Shown: piece by piece, positions 1 through 64,000 of the stretch
Layout of the letters: each line of letters opens with the position of its first letter
How positions within the stretch are numbered: the first letter of the stretch is position 1
DNA from: Agapetus fuscipes
Lineage: Eukaryota > Arthropoda > Insecta > Trichoptera > Glossosomatidae
NCBI GenBank assembly: GCA_951799405.1
Contig: OX637343.1
Span: forward strand, 15,974,524 to 16,038,523
Length of the DNA stretch: 64,000 nt
Direction of reading: 5' to 3'
Position numbers and translations under genes: made by a program
Notes under the pieces: generated by a model
The model's database searches: none
Seen by the model: the letters and a program-made list of their open reading frames with translations, nothing else
What the model was told of the DNA's origin: nothing

Positions 1-54
1 TTTTCTCAAATTAGTCAAAAGGGTATCTTATGTTTTTTAATCAATCATTCATAT

Positions 55-292
55 TCATATAGGTTGGTATGAGGCTGATCACTCATACTGTAAAAAATGG
101 TTCACTTTGCCAATGTCACCCCTGTTTCAGGGAAGGTCGGCAAGAGTTGCAGGGCTTATGTCCATTTGAGAATTGGGTTTTTATATTGCAGGTCCACATG
201 CGGCATGTGTGGGCGCGAAATTATACGTGTCTACTTGTGGGAATGCATTTGATATATTCTTGCTGCTTAGATTTAGATTTAGATTATAGATT
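55..292 (+). mobile_element. LINE-T 3' UTR fragment
   Basis: This is a copy of the commonest repeat in the window. It starts at a GGTTGGTATGAGGCTGA-like motif, passes a CCACATGCGGCATGTG palindrome, and ends at CAACTTAGATT followed by degenerate AGATT units. Copies at 26440, 44980 and 48610 show the same segment directly downstream of reverse-transcriptase C-terminal codons. I therefore read it as the 3' UTR of a 5'-truncated non-LTR element (LINE-T). Confidence 0.75.
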
Positions 293-304
293 CAAATAAT
301 GACC

Positions 305-512
305 TATAATCAAAGTTGCAAAGAAATTTTAACATTCAAAATTCAAATGAAATGCATGCTCACAAATAGGCACGCGTCAGCTTGCGCTGACAAATTCTGT
401 ATGTGTACATACAAATTAGGATCGAAACCTCAAATGAACATAAGCCCTGCAACTATAGCCGACCTTCCCTGAAACAAGGGTGACATTGGAAAAGTGACCA
501 TTTATTACAGTG
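305..512 (-). mobile_element. LINE-T 3' UTR fragment
   Basis: Diverged minus-strand copy of the LINE-T 3' UTR. The AAGTTGCAAAGA end is at 315, and the GGGTGACATTGG block is at about 478. Confidence 0.6.
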
Positions 513-750
513 CCATTCCATGCCGAGAGCCATGTTCGATCTAAAGGTTTACTCAGCCTTCACAAGAAATAATAACTAGTCCCCCCGTGAGCTGGGAAAC
601 CCCCACTTCAACTGAAAGTGGTTGGTGTGAGGCCGGCCCCCTTACCCGTAAAAATAAATTGGTCCCGAATCGCCACATGCGACCCTTTTGGGGATAACTT
701 AGGCAAGAAGTTACACTATATGGTAGCTTTGTTGCGTGTTGCGTTGCGTT
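508..750 (+). mobile_element. SINE-2 copy (tRNA-derived)
   Basis: The head keeps the SINE-2 tRNA-like segment in degenerate form (CATTCCATGCCGAGAG). It is followed by the family body: a GAGCTGGGAAACCCCCAC block, the AACTGAAAGTGGTTGGTG block, CGCCACATGCGACC, and the AAGAAGTTACACTATAT tail ending in repeated TTGCG. Better copies at 31125 and 51955 retain clear A-box (TAGCTCAGTTGG-like) and B-box (GGTTCGATCC) promoter motifs. Confidence 0.7.
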
Positions 751-794
751 TGCTCCCAGCATATTAAAAATTTGGTTGCACATACTTAGCTAAG

Positions 795-925
795 CCAGCT
801 GATGCACATCATCTTTCTTGTTCATATTCCATCATTTCCCACTTCCGAGAAATATTTAACCGAAGTCCATACCAGAATTAAGCAATCAAATTTAATATGT
901 CAATCAAATATTGATTGGAGGTTAG
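795..925 (+). repeat. Dispersed repeat, copy 1
   Basis: About 130 bp from CAGCTGATG to GATTGGAGGTT are repeated in the same orientation at 44065-44205. Both copies lie next to a SINE-2 element. The family is not recognised. Confidence 0.6.
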
Positions 926-968
926 TGCAACAAGCCCTTGTCTTGTCTTGTATCCTGCCGCCTTTCCT

Positions 969-1190
969 CTAGGGGTGGCCAGTACCTCCACACAAGTGCC
1001 TCCACTTGACTCTGTCCTTGCATACTTCTTTCATCTCATCTAATTTCATCACTCTTTTCATGCATGCTCTTCTCTTGTTTCCACTCTGTAAATTCCATTC
1101 ATTCGCAATCTCATTTATCTGATCAATCCATTGTTTCCTAGGTCTTCCCCTTGCACGCTTACCTGTTACATTCCCTTTATACACCCTAAT
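969..1190 (-). pseudogene. LINE reverse transcriptase, C-terminal remnant
   Basis: The minus strand encodes the end of a non-LTR element polyprotein. The GRPRKQWIDQI motif is followed by a basic stretch ending CKDRVKWRHL. This pattern (RGRPRK-W-D, then a tryptophan-rich DR-W tail) is common at the C-terminus of non-LTR reverse transcriptases. The 5' part is missing, so it is a truncated copy. The same tail appears at 13280, 26796 and 48620, which ties it to LINE-T, but its 3' flank here differs. Confidence 0.7.
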
Positions 1191-1228
1191 GTATTAAAAA
1201 GGCTTTTTTTTATAAATAAAACTCTTAC

Positions 1229-1724
1229 CTTAGAATTCTGTCTCTTCTGTCCGCTTCAAACCCATTCTGGATATCCTGAGCAGAAAACTTCCAGAGCGCC
1301 TCACTTGTAACTACTCCAAAAAGCAAATCATATCTGTTCTGCATATTTCTCCCAGAACTCCTGTCACTTCTCTTCATGTGACTATTATAGTTCTGGCCGG
1401 AATCCGACGGTGCGTAGTTCTGCATATCATTCGGTATGAAATAAGTCAAAAACTCTTTAGCGTAGTCTGTCTTTATGACCACTCCATCAACTGAAGGCCC
1501 GAACGCTGATAGATAGTTTGGTGCTGTAACGTCAGCTTCTAAGAGTTCTTCGATGGGAGAGTCTCGGAGACAGTCGACTATCTGCTCGTGGTCTTTTGCC
1601 AGATCTGCTGGGATTGTGCAGTTGACTTCTCTTGCTAAGCGGACGGAGTAGTTGACTGGATCTTCCACCAAGGCCCAGGAACTGAGCGCTGAACCAGACA
1701 GCAGAACTGCTCGATGGAAGAGAC
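1229..1724 (-). CDS. Nlg: Neuroligin, esterase-like domain exon (partial gene)
   Basis: This is the most 3' exon seen of a minus-strand neuroligin, a postsynaptic adhesion protein with a catalytically dead cholinesterase-like ectodomain. The acceptor TTTTTACAG lies at 1725-1733 and the donor GTAAGAGT at 1221-1228. The exon opens with LFHRAVLLSGSALSSWAL, the conserved segment after the nucleophile elbow. It continues through FGPSVDGVVIKTDY and ends at YDLLFGVVTSEALW...RRDRILR. It joins the 20007-20207 exon in phase 1, rebuilding the Gly in VVPG-LF. A polar insert (residues around SDSGQNYNSHMKRSDRSSG) precedes the YDLLFG motif and may be family-variable. The next exon would lie left of base 1. 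Assignment rests on motif recognition; which arthropod neuroligin paralogue it is cannot be decided here. Confidence 0.93.
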
Positions 1725-2001
1725 CTGTAAAAACAAGAGAAAAATTCATTACTAACTAAAATAAAACAATAATATTGTGATTGTATTTGGGTTATTTTAA
1801 TCAGACTGCAATTTATTTATTTTTTAAGATTTACTTTACATAATGTCGGTTTACAATGTATTATTATCGCCTTCACGGATTAATGTTTCAATCGACTCTG
1901 GCCTGCACACAATTGCGGCTCACATTTATATACGCTCATACGGACGTTTCTCGATTTTTTTAACATATCGGATGATTCGATACTAGAGCGATGTTCTACC
2001 A

Positions 2002-2250
2002 TCTAATCTAATCTAATCTAATCTAAGTTGCAAAATATATGTTACATTAGGAATTCACATTATATGCATTTTCACAAACAGGCACGTATAAGTTCGCGCT
2101 TAAACATGCCGCATGTGGTCCTACAATATAAAAACCCGAATCTCAAATGAACATACACCCTGCAACTCCTGCCGACCTTCCCTGAAACAGGGGTGACATT
2201 AGCAAAGCGAACCATTTTCTACAGCATGGGTGGTCAGCTGTATACCAACC
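2002..2250 (-). mobile_element. LINE-T 3' UTR fragment
   Basis: Minus-strand copy whose AATCT-repeat tail (TCTAA units) is clear at 2003-2025. The other end is the TACCAACC motif near 2250. Confidence 0.75.
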
Positions 2251-2504
2251 ATTCACCATCGTCATTAGAATCACGAATGAGTATGCACTTATACTAGCAT
2301 ACGCTCGTGACACAAATTTGTATTTGCGATGAAGTTCAATACATCCATCCCCAGATATAGGATCCATTTTTTTTAAATATTTGTGAAGAGGGATGCAATT
2401 AACGAATCTTATTTGCGTGGCCAGAAACAGGTATTAATATTATCAAACAATCATTTAAACCATCAATTTTGTTGTATTTTAATTTATGTGTATTTGCAGA
2501 TTGA

Positions 2505-2625
2505 AATATAAACCTCAAATGCACATAAGCCCTGCAACTCTTGTTGATCTTTCTTGAAACAAGGTGACATTGGAAAAGTTAACCATTTTCCACAGTATAG
2601 TTCGTCAGCCTCATATTAACGTATT
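2505..2625 (-). mobile_element. LINE-T 3' UTR fragment, partial
   Basis: Only the CATAAGCCCTGCAACTCTTG to GTCAGCCTCATA part of the family remains. Confidence 0.6.
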
Positions 2626-2679
2626 ATTCAAGGAACTATAAGAAAAACTATAATGAAGAAAATAGAACAAGGATTCTAA

Positions 2680-2885
2680 ATAGATTTTGTAGGGTTTGTG
2701 TATTCACATAGTGAAAATTCATTTTTTTTTTTAAAAAAATATTTTTTTTTTAACGTAGTTTAATTTTCACAATAATGTTTCTGATGACTCTTGATAATGA
2801 CCTGAATATTGATGGTCGAAAGTGCTCGAGATATAAAATATTATTGTGAAAATTAAACTACGTACAAGAAAAAATAATTTTATTT
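2680..2885. repeat. Foldback element with GGTCGAAAG motif
   Basis: Arms of about 25 bp (ACGTAGTTTAATTTTCACAA at 2752 and its complement at 2845) enclose a segment reading TTGATAATGACCTGA, loop, GGTCGAAAG. Related arms occur at 18960, 23885-24420 and 47535. The core looks like a degenerate hammerhead motif. This placement is inference. Confidence 0.55.
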
Positions 2886-3358
2886 TAGGATTCTAAATAA
2901 TTAGAAAAATGTTAAATTGAGTAAAAATAAAACAGTGGTAAATTTAAAAAAAATGTTTTGTTCTTTTAAATTAAATAAAGTTCAAAATAAATATGAATTT
3001 TCACAGTGCTAATACAAAAACCATACAAATATAAAAAAAAAAATCTTAAGAATCACATGAAAAATTCAACCAAAGCTTTTCATTCATAAAAGCAGGCTAC
3101 TCAATGATAACATTAAGTAAGTTTTTTTTTTTGAAAAAAACCAAAACAGAAAAATTCCAGGATTCACACACACATTAAACATCCGATCACTGTTGCTCAT
3201 ACAAAGTCTGTTCGTGTTGATGATACTTAGTCGATGCACACACAAAGTGAATCGCAAACAGGCCCTAATTACTGAGCAAATTAGTGATACCCTCGTGTAG
3301 GGAAGGGAGGCGGTCCATACCAGTGATGGGCAAAGTACGGCCCGCGGGCCATGCATAG

Positions 3359-3764
3359 TGTTATGTAAATATGAAATATAAATATTTAAAATAAGTAGGT
3401 ATTAGTTATAGTTAAAGGAATTATGTATTGTATTCTGTGGGTAGGAATCATTGAATAAAAATACTTGAAGCATCGAGAAATAATGATTACTACGCCTTTC
3501 TGGAACTGTCTAGCAAATATAGATCTAGATTGTACTGTTTTGAAGAGTATAAGAAGGGTGCGAGTTGCTTGCAGAGCGAGTATCCTACGAGCTTTACAAC
3601 TACATACGAGTACATTGAACCAAAACCAGTGAACAGAAACCAAGTGTAATGGAATAGTCGAGACTATCTATGTGAAAATAAATTATTAAAAGTGTAAAAT
3701 AAACAACTGTATAAGAAGACCAGTATTTTTAATTAAAAGACTTTTGAACCCTAAATTCGTAACA
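3359..3764 (+). mobile_element. Solo LTR with 4-bp target duplication
   Basis: Begins TGTTATGTAAAT and ends CGTAACA. It is flanked by ATAG on both sides (3355-3358 and 3765-3768). It is related to, but diverged from, the LTRs of the gag element at 4022. A TATAAG-like box follows GAAGAG near 3545, and AATAAA signals lie near the end. Recombination between two LTRs explains the loss of the interior. Confidence 0.85.
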
Positions 3765-3814
3765 ATAGTATATGGCACATGAATAGTATATGGCCCGCGA
3801 TAATTATATTGCTA

Positions 3815-4021
3815 CGGACTTGGAGTGCCTACGTGCGACTGAAACTTGCATACATATAACAATCTAGCTCTAGTATGATGATGATAGTGTTACCAACTGC
3901 GAACTTGGAGTACCTACGTGCGACTGTAAATACATACATAGAACAGTCTGGCACTAGTATGATGATGATGTTGTTACGAACTACGAACTTGAAGTACCTA
4001 CGTGCGACTGTAAATACATAC
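3815..4021 (+). repeat. Tandem repeat, 83-84 bp unit
   Basis: About 2.5 units share ACTTGGAGTACCTACGTGCG and CACTAGTATGATGATGAT. The start of the next unit resumes after the gag retrotransposon (7983: ATATAAGAGTTTGGCACTAG), so the retrotransposon inserted into the array. Confidence 0.75.
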
Positions 4022-4494
4022 TGTTATGTAAATATAAATATTGAAATAAGTATGGGTAGTTATAGTTATAAGAGTCCTCATAGGTATAGGTAGGTAGGAT
4101 CGATAATTGTGTATAAGTGTAGAATTCTCTAGGCTAAGTAGGTACTTGTTATAATTATAGGAATTCTGTATTACATTTGTAGGTAGGATTTTGGTTGTAT
4201 CTCTAGGTAGTACGTGAAGCGTCGAGAAGTAATAATTACTCTGGAACCGTCTGGCGACTTTAGTTCTGGATCATACTGCTCTGAAGAGTATAAAGGTGCG
4301 AATGGCCTGCAGAGCGGGCCAGTATCATAGCGACTAACAAACACATCGAAGCCATCTGATCAGTGAACCGAAACCAATGGAATAATCGAGAAAGTAGTGT
4401 GAAAATAAATTTTGTAACTGTGTAAAATAAATAACTATTGAAGAAGACCTGTGTATTTTTAATTTGAAGACAATTGAACCCTAATTACGTAACA
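4022..4494 (+). repeat. 5' LTR of the gag-only element
   Basis: TG...CA ends within TGTTATG...GTAACA. A TATAAA box sits at 4289-4294 and AATAAA signals near 4405 and 4428, giving a plausible U3-R-U5 order. Confidence 0.9.
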
Positions 4495-4496
4495 AT

Positions 4497-4514
4497 TGGT
4501 GTCAGGTGTGGGGT
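4497..4514 (+). promoter_or_regulatory. Candidate primer-binding site
   Basis: TGGTGTCAGGTGTGGGG starts two bases after the 5' LTR. It has the TGG start that pairs with a tRNA CCA end. The primer tRNA was not identified. Confidence 0.55.
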
Positions 4515-5114
4515 TGTCAAGAAAAATTAAGATCTTCTGTCTAAAAATAAATAAAATAAATTAAATAGTGTTAAAATGAACTTTATTCAAATTGAACTTT
4601 GTGTGAACTGACTTTTGTGAAAACAAGTGTTTAAATAAATTTTTGTTAAAAGAAAAGACGCAAAAGCAAGTTGCTTATAAATTCTGGAACATCATATGGA
4701 ACATAATTCTGGACCATAGTTTTTTTATTATTGTGTGTGATTAAAAAAATAAAATAAATAAATAAAAATCTTGAAAAATATTACAAAAGAACGTTCCAGA
4801 TTCATCGAGAAAAAGTTTTTGAATAACTATCCTTTGTTTACAAGTGTGTGAATGTACATTAAGTACCTACCTGTGTGTTTGAAAGACTTGAGACGAAATA
4901 AATAATTATGTACTATCAGACATTATTATGTTAAAAATATTGGTGAATTAAAAATAAATATTAAACGACAGTACCTACCTACCAATCAGTGTAATCAGAC
5001 AAATTATTATTTTTGCTAAAGTACGTATTCAAAATAACTTTATATATAAAACTCATAACCCGTATTAAATAAATTTGCAAATATTTTTGTTTTGAAGTTT
5101 GTTAAAAAAAAAAA
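4515..5114 (+). other. 5' leader of the gag-only element
   Basis: About 600 bases of very AT-rich sequence with several short upstream ATGs and no long ORF. It ends in a run of ten A's at the gag start codon (AAAATGG context). It could hold packaging signals, but no structure is evident by eye. Confidence 0.6.
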
Positions 5115-7505
5115 ATGGCTAAGGTGAACATCAAGGACCTCAAAGTCACTGAGCTTAAGAATGAGCTTCTGGAGAGGGACCTGGAGACCTCAGGAGGGAA
5201 GGCGGCCTTACAAGCACGCCTCATGGAAGCTCTAGAACAGTCAGGCGAAGACCCGGCATACTTTGTCATGGCATCTGGGGGAGACCGCGCCCTTGAGGAG
5301 CTGAACCTCAGCATCAATGGAAACTTGAAGGAAGGCCTCACTACCATGGAGGAGAAGATGACCAGTAACCTGACAGGACTGAAAGTGGAGATGGCTGACA
5401 ACGCCAAGACCCTGGAGGAGAAGATGGCTGACAACGCCAAGACCCTGGAGGAGAAGATGGCTGACAACGCCAAGACCCTGCAGGAGAACCTGACGGACCT
5501 GAAAGTGGAGATGACTGAAAACGCCAAGGCCCTGCAGGAAGACCTCGCCAACATGAAAGAGAAGATGAACGAGAATCTCACAACCCTGAAGGGAGAAATG
5601 GAGGAGAAGATGACAGCCCTGAAGGGGGAAATGGAGACTCGGATGTCAAATCTGGAGGTACATCTGCGTGCCGAGCTGGCCGACAAGGGCCAGATGGAGT
5701 CCACCAGAATATCCCCCAAAGGCCTTCACGACGAGACCGACCAGGGATGCTCAACTCCAACCAGGGTCACTAGAGGGGATGATGACCCTTCGCTGGCGAA
5801 GCACAACCTCCCGACCTTCGACGGGAAGACGTCGTGGGAGGAGTATTTGACCCTCTTTGAAACGGCTGCCATGATGGGAGCCTGGAGCCAGCAGAAGAAG
5901 GCTTCGGTTCTCAGCCTGTCGCTCCGAGGAGACGCTCTCAGGGTTCTGCAGGCCATACCCCTGGACAACCGTGGTGACTTTGGGCAGCTGAAGCAGCGCT
6001 TGGATATGCGCTATGGCCACAAGTGCCTGGGGCAGCTGTACAAGTCACAGCTGAACACAAGGGTGCAGAAGCCCAACGAGAGCCTCCAGGAGTTTGAGAT
6101 GGACATCGTCCACCTAGTACGAGACGCTTACCCGACATTCCCTGATGACATCTGCGAGAGCTTGGCAGTGGACAAGTTCCTGAACGGATTGAGAGAATGG
6201 GAGACGCAGCAAGCAGTGAAGCTGGCTCTTCCGAAGACGTTGAACGAGGCGCTAAGCCGAGCTCTCGAATTTGAGGCTGTCAAACAGTCCATCAGGGGCC
6301 ACGCCAGGGTTTGTGCAATCAAGGCAGAGGAGGTCAAACTACCTACAACCGAGGAAATAATAGAAAAAGTGCTGCAGCAACTTGAGCCAACGAGACAGAA
6401 GGCGCACTGCTGGACGTGTGGCCAGCAAGGACACCTGAGCGCGAGGTGCCCAAAGTCTCAAGGACCGGAGAAATTGGAAGACGACCGCAAGGATGTAGAG
6501 ACCACCATGGAGATGAACAAACGGCTGAGGAAACAGCTCCAGGATGCCGAGAGAAAGGTCAAAGTCATGGAGACGGAGAACAGGCAGCTGACGAAGAACT
6601 TGGCCAGCAGTGAAAGGGTCCGGCGAACAGCGGAGGCCGAGAGGGACGAGTTGCACGAGACTGTGCTGAGCCTGGAGAGACAGAACAAGGGGCTTAAGAC
6701 TAAGCTCCAGCAGGTGGAAGCTGGGCAGGGGCCCAGGACGAAGGACACCATCGCCAACCTGGAGTCCAAGAACAGCAACACCAAGGAGGCGGGAGCTCGA
6801 ATGAAGGATAACCACCGGCCAACTCAAAGAGCAAAGTGGTCAAACAATGACCAGCCCGCCCAGAGAGTACAAAAATGCGTCGCATCCAAAGAAGCGCCCC
6901 TGTTTGAGACGTTCTGGAGCAAGGTGCAAGAGGGACAGAAGATTCGCCATGGGGTGACCACAGAAGTCCACAAGGACTTATTTGAGGTCACTGGGGACCA
7001 CACACTGGCATGCAGTGTACCGGAAGATCTAGATATGTCTAGAGGAATTGCACGGGTCTTCCGATACAAATTCGGAGAACCGCAACCCTCGAGCAGCCCG
7101 CAAGGAAGAGCTCTGAGACTACCGAAGGGGCGTCAACAAGCATACTGCCTGGTTGTCCCGGATTCCAGCAACCTGGAAGAGGACTACAAGGCATTGTGGG
7201 ACGGCCTTGTTGAGCTGCGTGACTACATGTTGGAGGATCAGCAGGCGCGTCTGGCAATACCGAAGATGGGTGGCGGCCGCGCTAATCGAGACTGGCGGAT
7301 AATCCGGAGTATGATTGAAGCAGTGTTCTCGGGAGTCGGCATCAGCGTCATGGTGTGCTGCGAGCAAGCGCAGCCGAGAGCCAGTGGGGAGAAATCCGTG
7401 GACTGCCACTTCTTCCTGACCACAGGGTGTCGACGTGGATCAGCATGCCCCTACCTACACAGAGTCAAGACTGTTCCGGGACGAAACAGTCTAGGTGGGG
7501 GGTAG
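5115..7505 (+). CDS. Gag polyprotein with SAP, CCHC, macrodomain and CCCH finger
   Basis: This is a 796-residue retrotransposon protein. Residues 5-41 fit a SAP domain (VTELKNELLERDLETSGGKAAL). Residues 57-190 are coiled coil with an 11-residue repeat. Residues 230-395 (LPTFDGKTSWEEYLTLFE onward) match a Ty3/gypsy-type capsid. C432-C435-H440-C445 form a CCHC nucleic-acid knuckle, followed by a second coiled coil (455-555). Residues about 605-750 resemble a TARG1/ALC1-type macrodomain, the fold that binds ADP-ribose: GDHTLACSVPEDLDMSRGIA with RYKFGE, then a LAIPKMGGG loop at 714-722 and IRSMIEAVF. By-eye alignment puts Pro and Ala at the TARG1 catalytic Lys and Asp, so binding rather than hydrolysis is more likely. 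C764-C772-C778-H782 is a CCCH zinc finger. The stop codon abuts the 3' LTR. There is no pol ORF. Domain calls are by motif only; the macrodomain is the least usual and I rate it about 0.8. Confidence 0.93.
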   Translation: MAKVNIKDLKVTELKNELLERDLETSGGKAALQARLMEALEQSGEDPAYFVMASGGDRALEELNLSINGNLKEGLTTMEEKMTSNLTGLKVEMADNAKTLEEKMADNAKTLEEKMADNAKTLQENLTDLKVEMTENAKALQEDLANMKEKMNENLTTLKGEMEEKMTALKGEMETRMSNLEVHLRAELADKGQMESTRISPKGLHDETDQGCSTPTRVTRGDDDPSLAKHNLPTFDGKTSWEEYLTLFETAAMMGAWSQQKKASVLSLSLRGDALRVLQAIPLDNRGDFGQLKQRLDMRYGHKCLGQLYKSQLNTRVQKPNESLQEFEMDIVHLVRDAYPTFPDDICESLAVDKFLNGLREWETQQAVKLALPKTLNEALSRALEFEAVKQSIRGHARVCAIKAEEVKLPTTEEIIEKVLQQLEPTRQKAHCWTCGQQGHLSARCPKSQGPEKLEDDRKDVETTMEMNKRLRKQLQDAERKVKVMETENRQLTKNLASSERVRRTAEAERDELHETVLSLERQNKGLKTKLQQVEAGQGPRTKDTIANLESKNSNTKEAGARMKDNHRPTQRAKWSNNDQPAQRVQKCVASKEAPLFETFWSKVQEGQKIRHGVTTEVHKDLFEVTGDHTLACSVPEDLDMSRGIARVFRYKFGEPQPSSSPQGRALRLPKGRQQAYCLVVPDSSNLEEDYKALWDGLVELRDYMLEDQQARLAIPKMGGGRANRDWRIIRSMIEAVFSGVGISVMVCCEQAQPRASGEKSVDCHFFLTTGCRRGSACPYLHRVKTVPGRNSLGGG
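5391..5489 (+). repeat. 33-bp in-frame tandem repeat in gag
   Basis: Three units encode M-ADNAKTLEEK. The third ends LQEN instead of LEEK. The repeat extends the coiled coil by three 11-residue blocks and is nearly identical at DNA level, so it is recent. Confidence 0.85.
7491..7505 (+). promoter_or_regulatory. Polypurine tract
   Basis: AGGTGGGGGGTAG immediately precedes the 3' LTR and overlaps the gag stop codon. It fits the plus-strand primer of an LTR element. Confidence 0.7.
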
Positions 7506-7978
7506 TGTTATGTAAATATAAATATTGAAATAAGTATGGGTAGTTATAGTTATAAGAGTCCTCATAGGTATAGGTAGGTAGGATCGATAATTGTGTATAA
7601 GTGTAGAATTCTCTAGGCTAAGTAGGTACTTGTTATAATTATAGGAATTCTGTATTACATTTGTAGGTAGGATTTTGGTTGTATCTCTAGGTAGTACGTG
7701 AAGCGTCGAGAAGTAATAATTACTCTGGAACCGTCTGGCGACTTTAGTTCTGGATCATACTGCTCTGAAGAGTATAAAGGTGCGAATGGCCTGCAGAGCG
7801 GGCCAGTATCATAGCGACTAACAAACACATCGAAGCCATCTGATCAGTGAACCGAAACCAATGGAATAATCGAGAAAGTAGTGTGAAAATAAATTTTGTA
7901 ACTGTGTAAAATAAATAACTATTGAAGAAGACCTGTGTATTTTTAATTTGAAGACAATTGAACCCTAATTTCGTAACA
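7506..7978 (+). repeat. 3' LTR of the gag-only element
   Basis: Same length as the 5' LTR, with one visible substitution (TTTCGTAACA versus TTACGTAACA end). Confidence 0.9.
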
Positions 7979-7989
7979 ATACATATAAG

Positions 7990-8290
7990 AGTTTGGCACT
8001 AGTATTACTGCATACGTGATCCTTATCACGCTGGTGGAATGCTCTGGTGTTGGAATCATCCACTATGTTCACGAACAGTCGAGAACCGTCTGTATGCCCG
8101 TATGAACCAGTATAAATGCAAACCGAAATTTTTGTGCAAGCCAGAGTGTCAATTTAACATTCAGCCGTGAAGTTCGAAAGCCAGAGCTAGAAATCAGTGT
8201 TGTAAATAGTGAACCAAATTGTGTAAAATATATTTGTTAAAATGAAGAATTGCAGTTTAATAAAACTCACAACCTTCCATTTAAGTGTTG
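7990..8290 (+). mobile_element. LTR-like segment inside the hAT element
   Basis: TACGTGATC...CGCTGGTGG, AGTCGAGAACCGTCTG, a TATAAATG box at 8111, then GTGTAAAATATAT and TTAATAAAAC near 8260. The same order is seen at 38700-38960 and 49985-50250. It resembles a third LTR family; no clean ends were found. Confidence 0.45.
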
Positions 8291-8318
8291 CCGCTGGACT
8301 ATGGACTGGTCTGTTAAG
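8268..8318 (-). mobile_element. SINE-1 head fragment
   Basis: Complement reads GACCAGTCCATAGTCCAGCG then GGCAACACTT and GGAAGGTTGTG. This is the tRNA-derived head of SINE-1 without its body. Confidence 0.6.
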
Positions 8319-8463
8319 CTACATAAGTGTGTAATACTGTAATGTTTTTATATGACAAAGTTTCAACATAAAATGCAGTTTTTCTATAATTCCGGCCGTC
8401 CTCTGAAATTTCTAAAACTCTCTGCCCCCCCTTAAAAAAAGTTTGACCTCCACTGGTCTATAC

Positions 8464-8875
8464 CATGAACGGCTGGCCGCAACACTTACAAATAGGTGAT
8501 ATCTTAATTAAATCTCTCAAGTGATACCTAAGCCACTTCAAAGATAGTGTGGAAGAATCTATAGTATTCAAATAAACTAGGGGCGTTGCCCCTGGCTGCT
8601 ACGCAGCCCAACCCCTTAACATTTGTGAAATGTGTATATTGCACATAGTTTCCTCGCGTTAAACTTCGTAGTATTATAAAACATGTAAAATAAAAACACG
8701 CAGTTTTTGTAAAAGAACATTTACTTAGATTTGTTAGGCTTTGATAAAATAAATTTATGAAAATCCGCCATTACAAAAAAATACTGGGAATATCCCGCAC
8801 TGTAAACGGTTATACCTTAATATAATAAATACATCGATAGTGTATGCAAATATTAAAATTTTTGACTCAAATGAA
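8464..8875. other. Intron sequence without recognised feature
   Basis: AT-rich. A short GC island with imperfect dyad symmetry lies at 8580-8617 (GGGGCGTTGCCCC, AACCCC). No coding signal. Confidence 0.5.
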
Positions 8876-8960
8876 CATAAGTGCAAAAAGAGTTGCACTT
8901 ATGTTCATTTGAGTTGTTGTAAGTCCACATGCAGCATGTGTAAGCGTGAACTTTTACGAG
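8876..8960 (+). mobile_element. LINE-T 3' UTR fragment with hairpin
   Basis: Partial copy whose start (ACTCAAATGAACATAAGTGC) is inverted against TGCACTTATGTTCATTTGAG at 8892, forming a 20-bp hairpin just before the minisatellite. Confidence 0.6.
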
Positions 8961-8987
8961 TCTGCTAGTGTACTTGTGTTATGTCAC

Positions 8988-9680
8988 TGTGATTTTTGGT
9001 TAAAGTGCTGTTCTGTCACTGTGCTGTTTTGACACTGTGCTGATTTTTCACTGTGCTGTTTTGTCACTGTGCTGTTTTGTCACTGTGCTGTTTTGTTACC
9101 GTGTTGTTTTGTCACCGTGTTGTTGTGTCACTGTGCTGTTCTTTCACTGTGCTTTTTTGTCTCCGTGTTGTTTTGTCACTATGCTGTTTTGTCAACGTGC
9201 TGCTTTGTCACTGTGCTGTTTTGTTACTGTGGTGTTTTGTCACCGTGTAGTTTGGTCACTGTGGTGATTTGTCACTGTGTTGTTTTGTCACCGTCATTTT
9301 TTGTCACTGTGCTGTTTTGTCACTGTGCTGTTATGTCACTGTGCTGTTTTCTCACCGTGCTTTTTTGTCAATGTGCCGTTTTGTCACTGTGCTGTTATAT
9401 CACTGTGCTGTTTTGTCACCGTGCTATTTTGTCACTGTGCTGTTATGTAACTGTGCTGTTTTCTCACCGTGCTTTTTTGTCAATATGCCGTTTTGTCACT
9501 GTGCTGTTATATCACTGTGCTGTTTTATCACCGTGCTGTTTTGTCACTGTGCTGTTATGTCACTGTGCTCTTTTGTCACCTTCCTGTTTTTTCACTGTTT
9601 TTTTTGTCCCCGTGCTTTTTTGTCACTGTGCTGTTTTGTTACTTTGTTGTTTGGTCATGTATCGTTTTGTCACTGTTTGC
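8988..9680 (+). repeat. 16-bp minisatellite, about 43 units
   Basis: The unit is TGTCACTGTGCTGTTT. It varies mainly at CTG/CCG and TTT/TAT positions, with some higher-order similarity between 9300-9400 and 9430-9560. A 16-bp unit shifts frame every copy, so all three plus-strand frames translate to similar Cys/Val/Phe-rich strings without stops. These are not genes. Confidence 0.95.
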
Positions 9681-9737
9681 CTTGCAACTTAGATTACAGA
9701 TTATAAAGAATAGAAATCAAAATAATTTCCTTATCTT

Positions 9738-9935
9738 ATAGGTTGGTATGAGGCTGTCCACCCATACTGTAAAAATGGTTCACTTTTCTAACGTCACCCC
9801 TGTTTGAGGGAAGATGAGCAAGAGTTGCAGAGCTTATGTTTATTAGAGATTGTGTTTTTATGTTGTAAGGACACATGCAGCATGTGTAAGCGCGAACTTA
9901 TAAATGTGTGCTTGTATCTTTGCAACTTAGATTAT
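9738..9935 (+). mobile_element. LINE-T 3' UTR fragment
   Basis: GGTTGGTATGAGGCTG start and CAACTTAGATTATAG end. A 40-bp start-only scrap of the same family follows at 9966. Confidence 0.7.
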
Positions 9936-10014
9936 AGAACTAAACAAAATAATTTCCTTGACTAAAAGGTTAGTATGTGGCTGACCACCCATACTGTAAG
10001 TAATGGTTCACCAT

Positions 10015-10285
10015 CTAAATCTAATTCTAAATGTAAATCTAAGCTGCAAAGATATGTATCATTTGAGATTCATATTAAATGCATTCCCATAAGCAGACAT
10101 GCATAATTTCGTGCTCACACATGCCGCATGTGGACCTACAATATAAAAAACCCAATCTAAAATTATTATAAGCCCTGCAACTCTTGCCGACCTTCCCTGA
10201 AGCAGGGGTGACATTGGCAAAGTGAACCATTTTTTACAGTATGGGTGGTCAGTCGCATACCAACCTATCAGTCAAGATATGCAAA
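10015..10285 (-). mobile_element. LINE-T 3' UTR fragment
   Basis: Full-length minus copy with AATCTAA-type tail at 10016. The CACATGCCGCATGTGG palindrome is near 10120. Confidence 0.75.
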
Positions 10286-10289
10286 TTTT

Positions 10290-10435
10290 ATCTCTGTTTG
10301 AGGAAAAGTCGTGTTGTAAATACACATGCAGCATATGTAAGCGCGAACTTATACATGTCTGCTTGTAAGAATGCATGTAATATGAATCTCAAATGTTTTA
10401 TATCTTTGCAACTTAGATTACAGATTTAAATCCAT
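10290..10435 (+). mobile_element. LINE-T 3' UTR fragment, partial
   Basis: Starts inside the family (TTTGAGGAAAAGTCG). With the preceding minus copy it forms an inverted pair. Confidence 0.65.
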
Positions 10436-10439
10436 TTTT

Positions 10440-10885
10440 ATTTTGTGTATTTTTTTTTTAATTTGCATGAAATAAAAGAAAATATAAAAAAAACCTTCAC
10501 GTTTTGCCGCTAGATGTTAATTTATTTCCATACATTTTCAGTATGAAGAAACAGGTTAATTGAAAAAAGTTTTCATACATTTTTAAACACAAACGCGAAA
10601 GCTCGCAGCATTGCAGCATATATACAAAAAATAATTTGCCATTGATCAGGAATGATTTTCATCTTCTGTGATGGCATTAATTTTGAAAATTGAAATTGTA
10701 AGCGAATGACGACGGCGAAGGGCATTATATATATATAGATAATGTAAAAATAAAAACAAAAGTTTTTCTAAACGAGTTGATTTATTTCTTTGAGCGCTTT
10801 CGGTGTTATCGCACCATTATGAAGAGAACAACTATCCAATATCAACTTTTAATTTATTGATTGGATACTGATTGAACATGTCGTT
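10440..10885. other. Intron sequence without recognised feature
   Basis: AT-rich single-copy-looking sequence. Nothing coding was seen. Confidence 0.4.
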
Positions 10886-10889
10886 CCTT

Positions 10890-11200
10890 CAGTGCTTGCT
10901 TGGCTTATCTAACTTTTTTTTTTCTTTTTTTTTAAGACAGCCTATGCGGGAGACTCTCTAGATTCGAGAGACTTTAAGGGTCTATTGATTCTGATTCGAA
11001 GATGACTTTTCAATGAAATCACATTCTACACAATCTGAGCTAAGAATGAAACGTAAAATACTATAATGTGAGAGTTGTTTCAAATATTTTTTCAATCAAT
11101 TTCTGGTTTTCATAGGAAACATTGGTCAAGTACGCATACAAACATTACCCATGTGAAATTACCTCTGATTGACATAAAACAAACAAACACTTCAAGGACG
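10890..11200. mobile_element. MITE-K copy
   Basis: The left end GTTCCTTCAGTGCTTGCTTG and right end (complement) CGTCCTTGAAGTGTTTG are inverted. The centre has the family block CACATTCTACACAATCTGAG. A LINE-J tail scrap (GCCTATGCGGGAGACTCTC at 10940) is embedded. Confidence 0.6.
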
Positions 11201-11404
11201 ATATAACGAGTGCAGAATAAATCTTTGAGCGTCTTCTCTACCATCTGAACCAAACTGATAGTACCACCACAAATCTGATTGTCTGCCCACACTAACCCAT
11301 TTCAACAGGCAAAATCATGTCAGTCAAACACAGTAGACCACTTTTCTTGGGGAGAAAAGCTAGTGCAGTTATATATTGTTATGTTATTTTAAAATAACAT
11401 ATAA
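11201..11404. other. Intron sequence without recognised feature
   Basis: No coding or repeat signal recognised. A TTATTTTAAAATAA dyad lies at 11384-11397. Confidence 0.4.
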
Positions 11405-11760
11405 AAAACAATCTCCAAATGTACAGTGTGTTTGTGGGCCGAACGGAGCCGAACGGTCACGGAAGCGGCCGAACTGCGCTGTGCGAACAATCGGGCCGTC
11501 GTTCATCAGTTCCCGGCAAGATGCCAACCGATTCAGACGTCGGCGACCAAGCACCAAGCGGTGCAAGAGGGGGCATTACAATGAAGCTCCCTCCTCCCCA
11601 TCTACTTGGATTTCCTGCCATCAAGGCACCCGCTTTGTGGACCAGAGGCATAGGATACATAGTGCATAGGAGCGCCCACCCAGGGGCTCCAACGTGTGGA
11701 GGCGTCCGCCTCATGAGCCGCCGCTAGCCTAGGGCGCTGCCCCAGGCCATTCAGTTCGGA
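11405..11760 (+). other. GC-rich island of unknown origin
   Basis: About 350 bp clearly richer in G+C than its surroundings (GGCCGAACGGAGCCGAACGG start; CGCCGCTAGCCTAGGGCG near 11720). It is open in several frames on both strands but has no recognised motif, and the longest ORFs start at weak contexts. It may be part of an unrecognised retroelement; an AATAAACC signal follows at 11852. Confidence 0.4.
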
Positions 11761-12155
11761 ACTCCAGTCAACAGAGTAGGGAGTGCTTTAGTAACAAAGT
11801 GCAGGTTGATCCATTACCTTATTTCCCCTTTTTCCCCATATTACTAAAGTAAATAAACCCTTATTTGTTCATGTTAAACTTATTTTTGAATATAAAACCC
11901 TTCCCAGGATACAAGTAAGCAATACCAAAGAAAGAACCCCATGCCCTGAGAGTGATGCTGATGAGAGCTAGCCGGAGTAAGTATCCTGCAGGTACATCCT
12001 AGAAGGTACTCTTCTAATTAAACACAACAATAATGTAAACAGCGGAGTGATGTGAGCAAGTTTGGACATCCCGAATGCGAGTAAACGAACCACATTTTTA
12101 GCAGTTTTGGGAGATCAAATTCAAACACAGTATCAAACACAAGTATATAATTATT
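11761..12155. other. Intron sequence without recognised feature
   Basis: Possibly continues the element of 11405-11760 (AATAAA near 11852, AAGGTACTCTTCTAATTAAA near 12004). No coding signal. Confidence 0.35.
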
Positions 12156-12159
12156 GTTA

Positions 12160-12330
12160 TTTTTTTAAGGAATCCTTTGTGACAGACTCCCTAGGTTTCA
12201 GAAAATCGAGTCTATGGCAAATTATGGTGATTTGACGGTTGATGTCTTGATCCCCTCTTACAGGGCTGTTAGCTGCCTTGTGTTGTTTTGTGTGTTGTGA
12301 TGGCTTTGTTTTGAGACACTGAAAAGCATG
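12160..12330 (-). mobile_element. LINE-J 3' end, diverged
   Basis: Complement contains CAGTGTCTCAAAACAAAGCC, then CTAGGGAGTCTGTCAC and an A-run. This is the same order as the better copies ending at 26200 and 53630. Confidence 0.6.
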
Positions 12331-12564
12331 GACAATTGATATTGGTTTTGAATACGATAAGATTCAATTGGGTTGAAAACACAGATACCGGTAACTTGTT
12401 CCATAAGTGGGCAGTTTTGCAAAGAAATGAGTGGTCAAAAAACACCGAGTTCTCATAGTTTTGATGTTGACGGTAAAAGGGTGAATGTTAGCCGTATATT
12501 GCTTTATTCTACAGGTTCCATTTGTGTTATTAGATATGATGATTATGAGTTGATGATTTCTTTA

Positions 12565-12830
12565 TAGCGCCGTTTCGTGATGTAGTCCCTCTAAGGGCGC
12601 TGGTGCAAACGATGCCAGAAATTTGCTTGTATTCAGTGCGTTCCGGAACTTCCCATGGTCCTTTCCATGGTCCATGGTGGTTCCAAGCCAGAGGGCCAGC
12701 AACTGCAAATGCACGCTCTCCAAACATTGTGTTAACTCTTCTTATAGGTTCTTCAATCCTTGATTTGGCTCCAGTCTCAGCCGAGCGCAGTGTTAGGCTT
12801 TTTTTGCCGAGGGCGACTGGTTTGATTACA
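12565..12830 (-). pseudogene. CR1/L2-type LINE, C-terminal remnant
   Basis: The minus strand translates to a FGERAFAVAGPLAWN motif preceded by RSAETGA. This matches the FGDRAF...WN-LP block found near the C-terminus of CR1/L2/Rex-type reverse transcriptases and at 29602 and 51029 here. Downstream is scrambled by a CCATGG-rich duplication. Confidence 0.6.
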
Positions 12831-13279
12831 TCAGCGAGATATTTGGGTAAAAATCGTTAAAACCATAATTTGCAGCCTTTCTCGGAAACGTCACACACTT
12901 GAATAAGTGCCTCGCTAGTTGGTCACAACTCACCGAGTATCTTTGAAGTTAACTCATTTGCACTACCAAGTAAGCTGAAGCAGAGACGTTACTTGTAGTG
13001 AAATCGCTCAAAGACGCTTAGCGTTCGCTCGAAAGCGCAGGAGCCACTGGTCCCGAACACTATTCCCGCCAATCAAAGGTTTCATCCAATTTGAATATCT
13101 CGATCGATTGAGTCTCGAATGTTCGACTAAATTGCTCGACTGGGTGAGCAATTATTATTGGATTAGCACCTTTACGTGTAGTATAAAACGTAAAGTGTGA
13201 AAGTGAAGATTTAAAGATGATTACATAAACTACCCTCGATTGCGTTGGCATGAATTCCTTGACTTGTGAGTAATGTGGT

Positions 13280-13560
13280 GTAAGACAAAGTGTGAAAGTG
13301 AAGATTAAAAGAAGTATAATAAGATGGTTTGGGCATATGGAGAGAATGAATGATGAAAGACTGACGAAGAAAGTATACGTTGCAAGAATAGAAGGATGTC
13401 GTGGAAGAGAAAGACCGAGAAAGATGTGGATGGACGAAATATCTGAAAGAGTGATTGAATGAAATATCTAGAGTCATAATAAAAGGAGAACTTGTATGTG
13501 GAAGGTTATGACTCTGGATAAAATGAAAGTAGTATGTATGTTACAATATGACCGGTGTGA
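13280..13560 (+). pseudogene. LINE reverse transcriptase C-terminal remnant
   Basis: The plus strand reads IRWFGHMERMNDERLTKKVY, then GRERPRKMWMDEISERV, an in-frame TGA, and SHNKRR...VMTLDKMK. WFGH-ERM and RPRK-W-D are standard for the C-terminal region of many non-LTR polyproteins. Stops and missing 5' part make it a pseudogene. The C-terminal block matches the LINE-T coding ends at 26796 and 48620. Confidence 0.75.
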
Positions 13561-13654
13561 TACAATGGACTGCAACAAGAAAGATTCACTATGCAAATCC
13601 ATGTATTATATATGTTGCAAAGAAATATGAAAAATAAAGATACATCAGAAACTA

Positions 13655-13850
13655 CAGTCGGTGTTATAGCCGCGGGGTCAAGACAGGTAATTTGGAACCG
13701 GATAACGCTGGTTCGAATCCCGCGATGATAGCTTCGACCCTGGTTCAACAGATGCCGTTGCATGCACACAAGCTCCTGCTTTCGCAAGAAGACAACTGGC
13801 CAGGTAAAATAGGTTGGTGGATTGCAATCCTTTACTTATTAATGTATAAC
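13655..13850 (+). mobile_element. SINE-3 copy (tRNA-like head)
   Basis: GTGTTATAGCCGCGGGGTCA then GGTTCGAATCCCGCG (B-box like), followed by TCGACCCTGGTTCAACAGAT and GGCCAGGTAAAATAGGTTGG. The same order occurs at 16042 and in degenerate form at 60930. Confidence 0.65.
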
Positions 13851-13864
13851 TATTTAATGTATGT

Positions 13865-14000
13865 CCACAAGCAGGCATGCTTAAATCTCAAATGAACATA
13901 CACCGTGCATTTCTTACCGACCTTCACTGAAACAGCGGTGACATTGGCAGAGTGAACCATTTTCTACAGCATGGTTGGTCAGCCGCATACCAACCTTTGA
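13865..14000 (-). mobile_element. LINE-T 3' UTR fragment
   Basis: Partial minus copy ending TACCAACCTTTGAGTCAAGG. Confidence 0.7.
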
Positions 14001-14884
14001 GTCAAGGAACATATTTCAGAAACATAAATTTAGAATAGAACAGTTAGAAATCCGCAAAGCAAATACTTCCATTACCCAGATTGGGAATTAGGTAATGGGA
14101 GGAAATCCCCATGGAGGATGCTGTGGTCCAAACTCTCAAACATTATGTATGCACTGGCACGCAGTGGTGAGGATTAAGTGCGGACTATGTATGTACTTCG
14201 CTCGCTGAGAATAACAGACCTTGTCAAATAACGTCTATCAATATAACACTGAAATGGTGTTACTAACATACGGCAAATCCATGGCTTAAAAGTAAATACT
14301 CCAAACAGATAAACGATGATCCGTGGATTATCTATGCATGAAATGTTTTGTGAATAAAATTGACAGAGACGTGAGTCCCTAGGACAATCTATGGACTAAA
14401 TAAAATAAATATTTTTGTTTTTTTGTATGAAATGTTTCAGAATTTCATTTTAAAATTTGAAAAAAAACAAATAATTAAAAGAATTAGAACCAAACAGTGT
14501 TTGTTTTTTATATTATAAAATTTTTCTTTACAATTATTTCTGAATTACGAGTAAAATATGGATTTACGTAACCAAACAACACAATTAGGGAAATTGTTAT
14601 TGGTGATATCCTGGAAAGAATCACACGTGGCGTGAGAAACCTATTTTTTCACAGGTAAGGTAGGGTCCTACCTTACGGGTAGGGTCCTACCTTACGAGTT
14701 TTTAGGGAGGCTGGTTATAATTTTTTTTTTAAGTTTCAGTAAGCTTTATCAGTATTTTGATTTTACGATTCAACTTTCTAATTAAAAGAAAAGTCTCCTC
14801 TAAAATCCTTGGTGAAGATCGACCCCTTACTATACGGTATGGAACTCAATTGTTTTAAGAACATATTTATGCAGTACTTGTAGG
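14001..14884. other. Intron sequence; short palindromic duplication
   Basis: No coding signal. At 14652-14700 GTAGGGTCCTACCTTACG is repeated in tandem and is itself nearly palindromic. Confidence 0.5.
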
Positions 14885-15075
14885 TGACCGGTCGGTTGTC
14901 TAGTGACACTTTGGATTCATGATTGAAAGGTGGTGGGTTGAAAAGTTAATCTGCCTTTAACGAAGACAAGCCACTAAATGTAGGTGTCTTGCTTGAGAAT
15001 TGTCGCTTTCTACAGAAACGACCAAGCTCGCATCTCACAAAACAGCACTCACCAAATAAATCATCCTAGTATTGC
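14885..15075 (+). mobile_element. SINE-1 copy, diverged, tail B
   Basis: TGACCGGTCGGTTGTCTAGTG (A-box region), TGGTGGGTTGAA (decayed B box), a shortened body with CTTGCTTGAGAATTG, ACGACCAAGCTCGC, then the tail-B end AGCACTCACCAAATAAATCA. Confidence 0.7.
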
Positions 15076-15077
15076 TG

Positions 15078-15385
15078 GAGTGATGTTTTCCGGGATCTGC
15101 CGTGGTATGTGGGAGCTGGAGCTTCAGGACGTTTCGCCCATTTCTACGATGGGCTTCTTCAGCTTGAAGTATGATGATGAAGATGATCATGATGAGAACT
15201 GTGATGCAAGTGTGTGAACACTTGGGGTGTATATGTGGAAACTAAACACACTTAGCATACGAGTTTGTTTAAGATTTTTGCATAAGAAGCCCATCGTAGA
15301 AAAAGGCGAAACGTCCAAAAGCTCCAGCTCCCACAAACCACGGCAACAGATCCCGGAAAACATCACTCCAGCATCATCAGCTGGC
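15078..15385. mobile_element. Foldback element with hammerhead-like core
   Basis: Arms of about 100 bp (ATTGCTGGAGTGATGTTTTC onward, and the complement ending near 15380) enclose a 100-bp spacer. Both arms carry a CCCATCGTAGAAA...GGCGAAACGTCC segment. It resembles ends of Penelope-like elements or related ribozyme-bearing repeats; that family assignment is inference. Confidence 0.65.
15122..15169 (-). ncRNA. Hammerhead-ribozyme-like motif
   Basis: Minus strand: CTGAAGA (fits CUGANGA), a 6-bp helix GCCCAT/ATGGGC with a 7-base loop, then GAAA, then CGTC. Flanking CTTCAAG and CTGAAG can pair with one bulge as stem I. ACGT after GAA is self-complementary, as in dimer-acting short-stem-III forms. 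Activity is not shown. Confidence 0.55.
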
Positions 15386-15429
15386 TGTATAAGCCTAAAA
15401 CGCTTATTCATCCAATTATTATTACCATA

Positions 15430-15850
15430 GTTTGATGATGTACTGTTAAAGTATTTAAATTAATTGTAGAAACATGATTCAGAGCGCCTTCATTGAAAAA
15501 TCAAAGCATAAAATTTTATGATGTTGGTAGGTACTACGTCCTTTTTAAACCGTTTTATTTTTAATGTCGTTTTAAATGTCAAGATAACCTTTCACATCAT
15601 ATCCGTCATTCACTGAGCCAACAATGTCTACTACTTCATCATTCTGAATCTTCTGATGACTGGACAATTAATCCTGAAAGATTTCCCTGTAAAAAAAGGT
15701 CTTTCAGAGCATCGGCCTTTCAAAAATTTTCAGCGGTTTCTTTTTGAAGGCTGTCGAGCAAAAGCTCACAAGTTGATTATAACATCAAACGTGCGCATAC
15801 ACACACAGGCAGTATTAAATTTAAGGCTAGCCGTATCGTCCACCGAGTGC
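15430..15850. other. Intron sequence without recognised feature
   Basis: AT-rich, with no convincing ORF. A short CTTTCAGAGC/AAGGTCTTTC duplication lies near 15700. Confidence 0.4.
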
Positions 15851-15854
15851 TTGT

Positions 15855-16035
15855 TTGTCTTATGTCAATCAGAGGTAATTTTACATGAGCAGTGTTTGTA
15901 TGCGTACTGGACCAATGTGTGTGATGAAAACTGGTGATTGATTTTTGAAATATTTAAAACAACTTCTAGGTTAGGTAACTGTTTATAGTTTGATTCTTAG
16001 CTCAGGTTGTGTAAAATGTGATATTTAACACTATT
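15855..16035. mobile_element. MITE-K copy, right end lost
   Basis: GAGTGCTTGTTTGTCTTATG, then ACATGAGCAGTGTTTGTATG and CTTAGCTCAGGTTGTGTA are the family blocks seen at 24066, 30372 and 53868. Confidence 0.65.
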
Positions 16036-16041
16036 TCATTG

Positions 16042-16275
16042 TCGGTGTTATGGCCGAGGGGGCCAAGTGGGCTGATCTTTCTAGCGTGTTTGGAATAAAA
16101 CAACGTTGGTTTGATCCCTGCCTGGGTCATTCGACCATAACTTTGACCCTGGTTTAACAGATGCTATTGGGTAATTGTTAATTAATAATACATTAAAAAA
16201 AACAATAATTAATTATTAATTAATGATATTAATACCTGTTTATGCCCAGGCAGAATAGGTTGATGAATTGTATTC
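16042..16275 (+). mobile_element. SINE-3 copy (tRNA-like head)
   Basis: GTGTTATGGCCGAGGGGGCC and GGTTTGATCCCTGCC resemble A and B boxes of a leucine/serine-type tRNA. TTTGACCCTGGTTTAACAGA and TGCCCAGGCAGAATAGG follow. A palindromic AATTATTAATTAAT stretch interrupts the body. Confidence 0.65.
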
Positions 16276-16299
16276 CTCTTTACAAATCTATTTAAAAAA

Positions 16300-16360
16300 A
16301 ATGTCATCTTTGAATCAAATGGCAGATAAGCCAAACAGGCACTGACGGAACGGTATTCCG
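16300..16360. mobile_element. MITE-K terminal fragment
   Basis: GGCAGATAAGCCAAACAGGC then ACTGACGGAACGGT is the complement of the MITE-K left end. Confidence 0.55.
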
Positions 16361-16439
16361 GACACAGGGGTGGCCATGTACTGGTTTTCATAATCATAAA
16401 ATTAAAAAATATACAAATACATTTAAAATTCAATAGGAT

Positions 16440-16620
16440 AAAACAGAGTCTTAATTCACTTTTTTTTTAATTTTTTTGCTCAACCGTTTTCGCCTTATAA
16501 GGCATTTTCAGGAGCATTATTGTTACAAATATGCTCCTGAAGATGCTTTATTAAGCAAAAACGTTTGAGCAAAAAAATGAAATAAAAAGTAAATTAAAAC
16601 TCTGTTTTGTAACAATTAAT
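16440..16620. mobile_element. Foldback element with paired hammerhead-like cores
   Basis: Inverted arms (GCTCAACCGTTTTCGCCTTA and its complement) around ATTGTTACAAAT. The outer flanks AACAGAGTCTTAATTCACTT and AAGTAAATTAAAACTCTGTT are also inverted, making one hairpin of about 170 bp. Confidence 0.7.
16477..16571. ncRNA. Two hammerhead-like motifs, opposite strands
   Basis: Plus strand 16532-16571: TGCTC, CTGAAGA, helix TGCTTTATTAAGCA, AAAA (G12 lost), CGTTT, GAGCA; the outer 5 bases pair as stem I. Minus strand 16477-16516: CTGAAAA (G8 lost), helix GCCTTATAAGGC, GAAAACGG, GAGC. Each copy has one core substitution, so neither is expected to cleave. Confidence 0.5.
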
Positions 16621-16714
16621 TCATGAATTTATAAATTTAAAGACTTTCACTGTGTGAATAGATTTACACTCAAAAATATATAAAAATACAGATTGTATTG
16701 CCCTTTTGACGCTA

Positions 16715-16905
16715 ACGCTATTAAGATACACATGTAGCGTAACTTCTTGCCGCGTTTTCTTCGAAGGGGTCACATGTGGCGAGTGAAACATATGTATTGT
16801 TACATGTCAGGGGGCCGGACTTCCGGCAACCACTTCAGTTGATGTGGAGGTTTTGCAGATCTCGAGGGGCCTGGTACTCATTTTCTTGTGAAGGCTGAGG
16901 GAAGC
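16715..16905 (-). mobile_element. SINE-2 copy, head lost
   Basis: Minus copy of the body and tail: ATGTAGCGTAACTTCTTGCC, GAAGGGGTCACATGTGGCG, and AACCACTTCAGTTGATGTGG. Confidence 0.7.
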
Positions 16906-17054
16906 TTGCTGTTATTTAATTTTTTATTTTGAAATATACACCGTAGCAAAAAACTGTTTCTGACACTTGGAAAGAATCAAGAAAATTTGACAATTATTTT
17001 AAATCATTTTTCGTCTCGAAATATTTCCATTTAGTCACGAAAAAGAAATATAAT

Positions 17055-17145
17055 ATTTTTGCGCTCCACCAGGATTCGAACTCCCCACCTTCCATTTACG
17101 ATTCAGAGGTGTTAACCACTAAACTACGTAGCTTACCTATGAAAA
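17055..17145 (-). mobile_element. tRNA-derived SINE head, SINE-1 related
   Basis: Complement: TACGTAGTTTAGTGGTTAAC (A box), GGAAGGTGGGGAGTTCGAATC (B box, tRNA T arm) and CTGGTGGAGCGC. It is close to the SINE-1 head but with a different flank, so it may be a sister family. Confidence 0.6.
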
Positions 17146-17149
17146 AATC

Positions 17150-17525
17150 GGTATAACGGAAAATTGTATCGTGATTAGTTCAATCCCTATGTTATTTGAA
17201 GGCTAACGGGAAGCTTTTCAAGTGAATTGCTGAAGGCATTTTACTAATCTGAGGCCGCTGGAGCTCTGGGCTGAAAACCGACCGCACACAGCCTTGCCCA
17301 GGGTAAATATTCAAGCCTCCGTAACTCGATACCACAAATAAATATGAGCCGAAACGCATGACTTTTAGCCCAATTTACAAAATCGACTTGTTCACATTTT
17401 TTTATTTAAAAAAAATAGCCTCGTATCTAAGGATGGTGGTTTTTCAAAGATAATTTACAATTTTGGCTTAACTTTTCAACTCTTAGTCTGGGCCGACTAT
17501 TACCCTAAAATATAATATACCTACC
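17150..17525. other. Intron sequence without recognised feature
   Basis: No coding signal. TTAGTCTGGGCC at 17487 is a loose copy of the terminus of the next element. Confidence 0.45.
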
Positions 17526-17528
17526 TAC

Positions 17529-18438
17529 TAGTCTGGGCCAAAAAACTTTTTTTTTTTTCTAAATGCTATACCAAAAAAAACTTGTCTTTATTATGTGTTA
17601 TTAAAATGCAATATAGTTTCCAGCTAGCGCAACACACTTGAAATTTCGAAATTTCACTAAAATCCCAGGATTGTACAATTTTTTTAAAGTACCTTAACAG
17701 CTAGATATTGAACTGCTATAGTGAAAATCATTTATATTGGAGTTATAAAAACACAATGAGTTATTGAAATATTTATATTTTTATTTTATTTTAGGTAGCG
17801 CAACTGCCTTCAATATAGTTAATTGATCACTTTTCGAGTGCTAACCGGCTGTAGTGCAGTCTAATCTAATCTAATCTAAGTTGCAAGGATATGTTACATT
17901 GAAGATTCACATTACATGCATTCTCACAACCAGACACATACAAGTTCGCGCTTGCACATGCCTCATGTGAACCTACAACATAAAAATCAAATCTCAAATG
18001 GACATACACCCTGCAACTCTTGCCGTCCTTCCCTGAGACAGGGGTGACATTGGCAAAGTGAACCATTTTTACAGCATGGGTGGTCAGCCGCATACCAACC
18101 TATAAGTCAAGGAACACACACACACGACAAATTACATTTTATACATCATTAAATAATAATGCAGTGCAGCATCTAATTTTTTAAACCCACTACCCATGCG
18201 TTTTTGTAGAAATATAATGTTGATGGAACAAGGTGGATGGAATCTAGCTGTTTGAGTACTTTAATTTTTTTTGTACAATCCTGTAATTTTAGTGAAATTT
18301 CGAAATTTTAAGTATGTTGCGCTAGCTGAGGGCTGAATATATATTTTTTTTCTTTGTTGAATATTGATAACACATAATAAAAACAAGTTTTTTTTGGTAT
18401 AGCATTTAGAAAAAAAAATATTTTTTTGGCCCAGACTA
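17529..18438. mobile_element. Long-TIR DNA element, about 190-bp arms
   Basis: The left arm starts TAGTCTGGGCCAAAAAACTT and runs to about 17700. The right arm is its complement from about 18250 to 18438, and both contain the block GTTGCGCTAGCT or its complement. Flanks CTACCTAC and ATACCTAC are an 8-bp duplication with one difference, pointing to hAT. The interior is a LINE-T fragment; there is no transposase. Confidence 0.75.
17865..18115 (-). mobile_element. LINE-T 3' UTR fragment nested in TIR element
   Basis: Complete minus copy with a clean TCTAA-repeat tail (17859-17878), ending TACCAACCTATAAGTCAAGG. Confidence 0.8.
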
Positions 18439-18529
18439 ATACCTACATAAACATAATATCGTGAAACAGAAAAACTGTCAAAGGATCGATTTTTCATCTT
18501 GTACCAAATATATTATTTTAACTTATATT

Positions 18530-18770
18530 GTTTGGTTTGTGGCTGACCACCCATGCTGTAAAAATGGTTCGCTTTGCCAATGTCACCCATGTTTCAGGGA
18601 CGGACTGCAAGAGTTGTAGGGTGTATGTCCATTTGAGATTAGGTTTTTATGTTGTAGGTTCACATGCGGCATGTGCAAGCGAGAACTTGTACTAGTAAAA
18701 ATGCATGGAATATGAATCTTCAATGTAACATATCTTTCTAACTTAGATTAGATTAGATTTAGATTTTTTT
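18530..18770 (+). mobile_element. LINE-T 3' UTR fragment
   Basis: Starts at GTTTGTGGCTGACCACCC and ends in ACTTAGATTAGATTAGATTT, a clean tail of AGATT units. Confidence 0.8.
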
Positions 18771-18959
18771 TTTTGACCCTCGGATGTTTGAATTAATTTA
18801 TTGTAATTATTATATATTATTTTATGTTTTCTTTCTTTCAATTTTTGACTGTTGTATTTAATTTTAATTAAGTTCATATTTATTGTACCTATACCTACCT
18901 ATTTATTTGAATTTATATAATTTTGATCTATGGTTTGTTCTTAATAATTTTAAATTTTT

Positions 18960-19050
18960 TATACATCACTCTTGATAATGGCCTGAATATTGAAGGTCGA
19001 AAGTACTCGAGATATTAAATATTATTGTGAAAATAAACTACGTTAAACAA
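18960..19050 (+). repeat. Foldback-family arm with GGTCGAAAG motif
   Basis: TACATCACTCTTGATAATGG, TGAAGGTCGAAAG and TGTGAAAATAAACTACGTT match the right arm at 24326-24417. Confidence 0.6.
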
Positions 19051-19114
19051 AAAATAGCTTTATTTTAGATTAGATTTGTTTGGTAGTAGTAGCTAATAGT
19101 AAAACACCAACGGG

Positions 19115-19245
19115 CTGTCTTAGAAATGTGACGTACGGACTGCGCGCATCCTGATTGGCTGGCGGCAAGATGCGTAAAATCTACCAGACAGGAGAGCGTA
19201 TATAACACAAGCAAAATGCATTCAGTCGTCAGTTGATGGCGTGCC
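19115..19245 (+). promoter_or_regulatory. Promoter-like segment facing the exon array
   Basis: TGACGT (CRE-like) at 19129, an inverted CCAAT (GATTGGCT) at 19153, TATATAAC at 19199 and TTCAGTCGTCAGT (arthropod initiator-like) at 19221, in promoter order and spacing. It points plus-ward into the 131-bp array and antisense to neuroligin. It could equally be the core of an unrecognised LTR. Confidence 0.4.
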
Positions 19246-19281
19246 TTTCTGGCGTCCGGAGCATCTTATAAGATTGTAATA

Positions 19282-20137
19282 CAGCAGCGTGACACTGCTC
19301 TTGTCTCCACCGAACAGCTCTATGTTATGCTGCACCCAGTGCATATGTTACCTGGGACAACAGTTGGTGATATCATAAGGAAGTTGATGCAGGCCGCCCC
19401 CGAGCCGTGGCCCAGCAGCGTGACACTGCTCTTGTCTCCACCAAACAGTTCTATGTTTTGCTGCACCCAGTGCATATGTTACCTGGGACAACAGTTGGTG
19501 ATATCATGAGGAAGTTGATGCAGGCCACCCCCGAGCCGTGGCCCAGCAGCGTGACACTGCTCTTGTCTCCACCGAACAGTTCTATGTTTTGTTGCATCCA
19601 GTGCATATGTTACCTGGGACAACAGTTGGTGATATCATGAGGAAGTTGATGCAGGCCGCCCCCGAGCCGTGGCCCAGCAGCGTGACACTGCTCTTGTCTC
19701 CACCAAACAGTTCTATGTTTTGCTGCACCCAGTGCATATCTTACCCGGGACAACAGTTGGTGATATCATGAGGAAGTTGATGCAGGCCGCCCCCGAGCCG
19801 TGGCCCAGCAGCGTGACACTGCTCTTGTCTCCACCGAACAGTTCTATGTTTTGCTGCACCCAGTGCATATGTTACCTGGGACAACAGTTGGTGATATCAT
19901 GAGGAAGTTGATGCAGGCCGCCCCCGAGCCGTGGCCCAGCAGCGTGACACTGCTCTTGTCTCCACCGAACAGTTCTATGTTCTGCTGCATCCAGTGCATA
20001 TGTTACCTGGGACAACAGTTGGTGATATCATGAGGAAGTTGATGCAGGCCGCCCCCGAGCCGTGGCCCAGCAGCGTGACACTGCTCTTGTCTCCACCAAA
20101 CAGTTCTATGTTCTGCTGCACCCAGTGCAGGGCGGCT
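19282..20137. repeat. 131-bp tandem array derived from neuroligin exon
   Basis: Copies of the exon/intron boundary fall at 19352, 19483, 19614, 19745, 19876 and 20007, exactly 131 bp apart, with a partial unit from 19282. On the minus strand each unit holds the exon's last about 115 bases (WVQQNIELFGGDKSSVTLLG through SPTVVPG) plus the donor GTAACATATG, which runs straight into the next CACTGG(G/A)TGCAG. The copy at 20007 is the one continuous with the true exon; the rest lie in the intron. Units differ at few positions, so the array is young. One unit (19745) reads GTAAGA instead of GTAACA. Confidence 0.95.
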
Positions 20138-20207
20138 ATCTGGTCCATCAGCCCGTAGTTGGCCACGCGCGCCTTCAGGTGCGGAGTCGGGTTGGCGTTC
20201 AGGAAAC
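20007..20207 (-). CDS. Nlg: Neuroligin exon with degenerate nucleophile elbow
   Basis: A 201-bp exon, phase 1 at both ends: acceptor TTGTTGTTGCAG (20208 upward), donor CAG/GTAACATATG (20006 downward). It encodes FLNANPTPHLKARVANYGLM, DQIAALHWVQQNIELFGGDK and SSVTLLGHGSGAACINFLMI ending SPTVVPG. In true esterases the elbow is G-x-S-x-G with a serine nucleophile. Here it is G-H-G-S-G, with Gly at the nucleophile position, as in neuroligins. Upstream it completes LFG-FLNANP with the 20901 exon. If the first donor were skipped, translation would hit an in-frame TAG about 30 bases on, inside the first repeat unit. Normal protein therefore needs use of the 20006 donor rather than one of its five copies. 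Confidence 0.93.
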
Positions 20208-20900
20208 CTGCAACAACAAATACCATTTTGAAATAATGAAAAATATGTTAAATTCAGAATCATTTGCTTGATTTTTGGTTCCGGGTTTGGACCGTGGTCC
20301 ATAGATTTGCTTCTTTTCTTATTTTTTATTTTTCTTCTTTCTTGATAATTCAAAACCCGGAACTAAAAAATCAAGCATCTTAATCCGGCCATGAAAGCCT
20401 TAAAATCAGAATCATTTGTTACAAAATAAACATAAGTCTAGCTATTTGATAAGACAGGGAAGATTATGATATTGAAATTTTGAAACAATAGAAAATACTA
20501 GTCAATCTATTGAAACTATTTGTAAATGCATGTATAAATTTCCCAATCTTGTTGTTTTTTTTTAAATTTAATTCATTATGTAATGCCACATTAGAAAAAA
20601 ATAGATCTTGGCTTCACATACATGAGTTATCCTGAATGTTGTACAAAAATGAAAACCTACAAACAAATGTACAAACTTTTTTATCCTCTAATGTTATTTA
20701 ACTCTTTATACTTTCAAAGACTCTAAAATTCATGAAGTTAATTAAATTCAAAAAAAGATTTACAAAAACATGACATTTTTTAGACACTGATTCAATTTTG
20801 AGGCACGTTATGTCTTAACCCAAGTAAAGCCTTACCTTTAAGTGATCAAAAAGTATAAATCATGTTTTCGTACACTATGAATAATAATTCGTTATCTTAC
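20208..20900 (-). other. Nlg: Neuroligin intron, 693 bp
   Basis: AT-rich, no repeat recognised. An imperfect inverted pair (TTGATTTTTGGTTCCGGG at 20269 and CCCGGAACTAAAAAATCAAG at 20355) can form a hairpin of about 18 bp. Confidence 0.8.
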
Positions 20901-21050
20901 CAAAAAGTCCCAGTCGATAGTTGATGGTGATGACCACCATATCAGCATAGCTGGCCAGGACAGAGCCATCGTAAGGGTTCCCAGAGTTCCACTCGAAGGA
21001 TTCTCCATGGATGTACATCAGAACTGGATGCTTAACATCACGCTGTCCAT
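20901..21050 (-). CDS. Nlg: Neuroligin exon, esterase-like domain N-part
   Basis: A 150-bp exon with acceptor TTGTTTCAG (21051 upward) and donor TTTTTG/GTAAGATAAC (20900 downward). It encodes GQRDVKHPVLMYIHGESFEW, NSGNPYDGSVLASYADMVVI and TINYRLGLFG, the conserved HGESFEW and INYRLG blocks of neuroligins (oxyanion-hole region of the alpha/beta-hydrolase fold). It begins and ends in partial codons that fit neuroligin order. The preceding exon must lie upstream (higher coordinates) and was not found within the remaining 43 kb, implying a very long intron. Confidence 0.92.
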
Positions 21051-21132
21051 CTGAAACAAGGAAACGGAAAGGGTAAGAACATGAATTTTGAAATCTGTTA
21101 TTTTTTGTGTCTCGTCACGTTGACAATCACTT

Positions 21133-21231
21133 CCCAAGTAACCTTTTAGGTTTTAAAAAGGTTACAAAAACGTCCCAGAACCTTTTTTAAACCTTTTTGT
21201 AACCTTTTTAAAACCTAAAAGGTTACTTGGA
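21133..21231. mobile_element. Palindromic MITE, CCCAAGTAACC ends
   Basis: A 98-bp near-perfect palindrome: CCAAGTAACCTTTTAGGTTT and the complement at the right end, with AACCTTTTT-rich arms. It shares termini with the 3.4-kb element at 40310. Confidence 0.85.
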
Positions 21232-21244
21232 TTGAACGTAACAG

Positions 21245-21375
21245 TGGCGAAGGGTGCCATACAAGCCAATTCCCATCGGTTTCCCGTTTAAAATGAGAGA
21301 AAAATTATAATAAAGTAGACTGCATGGTTTCAAGAGGGGAAAAATGCGTATTGTTTCTTTGGTTTTAAATGTATT
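21245..21375 (+). mobile_element. hAT-MITE fragment
   Basis: CAGTGGCGAAGGGTGCCATA and AGTAGACTGCATGGTTT match the right half of the MITE at 55358 (complement). The other end is missing. Confidence 0.7.
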
Positions 21376-21394
21376 TTTTTAATATTTTTCAGGG

Positions 21395-21530
21395 TTTGGT
21401 GGTTTACACAGTGAAAGTCCATTGTATATTAATTAAATAAATACACTGTTTTAATTCACTTATTATTTTATTTTAAATATGTCAAACGTTTTCGCCTAAA
21501 AAGGCATCCTCAGGACAATGACCAAGATTT
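21395..21530. mobile_element. Foldback/Penelope-like terminal fragment
   Basis: GGTTTACACAGTGAAAGTCC, TTTTAATTCACTTATTATTT and then the complement of a hammerhead-like core. The same order of parts is seen at 16440-16570. Confidence 0.5.
21478..21520 (-). ncRNA. Hammerhead-ribozyme-like motif
   Basis: Minus strand: TTGTC, CTGAGGA (CUGANGA), helix GCCT/AGGC with TTTT-type loop, GAAA, ACGTTT, GACA. GUC/GAC flanks pair as a short stem I and AACGTT is self-complementary. All invariant core bases (CUGANGA, GAAA) are kept. Confidence 0.55.
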
Positions 21531-22085
21531 TTTTACTCATTCATATAATAATTAATCTTCCATAGATCGATTGTTTATTGGAAAATTAAGGCTGATATAA
21601 TTTAAAAATACTTGTATGAAATGAGAGACTTTAAGAAGAATATGCAACATAATATTGCAAGATGTACAAATTTACCGCATGTAATTTAAAAAGCAAAACG
21701 ACAATTATTTAATCTCACTCGCAAAAAAAAAACATGTAGGTACATTTTTAATTTTGCAAAAAACAAATTTAAAACAAAAATCACCCATTCTAAATTTGAA
21801 TCGGGAGCTGCCGCGTTCGAAACGGAAAAGGACGGTAAAATCTACCGGTGAAATTAAGTTATTACATAAATTTAGCGCTATCGGGGCGGTTAAAATTTTT
21901 CCCCGTCGCACACAAATACATATTGCTGACCATAAATTTGAAAACGTGGGGTTTAAAGCAATTCGGTCTGCGGTAGCTGCAATAGTAATTTATATGTGAG
22001 ACTGGTTGGGGTTGAACCACCCCCGGGCATATTATTGTTCAGATGTTCCACCCATCTAGTGTAAAACCGAACAAAGTAAGTTGTA
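21531..22085. other. Sequence without recognised feature
   Basis: A slightly GC-richer patch at 21780-21990 is open in one frame (begins MQKTNLKQKSPILNLN) but has no recognised motif. Confidence 0.45.
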
Positions 22086-22091
22086 AGTTTT

Positions 22092-22590
22092 GTTTTTAAG
22101 AAACCCTGTGCGGGAGACTCTAGATTCAAGAAATTTTAGGGGTCTATGACACTTTATAATAATAATAATAGGATGATTTATTTGGTGAGCGCTGTTTTTG
22201 TGTGTATCACACCTCAAGAACCCTGTGCAAGCTTGGTCGTCGCTGTAGAAAGCACCAATTCTCAAGCAAGACCCAGTTGTTGTATGGTTGGATGAACCTT
22301 TTCAGTGACCGTTCTTTGGTAAAGGTGTATGAATTTTTCAACCCAGCGAAAATCACATTTGGAAATATAAATGGTATATTTTTGTGCTCCGCTGGGATTT
22401 GAATCCACAACCTTACATTTACGAGTCCGAAGTGTTACCACTGGACTACGGACCGGTCCAAAAGACTTGTTGTAGTACCGCAGAGGTGTTGGTGTTGTGG
22501 CAGCTGATGTCCTTATCAAGTTGCAGGGACGTTAGCTGCGCAGTGCTGGGGTGTGTGTTGCATCGCTTTGTTTTGAGACACTCAAAGAAA
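22092..22590 (-). mobile_element. LINE-J 3' end split by a SINE
   Basis: Minus strand: CAAAACAAAGCGATGCAACA and CACCAACACCTCTGCGGTAC (22590-22460), interruption by SINE-1, then GTGTCATAGACCCC...GGGAGTCTCCCGCACAGGG and an A-run (22154-22092). Confidence 0.75.
22155..22457 (-). mobile_element. SINE-1 copy with tail B
   Basis: Minus strand: GACCGGTCCGTAGTCCAGTG (A box), GGTTGTGGATTCAAATCCC (B box), GGAGCACAAAAATATACC, the body to GACGACCAAGCTTGC, then the tail-B module GAGGTGTGATACACACAAAA, AGCGCTCACCAAATAAATC and (ATT)n. It is inserted in the LINE-J 3' end, with AAGT on both sides as a possible duplication. Confidence 0.85.
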
Positions 22591-22835
22591 TATTTGAATT
22601 AATTACACTAATTATTTAAAAAGTCGAACACATTATTGGTTTGATCTTGAATGTGTAATTAATTATTTAAAAATATGTGACTAATGTATATGATCGGATT
22701 ATTTAGATTCTTACTTATAAAATGGTTGGTTTTTTTAATTGTAATTGTGTCTATTTGACTGTAACCCCCATTTTTAACATTAATTGTGATTATACTTGCA
22801 TATTGGACTAATTTCTTTCATATAACCTAACAAGT

Positions 22836-23225
22836 TGGACCGGTCCGTAGTCCGTAGTGGCAACACTTCGGACTCGTAAATGGAAGGTTGTGGATTCGGA
22901 TCCCGGCGGAGCACAAAAATATACCATTAATATTTCGAATGTGCTCTTCGCTGGATTGAAATATTCATAAACCTTTACCAATGACCGGTCACCAAAAGTC
23001 CATCCAGCCTTACAGCAACTGGGTCTTGCTTGAGTATTGGCGCTTTGTAGCGACGACCAAGCTCGTACACCTCTTCGGCACTACAACAAGTGTCATAGAC
23101 CCCTAGGATCTTTAGAATCTAGGGAGTCTCCCGCAGAGGATTTCTTAAAAAAAAAAAAAAAAGTGTCATCGTCCTCTAGAGTCTGAAATCTAGGGAGTTT
23201 CCCGCACAGGATTTAAAAAAAAAAA
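22836..23225 (+). mobile_element. SINE-1 copy with tail A, tail duplicated
   Basis: Complete head (GGACCGGTCCGTAGTCCGTA; GGTTGTGGATTCGGATCCC) and body. From CACCTCTTCGGCACTACAAC to AGGGAGTCTCCCGC and the A-run it is the same sequence as the 3' end of LINE-J (25548, 53285). A second partial tail with its own A-run follows at 23163. Confidence 0.85.
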
Positions 23226-23229
23226 CACA

Positions 23230-23880
23230 CACACATACACCAAAACACATTTAATTGTTTATTTCATTAAAAATGAGTCAAAATATTTTTTTATCCCTAA
23301 CAATAATACATTTTAAATCTTATATTTGTGTAAAAATTTGTCAATTATTATTTTTGTAAAAAAAAATTTTTTTTTTAAATTAACAAAAGAAAATTAAAAA
23401 AATAAATAAAAGTGAATTAAATCTTAGCTTTTCCTATTGAATTTATACAAAAAAAAAATACAATATAGGTGTTCAGGAGAAAGTTCCAAACAAAGGGCGA
23501 GGCTATGATCGGGCGCAGAAAATAATGCTTGTATGACTTTTGTATTCATACTTGATCTCCAACTGGGCCGTGTGGATTGTCTGGTGCGCAGCAGTAAATC
23601 TGGAGCGAGTGCAGAAGCCGCCGGAAGCTGGGAAGATTTAAGGCGAGTGGCTCGTCCATTGTCCGGGAAAGTCTTTGGCCGTAATGTGGAGGAGAATGGA
23701 TGTCGGCATGATGCACCGCCGGGCTGACTGTTTTTGTGAAGTGAAGCATTTGAAAGGAAGAATCTATGAGAAGCGGATTATGTCCAACTCATTAGTCATC
23801 CGAAAGAACACTAATGACTTGAAGGTTTTCACTTGCATAGGTGGAGTTTCAATAGTTAAGGTTAATTGAAGCTGAAATTT
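23230..23880. other. Intergenic or intron sequence, no gene recognised
   Basis: AT-rich to 23460, then a GC-richer 300 bp (CGGGCGCAGAAA, AGCCGCCGGAAGCTGGG) with short ORFs on both strands and no motif. Confidence 0.45.
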
Positions 23881-23884
23881 TAAT

Positions 23885-23914
23885 TAGATTTTGTAGGGTT
23901 TGTGTATTCACACA

Positions 23915-23950
<36 letters not shown>

Positions 23951-24420
23951 CTGAAACGTAGTTTTATTTTCACAATATTATTTTATACCTTTAGCACTTT
24001 CGACCTTCAATACTCAGGTCATTATCAAAAGTGATGTATGTCATTTTGTTAAGTATGTAATTTTAATTTGACATACCGCTCTCTCAGTTCTTGTTTATCG
24101 TATACGCCAATCTTGTCAAATATGACTTTTTCATGCAGTTGTCTTATGAATCAAATTCTACACAATCTGAGCTAAGAAAAACCGTAAAACTCGATAATGT
24201 GAGAGTTCTTTTGAATATTTTTAAAATAAATTTCTTGTTTTCATAAGACACATTGGTCCAGTGCACATGCAAACATTGCTCATGTAAAATTTTCTCAATG
24301 CATATACGATAAACAAGAACTGAAGCAGCGATACATCACTCTTGATTTTGACCTGAGTATTGAAGGTCGAAAGTGCTAGAGGTATAAAATAATATTGTGA
24401 AAATAAAACTACGTTTTAGA
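23885..24420. mobile_element. Foldback element with MITE-K inside
   Basis: The 100-bp arm at 23953-24050 (ACGTAGTTTTATTTTCACAA; CACTTTCGACCTTCAATACT) is inverted at 24326-24417. Between them sits a complete MITE-K. Left of the arm is a run of more than 30 T's. Confidence 0.75.
24066..24330. mobile_element. MITE-K copy
   Basis: Ends CTCTCAGTTCTTGTTTATCG and, inverted, CGATAAACAAGAACTG. The interior blocks TTCTACACAATCTGAGCTAA and ACACATTGGTCCAGTGCACA mark this family. Confidence 0.75.
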
Positions 24421-24424
24421 AAAA

Positions 24425-25545
24425 AATACAAAAACGTAGGCATCTCCCTCTAGGTATCTACAAACCTACTGGGTATCTATCTACACACCGTCTAGGTATC
24501 TATCGACACACGTAGAAGATAAACGTCGGTGTTTGGTCTTCAGAGCACGGAATCAATCAGCGGAAATCCGCCGACAATTTTAATTTAAAGGCCCGGAAAA
24601 GAAATGGCCTCGCATTAGGGCTACGACGGATGCTACGAGCCTCTACGAACGGAAAGGCTCTACGCGGGGTAAATTTAAAATTTATTCCCGGTACGCAAGC
24701 AATTAAAAGTCGAAAGATTTTTCTTCTCTGCGGTGTGAATGGAGCAGATATAAATCAAATGTTATTTTTAGAAGCTGTAAGAAACTTTCGTATCTAGGTC
24801 GAATCGATTGCTCAAAATTGTTGAAATGATTTTTTTGTTCAGTTCCTTGACCTTAACGTTGTCACAAACAATGTAAGAGAATACCTTAAGAAAAGGTTGA
24901 AATAACCCTTAATACAATATTTTTCTTCTTCTTTTGCCTCTGCAATGAAAATTGACAATCATAAATGCAATTAGCACCCTCGATAATGCGGCACTTAATT
25001 GGAATTTTGTGCTTTTGCCAAACCTCTGTTTCAAGTTTTTCAACCAAGATGTTCTCCTTCGACCTGAAGCTCATATTTTTTCTATTTTTCCCTATATAAC
25101 GAGACACAGAAGTAAATTCATCTCATTTCTCATTATGTGGCCGAAATAAACCAGTTTTTGACTTTTAATGGACATCAGAAGCTTGTCTCTGATATTTAAA
25201 TGGAAAAAACCTCATAATTTGTGACTCGATTTATCCAGTAAAAAAAAAGAACAACGTCAGTATTGTAGCTTATACACACATTTTTTGTTTACGCAATAGT
25301 TGAATATTTTCACAATGTTCTATATTCTGGGTAGATACATTAAATAAACGTACCCATAGAATGATTCCAGCATCCACTAAAATGCGTTTAATATAGATTT
25401 ATTTATTGAGTGTCCCTCTGTGAGATGCAGGAGCGAAAACTTATGTTTTTTTTTCATATACGGCCCAAGTTAACCAGTTTTTTGCCTTTTGATATTTCAA
25501 ACCACTTCGACCTTCCAGCGACTAGGCGTACTATACAGAGCTCGT
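24425..25545. other. Sequence without recognised gene
   Basis: A short local repeat (CTAGGTATCTATCGACACAC type) lies at 24447-24515. The rest is AT-rich with no convincing ORF or repeat. Confidence 0.45.
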
Positions 25546-25547
25546 AG

Positions 25548-26205
25548 ATTTTTTACTTCAGCCCAACTGCTGACTCTATATAAATCTCAAATTCGTCCAA
25601 TTATAGAGTAAAGCAGTCATCTTTGGTCCGGTATACAGAAGAGGCTGTATGACGAACTTGATTCTGTGCAAAGAAGAGTGGTGAAGCTGATTGATGATCC
25701 CATTCTCACAGCCAACCTACATTCTCTTGAGCACAGAAGTAAAGTTGAAATGATCAGTCTCTTCTATTGGTACTACAATGGCATCTGCTCTGATGAAATA
25801 TCCTCACTTATACCCCCTCCTCTCGTCACGACAAGGACAACTCGTAGAACGGCTCACATCTAACCATTTGCAGTCGATATCATAACTATGAGAACTTGGT
25901 GTTTTCACGACTCATTCCTTTGCCAAACTGCCCGTTTATGGAATGAGTTACCGGTATCTGTGTTTCCATCCCAATTTAACCTTGCCCTTTTCAAATCCAA
26001 TATCAATCGCCGTTTCTTCTCAGTGTCTCAAAACAAAACAAAGCAACGCCACACACACCACAGCATTGCGTAGCTAATGGCCCTGCAACCGAACATGGAC
26101 AACTGCAACATCACCAACACCTCTGCGGCACTATAACAAGTGGCATGGACCCTTAGAGTATCTCGAATCTAAGGAGTCTCCCGCATAGGCTTTCTTAAAA
26201 AAAAA
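25548..26205 (+). pseudogene. LINE-J (jockey-like) 3' end, 5'-truncated
   Basis: Frames read QRRVVKLIDDPILTANLHSL, then RTWCFHDSFLCQTARLWNEL, PVSVFPSQFNLALFKSNINR and a stop. The order RRAV-LIDDP ... SF-R-A-LWN-LP ... FK is the C-terminal region of jockey-type reverse transcriptases of insects (established pattern). A TAA interrupts between the two parts and the 5' end is missing. The 3' UTR contains CACCTCTGCGGCACTATAAC and AAGGAGTCTCCCGCATAGGC, then poly(A). This UTR is the tail-A module of SINE-1. Confidence 0.8.
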
Positions 26206-26439
26206 AGTCATACATAAGTTTGGCTCTGATATATACAGGAATGAACCTTTGCATTTGTGACTCAATTCGTCCAAGAAACCAACATCCAACGATAGCCTCA
26301 AATTTCAAAGATAGCTTTTCTGTTGTCGAGACTCTGTGTAAATGTCAACCTTTCACCAAACGCAGACATAACTCTAACTGAAGGTTTCTATAAGTTAGCA
26401 TTGTCAAGTACAATCATTATGACTGAAGTAATAATAAAA

Positions 26440-27050
26440 ATAATAATCTAAGTTGCAAGGATATATTCATTCAAAGCTCTCAGGTGTATGCCCACAAACA
26501 AACACGTGTAGTTCGCGCTTACAAACGCTGATTGTGTACTTACAAATAAAATTCAAGCCTCAAATGAACATAAGCCCCACAACTTTTGCCGACCTTCCCT
26601 GAAACAGGGGTGACACTGGCAAAGTGAATATTTTTTTACAGTATGGGTGGTCAGCCTCATACCAACCTATAAGTCAAGGAATATGAATAATAAATAACAT
26701 TTAAATTTAAAAAATAACAAAACCTTAAAAAGAATCTATACAAAAAAAGTCAAAAAATTATTTTGCAAAAAATGTAGCAAACTAATAAACCAACATTACA
26801 AATCAGCATTGCAGATTAGCCGCCACTTCTTCCTGTCCTTGCATACTTCTTTCATTTCATCCAGAGTCATAACCTTTTTCATACAAGCTCTCCTTTTATT
26901 ATGACTCTGGATATCCCATTCACTCGCTATTTCGAAAATTTGGTCATCCATACCTTTCTCGGTCTTCCTCTTCCACGACATCCATCAATTCTTGCAGCAT
27001 ATACTTTCTTCGTCAGTCTTTCCTCATTCATTCTCTCCAAGTAAAATCCT
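26440..27050 (-). pseudogene. LINE-T 3' end: coding C-terminus plus UTR
   Basis: The minus strand begins MERMNEE (near 27045), then RKTEKGMDDQIFEIASEWDI, CMKKVMTLDEMKEVCKDRKK and WRLICNADL-stop (26799). About 120 bases of AT-rich UTR follow, then the whole high-copy segment (GGTTGGTATGAGGCTGACC ... CAACTTAGATT) and an ATT-type tail at 26440. It shows that the high-copy segment is the 3' UTR of a reverse-transcriptase element. The copy is 5'-truncated and frameshifted near RPRK. Confidence 0.85.
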
Positions 27051-27578
27051 TAAATCCAATATTTATAGTTTACTTAAATCCCCCAAGCAGAAGAGACTTA
27101 TTCACTTATCAGGAGCGCTGCAAAATATGTAAATTCATGCAAATGCCAAAAAATAACATAACATTGACCGGAGTTGAAGAGAAACTTTTACAAAAATAGA
27201 TTATAAGGCTCTTACAAGCGAAACCTCGCAGAAAGTTTTCGCTTGACCCGCGTCCCCTCGCCATTTCAATGGATTCCCAAAATGTATTACTGTCCTATAA
27301 AAATAAGACTTGAAAAGGATACTTCTGGAGTCACGTATGAGGGTAAACATTCAAATTCAAACCATTCGCGGAGAGTACAACCCAGTGTGATACTCCCACA
27401 TATATATTGGTATCTGCTTTATCAAGAAATAGCGTATAAAGATATAAAGTGAATAAAAACCATGTTTTACCATTTAAATTTTTTAAATATTTAAAAAAAT
27501 GGACTTTCACTGTGTTAACAGATCAACTCTAAAGATATAGATTATTTGTAGAAAAATACTCCGGGTATACTTAGCTTT
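27051..27578. other. Sequence without recognised gene
   Basis: A short ORF (27243-27452) has no motif. ATGGACTTTCACTGTGTTAAC at 27500 is a scrap of the foldback-family flank. Confidence 0.45.
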
Positions 27579-27579
27579 A

Positions 27580-27820
27580 TAATCTAATCTCGTCATATTT
27601 AAATTGCAATTTATGTTACATTAAAGATTCACATTGTATGCATTTTCACAAGCAGACACGTATAAGTTCGCGTTTAAACATGCCGCATGTGGACCTACAA
27701 TATAAAAAGCCGAATCTCAAATGAACATACACCCTGCAACTCCTGCCAACCTGCCGACATTGGCAAAGTGAACCATTTTTTTACAGTATGGGTGGTCAGC
27801 CTCATTACAAACGATAAGTG
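27580..27820 (-). mobile_element. LINE-T 3' UTR fragment
   Basis: Minus copy with a deletion over the CCCTGTTTCAGGGAAGG block (27745). Confidence 0.75.
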
Positions 27821-27821
27821 A

Positions 27822-27905
27822 AAGACCACCCCTTACCTGTAAAATTAATAGGTTTTACTCGCCACATGCAACCCCTTCGGGGCGAACGTGGCAAGACGTA
27901 ACCCT
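27822..27905 (+). mobile_element. SINE-2 tail fragment
   Basis: CCTTACCTGTAAAATTAATA, TCGCCACATGCAACCCCTTC, CAAGACGTAACCCTA. Confidence 0.65.
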
Positions 27906-28318
27906 AAATGTGAAGCTTAGAAGCGTTAACGAATCACGTACACAGAAAACAAAATTGAAAAATCATCACTCAATAACTTTAAAAAGTCATCGCGTTAAAT
28001 TGACACTTAGACAGCACTCGGAGCTTTTGAAGCTCCGCGAGTTCAAGGCGAAAGCTCTGTGCGACGTCTCTTTGCGGAATACAGAAGCTTTCATTTGTAT
28101 TCCGGCAGTGGGAAGAAACAGGAAAAAGCTCAAAACACTGGAGTTAACGGGCTGGAATATTGGAGTTTGAAAGTGAGCTTTAAGCTCATATTATTTTCCT
28201 ACTCTACTATATCGCATAGTTTCTAATGTGGAAGCTCTTTCAAGTTGTGAACGTACATTTTTATTGAGATATTTTTAACTCACATACTGAATGTAAATAA
28301 GATGTATGTATCTATTGT
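27906..28318. other. Sequence without recognised gene
   Basis: An 86-codon ORF at 27910-28170 (plus) is rich in Lys/Arg/Leu but shows no motif or repeat link. Confidence 0.4.
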
Positions 28319-28319
28319 C

Positions 28320-28590
28320 TACAATCTAAGTTGCAAAGATATTGTATTCTCAACATTTAAAATTCAAAATAAAAATATTTTTTCACTGTGTGAATAAACG
28401 AACCCTAACAAGTTTATTTAAAATTCATATTAAATTCAGTTCCATATATTAAGGTACGCATAAGTTCGCGCTTACATATGCTGCATGTGAATATAAGCCT
28501 TGCAACTCCTACCAATCTTCCCTGAAACAGGGGGGACAATGGATAGGTAAACCAATATTTACAGTATGGATGGTCAGCCTCATACAGCCT
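28320..28590 (-). mobile_element. LINE-T 3' UTR fragment
   Basis: Diverged minus copy with a 70-bp foldback-type insertion (TTTTTTCACTGTGTGAATAA) near 28378. Confidence 0.65.
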
Positions 28591-28594
28591 ATGT

Positions 28595-28760
28595 GTCTTA
28601 TAAATACTGGACATTGATTTTAAAAACATTTAGAACAACTCTCACGATAACGTATATTACCTACGTTTTTTTCTTAGCTCAGATTGTAAAAAATATGATT
28701 CTTAAGACAATTTAATTTAAAGCTCATCTTTGATAGATAAGCCAAATAAGCACTGAGGGG
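28595..28760. mobile_element. MITE-K right half
   Basis: AACTCTCACGATAACG, CTTAGCTCAGATTGTAAAAA, GATAGATAAGCCAAATAAGC and ACTGAGGGGACA. Confidence 0.65.
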
Positions 28761-28764
28761 ACAA

Positions 28765-29205
28765 AATGGGAGGATTTTTGTACAAAAAATAAAGCAATTA
28801 CAAAACACATATTCAGCCAATTAAGACATAAATAACAAAGTGGACAAAAATGTTTCTTTCGTGAATTTAAAAACATGATTTGATAAGTTCATTTATATAA
28901 CATCAATTTAAAGGTTTAATAATCTTTTTCCTGCTGAAAAGCGTCAATTGGATTCCGTTTTTAATAATCCAATTAAATGTTTTCCATAAATAGACTTAAC
29001 GAAGAAATCCTTGACATTTCATTGCGACCACTTGGCCACCGTCTCCTAGAGAGCCAATATCGACTCTTCATTTGCTGAAGTTGACTGCAGAGTGGAATCT
29101 ACTCTCACAGGTGCCCAAGCAGTGGGTCTCTTGGAAACAGTCAAAAATAGTACAAGGAATATTCTTTGTCAAGACAGACGCTAAACTATTTTTACTCACT
29201 GTCTT
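28765..29205. other. Sequence without recognised feature
   Basis: No coding signal or repeat recognised. Confidence 0.4.
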
Positions 29206-29207
29206 TC

Positions 29208-29990
29208 AGACCAGTCCGTAGTCCAGTGGTAACACTTCGGACTCGTGAATGGAAGATTGTGGGTTCGAATACCGGCGAAGCACAAAAATTGTACAATTTA
29301 TGTTTTCAAATTTACTCTTCGCAGTCATCGAAAGGTCCATCCAACCTAACAGCAAATGGGTCTTGCTTGAGAATTGGCGCTTAATAGTGACGACGAAGAT
29401 CGTAAAAAGTTCGGTCGATAATTCAGTTGGTAGAATGCTTGCATTCCGTACCGAGATTAGAGGTTCGATTCCCACCGAGGGTGTCACAAATGAGAACTCA
29501 CCCCCCCCTTCCGGGAGCTGGGAATACCCCTACTTCAACTGAAAGTGGTTGGTGTGAGGCCGGCCCCTCTGCCCTTTAACCTTACGTGAACGTAACAACT
29601 ATTACGTAACAACTATAACCTTGCGTGGACAAACACTGAGGTCAGCTGCATCAAGAAGCAGCTGCCTGGACGTCCCAGCAAGAAGACCCCACACTGTTTT
29701 TGGAGACAGGGCATTCAAAGCAGCCGCTCCAATGACCTGGAATGCTTTTCCTGACACACTGAGGGAACTGGATTTGGAGACGCAATTTAAAAGAAGTCTC
29801 AAGACTCACCTCTTCGTCCAATCATATGGACAAGCGCCTTTGTAGTGACACATTGTCATAAAAGGCGCTATATAAATTCTGTGCTTATTATTATTATTAT
29901 TACCCGTACAAATTAATAGGGCCCGAATCCCAACATGCAAACTCTTTAGGGATAACGCAAGAAGTTACACTATATGTGTGGCTTAGTTGC
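29208..29990 (+). mobile_element. Dimeric SINE (SINE-1 + SINE-2), interrupted
   Basis: SINE-1 head (ACCAGTCCGTAGTCCAGTGG; GGTTCGAATACC) and body end at GACGACGAAGATCGTA. SINE-2 begins at about 29413 with GGTCGATAATTCAGTTGGTA and GAGGTTCGATTCC (second A/B box pair), its body follows, and the tail resumes at 29903 (ACCCGTACAAATTAATAGG) after an inserted LINE fragment. The same junction occurs at 31125 and 51955. Confidence 0.85.
29580..29902 (+). pseudogene. CR1/L2-type LINE 3' end inside SINE-2
   Basis: Codons read TLRSAASRSSCLDVPARRPH, TVFGDRAFKAAAPMTWNAFP, DTLRELDLETQFKRSLKTHL-F and a stop (29843). The FGDRAF...WN-P...F+-LKTHLF pattern is typical of CR1/L2/Rex-like C-termini. The 3' end AGGCGCTATATAAATTCTG plus (ATT)n is also typical of that group. 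The two halves of SINE-2 (CCCTCTGCC and ACCCGTAC) flank it. Confidence 0.8.
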
Positions 29991-30370
29991 GTTTTTTTGC
30001 ATGTAGACTGTGGAAGTTTTTAGTGGAAGTTGGTGGGGACGTGCATATTAAAAGTTTGAAAGTTTGTGTTCTAGAATGTTCTACAGTTACATTGGTGGAC
30101 CCTAGAACGAGGTATACAATTTCCTTTAATGTTGATACCGCACTCTTTGCTACCCCAAGTGCAAAGCAATGGGATAAAAATGCAAAGGGCGGAACGCAGC
30201 GCGGGAAAATGAGGGGGGGTACGTGTTTAATTTTTTTTATTTCCATTTAACACAAAAACCAATATTATGAAAATATATTTTTTATGGTTTGTGTATTAAC
30301 ACTGTAAAAATTCATATTGATTGATTTTAATATTTTTTAGAAACAAAATTATAATTAAACATTTTATTTT
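29991..30370. other. Sequence without recognised gene
   Basis: About 260 bp are open on both strands (29983-30250) with no motif. A foldback-family flank scrap (GGTTTGTGTATTAACACTGT) lies at 30284. Confidence 0.45.
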
Positions 30371-30371
30371 C

Positions 30372-30625
30372 ACATATCGCTGCCTTAGTTCTTGTTTACC
30401 GTATACGCCATTGAGGAAATTTTACATGAGCAATGTTTGCATGTGTACTGGACCAATGTCTCTTATGACAACAAGAAATTTGCTTAAAAAATATTTAAAG
30501 TAACTCTCGCATTATCGAGTTTAACGGTTTTTTAGCTTAGATTGTGTAGAATTTGATTCATAAGACAACTGCATGAAAAATTCATATTTGACAAGATTGG
30601 CGTATAGGGTAAACAAGAACTGGGA
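30372..30625. mobile_element. MITE-K copy
   Basis: ATCGCTGCCTTAGTTCTTGT at the left and the complement CCCAGTTCTTGTTTACCC at the right. Interior blocks as in 24066. Confidence 0.75.
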
Positions 30626-31120
30626 TTGATTTATTTTTATTCTAAATAACGAACGTTTGCTTTTTGAGACTGAGAAGAGAAATTACTACTTACTGAAAAA
30701 AGTAAAATCAGAATTGATGAACATTCAATACTGCCTTTTAATTTGTGTTTATTTTTTTAATTGTTAGGTTAACCTTTAGGTCCCCATATAATACAAAGGA
30801 ATATTTTTCATGACACTATTTGCAGAGGGCTTTTTTTATTTGATTAAAATTTTCAAATTGAAAACGATTTTCAAGGATGTTTTTGATAGGATATATCTTC
30901 AGAAAATAATGTAGATGTTTTCTCTAGGAATTAATTTTAAATTTGAAATTACCAAAGACATTGCCAATTACACTGTGACAACATCCATAGTACCCTCATT
31001 GGCTACGCCTCAGCCTTGAAATCCAGCAGTTATGCCTCGTTCACACTAGTCGAGTGCAAGTGCATAACTAGGCTAGTTTTTGTGCATTCATACGTCGTAC
31101 GCACTCTCCTACGCAATCGA
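30626..31120. other. Sequence without recognised feature
   Basis: No coding signal or repeat recognised. Confidence 0.4.
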
Positions 31121-31124
31121 AACT

Positions 31125-31595
31125 AGACTACACGTATAGTGTAACTTCTTGCCTGCGTTATCCCTGAAGGGGTTGCATGTGGCGAAACGTAACCAATTTA
31201 TTTTTACAGGTAACGGGTCCGGTCTCATACCAACCACTTCCAGCTTCCGGGGGGGAGCTGGTTCTCATTTATTGTGAAGGCTGAGTACACCTTGGGATCG
31301 AACTCTTGCTCTCGGCATGGAATGCAAGCATTCTACCAAATGAGCTTTCGACCGCAATTTTTTTGAGCTTAGTCATCATTACAAAGCGCCAATTCTCAAG
31401 CAAGACCCAGTTGCTGTAAGGCTGGACGGGCCTTTTGATAACCGGCCTTTGGTAACGGTTTATGAATTTTTCAACCCAGCGTAGAGCAAATTTGAAAATA
31501 CAAAATGGTATTTTTTTGTGCTCCACCGAGGTTCGAACCCACAACCTCCCATTCACGAGTCCGAAGTCGTACCACTGGACTACGGATCAGTCGCA
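31125..31595 (-). mobile_element. Dimeric SINE (SINE-1 + SINE-2)
   Basis: Minus order: SINE-1 head with CGTAGTCCAGTGGTACGACT and GGTTCGAACCTC, body, junction near 31372, then SINE-2 with AAGCTCATTTGGTAGAATGC and GATCGAACTC boxes (decayed B box AGTTCGATCCC), body and the ACACTATACGTGTAG tail. Confidence 0.85.
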
Positions 31596-31599
31596 GTAA

Positions 31600-32255
31600 A
31601 AAATAAAGCATTATTTTACAGAAGTCCAAGACCCATCGCAGGTGTAATTATTTTTTATTAATAAAAAAAAAATCAACTTTGTTTCATTCCACTTTTATTA
31701 TTAGTCGTTCGTAACGATTTCGGAGAACCTCCATCATGGCGTTATAAATAATTACATAACACAAGGGCTCAAAATAAAAGAGAGAGTCAATTTTATTTAT
31801 TTATTAAAAATTATAACACCTTGTAATAATGGCTTTTCACAGCGTTTCATAAAAACCTTATTATTTACCTATCCCAGGTTTTTGAGCTGCTTATGATTCT
31901 GATGATAGAAATTCGAGTGCTTTTCCCATATTGAAACAAAAACAAACACACCAGCTTGGAAATTTTCTTCTTAATTTCCAATTATTCGTGTTATTTATTT
32001 TGCTGCATTTTATCTAAGTAAAAATAAATTCAACGAGTTCGAGGAAGGCTACTTGACCTTACTTTTTGCCTGTACTGAATAAAGTAAAGTTTACGGAATC
32101 TATTAAAGAGTGGTTTATTCCAAAATCTGCCCTTTATGTTTGTTTGAACTTGATTATCTTCATCACTGTAACTCTTTTGCTAAGACCAAAAAGTGTAAAA
32201 AACAAAACGGCAGATATGGGGGAAAACACTCTTTAATACTTTCCGTAAACTTAAT
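31600..32255. other. Sequence without recognised feature
   Basis: AT-rich, no coding signal. A diffuse inverted similarity (GTGATGAAGATAATC / AACGGCAGATATGG) was judged insignificant. Confidence 0.4.
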
Positions 32256-32257
32256 AT

Positions 32258-32497
32258 TTGAATAAGCTTTGCAACTCGTACTCAGGGCACTGGACACTTA
32301 AAGATATTAATCACTCGGTACTCGCTTATACAGATTTCGACCCGTCTGAACGCGGCACGATATCCAGCAGTCAGTATGGAGTGCTTGCTGTACCGGCCAC
32401 TCCTCCTACAGGCACTTCACGTTTTATTAGCAACCCGGCATATCGCTTTCAACAAGCTGCCGACACCGCCCAAGAGCCGACTCCAAGCTTCCATTAA
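32258..32497 (+). other. Unassigned ORF, 79 codons
   Basis: GC-richer than its surroundings. The translation contains YGVLAVPATPPTGTSRF, faintly like the GVPYA-PP-G--RF block of carboxylesterase-like proteins, but it is on the opposite strand to neuroligin. No splice sites or homologous extension are visible. I do not call it a gene. Confidence 0.3.
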
Positions 32498-32594
32498 GTT
32501 CACAATTGCTAGTGGAATGTACTTGGTACACTGATCTGCTATAGGTACGAAATCTTTAATAATTTGTATATGGTGAGTATCAAGGTGACAACCT

Positions 32595-32835
32595 TACTAA
32601 TCTAATCTAATTGAAGTTGCAGAGATATGTAACATTATTGATTCATATTATATGTATTCTTACAAGCAGACACGTATAAGTTCGCACTTGAACATGGCGC
32701 ATGCGAACCTACAACATAAAGACACAAATCTCAAATGAACAAACTCTTGCCAACCTTCCCTGAAACAGGGGTGACACTGGCAATGAGACCCTTTTTCTAC
32801 AGCAAGGGTGGTAAGCCGCATACCAACATCTGAGT
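32595..32835 (-). mobile_element. LINE-T 3' UTR fragment
   Basis: Minus copy with AATCTAAT tail. To its right (to about 32990) the AT-rich UTR and a decayed coding end (CCGCCAACA...) continue in the order seen at 26440. Confidence 0.7.
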
Positions 32836-33049
32836 TTAAAGTACATTATTCACAAATAATATTTAATCAGCAAATACTCAACATAAATATCAAAACAATT
32901 ACAAATCCCAAATTCTAATTTTAAAATTAATTAAAAACCTTAGCTTCACCCGCCAACAAAAAAGATCAACCGCAATTTTTCCTAACCGAACAAAAATGGT
33001 TCACTTTACCGATCACACCCTTTTTCAGGACAAGGCAGCTTTGCTTTGC

Positions 33050-33098
33050 TTTGAAAGGTCACGTTTGAATCAAATGACAGATAAGCCAAACAATCACT
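33050..33098. mobile_element. MITE-K terminal fragment
   Basis: GATAAGCCAAACAATCACT is the MITE-K end. The full-length LINE begins beside it. Confidence 0.5.
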
Positions 33099-33222
33099 AT
33101 AACGTACAGTATATATAACGTACATATAACGTACATATAACGTACAGTACGTGCTTGCAACAACATTATTTTTTTTTGCTTAACTAAATTAATCATTTGA
33201 GTGTTTTAATTCAATCTCAAAA

Positions 33223-34083
33223 ATGGAAGAAGTGGGCCAATCGCAACATAAGCTCCTGCTCAATCTCCAGGAGAGGTTGGAAAATATGGAGACTCTCTTG
33301 AAACTCAACTATATAGATGTAAAAGGTATTCTAAATCACCTATCAAATTCACAAAATATCGCCGCCGCCCATGTATGTACCTGTACGCGGCCCGCAGCAG
33401 AGATGGTACAAGTACCAGCTATACCTACTGAGCCGAGATCGCGCGAGACACAGGTACATGCCAGTGCATCCGCACTCACGGTTACTAATACATACAGCGC
33501 CGCACTCAAGTCCCCACCGGCTGCATTCATCAGAACAAGAGCTGCCAAATTAAAAGCCGCAGCGAAGAGCGCGGACCCAGTTCTAGCGCCAGCACCAGTC
33601 TCTGTGGCACCCAGGACTAGGAATACCGAGTCCCAGGCACCTCTTCCTTCTACATCGAAACGCTCAAATCCTACACGTAGTAGAGATTATAAACCGCAAT
33701 CTGTACCTCCAACTGTCCCAACTGTAGCTGCTGTAGCCGCGCTGCCTGTGGACAAAGCGCGGCGAGCTGGGCGAGTGCAGCGCGGTACTCCGTGCACTGG
33801 CGAGCCCAGCGAGGCGCTGCAGCCCGCTGTCGTCCAGCGGTACCTACATGTCTGGAGGGCTCGCAAGGACACCACAGAGGAGGATATGGATAAATTTATC
33901 AAATTAAAATTGAAAAATATTGATACTATTACTATCGAAAAAATAATTCAAAAAAGAACTGTTAACTACGCTTCTTTCAAAATTGGCATTCCGGTAGAGG
34001 CGTATGAAGAGTGCATGAGCGCTGCTTTTTGGCCCAAAGGACTTTTGGTTGAAAGGTGGTTTTTTCTTACCGCACGTGCCTAG
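33223..34083 (+). CDS. LINE ORF1 protein
   Basis: A 286-residue ORF1. The N-terminus (EEVGQSQHKLLLNLQERLEN, residues 2-40) is a likely coiled coil. The middle (70-200) is Ala/Pro/Thr-rich and low complexity. The C-terminal 80 residues (VQRYLHVWRARKDTTEEDMD ... TVNYASFKIGIPVEAYEECM ... FWPKGLLVERWFF) form a compact domain. This domain recurs at the end of ORF1 proteins of arthropod LINEs and presumably acts in RNA binding or assembly. No CCHC knuckles are present. It overlaps the start of ORF2 by 35 nt in the +1 frame, which suggests coupled translation. Confidence 0.8.
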   Translation: MEEVGQSQHKLLLNLQERLENMETLLKLNYIDVKGILNHLSNSQNIAAAHVCTCTRPAAEMVQVPAIPTEPRSRETQVHASASALTVTNTYSAALKSPPAAFIRTRAAKLKAAAKSADPVLAPAPVSVAPRTRNTESQAPLPSTSKRSNPTRSRDYKPQSVPPTVPTVAAVAALPVDKARRAGRVQRGTPCTGEPSEALQPAVVQRYLHVWRARKDTTEEDMDKFIKLKLKNIDTITIEKIIQKRTVNYASFKIGIPVEAYEECMSAAFWPKGLLVERWFFLTARA

Positions 34084-36940
34084 ATTAAATAAAAAGAAGA
34101 GTTGCAAAGCATTGCCTAAGACAAAATGTTTAAATATTTATTACCAAAATGTAAGAGGACTAAAAACAAAACTAGAGGAATGGAGAACTAATTTGACTAT
34201 TGTTGAAGATACTTCTCTAGTAGCGGCAACGGAAACCTTTCTCGATGACTCGGTTCTTGATGCTGAGCTGGGTCATAATACATGGTCCATACTTAGGCGT
34301 GATCGTGAATCGGGGAAAAGAGGAGGAGGCGTGATTCTCTGCGCTAAGACTTCACTTCGCATTGAAAGACTTCCAGAATACGAAACTAAGGATGTGGAAG
34401 ATTTGTGGGCCAAATGCTGCATTGATGGTCATAGCATTGTCATATGTGTAGTGTACCTGCCACCCAGAAGTACCGAAGATGCATACGAGGCCTGGTTCGA
34501 TTCAGTCGAAAGAGTATGCTCGAAGCATGGGAGTAGTAGAACCCTCATTCTCGGTGACTTAAACTTATATAGTGCCAGTGAAAACACCAATAATCATTTT
34601 AATTGCTTCAAAACCTTGTGTGATTTAAAACAATTTAATGCTGTTTATAACAAAAATGATCGTATATTAGATGTGGTGATGACGAGTCCAGATCTGAGCG
34701 ATGCGTTGCGCGTGCATGCGGCTGAGTTGGGGGAGGAACTAGTGAGAATCGATGGCCACCACCCACCCTTACATATCTCTGTCAAGTATAGCTTCACAGA
34801 CAAGGCTAACACCATGTCACCCTCCAATATTGACAATTCATTGGATTGGAACTTTGCCAAAGCCGATTTTCTTAAACTTTATTATTACGTCAGGGAAATT
34901 GAATGGAATACCTTATTCCACACTACTGAAGTAAATACAGCTGTAGAAATATTCTATAATCTTAACTATCTTGCTTTTAACGAATGTATTCCGAAAAAAG
35001 TACGCAGGATATATAACAACCGATCATATCCTACGTACTATACAAGAACGATTATCAATAATATTGCTCTCAAAGCAAGATATCACCGCAATTGGAAGCG
35101 TGATGGTGATACTAGCTCTCGCAGCAATTTTCAGGCATTGCGATCAAAGGTAAAACATGACATCCGTGATGCGTACAAAAATTATATGTATAATCTATCG
35201 GGTGATCTAGCAAAACACCCAAGAAACTTTTGGCAACACTTTGACCGTTTACGCAATCGGGGAGGGATCGAATCTAAGATTACGCTCGATGATGTCGAAT
35301 ATGAGGGAGCTGAAGCTGCATCCGCGTTTGCTAGACACTTTGAGTCTGTCTTCTTACCTCATCAGCCAATTCTTAATTATAAAATGGCTACCATAGCTTC
35401 ATCTGCTGATAACCGCCTTGTTAACATACTAAATATCAATGAGTCTGATGTCAGAGGCGCCGTGAAAAAACTTAAGCCTAGTACATCACCAGGACCTGAT
35501 GCCATACCTGCAATTTATGTCAAGGGCTGTCTTGATTTGTTGCTTCCACCAATTCTTCACATTTTCAAAATTATTATTTCAACTGGTGTTTATCCGAATA
35601 TTTGGAAGTGTTCTAGAGTTATACCTATTCACAAAACGGGCTCGAAATCCAAAGTCGAAAATTATCGACCCATAGCTATTTTGTCCGCACTGGCGAAGAT
35701 CTTTGAAACCATCATCCACGACAAATTACTACCCCAATGTTTACCTTATGTATCCAGCGCACAACATGCATTTTTACCTCGTAGATCAGTTACCACTAAT
35801 CTCGGCGTTCATGTTGATTTGCTGACACGACATCTGGATGGAAGGGAACAAGTGGATGTTGTGTACCTTGATTTCCAAAAGGCCTTTGATAGAGTAGACA
35901 ATGATGTTCTACTGGTAAAACTTGCTAACATGGGTTTCGTCCCCAAACTGTTAAAACTTTTTGCATCATACTTATCTAACCGTACACAATTCGTGAAATA
36001 CGGCCCATACACTTCTTGCAACTACTTCACCCGGTCAGGCATTAGTCAAGGGTCGAATCTGGGACCGTTTTTTTTTGTTCTTTTCATTAATGACTTACCT
36101 GATGCAGTCTCTAGGTCAGATATAATAATTTTCGCTGACGATGTAAAACTTATCAAGACGGTCAGAAGTCATGCGGATGTAGTTGATCTGCAAAATGATC
36201 TGACTTCGGTCAACGACTGGAGCAGGCAGAACAAATTACTGTTAAACCTTAAAAAATGTCAGATAATGTCTTTTACGCGAGTTTCAAGTCCTTTCACACA
36301 TGACTACTTTATTTCCAACGAGCTTGTTACTAGAGTGAGCTCAGTTAGGGACTTGGGCGTGGTCTTCGACACCCAGCTCAACTTCCATACGCAGATCAGT
36401 AACGTAAGGGACAAGGCTTACCAGCGCTTGGGTTTCGTCATCCGTAATACGCAGATGTTATCTGACACTGCAACTCAGATATTATACACTGCACTAGTGC
36501 GTAGTATTCTCGAATCCAATGCACCGATCTGGGCTCCACATGAAAATAAATACATCTTAATGCTAGAACAGGTGCAAAAAGTATTTCTGAGGCATCATTA
36601 CAAAGTGTTGTATGGATACTATCCCTTTATGTATCCCACCGCTTTCCTGCAGGGACATCTTGGTTTCGACTCCTTATTCCTTAGAAGGCAACTTTCTCTT
36701 GCCAAATTCATTATCAAACTCCTCAGAAACGAGGTTGACAGCATGGAATTGAGCGGGCGTGTTTTGACGCTCTATGTGCCCGACTCCTTTACCAGAGCCA
36801 GGTCGCATAGGCTCTTTAGCGTTACCTCGAGCCGGACTAATCTCCTCCGTAACTCATTTGTTTCTCGTGCGCACGCGATGATCAATGATCTGATGTCGTC
36901 ATCGCCGAATATGGATATATTTTATTCCGGAATAAATTGA
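34049..36940 (+). CDS. LINE ORF2: endonuclease and reverse transcriptase
   Basis: A 963-residue polyprotein that nicks target DNA and copies the element RNA. Residues 28-250 form an EEP (APE-type) endonuclease: YYQNVRGL (Asn), ATETFL (Glu), LILGDLNL (Asp/Asn), ILDVVMTSP and DGHHPP (His). Residues about 455-760 form the reverse transcriptase: SPGPDAIPA, NYRPIAIL (residue 538), the A motif YLDFQKAFDRV (608), the B motif SGISQGSNLGPF, and the C motif FADD (695-698). The C-terminal part ends without an RNase H motif. The first ATG used lies inside ORF1. Both active sites look complete. Confidence 0.9.
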   Translation: MKGGFFLPHVPRLNKKKSCKALPKTKCLNIYYQNVRGLKTKLEEWRTNLTIVEDTSLVAATETFLDDSVLDAELGHNTWSILRRDRESGKRGGGVILCAKTSLRIERLPEYETKDVEDLWAKCCIDGHSIVICVVYLPPRSTEDAYEAWFDSVERVCSKHGSSRTLILGDLNLYSASENTNNHFNCFKTLCDLKQFNAVYNKNDRILDVVMTSPDLSDALRVHAAELGEELVRIDGHHPPLHISVKYSFTDKANTMSPSNIDNSLDWNFAKADFLKLYYYVREIEWNTLFHTTEVNTAVEIFYNLNYLAFNECIPKKVRRIYNNRSYPTYYTRTIINNIALKARYHRNWKRDGDTSSRSNFQALRSKVKHDIRDAYKNYMYNLSGDLAKHPRNFWQHFDRLRNRGGIESKITLDDVEYEGAEAASAFARHFESVFLPHQPILNYKMATIASSADNRLVNILNINESDVRGAVKKLKPSTSPGPDAIPAIYVKGCLDLLLPPILHIFKIIISTGVYPNIWKCSRVIPIHKTGSKSKVENYRPIAILSALAKIFETIIHDKLLPQCLPYVSSAQHAFLPRRSVTTNLGVHVDLLTRHLDGREQVDVVYLDFQKAFDRVDNDVLLVKLANMGFVPKLLKLFASYLSNRTQFVKYGPYTSCNYFTRSGISQGSNLGPFFFVLFINDLPDAVSRSDIIIFADDVKLIKTVRSHADVVDLQNDLTSVNDWSRQNKLLLNLKKCQIMSFTRVSSPFTHDYFISNELVTRVSSVRDLGVVFDTQLNFHTQISNVRDKAYQRLGFVIRNTQMLSDTATQILYTALVRSILESNAPIWAPHENKYILMLEQVQKVFLRHHYKVLYGYYPFMYPTAFLQGHLGFDSLFLRRQLSLAKFIIKLLRNEVDSMELSGRVLTLYVPDSFTRARSHRLFSVTSSRTNLLRNSFVSRAHAMINDLMSSSPNMDIFYSGIN

Positions 36941-37412
36941 TGCGTGAGTGGAAGGTTTTGTTAGAAAGACGTGTGCTTGAGTAATTTTTAAGATAAGTTA
37001 AATCTATTATGTTTTATGTTAAGTTAAATATAGTATAATATGATGTTTAGCGCTATGGTCCTTGTACTGTTAAGTTAAATGTATTGCTATTGTAAATAAA
37101 TAAATAAAAATAAATAAATATAGGGACTTTTTTTTAAGAAATCCTGTGCGGGAGATTCCTTTGATGTCAAAGACTCTAGGGGTCTATGACATTTGTTATA
37201 GTGCCGCAGAGGTGCTGTTTACGAGCTTGTCCTCGCTAGAAGGCACCAATTCTCAAGCAAGACCAAGTTTCTGTAAGGCTGGATGGACCTTTGGTGACCG
37301 GTCATCGGTAAAGGTTTATGAATTTTTCAACCCAGCGAAGAGCATATTTGGAAATATGAATGGTTATTTTATTAAAGAATTTAAATTATTACTACGGTCG
37401 TTAGACATTTTT

Positions 37413-37655
37413 TGAAATGAAAAAAATGGATTTATTGACCGTGGAAAGAGAAGAACGATTTTCTCTACGTTTCGTGAGAGTCATATCCGACGTCTTCAGG
37501 AGGCGTGTGTCTTCTACAGTCTTCTGCGTTGGTATTTCTTCTCTTTAGAAGACACACGCCTCCTGAAGACGTCGGATATGACTCTGACAAAACGTAGAGA
37601 AAATCGTTCTTCTCTTTCCCCAGTCAGTAACATCCGTTTTTTTTCATACCAAAAA
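37413..37655. mobile_element. Foldback element, 100-bp arms
   Basis: The left arm (AATGAAAAAAATGGATTTAT onward to TGTGTCTTCT at 37516) is inverted from 37548 to about 37652. The inner 70 bp of the arms match almost perfectly, and the loop is about 30 bases. It is inserted in SINE-1 and ends in an A-run. Confidence 0.88.
37462..37503 (-). ncRNA. Hammerhead-like motif in foldback arm
   Basis: Minus strand: GCCTC, CTGAAGA, imperfect helix GTCGGA/TCTCAC, GAAA, CGTA, GAG. CTC/GAG pair as stem I and ACGT is self-complementary. The mirror arm (37563-37592) has lost the G of GAAA. Confidence 0.45.
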
Positions 37656-37764
37656 AAAAAAAAAAAAAACGTGTGTTACGCCGGGATTTAAACCAACAAA
37701 CTTCCATTTACGACTCCAAAGTGTTATCACTGGACTACGGACCGGTCGCAGTAAAAAATAAAGC

Positions 37765-38160
37765 ATATCCTCGAGTTTCATCATTTCAAAACAGAGATAT
37801 AAATTTCATATCTTTCATGGCAATAAAACAGCAGTTCATATGAACCGTACGCTCTCCCAGCTGGCCATAATAAAAGCCGACTAACTAGTGAAGCGCACCA
37901 GTGGTCAGTGATTACGGCCCTAGTTAATTCCGCAGGCAGGCCGGCTAATTCCATACTGGCCAGACGTCGGGCGCAGAGGATATCGACCAGGGATTTATGG
38001 ACCGTAATTCCAGAACGAATAAAAGGTACCTATATATGTAGTTCTTTATATCGATGTATCTGTACGAATATAAACTGTGCATTCATTTATTATTTAATTT
38101 CTTCATTTACTATATTCTTCCGTGATTTGAATACAAACTAGGGATTTTTACGAACGTATG
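37765..38160. other. Sequence without recognised gene
   Basis: No repeat link seen. A 77-codon ORF (37908-38141) lacks motifs. Confidence 0.4.
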
Positions 38161-38164
38161 ATCT

Positions 38165-38475
38165 TGACTGATAGGTTGGTATGCGGCTGACCACCCATAC
38201 TGTAAAAAATTGTTTACTTTGCCAATGTCACCCCTGCTTCAGGGAAGGTCGGCAAGAGTTGCAAAACTTATGTTCATTTGAGATTGTTTTTTTTTATATT
38301 GTATGTCCACATGCGGCGTGTGGACCTTGTGTTCATTTGAGATTGTTTTTTTTTTATATTGTAGGTCCACATACGGCATGTGTAAGCGCGAAATTATGCA
38401 CGCCTGCTTGTGGGAATGCATTTAATATGAATCTCAAATGATACATGTATCTTTGAAGCTTAGATTTAGATTTTA
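38165..38475 (+). mobile_element. LINE-T 3' UTR fragment with internal duplication
   Basis: The block TTCATTTGAGATTGTTTTTT to CCACATGCGGCGTGTGG (about 60 bp) is tandemly duplicated at 38272 and 38331, making this copy longer than the rest. Confidence 0.75.
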
Positions 38476-38499
38476 TTTAGATATTTTATGGGTTCGTAG

Positions 38500-38690
38500 A
38501 ATGGAAACCTCATGAAAACAAAATACCTAGAGGAAGGCCTCCTGCACGATGGTCAGATGATATTAAAAGAGTTGCTGGTGACTGGATGCAGAAAGTCCAG
38601 GACAGAGACGCCTGGAGAGATATGAGGGAGGCCTATGTCCAGCAGTGGACAAGAAGTGGCTGACTATGTAAGTACCTAAGTAAGTAATGG
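38500..38690 (+). pseudogene. LINE reverse transcriptase C-terminal remnant
   Basis: Plus frame reads NKIPRGRPPARWSDDIKRVA, GDWMQKVQDRDAWRDMREAY and VQQWTRSG-stop (38661). RGRPP-RW-DDI...A--W-----DR--W-----AY--QWT is a pattern common at the ends of lepidopteran LINE polyproteins. The tail AAGTACCTAAGTAAGTAATG follows. It is 5'-truncated. Confidence 0.75.
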
Positions 38691-38699
38691 GTTCGTACG

Positions 38700-38960
38700 T
38701 TCGTACGTGAAGCACGCTGGTGTGTGTCGAACAATCCTAGTTGAAGTACCTACCATGTTTAAGAACATGCAAGAATCGTCTCTGCCACCCATATATATAA
38801 ACGAACAAATATTTTGTGGTGAGGATAGAGTTGCTTAGATCATTGTAACGCAAAAGTTTGTAAGCAGAGCATGCAAAGTGTACAGTATATTATAAATAAA
38901 TTTGTGAAAAATAAATTTAATTAAAATAACCCCAAGATCAATCATAACAGTGTGAAACTA
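38700..38960 (+). mobile_element. LTR-like segment, possible solo LTR
   Basis: GAAGCACGCTGGTGTGTGTC, CAAGAATCGTCTCTGCCACC, TATATATAAACG (TATA) and AATAAATTTGTGAAAAATAA (poly-A signal region). The same order is seen at 49985 and 7990. Ends are not defined. Confidence 0.5.
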
Positions 38961-39365
38961 ACCATCAATGCTGTTTTAAAAAAGGATTATTTTTGCCAAT
39001 ACTTTTGTTTAAGAGAATGTCATAATATTTGCTTGAGATGTCAATGGATTAATTTGCGTTTTCCCTAGTAACCCTGGCGGTTGAGGACAGAATTTTGTCA
39101 TTGTCAAAATGACGTCATAAGGCGGCACGCTTTCTGCACGACAATCGAGGATGAACTATTTTTTTATATCAATAACTGTCACAAATCACTGCGTACCCTG
39201 GGGCAAAGACAATTAAAATCCTTTGTAAAGTCATCAACGGAACACTGAAAATAACTTATTAATATTTTTAATTTTTAGGATCAACTCTAAATAAACATTT
39301 CTAGAAAATAGTTTAAACAAGACAACGCATGATGCAAAAACCTAAGATCTCCAATACTCCAGTGA
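38961..39365. other. Sequence without recognised gene
   Basis: A palindromic TGACGTCA lies at 39109. No ORF. Confidence 0.4.
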
Positions 39366-39628
39366 CAGATCGCTGTCTTAGTTCTTGTTTACTGTAGGTA
39401 TACACCATTCGGAAAAATTTACATGAGCAATGTTTGTATGTGTACTGGATCAATGTGTCTTATAAAAACATGAAATTTATTTAAAAAATATTTAAAAGAA
39501 CTCTCACATTATCGAGTTTTATGGTTTTCCTTAGCTCAGATTGTGTAGAATTTGATTCATAAGACAACTGCATGAAAAAGTCATATTGGACAAGATTGGC
39601 GTATACGGTAAACAAGAACTGGGGGAGC
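39366..39628. mobile_element. MITE-K copy
   Basis: ATCGCTGTCTTAGTTCTTGT left end and complement CCCCCAGTTCTTGTTTACC right end; interior as in 24066 and 30372. Confidence 0.75.
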
Positions 39629-40309
39629 GAGATGTCTATCACATAGTTACAATAATTTGGCAAAGCACTGTTTAAAATATTAATAAATTTTATTTAATTT
39701 AAATGTAGAAATCAAGGCTATAATGATTTCCATTTTTATTCCGTTTTGAGTCACTATGCTACCCATACTTGAATTAAATAACTACAAATAGTCCTGAAAA
39801 CTTATTGCAAACTTTATTGGAAAAACGGATTCGCTTTAATAATAAAATTGAAAAGTTTCTCAACACAGAGAGCGGGTGATGTATTTTACAGCTTTGCAAA
39901 TGGAGTCTCCAATCTAATATTATTTACTCTCAGGGCTCTGATATAGTTCAACTTTAACTTTCGCCTTATCGCTCACGACACAAGTTGGGCGATTCGTCGC
40001 TTCCATTCAATATCGAGTACGCCAAAACCTCAGTGTTCAAATCACATTACGAATGCTTCTGATTTTGTATATTGCGCGAAAAAACTCAACCAGACGGTCA
40101 GATTTCAGCTGTTAAAAAAACAAAAGCGTACATAATTTCACAATTTATTTTTATTTCATTAAATGATAGACTACCTTTTAAAAAATGCATGTGCGTTTTT
40201 AAAAAAATTATATCTGACTTAGTTTTTAAACTACAGCTCTGTAAAATTCGCCCATTTTCGATTTCCGCTAAAACAGCTCATTTTTTTATTTAGGCGGATG
40301 TGACGTCAA
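39629..40309. other. Sequence without recognised gene
   Basis: A 73-codon ORF at 40072 has no motif. TGACGTCA at 40301 abuts the next element. Confidence 0.4.
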
Positions 40310-40617
40310 CCCAAGTAACCATTTAGGTTTTAAAAAGGTTACAAAATGGTCCCACAACCTTTGTATGGAAATCGGCACGTAAGTCTTAGTAGTCTCAATA
40401 ACGTTATATTTACCTTATACTAACCTCGTGAGTGCTAAAAGGGCCCCAGTTTTAGAACCTTGCGAAGAGCTACACCAAAACCTATAGCTCAAATACAGAA
40501 CCGCTCTACGAGCTACGGCAGAACCCAAATATAACTTCGGCAACCTTAATTTTACCTCAATATAACCTAGCAAGACAGCGTTTACGTTCTAAATAAGTCT
40601 TGGATGTAACTCGTATA

Positions 40618-40725
40618 CAACTTACAACTCGGGTTCTCTCGCTCTCGCTCGGGTGAGCGAGAGCGAGAGGACCCGAGAAACATCTCGCTCTCGCTCGGGT
40701 GAGCGAGAACGAGATGTTTCTGTGG
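40618..40725. repeat. Nested palindromes of GAGCGAGAGCG type
   Basis: CTCGGGTTCTCTCGCTCTCG and its complement, then ACATCTCGCTCTCGCTCG and its complement, form two adjacent hairpins sharing the CTCGCTCGGGTGAGCGAG centre. Confidence 0.8.
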
Positions 40726-40729
40726 AAGA

Positions 40730-41886
40730 TTTTTTACACAGCCGTGAATTGAAATACATATTATAATGGCGCGTGCGCGCCATATTCCGACTTACCAAGT
40801 TTCAAAATGGATAGATAAGTATGAGTTGTTTTCAAACAAAATAATAAATGGCTTTAAGAAAGCAGGGGAAATGTAAAACATACTGCGAATGGCACTTTAT
40901 CGTGATACTTTAGGATAATAGTTCTGTATACGAGACGGGCCTTTCGTAACTTAAAAAATTTAATATTTTAATTTTAATATTTTTTTTCAATTAAGTGTTT
41001 GGTGGTAAGTTGCATTATAAATTAAACTTATATTCATACAAAAAGGCATGTATTTTAAATCGCATAGGATACCATATTTAATTTTGCATAATTAAATAAA
41101 AATATTTCTGTTGATTAAGATAGTTAGTTTTTTTTCATTGAAAAAATATGGCTGCCGTAAAGAAATTACCAGTAAGCTTTAAAATATACCTTTTTTGCCA
41201 AAAAAAGAGCTAAATGTTATCTCGCGGAGCTACTAACAACCACAAGGCTATTTTCGCAGCTTTAAGCTTATTGCGAGGAGCTCTTAAAGATTTGTCAGTC
41301 GCGACAATAACTGCGAAGAAACATTAGTTACCTTAAGTTTTGTTGCTGACAGGACGTGTTGTTCATCGAGAGAGTGCTAAAAAAACAGCTACAGGGTCCT
41401 CTGAAAGTAAGTTCATTTTTTCAATCCCTTGAAAGTCAAATGTTAAAAAAACACTTTGGATTACGTTTTACGTCAAGTTTGTCTTTTTAACTCGCAGGTA
41501 TTTTATTTTAAAGTTTTAAAAAATATACATTATTGTATTGTATAAAATTTCCTTTAAAATAGTGTTTGATGTGTTTACTGTTGTTATTATTACTTTTTCT
41601 TTATTTTCCGTATTTACTCAAAAACTATTGACATTATAAAAAAAATGTTAAGTACGGAACCTAAACAATGTATAGTTCTGTAATTAAAAGCAAAAACAAA
41701 ATTCCAAAATACAGCACACACGAAAAAAGCCAAAAATGTAAAAAAAACGAGTTTTTTAAAATATTTTTTTGTGATGGCAATTCTTTAGTTATATATTTTG
41801 TTCAAGCTTTATAATTAAGATGCTTGATTTTTTTCATTACTGTAACTATTTAGCTAAGACCAAGTATAATATATATAATATATAAA
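40730..41886. other. AT-rich interior of the 3.4-kb element
   Basis: No ORF over 60 codons and no repeat recognised. Confidence 0.45.
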
Positions 41887-42181
41887 GGGGCCGTCCATAA
41901 ATTACGTCATCGATTTTGGCCGATTTTTGACCCCCCCCCCCCCTTACAATCATCCTATAGTCATTATCTAATGACCCCCCCCCCCTCTTGCTGTAATAAT
42001 GGATGAGCTTAATAATTAATAATATTATATAACTTACATAATATTTTGTATATTTTGTAGAAATTGGTATTTACAAGAACAACGTCACTTTTGGTACTCG
42101 TACATCATTTGCCATCATCTGCAGACCAGACTCCCCCCCCCCCCCCCCTTAATGCGAATAACGTTATATATGGACAGCCCC
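41887..42181. mobile_element. MITE, GGGGCCGTCCATAAATTACG ends
   Basis: Left GGGGCCGTCCATAAATTACG; right complement GGGGCTGTCCATATATAACG. The interior has two long C-runs. The second copy is at 61392. Confidence 0.82.
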
Positions 42182-42213
42182 ATATATATAATATATATAA
42201 GACTAAGTATAAC

Positions 42214-42498
42214 AAAACCAAGTGTAAATATTATATGCTGAATCTTTTCGGGGGTAGTCGGCTACTTCCGGTAGCGGTCGGGGGTCTTCGGCACCACCGG
42301 CGATACAGCTTTCACTACATACCAGGCTACCGAGAACGCCCGAACGACTCCGGAGCGGCTCCAGACGGAGTGGACCGACAACGCCGGACGGTCCTGCAAG
42401 AAATCTACGGCGGAGATTGCCGAAGACCCCCGACCGCTACCGGAAGTAGCCGACTACCCCCGAAAAGATTCAGCACATAATATTTACACTTAGTTTTA
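42214..42498. mobile_element. GC-rich foldback element, 70-bp arms
   Basis: AAGTGTAAATATTATATGCT, GAATCTTTTCGGGGGTAGTC and GGCTACTTCCGGTAGCGGTC in the left arm are mirrored at 42416-42498. The interior GC-rich 130 bp has no recognised motif. The ORF crossing it (42064-42480) is a by-product of the inverted repeat. Confidence 0.85.
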
Positions 42499-42744
42499 TT
42501 ATAACTCTAAAGGTCCGAAGATGGCTTCCCTTGCGAGGCCGAAAATTCACCTATTAAATAATAAAAATCAAACGATGTTTCCAAAAAACAAAATCATATT
42601 CCACGTCGTGAAAAAAATTATCTAAATATATACATTATATGTTTCATAAGATAAAAAATTTCACGACATGGAATATGATTTATTTCTTTATTTTAACGAT
42701 GTTTCCAAAAAACAAAAAAATAAATCATAAATATATATCTAAAA

Positions 42745-42990
42745 ATCTAATTCTTAATCTTAGCTGCAAAGATATGTATCATTTGAGATTCATATTAAAT
42801 GTATTCCCACAAGCAAACACGCATAATTTCGCGCTTACACATGCCGCATGTGGACCTACAATAAAAAAAAACTCAAATGAACATAATCCCTGCAACTCTT
42901 GCTGACCTTCCCTGAAACAGGGGTGAAATTGGCGAAGTGAACCATTTTTTACAGTATGGGTGGTCAGCCGCATACCAACCTATCAGTCAA
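42745..42990 (-). mobile_element. LINE-T 3' UTR fragment
   Basis: Complete minus copy, TACCAACCTATCAGTCAAGG at the right end. Confidence 0.8.
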
Positions 42991-43729
42991 GGAAAATAAA
43001 TAATTAATAATAATAGAAATATATAATTAATAATAATACAATAAATGAATAATAATAGTAATATTTAAGATGCTTTGTAGTCTTTACCATTCACCGAACT
43101 ACCTACCATAAAAAATAATAAAAACTTACCGGTGTATTGATAATTCGTAAAAAAAATTTACGGACTTTACGTTTAAAATTTCCATTGAATTTCTTTGATA
43201 TCACCCTGTGTCGGTTCATCTTACTAGGCAACGTATTGCTTTGAAATTCCGTAGACAACTAACAGCTGTTGAGCATAAAGCATTATAATATTATACTTGT
43301 AGCTCCTGAAGACAACCTATTGGTTTAGGTTCTTACCACGCAGTCCTAATTTGTTTGCCTAGACAAGTCTTATACAACCTAAAGCAATTTCAACATTCTT
43401 TTACTTTATGGTTCTAACAATATTAAAAAGATAACCTTTAGCTCTCACTTTAGCAAATGCCAACCTCTCTAGAACGTAATCAGGAGTCTTAGACAACCTT
43501 AAGATCATCGGACTATAAGCTCTTGAAATTTAAGTCACAATAACGTTAATTTAACCTCTTGTCAGCAACTTCTACGTTGAAATAATAACCAGTTGGTTTT
43601 TGGACGTATAAGTTATCCTCAAGCCATTTATATGACCAAATAGCAAAGCATTAACCTTTTTATGAGCCTTATAAGACCTAAAGACAATTTTCACAACTTA
43701 GGACGACTAAAGTGGTTACTTGGGAATGG

Positions 43730-44060
43730 ATCTCACGATGTATGGAGTGTACCGTTAGGTTTTCTAAGACCGATGGATCCATCTACGTAATTTTGACGTC
43801 ACTGCGTGTTTCGTCGGCCCCAATTTGTTTTGGCGGAATTTAAATTCTCGACATTTTATTTTTGAAAATTATCAAGGATGTCTTTATTTTTACTATATAA
43901 AAAATATATGGTTGTGGTCCTTGAAATGTACCCTACACAACCATAGTATTTTAAACCGTTTTCCCCACCACTGCAATTACCCTTTGTTACACCAAACTCC
44001 AATCAGACAAAAATCAAAATTCTATGTGATTTCTCCCATCAAATCAAAAATTTGATTGCA
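43730..44060. other. Sequence without recognised gene
   Basis: TGACGTCA at 43791. A 76-codon ORF at 43825 has no motif. Confidence 0.4.
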
Positions 44061-44064
44061 AATA

Positions 44065-44205
44065 CGTAAATCAGCTGATGTTAATCATCTTCCCTGTTCA
44101 AATTCCATCATATTATTATCCACTGTCGAGAAATATTTAACCGAGGTCCTTACCAGAATTAAGCAATCAAATTGTGATGTGTCAATCACATCTTGATTGG
44201 AGGTT
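44065..44205 (+). repeat. Dispersed repeat, copy 2
   Basis: Matches 795-925 (AGAAATATTTAACCGA, ACCAGAATTAAGCAATCAAA, TTGATTGGAGGTT). Confidence 0.65.
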
Positions 44206-44239
44206 TGTGGAGACCTTAGTAGTCATATTTTAGTTGGTT

Positions 44240-44545
44240 AAAGTCCGATCCAAAGCTCAGTTAGTAGAGTGCTTGCATTCCATGCTGAGATCTTGGGCTT
44301 GAACTCCACCGAGGGTGTTGTTTGAAAAACAACAGGCTACCTTCATAACAGTGCAAACTGTCGTTTCCTGTTTCTGAGTTTATATCAAACCCAAAATAAA
44401 ATACCGACAAGGCTTACAAGGTTTGAGGAAACCTCGCTTCAACTGAAGTGGTCGGCTGGCCCTCTTACCTGTAAAAATAAAAATATTCCACTTGCCGCAT
44501 GCGACCCCTTCGGGGAAAACGCAGCAAGAATAAACACCATATTAT
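44240..44545 (+). mobile_element. SINE-2 copy
   Basis: AAAGCTCAGTTAGTAGAGTG (A box), GGGCTTGAACTCC (B box), CTTCAACTGAAGTGGTCGGC, TTGCCGCATGCGACCCCTTC. The middle is diverged by a 70-bp unrelated stretch. Confidence 0.7.
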
Positions 44546-44549
44546 ATTA

Positions 44550-44975
44550 TGTGTACAACAATTCAGTACTTCGCTGTCAGTTGAGACAGTGTTTTTTACA
44601 TTCAAGCAATACGACGGTTGATTTATATCTATCCCTCTAGTAATTCTGGTCCTAATTTATACAGATTATTAATATCCTTATCGAAACATGGAAAATTGTT
44701 ACATACCACCATGCTGGATTTCTCCAGAATATTCGATTGAACACTAATTTAATTCTGAACAAATACAAATTATTATTAGGTACGTTTCTATGTTCCTATT
44801 CATTTTTAGAGATTTCCTAGACTTATTACTAACACAGAACAATCAAACGCAACTACCAGTATTTTGCATATTAGTACCAATATTTATTAGAAATTTTAAT
44901 ATTTCTCTTCATCATTCGTACGTTTATGAATTGATGTGAAATTTAGGAATAAGGTTGGGATTAAGGATTGACGTG
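44550..44975. other. Sequence without recognised feature
   Basis: AT-rich; no coding signal. Confidence 0.4.
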
Positions 44976-44979
44976 GCGG

Positions 44980-45370
44980 TTAATCTGCAATGTTGATTTG
45001 TAATGTTGGCTTATTCATTTGTTACATTTTTTTGAAAAGGAAAGTATTGACTTTTTATGAATAGATTTCTTTGTAAGGTTTTGTTATTTCTGTATACTTA
45101 AATGTTATTTATGATTTGTATTCCTTGACTTATAGGTTGGTATGAGGCTGACCACCCATGCTGTAAAAAATGGTTCACTTTGCCAATGTCCCACCTGTGT
45201 CAGAGAAGGTCGGAAAAAGTTGTAGTATGTTCATTTGAGGTTTGGATTTTATTTGTAAGTACAAATTCAGCATTTGTAAGCGCGAACTACACGTGTTTGT
45301 TTGTGGGCATGCATTTGAGAGCTTTTAATGTTAATATATCCTTGCAACTTAGATTATAGGTTACGATTAC
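44980..45370 (+). mobile_element. LINE-T 3' end with last coding bases
   Basis: GGCGGTTAATCTGCAATGTT corresponds to the WRLICNA coding end. The AT-rich UTR follows, then the high-copy segment from 45133. Confidence 0.8.
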
Positions 45371-45970
45371 AGAGGTGTTAGGCAATAATTGTTTTCAGTG
45401 CTCACATCAAGGACCCTTCCAGTCCTCGTGCCTGGTCCAAGAACGATGGCCTAACTTTTGTTACTGGGCCCTTGAAAATTCTTAAGAGTACGCAAACCCC
45501 GGCTTAGCTTAAGCCCAAAATAAGTCTCGGGCTATTACAATAATTACATTCCGAGAACTTTCGATCCGTATCAATCAACTGCTTTTTATTTAACTTTGAA
45601 AACGATAAAAATAAATTTTGTCTGACTTCAAAAGTATTATATTTAACTTCGTACAAAAACTATTGAAGTAAGATGAATATAAGAAGATAAAAAACACAAA
45701 CCCTACAAAATCTATAAGAAGATAAACTTATATTCATCATCAGTATGTATTATCATTTGAATATATTTTGTATTTGATAAACAGCTGATTTTAACAAATG
45801 TATGAAGAAAATAAAGTTTATCAATATATTGTTAGATATATTGTTTGGTAAATGAGCATTTCAGATTCATAATTGATACTTGCCCACAAACAGACACGTG
45901 TAAGTTCACGCCTACACAATCTATCTATAATCTTTTTTTATTCATCAGTAAATTTAATTTTCTCCCTTGA
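45371..45970. other. Sequence with small LINE-T scrap
   Basis: 45860-45925 is a minus scrap of LINE-T (GCCCACAAACAGACACGTGT). Otherwise nothing recognised. Confidence 0.45.
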
Positions 45971-45974
45971 CTTT

Positions 45975-46200
45975 TAGGATGGTATAAGGCTGACCACCCA
46001 TACTGTACAAATGGTTAACTTGCCAAAGTCATCCGTGTTTCAGGGAAGGTCGGCAAGAGTTGCAGGACTTATGTTCATTTGAGGTTTTGATTTAAAAATT
46101 GAAAGTATACATTCAGCATTTGTAGATTGTAATTTTTATGCGCATGCATTTCATATGAGCTTTGAATGTTAATATATCCTTGCCACTTAGCTTATCGATT
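45975..46200 (+). mobile_element. LINE-T 3' UTR fragment
   Basis: TAGGATGGTATAAGGCTGAC start; CTTGCCACTTAGCTTATCG end; moderately diverged. Confidence 0.7.
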
Positions 46201-46562
46201 ATAGATTTGGTTATTGGAAAATCAACCCCTAGTTTTGTGTGTGCTAGGCTCAGAACTAATTTTATAGTATTCCAACTCGCTCCTATTTACCTCAGAATTC
46301 CTCCATTTGGCAGAGATACCGTTCGCTTTCCGCTTTGGTACCAGCCAGCCAGGATGTCCGGTCCGGCTCTAAGCACAAAAGGCTATCCCAGTAGATGTAA
46401 TCAGCCGGCTTCCTGGACAGAAACTATTCGCTTCGACACTTGTCGACAGAGCACGGTGGCAATGCACACTGTTTTGTGTCCAGAAAATATTTCCGATCGA
46501 AAGAAAATATATTTCGAAAATGTAAATGTATCTCGTACATATGAATCTTCAATTTTTACGTA
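46201..46562 (+). other. Unassigned segment, possible broken ORF
   Basis: An ORF from 46162 to 46593 is more GC-rich than its flanks but lacks any recognised motif, and it runs into the solo LTR. It may be a chance ORF. Confidence 0.3.
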
Positions 46563-46563
46563 T

Positions 46564-46983
46564 TGTTATGTAAATATGAAATATAAATATTAAAATAAGT
46601 AGGTATTAGTTATAGTTATAGGAATTCTGTATTGTATTGGTGGGTAGGATTGATGGTTGTGTGCACATGGAGAAGTCTCTAGGCTAAGTAGGTATTTCGA
46701 GAAGCATCAAGCAAAAATATATTTCAGAGTATTCGATTCTCTTAGTATAAAAAGGGTGCAAGTTGCTTGAACGAGTCAGTTATTATTCAAGCTCTCACCA
46801 CTACAGTCTCCTGCCAGCTTTACAAATACATTGAACCAACTTGACCAGTGAACAGAAACCAAGTGTAATAGAATAATCGAGACTATCTTTGTGAAAATAA
46901 ATTATTAAAAGTGTAAAATAAACAACTGTAAAAGAAGACCAGTGTTATTAATTGAAAGACTTTTGAACCCTAAAATCGTAACA
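46564..46983 (+). mobile_element. Solo LTR with 4-bp target duplication
   Basis: TGTTATGTAAATATG...ATCGTAACA flanked by GTAT on both sides (46560-46563 and 46984-46987). It is closer to the 3359 solo LTR than to the gag-element LTRs. TATAAAAAG box at 46746. Confidence 0.9.
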
Positions 46984-47064
46984 GTATCTTTGGAACTTAA
47001 TATTATATAATACATAAAATTGCATTGTGAACTTGCTTGTTGCAGTCCATTTCATCACACTAAT

Positions 47065-47300
47065 CGTCCCCTCAGTGCTTGTTTAGCTTATCTACAAATT
47101 GATTAAAATATGATTTTCCACTGAATTGTCTTAAGAATCACATTTTCCATAATCTTAGCTAGGACACAAATATTTTTAAAACTCAATGTCCCGTTTTCAT
47201 AAGACACATTGCTACAGTACACAAACTAACAAGAAACATTGCTCACGTGGAATTATCTTTGATGGGCATCAGACAAACAAACACTAAGGATGCAATGTAT
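47065..47300. mobile_element. MITE-K copy
   Basis: CCCTCAGTGCTTGTTTAGCT left; complement CATCCTTAGTGTTTGTTTG right. Confidence 0.75.
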
Positions 47301-47319
47301 TCAATTAACATTTATTTAA

Positions 47320-47460
47320 AGTTTTGGGTTTTTATGTCGTAGGTTCACATGCGGCATGTGCAAGCGCGAATTTGTACGTGTGTGCTTGTGAGGATGCATA
47401 TAATGTGAATCCCTAATGTAACATATCTTTGCAACTCAGATTAGATAAAATTTGATTAGA
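47320..47460 (+). mobile_element. LINE-T 3' UTR fragment, partial
   Basis: GTTCACATGCGGCATGTGCA and TTGCAACTCAGATTAG. Confidence 0.65.
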
Positions 47461-47534
47461 ATAGATTAAAGGACTACTAAGGAGAAATAATGAATTAAGA
47501 ATGACCACACCTTTTATTAACACATAACAACAAT

Positions 47535-47645
47535 TTTGTAGGGTTTGTGTATTCACACTATTGATAATGAACTGAGTATTGAAGGTCGAAAGTGCTTGAG
47601 GTAGAAAATATTATTGTGAAAATAAAACTACGTTGTAGAAAAAAA
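47535..47645 (+). repeat. Foldback-family arm with GGTCGAAAG motif
   Basis: GGTTTGTGTATTCACACTAT, ATTGATAATGAACTGAG, TGAAGGTCGAAAGTGCTTG, then GTGAAAATAAAACTACGTTG. Confidence 0.6.
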
Positions 47646-47649
47646 AAAA

Positions 47650-48180
47650 GAAAAATACAAAACAAAAATATAACATTGTATGAGCGTCCACGAGTAAGTC
47701 TTTTCAACACCATCATGCAAAACGGGTAGCAGGTGAATTTGATTTCCAATTTGAGCCATATTTACATCATTTTTTGCCCTAACAATGAAAAAATGGCCAC
47801 CGAATCAAGAGGTCGTCGAATCACTAATTGCCCTCCACAATCAAAACAAGGCACTCCAATTATTTGTATTTTTTAACAGGCCCGTCCAGTGATTGAAAGG
47901 TGAGCTGTTCGTTTCCATTTGAAAATGAAATTATATTACACTTGCAAATTTGACTGCAAAAAAAACAATCATTATTTTACGTTTGACAGAAAAAAAACAT
48001 TGTTTGTGTTTGGGCGGATTGTTAGGTAGTTTTTTTACGGGTAGCTGGCCATACAATCCTTTGTCCTTGTGCCCATAATCTGACCTATCCAATTTACCCA
48101 ATCACCAGTCTCCAGCTTCAGTAGGTACTTGTTCAATCGCGGTAGTGCACAGACTTGTCACCATCGCAGTATTCATCGCG
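47650..48180. other. Sequence without recognised gene
   Basis: No coding signal or repeat recognised. Confidence 0.4.
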
Positions 48181-48184
48181 CGCG

Positions 48185-48590
48185 ATATCTAATCTAATCT
48201 TATCTAAGCTGCAAATATATATATCATTTAAGATTTATATTAAATGCATTCCCACAAGCAGACATGTATAATTTCGCGCTAACACATGCCGCATGTGGAC
48301 CTACAATATAAAAACCCAATCTCAAATGAACATAAGCCCTGCAACTCTTGCCGTCCTTCCCTGAAACAGGGGTGACATTGGCAAAGTGAATCATTTTTTC
48401 ACAGTACGGGTGGTCAGCCGCATACCAACCTATAAGTCAAGGAACATACATGACAAATTACATTTTTAAAATCACTAAATTATAATATGTATGGACATCA
48501 AAAACTAACAGAAAACAAATTTTAATTTAAAAAACCCTAGCCGCCAACATCACAGATTAACCGCCATTTCTTGATGACTTTGATTCATAA
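48185..48590 (-). mobile_element. LINE-T 3' end with last coding bases
   Basis: Minus copy. AATCTAATCTTATCTAAG tail at 48188, full UTR segment to 48450, AT-rich UTR, then the complement of the KWR-LICD-type coding end near 48560. Confidence 0.78.
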
Positions 48591-48609
48591 TATATTTGTC
48601 TTTGTTAAC

Positions 48610-49035
48610 ATTCAGCCATGTATGAAAAAGGTTATGACTCTGGATGAAATGAAAGAAGTATGCAAGGACAGGAAGAAGTGGCGGCTAATCTGCAATGTTG
48701 GTTTGTAAGGTTAGCTTATTCATTTGTTACATTTTTTGAATAGGAAATTATTGACTCTTTTTTGTATAGATTTATTTTTGTTATTTTTTTATACTAAAAT
48801 GTTATTTATTATTTGTATTCCTTGACATATAGGTTGGTATCTGGCTGACCACCCATACTGTAAAAAATGGTTTACTTTGCCAATTTCACCCCTGTGTCAG
48901 GGAACGTCGGCAAAAGTTGTAGGGCTTATATTCATTTGAGGTTTGGATTTTATTTGTAAGTACACATTCAGCATTGGTAAGCGTGAACTACACGTTTGTT
49001 TGTGGGTATGCATTTGAGAACTTTAAATGAATATA
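48610..49035 (+). pseudogene. LINE-T 3' end: coding C-terminus plus UTR
   Basis: Plus frame reads MKKVMTLDEMKEVCKDRKKW and RLICNVGL-stop (48708). The AT-rich UTR and the high-copy segment follow (48833 on). With 26440 it defines the gene-to-UTR order of LINE-T. Confidence 0.83.
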
Positions 49036-49195
49036 TCCTGAATGTGTACTTACAAATAAAATCCAAACCTCAAACGAACATAAGCCCTACAACTTTTGCC
49101 GACCTTCCCTGACACAGGGGTGACATTGGAAAAGTGAACCATTTTTTACAGTATGGGTGGTCAGCCTCATACCAACGTATAAGTCAAGGAACAAT
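49036..49195 (-). mobile_element. LINE-T 3' UTR fragment, inverted partner
   Basis: Joined tail-to-tail to the previous copy near 49036. The pair makes an imperfect inverted repeat of about 160 bp per arm. Confidence 0.75.
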
Positions 49196-49199
49196 GTAT

Positions 49200-49720
49200 G
49201 CACTAACAAAATAAAAAACCGAATCTAGAGTAAATACCAGCTCTGATAATTTTTGACCATCTCCTGCTACAGGGTTGACATTGGCAATTCCATGAAATAC
49301 GTATAGATTGTATTTTGTTTACTTTAAAAATCTGGATTAATTGTATGTTGATTCAGAATTATATTACGTAAACCACACATATTCCTTCATTTCAGGGAAT
49401 TTATTAACTCAATACAAAATATTAATTAACTCCATTAATTGTTAATTGCTTTTCACTTCCAGCGCTCGTTAGACTTAAAATATTTATGACACTGTTTGTT
49501 TCATTGTTTTTCCATTTCATTTTAAACTTCATTATTATTTAAAAATAATGCCATGAATAAAATATGAAGAGATAATTTCAGGGAAAAAAAATTGGACCTA
49601 CCGCTCAAAATGTATATTTAAAGCTTACCACAAACTAAATGACAATAGACAATAATTACCTACATGCCTTATATCATGTATTTGTTAATAATGTTACGAT
49701 ATTTATTAATATTCTTTGAC
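49200..49720. other. Sequence without recognised feature
   Basis: A decayed LINE-T scrap may lie at 49205-49290. Otherwise nothing. Confidence 0.4.
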
Positions 49721-49724
49721 TTAT

Positions 49725-49975
49725 AGATTGGTATGAGGCTGACCACCCATACTGTAAAAATTGGTTCACTTTGCCAATGTCACCCCTGTTTTAGGGAAGG
49801 TTGGCAAGAGTTGCAGGGCTTCTGTTCATTTGAGATTGTTTTTTATTTTTATTTTAGGTCCACATGCGGCATGTGTGAGCGCAAAATTATGCGTGTCTGC
49901 TTGTGGGAATGCATTTAATATGAATCTCAAATGATACATATCTTTGCAACTTTGATTTAAATTTACATAGATTAG
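49725..49975 (+). mobile_element. LINE-T 3' UTR fragment
   Basis: ATTGGTATGAGGCTGACCAC start; TTTGCAACTTTGATTTAAAT end. Confidence 0.78.
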
Positions 49976-49984
49976 TTACGAGCT

Positions 49985-50250
49985 ATGGATTCGCAGTACA
50001 TGCACCTAAGCACGCTGGTGTGTCAAACAGTCTGGAAGAATTCCGAAAAATCCATTATGGAAGTATGTGGAATAATCTGGAACACGCAAGAATCGTCTCT
50101 ACCGCCCATATAATATATACGAGCAAAGATTCTGTGGTAGAGGCAGAGTCTCTTTAAACATTGAGCCGCGAAGTCGATACGCTAGAGCAAGAAAAGTACT
50201 GTTACCAGTTTTGTGCAAAATATATATTGTGTAATAAATTAATTACAGTT
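49985..50250 (+). mobile_element. LTR-like segment, possible solo LTR
   Basis: AGCACGCTGGTGTGTCAAAC, CAAGAATCGTCTCTACCGCC, TATAATATATACGAG, GAGCCGCGAAGTCGATACG and AATAAATTAATTACAG. Relative of 38700 and 7990. Confidence 0.5.
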
Positions 50251-50297
50251 TATTTAAATGAACGCAAAGTAAAATTATAACAATATATCTTAAAAAA

Positions 50298-50360
50298 AAA
50301 AAGGCTGGTTTTATTTGGTGAGCGCTATTTTTGTGTGTATCACACCTCAAGAGCCATCTT
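50298..50360 (-). mobile_element. SINE-1 tail B fragment
   Basis: Complement: GGCTCTTGAGGTGTGATACA, CACAAAAATAGCGCTCACC, AAATAAAACC. Confidence 0.7.
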
Positions 50361-50384
50361 TTTGTGTAACAAATCACAACAGAG

Positions 50385-50575
50385 TAGAAAAAATAATTTG
50401 TATTTAAAATGCATACCCACAAGCAGACACGTATAAATTCGCGCTTAAGCATGCCGCATGCATGTGAGCCTACAATATAAAACCGAATCTCAAATGAATA
50501 TAAGCCTTGCAACTCTTGCCGACCTTCCTCGAAACAGAGGCTACATTGGCCCAGTGAACCATTTTTTTACAGTAT
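50385..50575 (-). mobile_element. LINE-T 3' UTR fragment
   Basis: Minus copy with the GCATGCCGCATGCATG block expanded; broken by the next LTR at ACAGTAT. Confidence 0.75.
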
Positions 50576-50579
50576 ATAT

Positions 50580-51550
50580 TGTTATGGTTTTTGGATTCTA
50601 ATAGTCTCCAAATTAAACACTGGTCTTATTTAAGAATATTTATTTTACAGTTAAATTTACTTTTACACTTTTACCTACATTTATTTAGCAATTTACATTT
50701 ATTTATTTCACATATGGTTTGTGTTCACTTATGGTGTTAGTCTCCACAGGTATACATAAGGTCGCAAGAAAACTTTGCTCCTGCAAGCTGTTCGCGGCTT
50801 ATATACACCAGTGATAGAAGCTTCTAAAGGTGAATTTTGCCAGAAGTTTCTTGAAGCACATTGTTATGACAATATTGTGAGTTATGTATGTACTCAACAA
50901 TCATTAATTCTACCCACAAATATTATACAGAATTCCTATAAGCTATAACTAATAAATATATATTTGGATGACTTTTCTTCTTTTGGGCGCCGTTTAGTGG
51001 CTCCAGCCACCCCAAGGGCGCCCACCGCTCACTCTCTTCTTGTGAAGATGGTGGTCTTCAACTCCTTCCTGAAGCGCTCCTCGCTGGTTTCCGTCCTCAG
51101 CTTCAAAGGCAGCCGGTTCCAGCACAACGGTCCCGCCGAACTGAACGCCCTATCCCCAAAGCCCGTTCTGCTCCGTCGAGATGGCATTTTCAGCTTGTTG
51201 ATAGCATCACTCTGCGCCGAACGAAGAGTGCACCACTTATCAAAAATCTCGTCAAGCTTACATAATTCGGCTAAGTAAGAAGGGGCCGTTCCCCTGAGTG
51301 ATTTAAATACCAACAGGCACATTTTGTATTCCACTCTCTCCGGGACACGCAGCCAGTGAAGATTCTGCAATAGAGAAGTGACATGGTCAGTTCTACTGCC
51401 TCCCAAAATCACTTTTGCTGCGGTGTTAAAAACGGACTGCAATCTTGTTAGTTGCACCTTAGGAAGCCCAAGCATCAGGCTGTTGCAGTAGTCCAACCTA
51501 ATACATATACCTATCTAAATATTTATATTCCATATAATATTTACATAACA
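50580..51550 (-). mobile_element. LTR (solo), split by a LINE fragment
   Basis: The complement begins TGTTATGTAAATATTATATG and ends CAAAAACCATAACA. ATAT and CTAT flank it, so a target duplication is not exact. It has a TATATACACC box region. A 543-bp LINE fragment is inserted at 50955. Confidence 0.7.
50955..51497 (-). pseudogene. CR1/L2-type LINE 3' end with target duplication
   Basis: A 155-codon minus frame (51496-51029) reads MDYCNSLMLGLPKVQLTRLQ, LHWLRVPERVEYKMCLLVFK, GTAPSYLAELCKL, GFGDRAFSSAGPLCWNRLPL and FRKELKTTIF. The D-YCN-LL-GLP ... LHWLPV--R-EYK ... APSYL ... FGDRAF ... WN-LP series is the established C-terminal signature of CR1/L2-type reverse transcriptases. CTAATA on both sides (50949-50954, 51498-51503) is its target duplication. 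It is 5'-truncated but still open. Confidence 0.9.
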
Positions 51551-51609
51551 CTATCTTTGCAACTTATACAACAATACCTGTTTCTGGCCAGGCAGAATAA
51601 GCTGGTGTA

Positions 51610-51950
51610 TTTTTTTTATTTAAAATAAAAATTAAATTAGATACGATGTTTCATTATATAAACGCATCCATTCACGCGCTTGCATTTCATGGAGCATCAT
51701 AGTAGCGGACTAAATTCCCTCATTGATTTATGTGTAGTACTTATGCAAATTCCGTGTCGCAGATAAATCATAGGGTGCGACGTGGAATGCTCTGGAAGCT
51801 CTCAGATGTATGGGAGATGGCCCGGAAAACGGAGTGCGATGTAGAGGCGAAGGGACAATTTATCTCTATCGATACTTGCGTGAATAAAATACAGCAACGT
51901 TAATCTACTTGCAAGCTTCACATAATATGTTAGAAGTTGCAAATGCAATG
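51610..51950. other. Sequence without recognised feature
   Basis: TGGCCAGGCAGAATAAGCTGG at 51583 is a SINE-3-type scrap. The rest is unrecognised. Confidence 0.4.
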
Positions 51951-51954
51951 CAAC

Positions 51955-52440
51955 TAAGCTACACATATAGTGTAACTTCTTTCCTGCGTTATTTCCGAAG
52001 GGGTCGCATGTGGCGATTCGGGACCTATTTATTTGTATAGGTAAAGGGGCCAGCCTCACACCAACCACTTTCAGTTGAAGTGGGGGTTTCCCAGCTCCCA
52101 GGGGGGCTGGTTCTCATTTCTTGTGAAGGCTGAGTGAACCTTGAGATCGAATCCTTGCTCTCGGCATGGAATGCAAGCATTCTACCAATTGAGCTTTTGA
52201 CCTTTTTACGAGCTTGATCGTCGTCGCTACAAAACGCCAATGTTCAAGCAAGACCCAGTTGCTGTAAGGCTGGATGGATCTTTGGTGACCGGTCATTGGT
52301 AAAGGTTTATGAATTTTTCAACCCAGTGAAGAGAAAATTTGAAAATATAAATAAAATAATTTTTTTGTGCTCCGCCGGGAATCGAACCCACAACCTTCCC
52401 ATTCAGAGTCCAAAGTGTTACCACTGAACTACGGACCGGT
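51955..52440 (-). mobile_element. Dimeric SINE (SINE-1 + SINE-2), best copy
   Basis: Minus order: GACCGGTCCGTAGTTCAGTG and GGTTGTGGGTTCGATTCCC (SINE-1 boxes), body to AAGCTCGTAAAAAGG, then AAAAGCTCAATTGGTAGAAT and AAGGATTCGATCTC (SINE-2 boxes), body and ACACTATATGTGTAGCTTA tail. Two tRNA-type promoters in one unit. Confidence 0.88.
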
Positions 52441-53280
52441 CAAGTTTCATGAAGAAAAAGAACAATAGCATGTGTTTTTGTGTTCTTCCATGTTCTATTT
52501 GCAACTTCTACGTCTGCCGACGTTTCGCTTTCACTAGCAGAAAGCATAGTCAAGGCAACTTATCAATGCGCTGTGAACAGTTAATGTGTAGAAGCGTGTG
52601 AACAGTTGTATGAAGAGATAATATGAAAAAACTGAAACGAATTAATTTATTTAATTCTTGAAAGCAGTTTTTTCATATTATCTCAAAAACTATTAGCATT
52701 ACCTGCGTTACCTTAACTAAATTGCGTCGTTTTCTAGACATTGTATCCTTCTATAAATATGAAGAAAAAATATTTCCAAAATTATAGTACATATTAACAA
52801 CATTAAGCAAAAAAAATGTGATTTTTTTTAAGGCGTCATTATTAAAGTTATATAAAAACTTTTGACGCCACAATTTTCATAACAAATCAATAAATACGCG
52901 TGATTTTTTTCATTAATGTCACTCTTTTACTAAGACCATGATAAGAAACATATTTTTTAAGAACAACGGACAATTATGTATTGTATGGCGAAAATGAGGT
53001 ACAAAGGTTTTATAATCAATATTGCTTACATCAAAGTAGCAGACTTTGAAAACTTTTCCAATATTGATTATAATATGGAAAATTTTATTAAACTTCCATC
53101 AACTCGGCAATCTGTAGAGACGGACTTCGAAACTGTCATTGATTACTTTGTTAAATATTGTTCTGTTTTTACGTGGGTTCTATTTTATTAAAACTGCGTA
53201 GATTTATTTTATATTTATTTCAGATTCGGTTCGGATACTGAGTCATTTTACGCTTGTACAATACATAGATCGAATACATA
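52441..53280. other. Sequence with hairpin, no gene recognised
   Basis: GAGATAATATGAAAAAACTG (52614) and its complement CAGTTTTTTCATATTATCTC (52665) form a 20-bp hairpin with about 30-base loop. A 71-codon ORF at 52976 has no motif. Confidence 0.5.
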
Positions 53281-53284
53281 GGTC

Positions 53285-53630
53285 GGTTGACCATTTGCAG
53301 TCGATATCAAAACTATGAGAACTTGGTGTTTTCACGACTCATTCCTCTGCCAAACTGCCCGCTTATGGAATGAGTTACCGGTATCTGTGTTTCCATCCCA
53401 ATTTAACCTTGCCCTTTTCAAATCTAATATCAATCGCCATTTCCTCTCAGTGTCTCAAAACAAAGCAATGACACACACACCACAGCACTGCGCAGCTAAC
53501 GGCCCTGCAACCGGACATGGGCAACTGCCACATCACCAACACCTCTGCGGCACTATAACAAGTGTCAAAGACCCTTAGAGTCTCTCGAATCTAGGGAGTC
53601 TCCCGCATAGGCTTTCTTAAAAAAAAAAAA
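53285..53630 (+). pseudogene. LINE-J (jockey-like) 3' end, 5'-truncated
   Basis: Frame reads RTWCFHDSFLCQTARLWNEL and PVSVFPSQFNLALFKSNINR, nearly identical to 25888-26073. A CACACACCAC run, CACCTCTGCGGCACTATAAC, TAGGGAGTCTCCCGCATAGG and poly(A) follow. Both this copy and 25548 begin within the same ORF; this one starts later. Confidence 0.82.
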
Positions 53631-53867
53631 AGCAATATAAATTTTTGGTCCTTATTTTATAGTATCAATAAAGAAAATTCTGGAAACCTTGAGAATCGTT
53701 ACATGCAAGATTTTTGTAGAACATCCGATCAAACACTCAATCAATTTCAAACTATTATCCTTATAAGTTAGGTACAGATTTGTATATATAGAGAGACTTC
53801 ACAGATTTTACTATTAACTCACACAGATAAACACAACATACAACTCCATATAATATATATTTTACAT

Positions 53868-54118
53868 AACGTCTTCTTAGTGTATGTCTGTCTTATCTCC
53901 AACAGAGGTCATTTCACATTCGAGCAATATTTGTATATTATGTACTGTAGCAATGTGTCTGACGAAAACTGGAAATTGATTTGTAAAATATTAAAAAAAA
54001 AAAAAAATCTTAGCTTAGATAATACAGATAAAACATGATTCTTAACAAAATTTCATTGAAAGGTCATGATTAAATTATATGGCAGATAAGCCAAACAAGC
54101 ACTGTGGGAACGATTTAT
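53868..54118. mobile_element. MITE-K copy
   Basis: TCTTAGTGTATGTCTGTCTT left; complement TCCCACAGTGCTTGTTTGGC right; interior GTACTGTAGCAATGTGTCTG. Confidence 0.75.
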
Positions 54119-54119
54119 T

Positions 54120-55225
54120 GAAATTTACTACATTTTTTCAACGTAGTCTACTAGGTACCTCGTTGTCACATCGAAGCATGGAGGAAGTATTAAATGGAGG
54201 GGGCTGTAAATGTTATTTAGTACCAATCAACATGATGCACCGTCTTTGACACCATACATTGTAATCGCTATAATGCTGTCTCGCTCACGACATATGAAAT
54301 GCTTTTGATATTTTCTATGTAAGCAACGTGCCTCTACTCCGTCTTCAATCTATGTAGGTACATATCACCATGGCAACATGACATCACCACGGCAACGAAA
54401 TTTGTTAGTAGTGTTGTTAAATGTATGAAAATATCTGATAAATTCCGAATTCAAAAACGTTCCTACCACATTGTGTACGGGATGATTTTCACAAGGATCG
54501 ATTATCGCGAGCATAGAAGTTACATACTTCAAGAAGAAAGTACCTACATATTTGAACATCACTAGTTCTAGAAATGGCTGTCACTTTCGCGAACAAAATA
54601 TTTTGACAAACGAAAAATAAATTTTATCAACGTTTTTATATAAAATAGTGATTAATGTGAAATATTATTCCATGTTCTATAACACGCTTACTCCCTTTTG
54701 TAGGCACGCTTAGAAAATACCCCTTTTGACATTTATATGGATTTTTTTCCAATTAGGTAACACACCTGTTGACAGTTGGAAGGTTACCGATAGAATGAAT
54801 TTGGATTTTTGGATAATGAGTGGGGTAGCGCATTTCTAATTCTCAAAGGATTGATTTCTTAGCCTATCCAGTTCTATATATCCATGCATCGAAGCACCTT
54901 TTCGTATTCTCTTTCAGCTGCTACATACGATAATTATTATTGCAATTTTGTAGCCATGGCAACGTCAACAATTACGAGTACATTGTATTATGACAGTATT
55001 CCTTGCCTATTGTCTGGCTGGCACTATCGTCAAATATCAGGTACGCCAGAGCACCACTAGAGCACGCTGGGGTTACGGCTTTTGTCAGAAACAATGCCAC
55101 ACAAATAGTAATAATCTCTTTTCTACGAAATCTCAAATTCACGAATTTCTGAATATTATTCATATTGTGTTCGGTATTCATGAGTGATAAATATTTTTCG
55201 TGGAAATAATGATTGCCAATTAGTA
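54120..55225. other. Sequence without recognised gene
   Basis: No repeat link recognised. ORFs of 65 to 115 codons on either strand at 54365-55319 lack motifs and look like chance. Confidence 0.4.
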
Positions 55226-55229
55226 CCAT

Positions 55230-55700
55230 ACGTCCCTGTTTCAGGGAAGGTCGGCAAAAGTTACAGTGCTTATGCTCATTTGAGGTTTGAATTTGAATTT
55301 GTAAGAACACACGCAGCATTTTTCAGCGTGAACTTACATGCGCCTGTTTGTGGGCATCAGTGGAAAAGCGTGCCATACAAGCCGGTTCCCATCAGCTTCC
55401 CTTTTAAAATGATGTAACAAAGTAGTTAAAAAATAAAGGCACAAAGTAAAAATATGCATTTCAAGCCAAATAAACAATACGTATTTTTTCCCCATTAAAA
55501 CCATGCAGTCTACTTTATTATCATTTCTGCCTCATTTTAAACGAGAAACCGATGGAAACCGGCTTGCTTGGCACCCTTCGCCACTGGTGGGCATGCATTT
55601 AATTTGAATTTAAATATTTTGTATGATTTGTGTTTTAACACTAAAAATTCACATTGATTGAACTCAATGAATTTTAAATGTTAATGTATCTTTGCAAATT
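55230..55700 (+). mobile_element. LINE-T 3' UTR fragment, split by hAT MITE
   Basis: GTTTCAGGGAAGGTCGGCAA to GTTTGTGGGCAT, interruption, then GTGGGCATGCATTTAATTTG and a second foldback-type scrap before TTTGCAAATTACG. Confidence 0.78.
55358..55586. mobile_element. hAT-type MITE with exact 8-bp duplication
   Basis: 229 bp. CAGTGGAAAAGCGTGCCATA left; complement CAGTGGCGAAGGGTGCCAAG right. Duplicated GTGGGCAT at 55350-55357 and 55587-55594. 8-bp duplication and CAGTG ends fit hAT. Confidence 0.93.
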
Positions 55701-55924
55701 ACGTTGTAGATTATATTTAGTTTTTCTTATTTTAAAATTACACTTGAAAGGCGGAACTTTTTATAGTTTTGACGAGATGGACTCAACGAGAAGACACAGC
55801 TGGATCTTGGAAAAAAAGAAGACTTCAGCAGAATGGACTACTCTCCAATGACGAGAGACTTCACTGCCTGGAAGATCTTCGCAACACCAGCAGACGCCGA
55901 GAAAGCCGTCTCCTTCGCAAGATC

Positions 55925-56047
55925 TACAGGCGTAAGGCCGGCCACCTTACCTGTATAAATAAATAGGTTCAACTCGCCACATGCGACTCCTTAGAGGATA
56001 ACGCAGGCAGTAAGTTACACTATATGTGTAGCTTATTTGCGTTGCGT
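55925..56047 (+). mobile_element. SINE-2 tail fragment
   Basis: GCGTAAGGCCGGCCACCTTA, CGCCACATGCGACTCC, GTTACACTATATGTGTAGCT and repeated TTGCG. Confidence 0.72.
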
Positions 56048-56049
56048 TG

Positions 56050-56388
56050 TATACCCGACGTCATCAGAAGAATTGTCACTTCTCCGACGAAGAAAAATGA
56101 ATTACGGATAAGAAAACTTCTCTTGTCAATGGGAACCATTTTGAGCCCATTCAATAGAGATAGCAGTAATAATTTTGATAGCATAATTAATATGGAATCA
56201 GGGTGTCAAGTCTCTGTAATTGTTATGACGCACTCGCTCTGTAAGGTTACCCCTCAACACAGACAATCATGAAAGTGGTTTCCAGTTGCCTTTGCCGCGA
56301 TGATTGCTCATAACTAATTCACTTCAGCTTTTGAAGGCCTCTTCAAATGATATTAATAATAATGCTCTTTATAATTATAACCCCTGAA
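56050..56388. other. Sequence without recognised gene
   Basis: The 82-codon ORF starting at 56024 overlaps the SINE tail and lacks motifs. Confidence 0.4.
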
Positions 56389-56389
56389 G

Positions 56390-57030
56390 GATAGAGAATG
56401 AATGGGTAAGGAAAAAATATAAGTTGAAAGAGTGGATGAATTTAGATACTTGGGAAGTATGTTTGAAAATAATGGAAAGATGACAAGGGAACTTGAGAAT
56501 AGGGTGTGTAAGGGAAAGCAAGTGGTCGGTGCATAGGAAGAGTAGCAAAGAACAAGCGATTGACGATGGATCTGAGAGTGGCGGTACGCAATGGCATATT
56601 GTTACCGACTTTGATGTATGGAAGTGAAGCATGAGCAGTGAATGATAGCAAAATGAGTATGAATAAAGTATGTACGGTGGAAATTAAGCATTTGAGAAGC
56701 ATGACAGGAAAAATTCTGAAGGATAGAGTTAGGAATGAATGGGTTAAGAAAGAATGTAATTTAAAAGAGGATGTGAAAGTTAAGGTACAAAATAATGTGA
56801 TGAGATAGTTTGGGCATGTAGAAAGAATGAATGATGATAGAATGACAAGAAAGTGTGTAAGGAAAAAGAGGTAAGTGACGACCGAAAAAAGTATGGAGTG
56901 ATCAAAAAGAGACGATCGCAAAAGAATGAGATATAAAAATTTTATGCTAAAGAAGATTGTTATGAAAAAGGAGATGGATATGAATAAGTTGAACGAGGTA
57001 TGTAAGTGGAGGCTCTGGCCACTCTTAGAA
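56390..57030 (+). pseudogene. LINE reverse transcriptase C-terminal third, decayed
   Basis: Across all three plus frames one can follow VDEFRYLGSMFENNGKMTRE, a LLPTLMYGSE-like block, the LRSMTGKILKDRVRNEW-like block, FGHVERMNDDRM and RPKKVWSDQ, before MKKEMDMNKLNEVCKWR. This is the order of a non-LTR polyprotein after its polymerase core. Several stops and shifts show it is dead. Confidence 0.72.
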
Positions 57031-57039
57031 AAATGGTCA

Positions 57040-57738
57040 CAGAGTAATGTATCAACCGTATTTTACAATGCAACTTTAATGTATCATCATTCAAGTCATC
57101 TGCTTAAGAGGCATGTTAAATCTGGTAAAAATGACCTCACGGGATTTGAACCCGTGTTTTTATTTTAATTTAACACTGACGCTTACCAAATTATACTTGT
57201 CTTGTCCGTCTGTGTTCGAAAGTGACCCTAAGCTTTTTTTGGTAAGGTTCTTAATAAACAGTTTTTGTTAACTAATATCTCGGGAGCAATCATTATTTTT
57301 TTGATGTATAAAATATTGTCAAAAGAGAACACGCGGACAACTAGAACACTCTTTGATTAAACGAAGTAATTGCCATTTTATGAAAAAAAATACTTGTTTA
57401 ATTTTTTACACGAAAATTTAACAAAGACGAGGGGGCTTACAAAAAAGTCTCATAATTACCTTCTACGCTTGGTGGATTTTTAACTCAGTCTATACGTTAT
57501 TATAACATTGTTTCTTTACTGGCCTTTATTCATAGTTCAATAAATTTTATGGTCTTAACTTCATGTGTGTTATACAAATGCACATACATATATATTACGC
57601 GGTATCAAATGTGTAAGTGTACACAGACCTCAAAGTCAAGTGTGACGTCTACAAATTGACAGGCTGTTTAAAAGATAACATTCATTTTGTTTGTTATTTC
57701 GTCCTCACAATGCTTTTTTGGGTAAAATTGTAAAATAA
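57040..57738. other. Sequence with tRNA T-arm-like hairpin
   Basis: CACGGGATTTGAACCCGTG at 57137 is a T-arm-like hairpin (complement GGTTCAAATCC). No other tRNA arms are present, so it is not a tRNA. Otherwise nothing recognised. Confidence 0.5.
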
Positions 57739-57739
57739 A

Positions 57740-58110
57740 CTAAGCTACACATATAGGGTAACTTCTTGCCTGCGTTCAGTAGCGGCTCAAACTAAAATCT
57801 GAAAGAGCGGATGACCTTGAAGTATATTTTGATGACCCAGGTAATATACATACACCAACAAATTGTTACATAGTTCATAGTGTTCATAGTGTCCAATCAG
57901 ATGTCATGACTTATTGTTTCCTTGTGCACATATTTACATGTGCTTCAACCAGATCTGATACAAAAGTATTTTTTTTTTCATAGGGAACATCCCCATCGTC
58001 CCCCAATGAAGGGCCGCCACTGCCTGCGTTATCGCCGAAGGGGTCGCATGTGGCGATTCGGAACATATTAATTTTTACGAATAAGGGGGCCGGTCTCGCT
58101 TACTCACTAG
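57740..58110 (-). mobile_element. SINE-2 tail, split by hAT MITE
   Basis: Minus copy: CTACACATATAGGGTAACTT, CTTGCCTGCGTT, insertion, CCTGCGTTATCGCCGAAGGG, GTCGCATGTGGCGATTCGG. Confidence 0.82.
57777..58022. mobile_element. hAT-type MITE with exact 8-bp duplication
   Basis: 246 bp. CAGTAGCGGCTC left; complement CAGTGGCGGCCC right. Target duplication CCTGCGTT at 57769-57776 and 58023-58030. Different interior from the 55358 MITE. Confidence 0.93.
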
Positions 58111-58124
58111 CGCTTTCTAACCAA

Positions 58125-58235
58125 ATATGACCTTAAAATTAAATTTTCTAAAGAATCACATCCTACATACACAATCTGAGCTAAGGAAAAAAAATTAAAT
58201 CACCATAATTTAAGAGTTGTTTTGAAAATTGCTTA
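58125..58235. mobile_element. MITE-K internal fragment
   Basis: AAAGAATCACATCCTACATA, CACAATCTGAGCTAAGGAAA, TTTAAGAGTTGTTTTGAAAA. Confidence 0.6.
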
Positions 58236-58264
58236 CTTTATTGGTTGTCGATTTTAAACATGTG

Positions 58265-58520
58265 ATTTGAATTTTAGGTTGGTATGCGTATGACCACCCA
58301 TGCCGTAAAAAATGGTTCACTTTTCCACTGTCACCTGTCTTTCAGGTTAGGTCAGCAAGACTTGCAGGGTGCGTGTTCATTTGAGATTTGGGTTTTTATA
58401 TTGTAAGTCCACATGCGGCATATTTAAGCACGAACTTTTACATGCCCGCTTGAGAACACGCATATAATTTGAATCCCCAATGTGACATATTTTTGCAACT
58501 TAAATTAGATTAGATTAGAT
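58265..58520 (+). mobile_element. LINE-T 3' UTR fragment
   Basis: TTTTAGGTTGGTATGCGTAT start; ACTTAAATTAGATTAGATTA tail. Confidence 0.78.
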
Positions 58521-58524
58521 CGAT

Positions 58525-58980
58525 CAAGAAAAAACTACACTTTCTTTTAACACTTTATATTATATTGTATCGAATACCTAGGTCTACGCAGACCACCGAA
58601 CCATGTGTGAAGTTTAGTTAACACTATATAACTATAGCAAACGTTTAGGTCTAGCCAGGCCTCAAATCGCTTGGCTATTTTGCGGTTGGCTGGATGTCTG
58701 GAAGTGAACGGTTCTCAGACTAATTCATCATAGTTATGATATTATCATGACGACGCATTCGAACCTAGTTAATTAAGCGATCCATCTATACTATACGTAT
58801 GGTAAATTAAATCCAATGAGTATATTTATGAGAAATTATAAAAACTTAATAAAATACAGAGTTTTGTTTTCACAAATTGTGTATTTATTTCACCTTAAGA
58901 ACTTTTGACTTGGTCACGCCATTATTAAGAGGACACTATTACAAAATTGATAAGATATACCATATATACATATAATAATA
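58525..58980. other. Sequence without recognised feature
   Basis: No coding signal or repeat recognised. Confidence 0.4.
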
Positions 58981-58982
58981 AT

Positions 58983-59287
58983 AAATAATAATATTAGGAT
59001 GATTTATTTGGTGAGCGCTGTTTTTGTGTGTATCACACCTCAAGAGCCCTCTGCGAGCTTGGTCGTCGCTGTAGAAAGCGCCAATTCTCAAGCAAGACCC
59101 GGTTGTTGTAAGGTTGGATGGACCTTTCAGTGGCCGGTCTTTGGTAAAGGTTTATGAATTTTTCAACCCAGCGAAGAGCACATTCGAAATATAAATGGTA
59201 TATTTTTGTGCTCCGCCGGGATCCGAATCCACAACCTTCCATTTACGAGTCCGAAGTGTTGCCACCACGGACTACGGACCGGTCCAA
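58983..59287 (-). mobile_element. SINE-1 copy with tail B
   Basis: Minus order: GGACCGGTCCGTAGTCCGTG, GGTTGTGGATTCGGATCCC, GGCGGAGCACAAAAATATAC, body, GACGACCAAGCTCGCAG, then AGGGCTCTTGAGGTGTGATA, CAGCGCTCACCAAATAAATC and (ATT)n. Confidence 0.87.
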
Positions 59288-59290
59288 GAT

Positions 59291-59407
59291 GCCAACGACA
59301 CGCGGTGTACCTGAGCGGTTACCCATCCAAGTACTGTCCGCGCCCAATGTTGCTTAACTTCGGTGATCTATGGGAACCGGTGCTTTCAACATGGTAACGT
59401 CGTTGAT
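59291..59407 (-). pseudogene. 5S rRNA-like unit fused upstream of SINE-1
   Basis: The minus strand reads AACGACGTTACCATGTTGAA, then GATCACCGAAGTTAAGCAAC, ATTGGGCGCGGACAGTACTT, GGATGGGTAACCGC and CACCGCGTGTCGTTGGC. This is the full about 117-base 5S rRNA order with A-box and C-box of its internal promoter kept. Several substitutions, no downstream T-run terminator, and a direct join (5 bases) to the SINE-1 head argue for a retroposed or fused 5S unit rather than a working rRNA gene. Confidence 0.85.
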
Positions 59408-59409
59408 AA

Positions 59410-59820
59410 TATACCATTGAAAAAAAATATAGAGTTACGACAAAGAGGTACAAATAGGTAATAGCAAGGGTGAAGCAGCAGGAATTACCTACCTACTTAT
59501 ATTATGTAGGTACCTCTTTGTTGTAACTCAATATTTTCATTTCTCTATGGCGCCTGCACACTAACTTTTTTGTGTATTATGAATATTATAACAAAACATA
59601 AAGTTGATTTTCTACGTCCATTCAATGAAAAAGGCTAAGGGCTTTGTAAAGGTGTATAAAAGAAGATACAAGAACCTAAAGTCCAAAAAAAAAGCAAAGA
59701 TTCAATAACAAAACGAGTCAATCAATTTTTTGCCCATCTAAAATAACCACGCATTTTATACAAATGAAAATAATTTATATGAAAACTAAATAGAAAATTT
59801 TATCACGATACACTCCGTTA
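59410..59820. other. Sequence with short hairpin
   Basis: GAGTTACGACAAAGAGGTAC (59432) and GTACCTCTTTGTTGTAACTC (59508) are inverted. Nothing else recognised. Confidence 0.5.
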
Positions 59821-59823
59821 TAT

Positions 59824-60404
59824 TGTTACGATTTTTGGTTCGGATACTTTTCAAATAAAACTCTACTCTTCTTTTGACTTATTTATTTTACACGTTTATA
59901 TTTATTTTTACAAAGACACTTCCATTTATTTCATTTCACTTGGTTTTAGTTCACTGGTCGAATTTGTTAATTGTATGTTCAGGGAAGGTCGGCAAAAGTT
60001 GTGGGGCTTATGATCATTTGAGGTTTGGATTTTATTTGTAAGTACACATTCAGCATTTGTACGCGCGAACTACACTTGTTGGTTTGTGGGCATACATCTG
60101 AGAGCTTTAAATGAATATATCCTTGCAACTTAGATTATAGATTATTATATTATAGCTTATAGATTATGTATTGGTGGAGTTCACAAATAAGACTGACTAG
60201 TGCAAGCAACTTGCACCCTTTTATACTAATAGATTCGAACACTCCGGAATACATAATCGCTCAAAGCTTCTCGAAGTACTTCGTCTGGAGACTTCTCCAT
60301 TTACACAACAATTATCAACCCTACCCACCAATACAATAAAGAATTCCTATAACTAATACTGTTACATATTTTAATATTTACATTACCTACCTATTTACAT
60401 AACA
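59824..60404 (-). mobile_element. Solo LTR, split by LINE-T fragment
   Basis: The complement begins TGTTATGTAAATAGGTAGG and ends CAAAAATCGTAACA. ATAT flanks both sides (59820-59823 and 60405-60408). A TATAAAAGG box is present on the minus strand (60220 region). Sister of the 46564 solo LTR. Confidence 0.88.
59980..60165 (+). mobile_element. LINE-T 3' UTR fragment nested in LTR
   Basis: TTCAGGGAAGGTCGGCAAAA start; TTGCAACTTAGATTATAGAT tail with ATT-type repeats. Confidence 0.78.
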
Positions 60405-60409
60405 ATATT

Positions 60410-60928
60410 TAAGAACCAAACATAGGTTTAATTTTTCAGACATTATTTACAAATTTAAACAAATTAAACATAATTTTTGGCATTTAATAACGCGTTTATT
60501 TTGAGCACAAAGAAGACATTCGATATTTTGTACCAGCACTTAAGTGGATTATGATCAAAACTTGTAAATAAAATTGACAGGTTGTCACTAAAATTCATAA
60601 CAACTTATTGATGTTGTATGAATTTTTAACTCTTGTAAGTCTACTCATTAATTATGTAAGTAAAAAATAAACTAGCATATTTTAAACATCTGTGCTGTAA
60701 AGCACTGTATAATTCTACTGTTTTTTAATTTGTTTTATACTTTTTTATTGATTGTAGAGGCATTAACTTTGTAATCGTTCATCATTAAGGATAAAAGAAC
60801 AACAGCTTTGTTTTCGATTACGTGAGTATATATATTTATACTGTTTGTAAAGACAAAATCATATTATTATATTCGCCTCATACTTTAAAAGATCTTTCTA
60901 ATTTAATATAGTCTTTGGTAAGATATAT
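60410..60928. other. Sequence without recognised feature
   Basis: Very AT-rich; no ORF. Confidence 0.4.
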
Positions 60929-60929
60929 T

Positions 60930-61045
60930 CTATGATCTGTGGTAAGATACAATAACACTAGTTCGATAGAAACAATCCTAGTTCGATTGCCGTTGGACCC
61001 TTTAATCATCATTTTGACGCTGGTTGTGCAAATGCCATTAGGTAA
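60930..61045 (+). mobile_element. SINE-3 fragment, degenerate
   Basis: CCTAGTTCGATTGCC (B-box like), TTTTGACGCTGGTTGTGCA and AAATGCCATTAGGTAAG follow SINE-3 order. Confidence 0.45.
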
Positions 61046-61061
61046 GTTTTAATTAATCATT

Positions 61062-61342
61062 ATAATACTAATATTATAATGATTTCTTTGGTGAGCGCTG
61101 TTTTTGTGTGTATCACACCTAAAGAGCCCTGTGCGAGCTTGATCGTCGCTGTAGAAAGCGTCAATTCTCAAACAAAATCCAGGTGGCTGTAAGGCTGGAT
61201 GGACCTTTAGTGATCGGTCTTTGGTAAAGGTATATGAATTGTTCACCCAGCGAAGAGCATATTTGAAAATATAAATGGTTTATTTTTTTGTGCTCAGCCG
61301 GTATTCGAACCCACAACCTTCCATTTACGAGTCAGAAGTGTT
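61062..61342 (-). mobile_element. SINE-1 copy with tail B, head truncated
   Basis: The head starts inside ACACTTCTGACTCGTAAATG; B box GGTTCGAATACCG; body; AGGGCTCTTTAGGTGTGATA; AGCGCTCACCAAAGAAATC; ATT tail. Confidence 0.82.
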
Positions 61343-61391
61343 AAATTAAATTTAAAAAAAGGAAGAATAATTTCATAACCGTTTCTGGTTA

Positions 61392-61656
61392 GGGGCCGTC
61401 CATAAATTACGTCGATTTTGGCCGATTTTCGACCCGCCCCCTTACAATCATCCTATAGACCCCCTTGTTGTAATAATGGATGAGCTTAATAATAATTAAT
61501 GGTATATAACTTGCACACTATTTTGTATATTTTGTAGAAATTGGTATTTACAAGAACGACGTCACCTTTGGTACTCGTACATCATTTGCCATCATCCGCG
61601 GACCAGACTCCCCCCCCCCCCCCTTAATGCGAATGACGTAATATATGGACAGCCCC
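61392..61656. mobile_element. MITE, GGGGCCGTCCATAAATTACG ends, TTA duplication
   Basis: Same family as 41887. TTA on both sides (61389-61391, 61657-61659) is a 3-bp duplication as made by PIF/Harbinger elements. Confidence 0.85.
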
Positions 61657-62085
61657 TTAGACAAAATGAGTAGGTAAGTTGTGTTTATGAATCTTAACAA
61701 ATTTGTGTTAATAAAAGAACTCTACGCTTCTTTGACCTCTACAACATTTTTATATAACTCGCCACTAGACTGAGCACGGATTTTTTTTTGCAAAAGCGTT
61801 TGCGCCAAAAAAACAAATTTAAACATCTGAGAGTTTTATTCGGCAAGTTTTTTAATAACGACATCGAGTTCTGCCTTCAAATTGGTCCCAAATAAATTTC
61901 GTAATAATATTTTAAAAATTCACGCGGCGTCAGCAAAATGTGTCGCGAACGCAAAACTGTTTTATGATGTCTCGAAATTAATATTTAAAAGTCACCTTGG
62001 CTATAGAAGAGGTTAAAGACTTTTTCAAAGACTTTTTTCTAGAGATGCTGCGAAAACTGTTATAATATAATCTATAAGTTTTTTT
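61657..62085. other. Sequence without recognised feature
   Basis: No coding signal or repeat recognised. Confidence 0.4.
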
Positions 62086-62296
62086 TATAATAAATCCTTT
62101 GCGAGAAACTCCCTAGAGATCAAAGACTCTAGGGGTCTATGACATCTGTTGTAGTGCCGCAGAAGTGTTTACGAGCTTGTCCACCGCTACAAAGCGCCAA
62201 TACTCAAGCAAGATCCAGTTGCTGTGAGTCTGTATGGACCTTTAGTGACTGGTCTTTGGTAAAGGTTTTATGAATTTTTCAACCCAGACAAGAGTA

Positions 62297-63214
62297 GGGT
62301 CAGTGTGGCAACAGTGGATCATTTTTTTTCAAATGCACAGAATTACTGTTGTATAAATGCAATAAATTTACAACTTTTATCAAACGGTTGATAAACTAAG
62401 TACCTACCACTTGCTCAAAGAGCTCCATCTTTTTTATCCAATAAATACAGAGATATTTTGCATTTAGTGAAAAATGGAAAATGATCCACTGTGTACCCTA
62501 TGGTGTACACAGTGGATCAAACAATAAAAAGCCAGATTACTTCTATTTCAAAAAAACATATGTATAAGACAGAAATATTTTTTTCTGTTATACACCAATT
62601 TTAATCAAACGGAACAAAATAACACTAAACAAGTGGATGATAATCCAGGAAAAAAACATATTGAAGAAGTAACAGAATATTGACGGGCATTGCTGCGTCT
62701 TCCGAGGTAAACGCAACTATGCTACACATATAGTGTAACTTCTTTCTGCGTTCTTGCCAAAGGATCTCATGTGGCGAGTGGAATCTATTTAGATTTACAG
62801 GTAAGATGATCCACTATGTAACCTATGATGTTGATCCACTGTGTACCCTTTCGACAAATTTCTTTTGGGGCAGCAATTTATGTATTTCACTTTGAACAAA
62901 GTAATGAGGTAATGTTATAATGGAAGTAGGATTATTGTTAATGAGGATAAATAAATAACTTCTAGCCGAACTTTAATACTTTAAAAATAAGAAGACAACA
63001 AAGCGAAGCTTAAGTTTTTACTTTTGACTGTCAGAAACACATTTTGTTACTCAGCAAAACCAAGCTGCATTGAAGTAGGACTCTGATTAGTTCAGACATG
63101 TTCAGACATGAGCACCATGCCAGGGTGTAAGCAATAGCCCTGTATAACTACTCATCTGGAAGAAACTGCCCTGATCCACTGTACCCACATGATCCACTGT
63201 TACCACATTGACCC
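62297..63214. mobile_element. TIR element with seven GATCCACTGT repeats
   Basis: GGGTCAGTGTGGCAACAGTG left; complement GGGTCAATGTGGTAACAGTG right; TA on both sides. GATCCACTGT-type motifs lie at about 62317 (inverted), 62482, 62508 (inverted), 62806, 62832, 63174 and 63190. No transposase ORF. The TA duplication would fit Tc1/mariner-like mobilisation (inference). Confidence 0.83.
62705..62803 (-). mobile_element. SINE-2 tail nested in TIR element
   Basis: GCTACACATATAGTGTAACT, TCTCATGTGGCGAGTGGAAT, TTTACAGGTAAG. Confidence 0.72.
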
Positions 63215-63270
63215 TACGTATATTTGAAAATATAAATATTGTTTTTTTGTGCTTCCCCGGGATTTGAACC

Positions 63271-63491
63271 TATTTGCTCTTCGCTGGGTTGAAAAATTCA
63301 TAAACCTTTACCAATGACCGGTCACCAAAGGTCCATCCAGCCTTACAGCAACTGGGTCTTGCTTGAGTATCGGCACTTTGTAGTGACGACCAAGCTCGTA
63401 CACCTCTGCGGCACTACAACAAGTGTCATAGACCCCTAGAGTCTCTAGAATCTAGGGAGTCTCCCGCACAGGGTTTATTAAAAAAAAAAAA
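63271..63491 (+). mobile_element. SINE-1 body with tail A, head lost
   Basis: TTTGCTCTTCGCTGGGTTGA, CAATGACCGGTCACCAAAGG, GACGACCAAGCTCGTACACC, CTCTGCGGCACTACAACAAG, TAGGGAGTCTCCCGCACAGG, poly(A). It stands head to head with the previous copy. Confidence 0.82.
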
Positions 63492-64000
63492 TTGTACATA
63501 CTGTACCGGCACTAATGCATCTTTTCGATCCATAAAATAAAGAAGAATAAAAAATATTCTTGGTAAATCTTCATGGTTCAGTTTGTATGTTTTATTGTTG
63601 GGGCACAAAACTACTTAGTGACTTTTTGTTGCACTAAAATTTAGCAAGTAGCTCCCATAATTCCTCGTATGCAGGTATTACTTGTCACGTATGCGGACCA
63701 GCCACAATGTAAGCCATCACGACTGTAATATTTCTACCCACGCTTTGCGACCGCGCTCAGACAGGGTTAGTGAACAAGTACGGATACGTAGAAGCATGTT
63801 TTCCAAGGTAATATTAATGTTAAGTCGTCAATTTTTTGTTTCTGTGTATTTTTGTTAGTTTTTTCTCATGTACCGATGCTTTATTTTTTATATTTTCTAA
63901 CGTATATTGCTTTCCCTGTATTATTATTTTTTTTTCTTTATATCCTGTTTTAAAATTTGAAATGGCTAGTTTCAAAGTTTTGCACCATCCGCGTGAACAG
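63492..64000. other. Sequence without recognised feature
   Basis: AT-rich. No exon, repeat or ORF that I can support. Confidence 0.4.

What the first reader, a model, noticed from the sequence alone, without database searches (positions are those of the whole stretch)
5115..7505. Retrotransposon Gag fused to a TARG1/ALC1-like macrodomain and a CCCH finger
Seen: one uninterrupted ORF carries SAP-like, coiled-coil, capsid, CCHC, macrodomain-like (GDHTLACSVPED, MSRGIA, RYKFGE, LAIPKMGGG) and CCCH segments. Known: macrodomains bind ADP-ribose, and several viruses use them against host ADP-ribosylation. Inference: a selfish element may have taken up an ADP-ribose reader to bind poly-ADP-ribosylated chromatin or resist PARP-based defence. 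Together with the SAP motif, it could also steer particles to chromatin. By-eye loss of the TARG1 Lys and Asp argues for binding, not hydrolysis.
Basis: partly seen in the sequence, partly recalled or inferred. Interest (0 to 1): 0.87.

Follow-up and report, generated by a model that had tools for sequence, protein, structure and literature searches.

The report
Gag-only retrotransposon with a macrodomain
A recently active jumping element, probably of an insect, has no enzymes of its own and instead carries a shell protein fused to a domain of a kind that usually binds ADP-ribose, with dozens of intact copies in the genome, which hints that mobile elements may engage the host's ADP-ribose signalling.

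The parts
4018..4021 (.). target-site duplication ATAC, left
   Evidence: identical to 7979-7982; joining the flanks continues the local repeat
4022..4494 (+). 5' LTR, 473 bp, TGTTATG...CGTAACA
   Evidence: 472 of 473 identical to the 3' LTR
4497..4513 (+). putative primer binding site TGGTGTCAGGTGTGGGG
   Evidence: starts TGG just after the 5' LTR; 40 of 41 measured copies have this or the TGGCGTCAGGTGCG form; primer tRNA not identified
4495..5114 (+). untranslated leader, 620 bp
   Evidence: stops in all three frames
5115..7505 (+). Gag-macrodomain-CCCH ORF, 796 aa, ATG to TAG
   Evidence: ORF of 760 aa or more in 49 of 50 copies read
5130..5237 (+). SAP domain, residues 6-41
   Evidence: PF02037 E 7.3e-9
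5250..5786 (+). first coiled coil, about residues 46-224, with in-frame 33-bp and 54-bp repeats
   Evidence: boundaries set by eye
5787..6314 (+). capsid-like region, about residues 225-400
   Evidence: 56-61% identical to five relatives over most of 200-460; 3 of 6 aligned Gags hit Retrotrans_gag
6408..6455 (+). CCHC zinc knuckle, residues 432-447
   Evidence: PF00098 E 0.0016, under cut-off
6486..6734 (+). second coiled coil, about residues 458-540, myosin II tail-like
   Evidence: Myosin_tail_1 E 3.8e-8 at 454-517, under cut-off; residues 454-516 on Myosin-10 1654-1716 at 24.1 bits, against 2.4 or less in 17 other stretches of the same chain
6735..6947 (+). linker, about residues 541-611
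   Evidence: no Pfam match in 6735-6941; two haplotype classes among copies in 577-627
6948..7370 (+). TARG1-like macrodomain, about residues 612-752
7392..7460 (+). CCCH zinc finger, residues 760-782, CPSF30-like
   Evidence: PF00642 E 1.8e-5 for the piece; CPSF4 E 1e-8 for the whole chain, best single finger E 0.038
7493..7502 (+). putative polypurine tract, overlapping the last codons
   Evidence: AGGTGGGGGG, then TAG, then the 3' LTR
7506..7978 (+). 3' LTR, directly after the stop codon
   Evidence: same junction (stop then TGTTATG) in 48 of 50 copies
7979..7982 (.). target-site duplication ATAC, right
3359..3764 (+). older solo LTR of a related family, flanked by ATAG on both sides; not part of this insertion
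   Evidence: 72% identical over LTR positions 114-473, read

Best explanation
This is a young insertion of a non-autonomous LTR retrotransposon family whose only protein is a Gag with a host-like tail. Shown: LTRs, TSD, Gag modules, absence of pol, the macrodomain's sequence and predicted fold, the loss of TARG1's catalytic residues, and at least 57 similar places in the genome. Inferred: pol was replaced by pieces of cellular genes (a myosin II tail coil, a TARG1/OARD1-type macrodomain, a CPSF30-like finger), joined at the old end of Gag, probably by copying cellular RNA together with element RNA. The Gag then packages its own RNA and borrows reverse transcriptase and integrase from an autonomous relative. 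The macrodomain most likely works as a reader: it binds ADP-ribose on host proteins or nucleic acid without removing it, placing Gag or particles at ADP-ribosylated chromatin or masking marks that the host uses for silencing. I put the anatomy at about 97%, a working ADP-ribose binder at about 50%, the chromatin or anti-PARP role at about 30%.
Against: dN/dS for the macrodomain alone does not exclude 1 (0.47, 0.19-1.23), and the CCCH part is 1.21 (0.32-5.76); with the first 30 copies the macrodomain gave 0.75 (0.29-2.92). The cargo is nearly clonal (mean pairwise difference 0.7%), so invariant residues say little. Part of the signal in 458-796 comes from the linker, which falls into two haplotype classes. 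The first fold prediction, with two sequences, was poor (pLDDT 48.1) and none of its 50 listed PDB matches was a macrodomain; the good one used an alignment of motif-selected macrodomains, so it is not fully independent. Pfam finds no macro domain. No autonomous partner is known, because the 17 requests to search for one did not complete. The myosin and CPSF30 matches are under Pfam's cut-off or weak per finger. No binding data exist.
Confidence: 0.5

Rival explanations
1. Passenger cargo: the element picked up cellular gene pieces by RNA template switching, as maize Bs1 did (recalled), and they do nothing for it; the family spreads because its Gag, LTRs and packaging signals work.
For: Two or three unrelated host-like pieces sit in tandem. 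Catalytic residues are gone. The cargo is young and nearly clonal (dS 0.011 against 0.104 in Gag), and macrodomain dN/dS cannot be told from 1.
Against: The frame through about 340 added codons is open in 49 of 50 copies, though most are very young. dN/dS over 458-796 is 0.54 (0.34-0.85). The same cargo is found with diverged Gag backbones (identical cargo with 8.3% Gag divergence, L165/L170), as if favoured.
Confidence: 0.3
2. RNA-handling tail: the macrodomain and CCCH finger bind RNA and the coil helps multimerise, so that the non-autonomous Gag packages its own RNA in competition with the autonomous one.
For: The CCCH finger ranks CPSF30 first, with all four ligands kept in 49 of 49 copies; a coiled coil precedes the macrodomain. 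A chikungunya macrodomain solved with RNA is among the fold matches (3gpq).
Against: The single-finger match to CPSF30 is weak (E 0.038 for the best finger). CCCH dN/dS is 1.21 (0.32-5.76).
Confidence: 0.15
3. The macrodomain is still a hydrolase, with unorthodox chemistry, and strips ADP-ribose from host proteins or from the element's own nucleic acid.
For: The fold and the glycine loops are kept.
Against: TARG1's Lys84 and Asp125, and the His and Asn of phage-type relatives, are all replaced, in 48 or 49 of 49 copies at each place.
Confidence: 0.05

Closest known systems
Human TARG1/OARD1 (C6orf130) macrodomain
   Same: 39 of 135 aligned columns identical, best sequence and fold match, conserved Asp20 and glycine loops
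   Different: Catalytic Lys84 and Asp125 are Pro and Ala; here it is part of a retrotransposon Gag
Ty3/gypsy SAP-coil-capsid-CCHC Gags P0003-P0007
   Same: Same N-terminal architecture; 56-61% identical in the capsid region
   Different: P0003, P0004, P0005 and P0007 end soon after the CCHC, P0006 runs on into other sequence, by my reading an integrase piece; none has the added coil, macrodomain or CCCH
TR-GAG elements of plants (PMC8704663, passages)
   Same: LTRs with a single Gag ORF and no pol; one shown to transpose in Arabidopsis
   Different: A copia-type element in a plant; no host domain is mentioned in the passages seen
Fish epsilon-like endogenous retroviruses with macro-domain ORFs (Basta et al. 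2009, seen only as cited in one passage of PMC4977317)
   Same: A retroelement that has taken up a macrodomain
   Different: An additional ORF in a vertebrate retrovirus, not a C-terminal fusion to Gag in a pol-less element
Maize Bs1 and acutely transforming retroviruses (recalled)
   Same: LTR elements in which cellular coding pieces replaced own genes, often as Gag fusions
   Different: Other host genes; no macrodomain known to me

Membership tests
LTR retrotransposon | paired LTRs with TG..CA ends, TSD, PBS and PPT | tested here: met
   37 of 41 measured copies with matching 4-bp TSD; the primer tRNA was not identified
Ty3/gypsy Gag family with SAP | SAP, coil, retrotransposon capsid, CCHC | tested here: met
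   the gypsy assignment rests on relatives (Retrotrans_gag in 3 of 6 and Integrase_H2C2, E 0.0034, in 1 of 6 aligned Gags)
Autonomous Ty3/gypsy element | own protease, reverse transcriptase, RNase H, integrase between the LTRs | tested here: not met
   the only + strand ORF of 120 aa or more between the LTRs is the Gag, and its stop abuts the 3' LTR
TR-GAG-type non-autonomous element | LTRs with a Gag-only ORF, recently moving | tested here: met
   recent movement is inferred from identical LTRs
TR-GAG-type non-autonomous element | an autonomous partner in the same genome | not tested
   searches with P0003 did not complete (17 requests)
TARG1/ALC1-like macrodomain | sequence and macrodomain fold | tested here: met
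   an earlier two-sequence model failed
TARG1 hydrolase | catalytic Lys84 and Asp125 (roles and numbers recalled) | tested here: not met
   P682 and A723
Macrodomain as ADP-ribose binder | binds ADP-ribose | not testable with these tools
   pocket residues kept; needs a binding assay
Pfam Macro family | match to the Pfam Macro model | tested here: not met
   not among the 19 families listed at E up to 10
Myosin II tail | position-specific homology beyond generic coiled coil | tested here: inconclusive
   Myosin_tail_1 E 3.8e-8 but 32.1 bits, under the cut-off of 38.1; Myosin-10 at one register 24.1 bits (E 0.00038) against 2.4 or less at 17 others; shared stretch LASSERxRRxAExERDEL
CPSF30 zinc finger | closer to CPSF30 than to other CCCH fingers, flanks included | tested here: inconclusive
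   CPSF4 chains rank first (E 1e-8 summed over fingers), best single finger E 0.038

The most novel reading that the evidence does not exclude
A pol-less retrotransposon family has armed its Gag with a catalytically dead TARG1-type macrodomain that reads ADP-ribose. The Gag uses it to dock at, or hide from, ADP-ribosylated chromatin that the host uses for repression, and this let the cargo be shuffled onto several Gag backbones and spread to at least 57 places. It would be a mobile-element counterpart of viral macrodomains.
Probability: 0.3. Interest if true: 0.88.

Novelty: new variant of a known kind. Interest (0 to 1): 0.75.

Why it matters
Viral macrodomains are known weapons against host ADP-ribosylation (recalled), yet whether genomic retrotransposons face and counter the same defence is open. 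Here is a young, many-copy family in which a macrodomain is welded to Gag, so binding, localisation and dependence on PARP can be tested directly with one small domain. It also looks like an animal case of gene capture in which host-like pieces stand where pol would be, with the added half exchanged among different Gag backbones.

Tried and rejected
Domesticated gag gene: rejected, because the ORF lies between near-identical LTRs with a TSD and has at least 57 similar places.

Chance macrodomain resemblance: rejected. Pfam's lack of a hit and the poor first model are recorded as results against.

Phage origin of the macrodomain: considered. The position of TARG1's Asp125 is Ala here as in 17 of 19 phage-type sequences, and D726 and W727 also match them (17 and 19 of 19; that motif had been used to select 17 of the 19). 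But the first loop (PED here, SED in TARG1, mostly NC plus another residue in the others) and the best sequence and fold hits point to TARG1. tblastn against phages found 28 of 50,697 records; the ten listed match the macrodomain only, at 26-29% identity.

Nothing found: viral contigs with P0001, A2 and A3, genome contigs with A1, proteins of the full-length class with residues 590-796 of P0001. No tRNA gene in the window, so the primer tRNA is unnamed.

Literature: five searches paired macrodomain or macro domain with retroelement terms (14, 2, 1, 2 and 1 papers), and one paired any two of OARD1, TARG1 and transposon terms (20 of 15,990 listed). Four more were on SAP in gag, gag-only insect elements, TR-GAG and PARP (1, 0, 10 and 15 of 37 listed). 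In the listings I saw no title or abstract start that describes a Gag-macrodomain fusion. I looked inside four papers only, by passages. Most subscription journals are not held.

Left open: autonomous partner, host OARD1, host myosin and CPSF30 genes, copies beyond the 57 candidates scored of 2479, and other species.

Full report
What is there. The ORF at 5115-7505 is real and uninterrupted, 796 aa from ATG to TAG. Pfam finds SAP (6-41), a myosin-tail-like coil (454-517), CCHC (432-447) and CCCH (760-782), the last three under their curated cut-offs in the whole protein, and no macrodomain. Sequence comparison with solved structures puts human TARG1/OARD1 first, E 2.4e-9 over residues 616-747, with no composition bias, and E 7e-12 when a second sequence is added.

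It is a mobile element. The DNA on both sides holds two direct repeats, 4022-4494 and 7506-7978, 473 bp each with one difference (A4487/T7971), starting TGTTATG and ending CGTAACA, flanked by ATAC on both sides. Joining the flanks continues the 84-bp local repeat into which it inserted. A putative primer binding site starting TGG follows the 5' LTR, a leader of 620 bp with stops in all frames precedes the ATG, and the stop codon touches the 3' LTR; the polypurine run AGGTGGGGGG is read as the last codons. The Gag is the only + strand ORF of 120 aa or more between the LTRs. An older related solo LTR with ATAG on both sides lies just upstream at 3359-3764, and another at 46564-46983 with GTAT on both sides.

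The Gag and where the extra part starts. A protein search with residues 200-460 gave 6 proteins among 1427 candidates: five Gags at 56-61% identity, all with SAP, on contigs of 1.8-6 kb, and a fragment inside a gene model of the beetle Holotrichia oblita. Four of the five Gags stop shortly after the CCHC; the fifth (P0006) runs on. One of the six aligned proteins hits an integrase zinc-binding model (E 0.0034; the call does not name it, and from its sequence I take it to be P0006), which with Retrotrans_gag in 3 of 6 points to Ty3/gypsy. So SAP, coil, capsid and CCHC are ancestral, and residues from about 454-458 on are added.

The added part. Residues 454-516 match the tail of myosin II at one place: Myosin-10 1654-1716 at 24.1 bits, while 17 other stretches of the same chain score 2.4 bits or less; the shared stretch is LASSERxRRxAExERDEL. 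Pfam's myosin model gives 32.1 bits against a cut-off of 38.1, so I call it likely, not proven. Residues 612-752 are the macrodomain. The CCCH finger with its flank SGEKxVxC ranks CPSF30 first, although the best single finger has only E 0.038.

Pocket and catalysis. Aligned to TARG1, Asp20, Gly43-Ile44-Ala45, Gly121 and Gly123 are kept; Lys84 is P682 and Asp125 is A723 (the roles of these residues are recalled, since the TARG1 paper is not held). The His and Asn that appear in 17 and 19 of 19 phage-type sequences are C633 and P636. A reader without hydrolysis is the natural reading.

The family. The genome search answered once: 61 rows, which are 57 places, 53 of them spanning about 1-796 and 52 of these without a stop. 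Only 57 of 2479 first-look candidates were scored, ranked by likeness to P0001, so this is a lower bound and is biased towards copies with the cargo. I read 50 of the 57: 49 have an ORF of 771-813 aa and one (L169) is broken. In 48 of 50 the stop lies against the 3' LTR; 41 LTR pairs could be measured, 26 of 41 are identical, and 37 of 41 have matching 4-bp TSDs, mostly ATAT, GTAT or ATAC. The genome has 618 Mb in 148 contigs; the contigs read are 14.7-26.5 Mb long. That fits a moth or butterfly (inference), but the species is not known to me.

Selection and mosaic structure. Pairwise dN/dS over 49 copies is 0.25 (0.19-0.34) for residues 1-457 with dS 0.104, and 0.54 (0.34-0.85) for 458-796 with dS 0.011; macrodomain 0.47 (0.19-1.23), linker 0.39 (0.20-0.80), second coil 0.85 (0.29-3.64), CCCH 1.21 (0.32-5.76). 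With the first 30 copies alone the macrodomain gave 0.75 (0.29-2.92). The intervals resample codons, not lineages, so they are optimistic. The two halves have different histories: mean pairwise difference 4.4% in residues 1-400 and 0.7% in 458-796, correlation 0.05, and some copies share an identical cargo while their Gag differs by up to 8.3%. The public protein P0002 differs from P0001 at 16 of 51 residues in 577-627 and 1 of 169 after it, and two of 49 copies in this genome (L160, L161) carry a linker close to that type. So the cargo has probably been exchanged between Gag backbones, as template switching in co-packaged RNA would do.

Mechanism. The best reading is a parasite of a parasite: its Gag makes particles and packages its RNA, and another element's Pol copies and inserts it. 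A precedent for movement of Gag-only elements is the Arabidopsis TR-GAG insertion (PMC8704663, passages). For the macrodomain I think ADP-ribose reading is most likely. In flies lacking PARP-1 most of the misregulated mobile elements rise; three gypsy-superfamily elements are among the eight significant ones, nine of ten further risers are gypsy-superfamily but below the significance limit, and the authors note that the effect may be indirect (PMC7712786, passages). In mammals SIRT6 ADP-ribosylates KAP1 to silence L1 (PMC4695847, passages). None of this has been tested for this protein.

Known or new. Fish epsilon-like endogenous retroviruses with macro-domain ORFs are reported (PMC4977317, one passage, citing Basta et al. 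2009). Gag-only elements and gene-capturing LTR elements (recalled) are known. A Gag-macrodomain fusion in a pol-less LTR element did not show in the listings of my searches (one search showed 20 of 15,990). I file it as a new variant of a known kind.

Noticed in passing
1225-1749 (-): Carboxylesterase-family exon (COesterase E 8e-17) that reads like neuroligin (recalled); the element may lie in that gene's upstream intron, in the opposite orientation.
   Followed up: partly
8977-9676: About 44 copies of a 16-bp tandem unit (TGTTTTGTCACTGTGC), 79% matches, open in two overlapping frames.
   Followed up: no
46564-46983: Solo LTR related to the element's LTR, with GTAT on both sides.
   Followed up: partly
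33223-36940: Non-LTR retrotransposon: an endonuclease-reverse transcriptase ORF (RVT_1 E 2.9e-27) preceded by an overlapping 286-aa ORF without a Pfam match, possibly ORF1.
   Followed up: no
L123-L172: Target sites of the family look biased: of 37 matching 4-bp TSDs, 18 are ATAT, 9 GTAT, 8 ATAC, an RTAY pattern. Most LTRs fall into two length classes, about 473 and 515 bp.
   Followed up: partly
5389-5636: In-frame 33-bp and 54-bp repeats in the first coiled coil; ORF length varies between copies, 771-813 aa, possibly through these repeats.
   Followed up: no
P0008 (Holotrichia oblita gene model): A phosphorylase b kinase regulatory subunit model has a piece of this Gag family near its end, probably an insertion or annotation error.
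   Followed up: no
   Followed up: no
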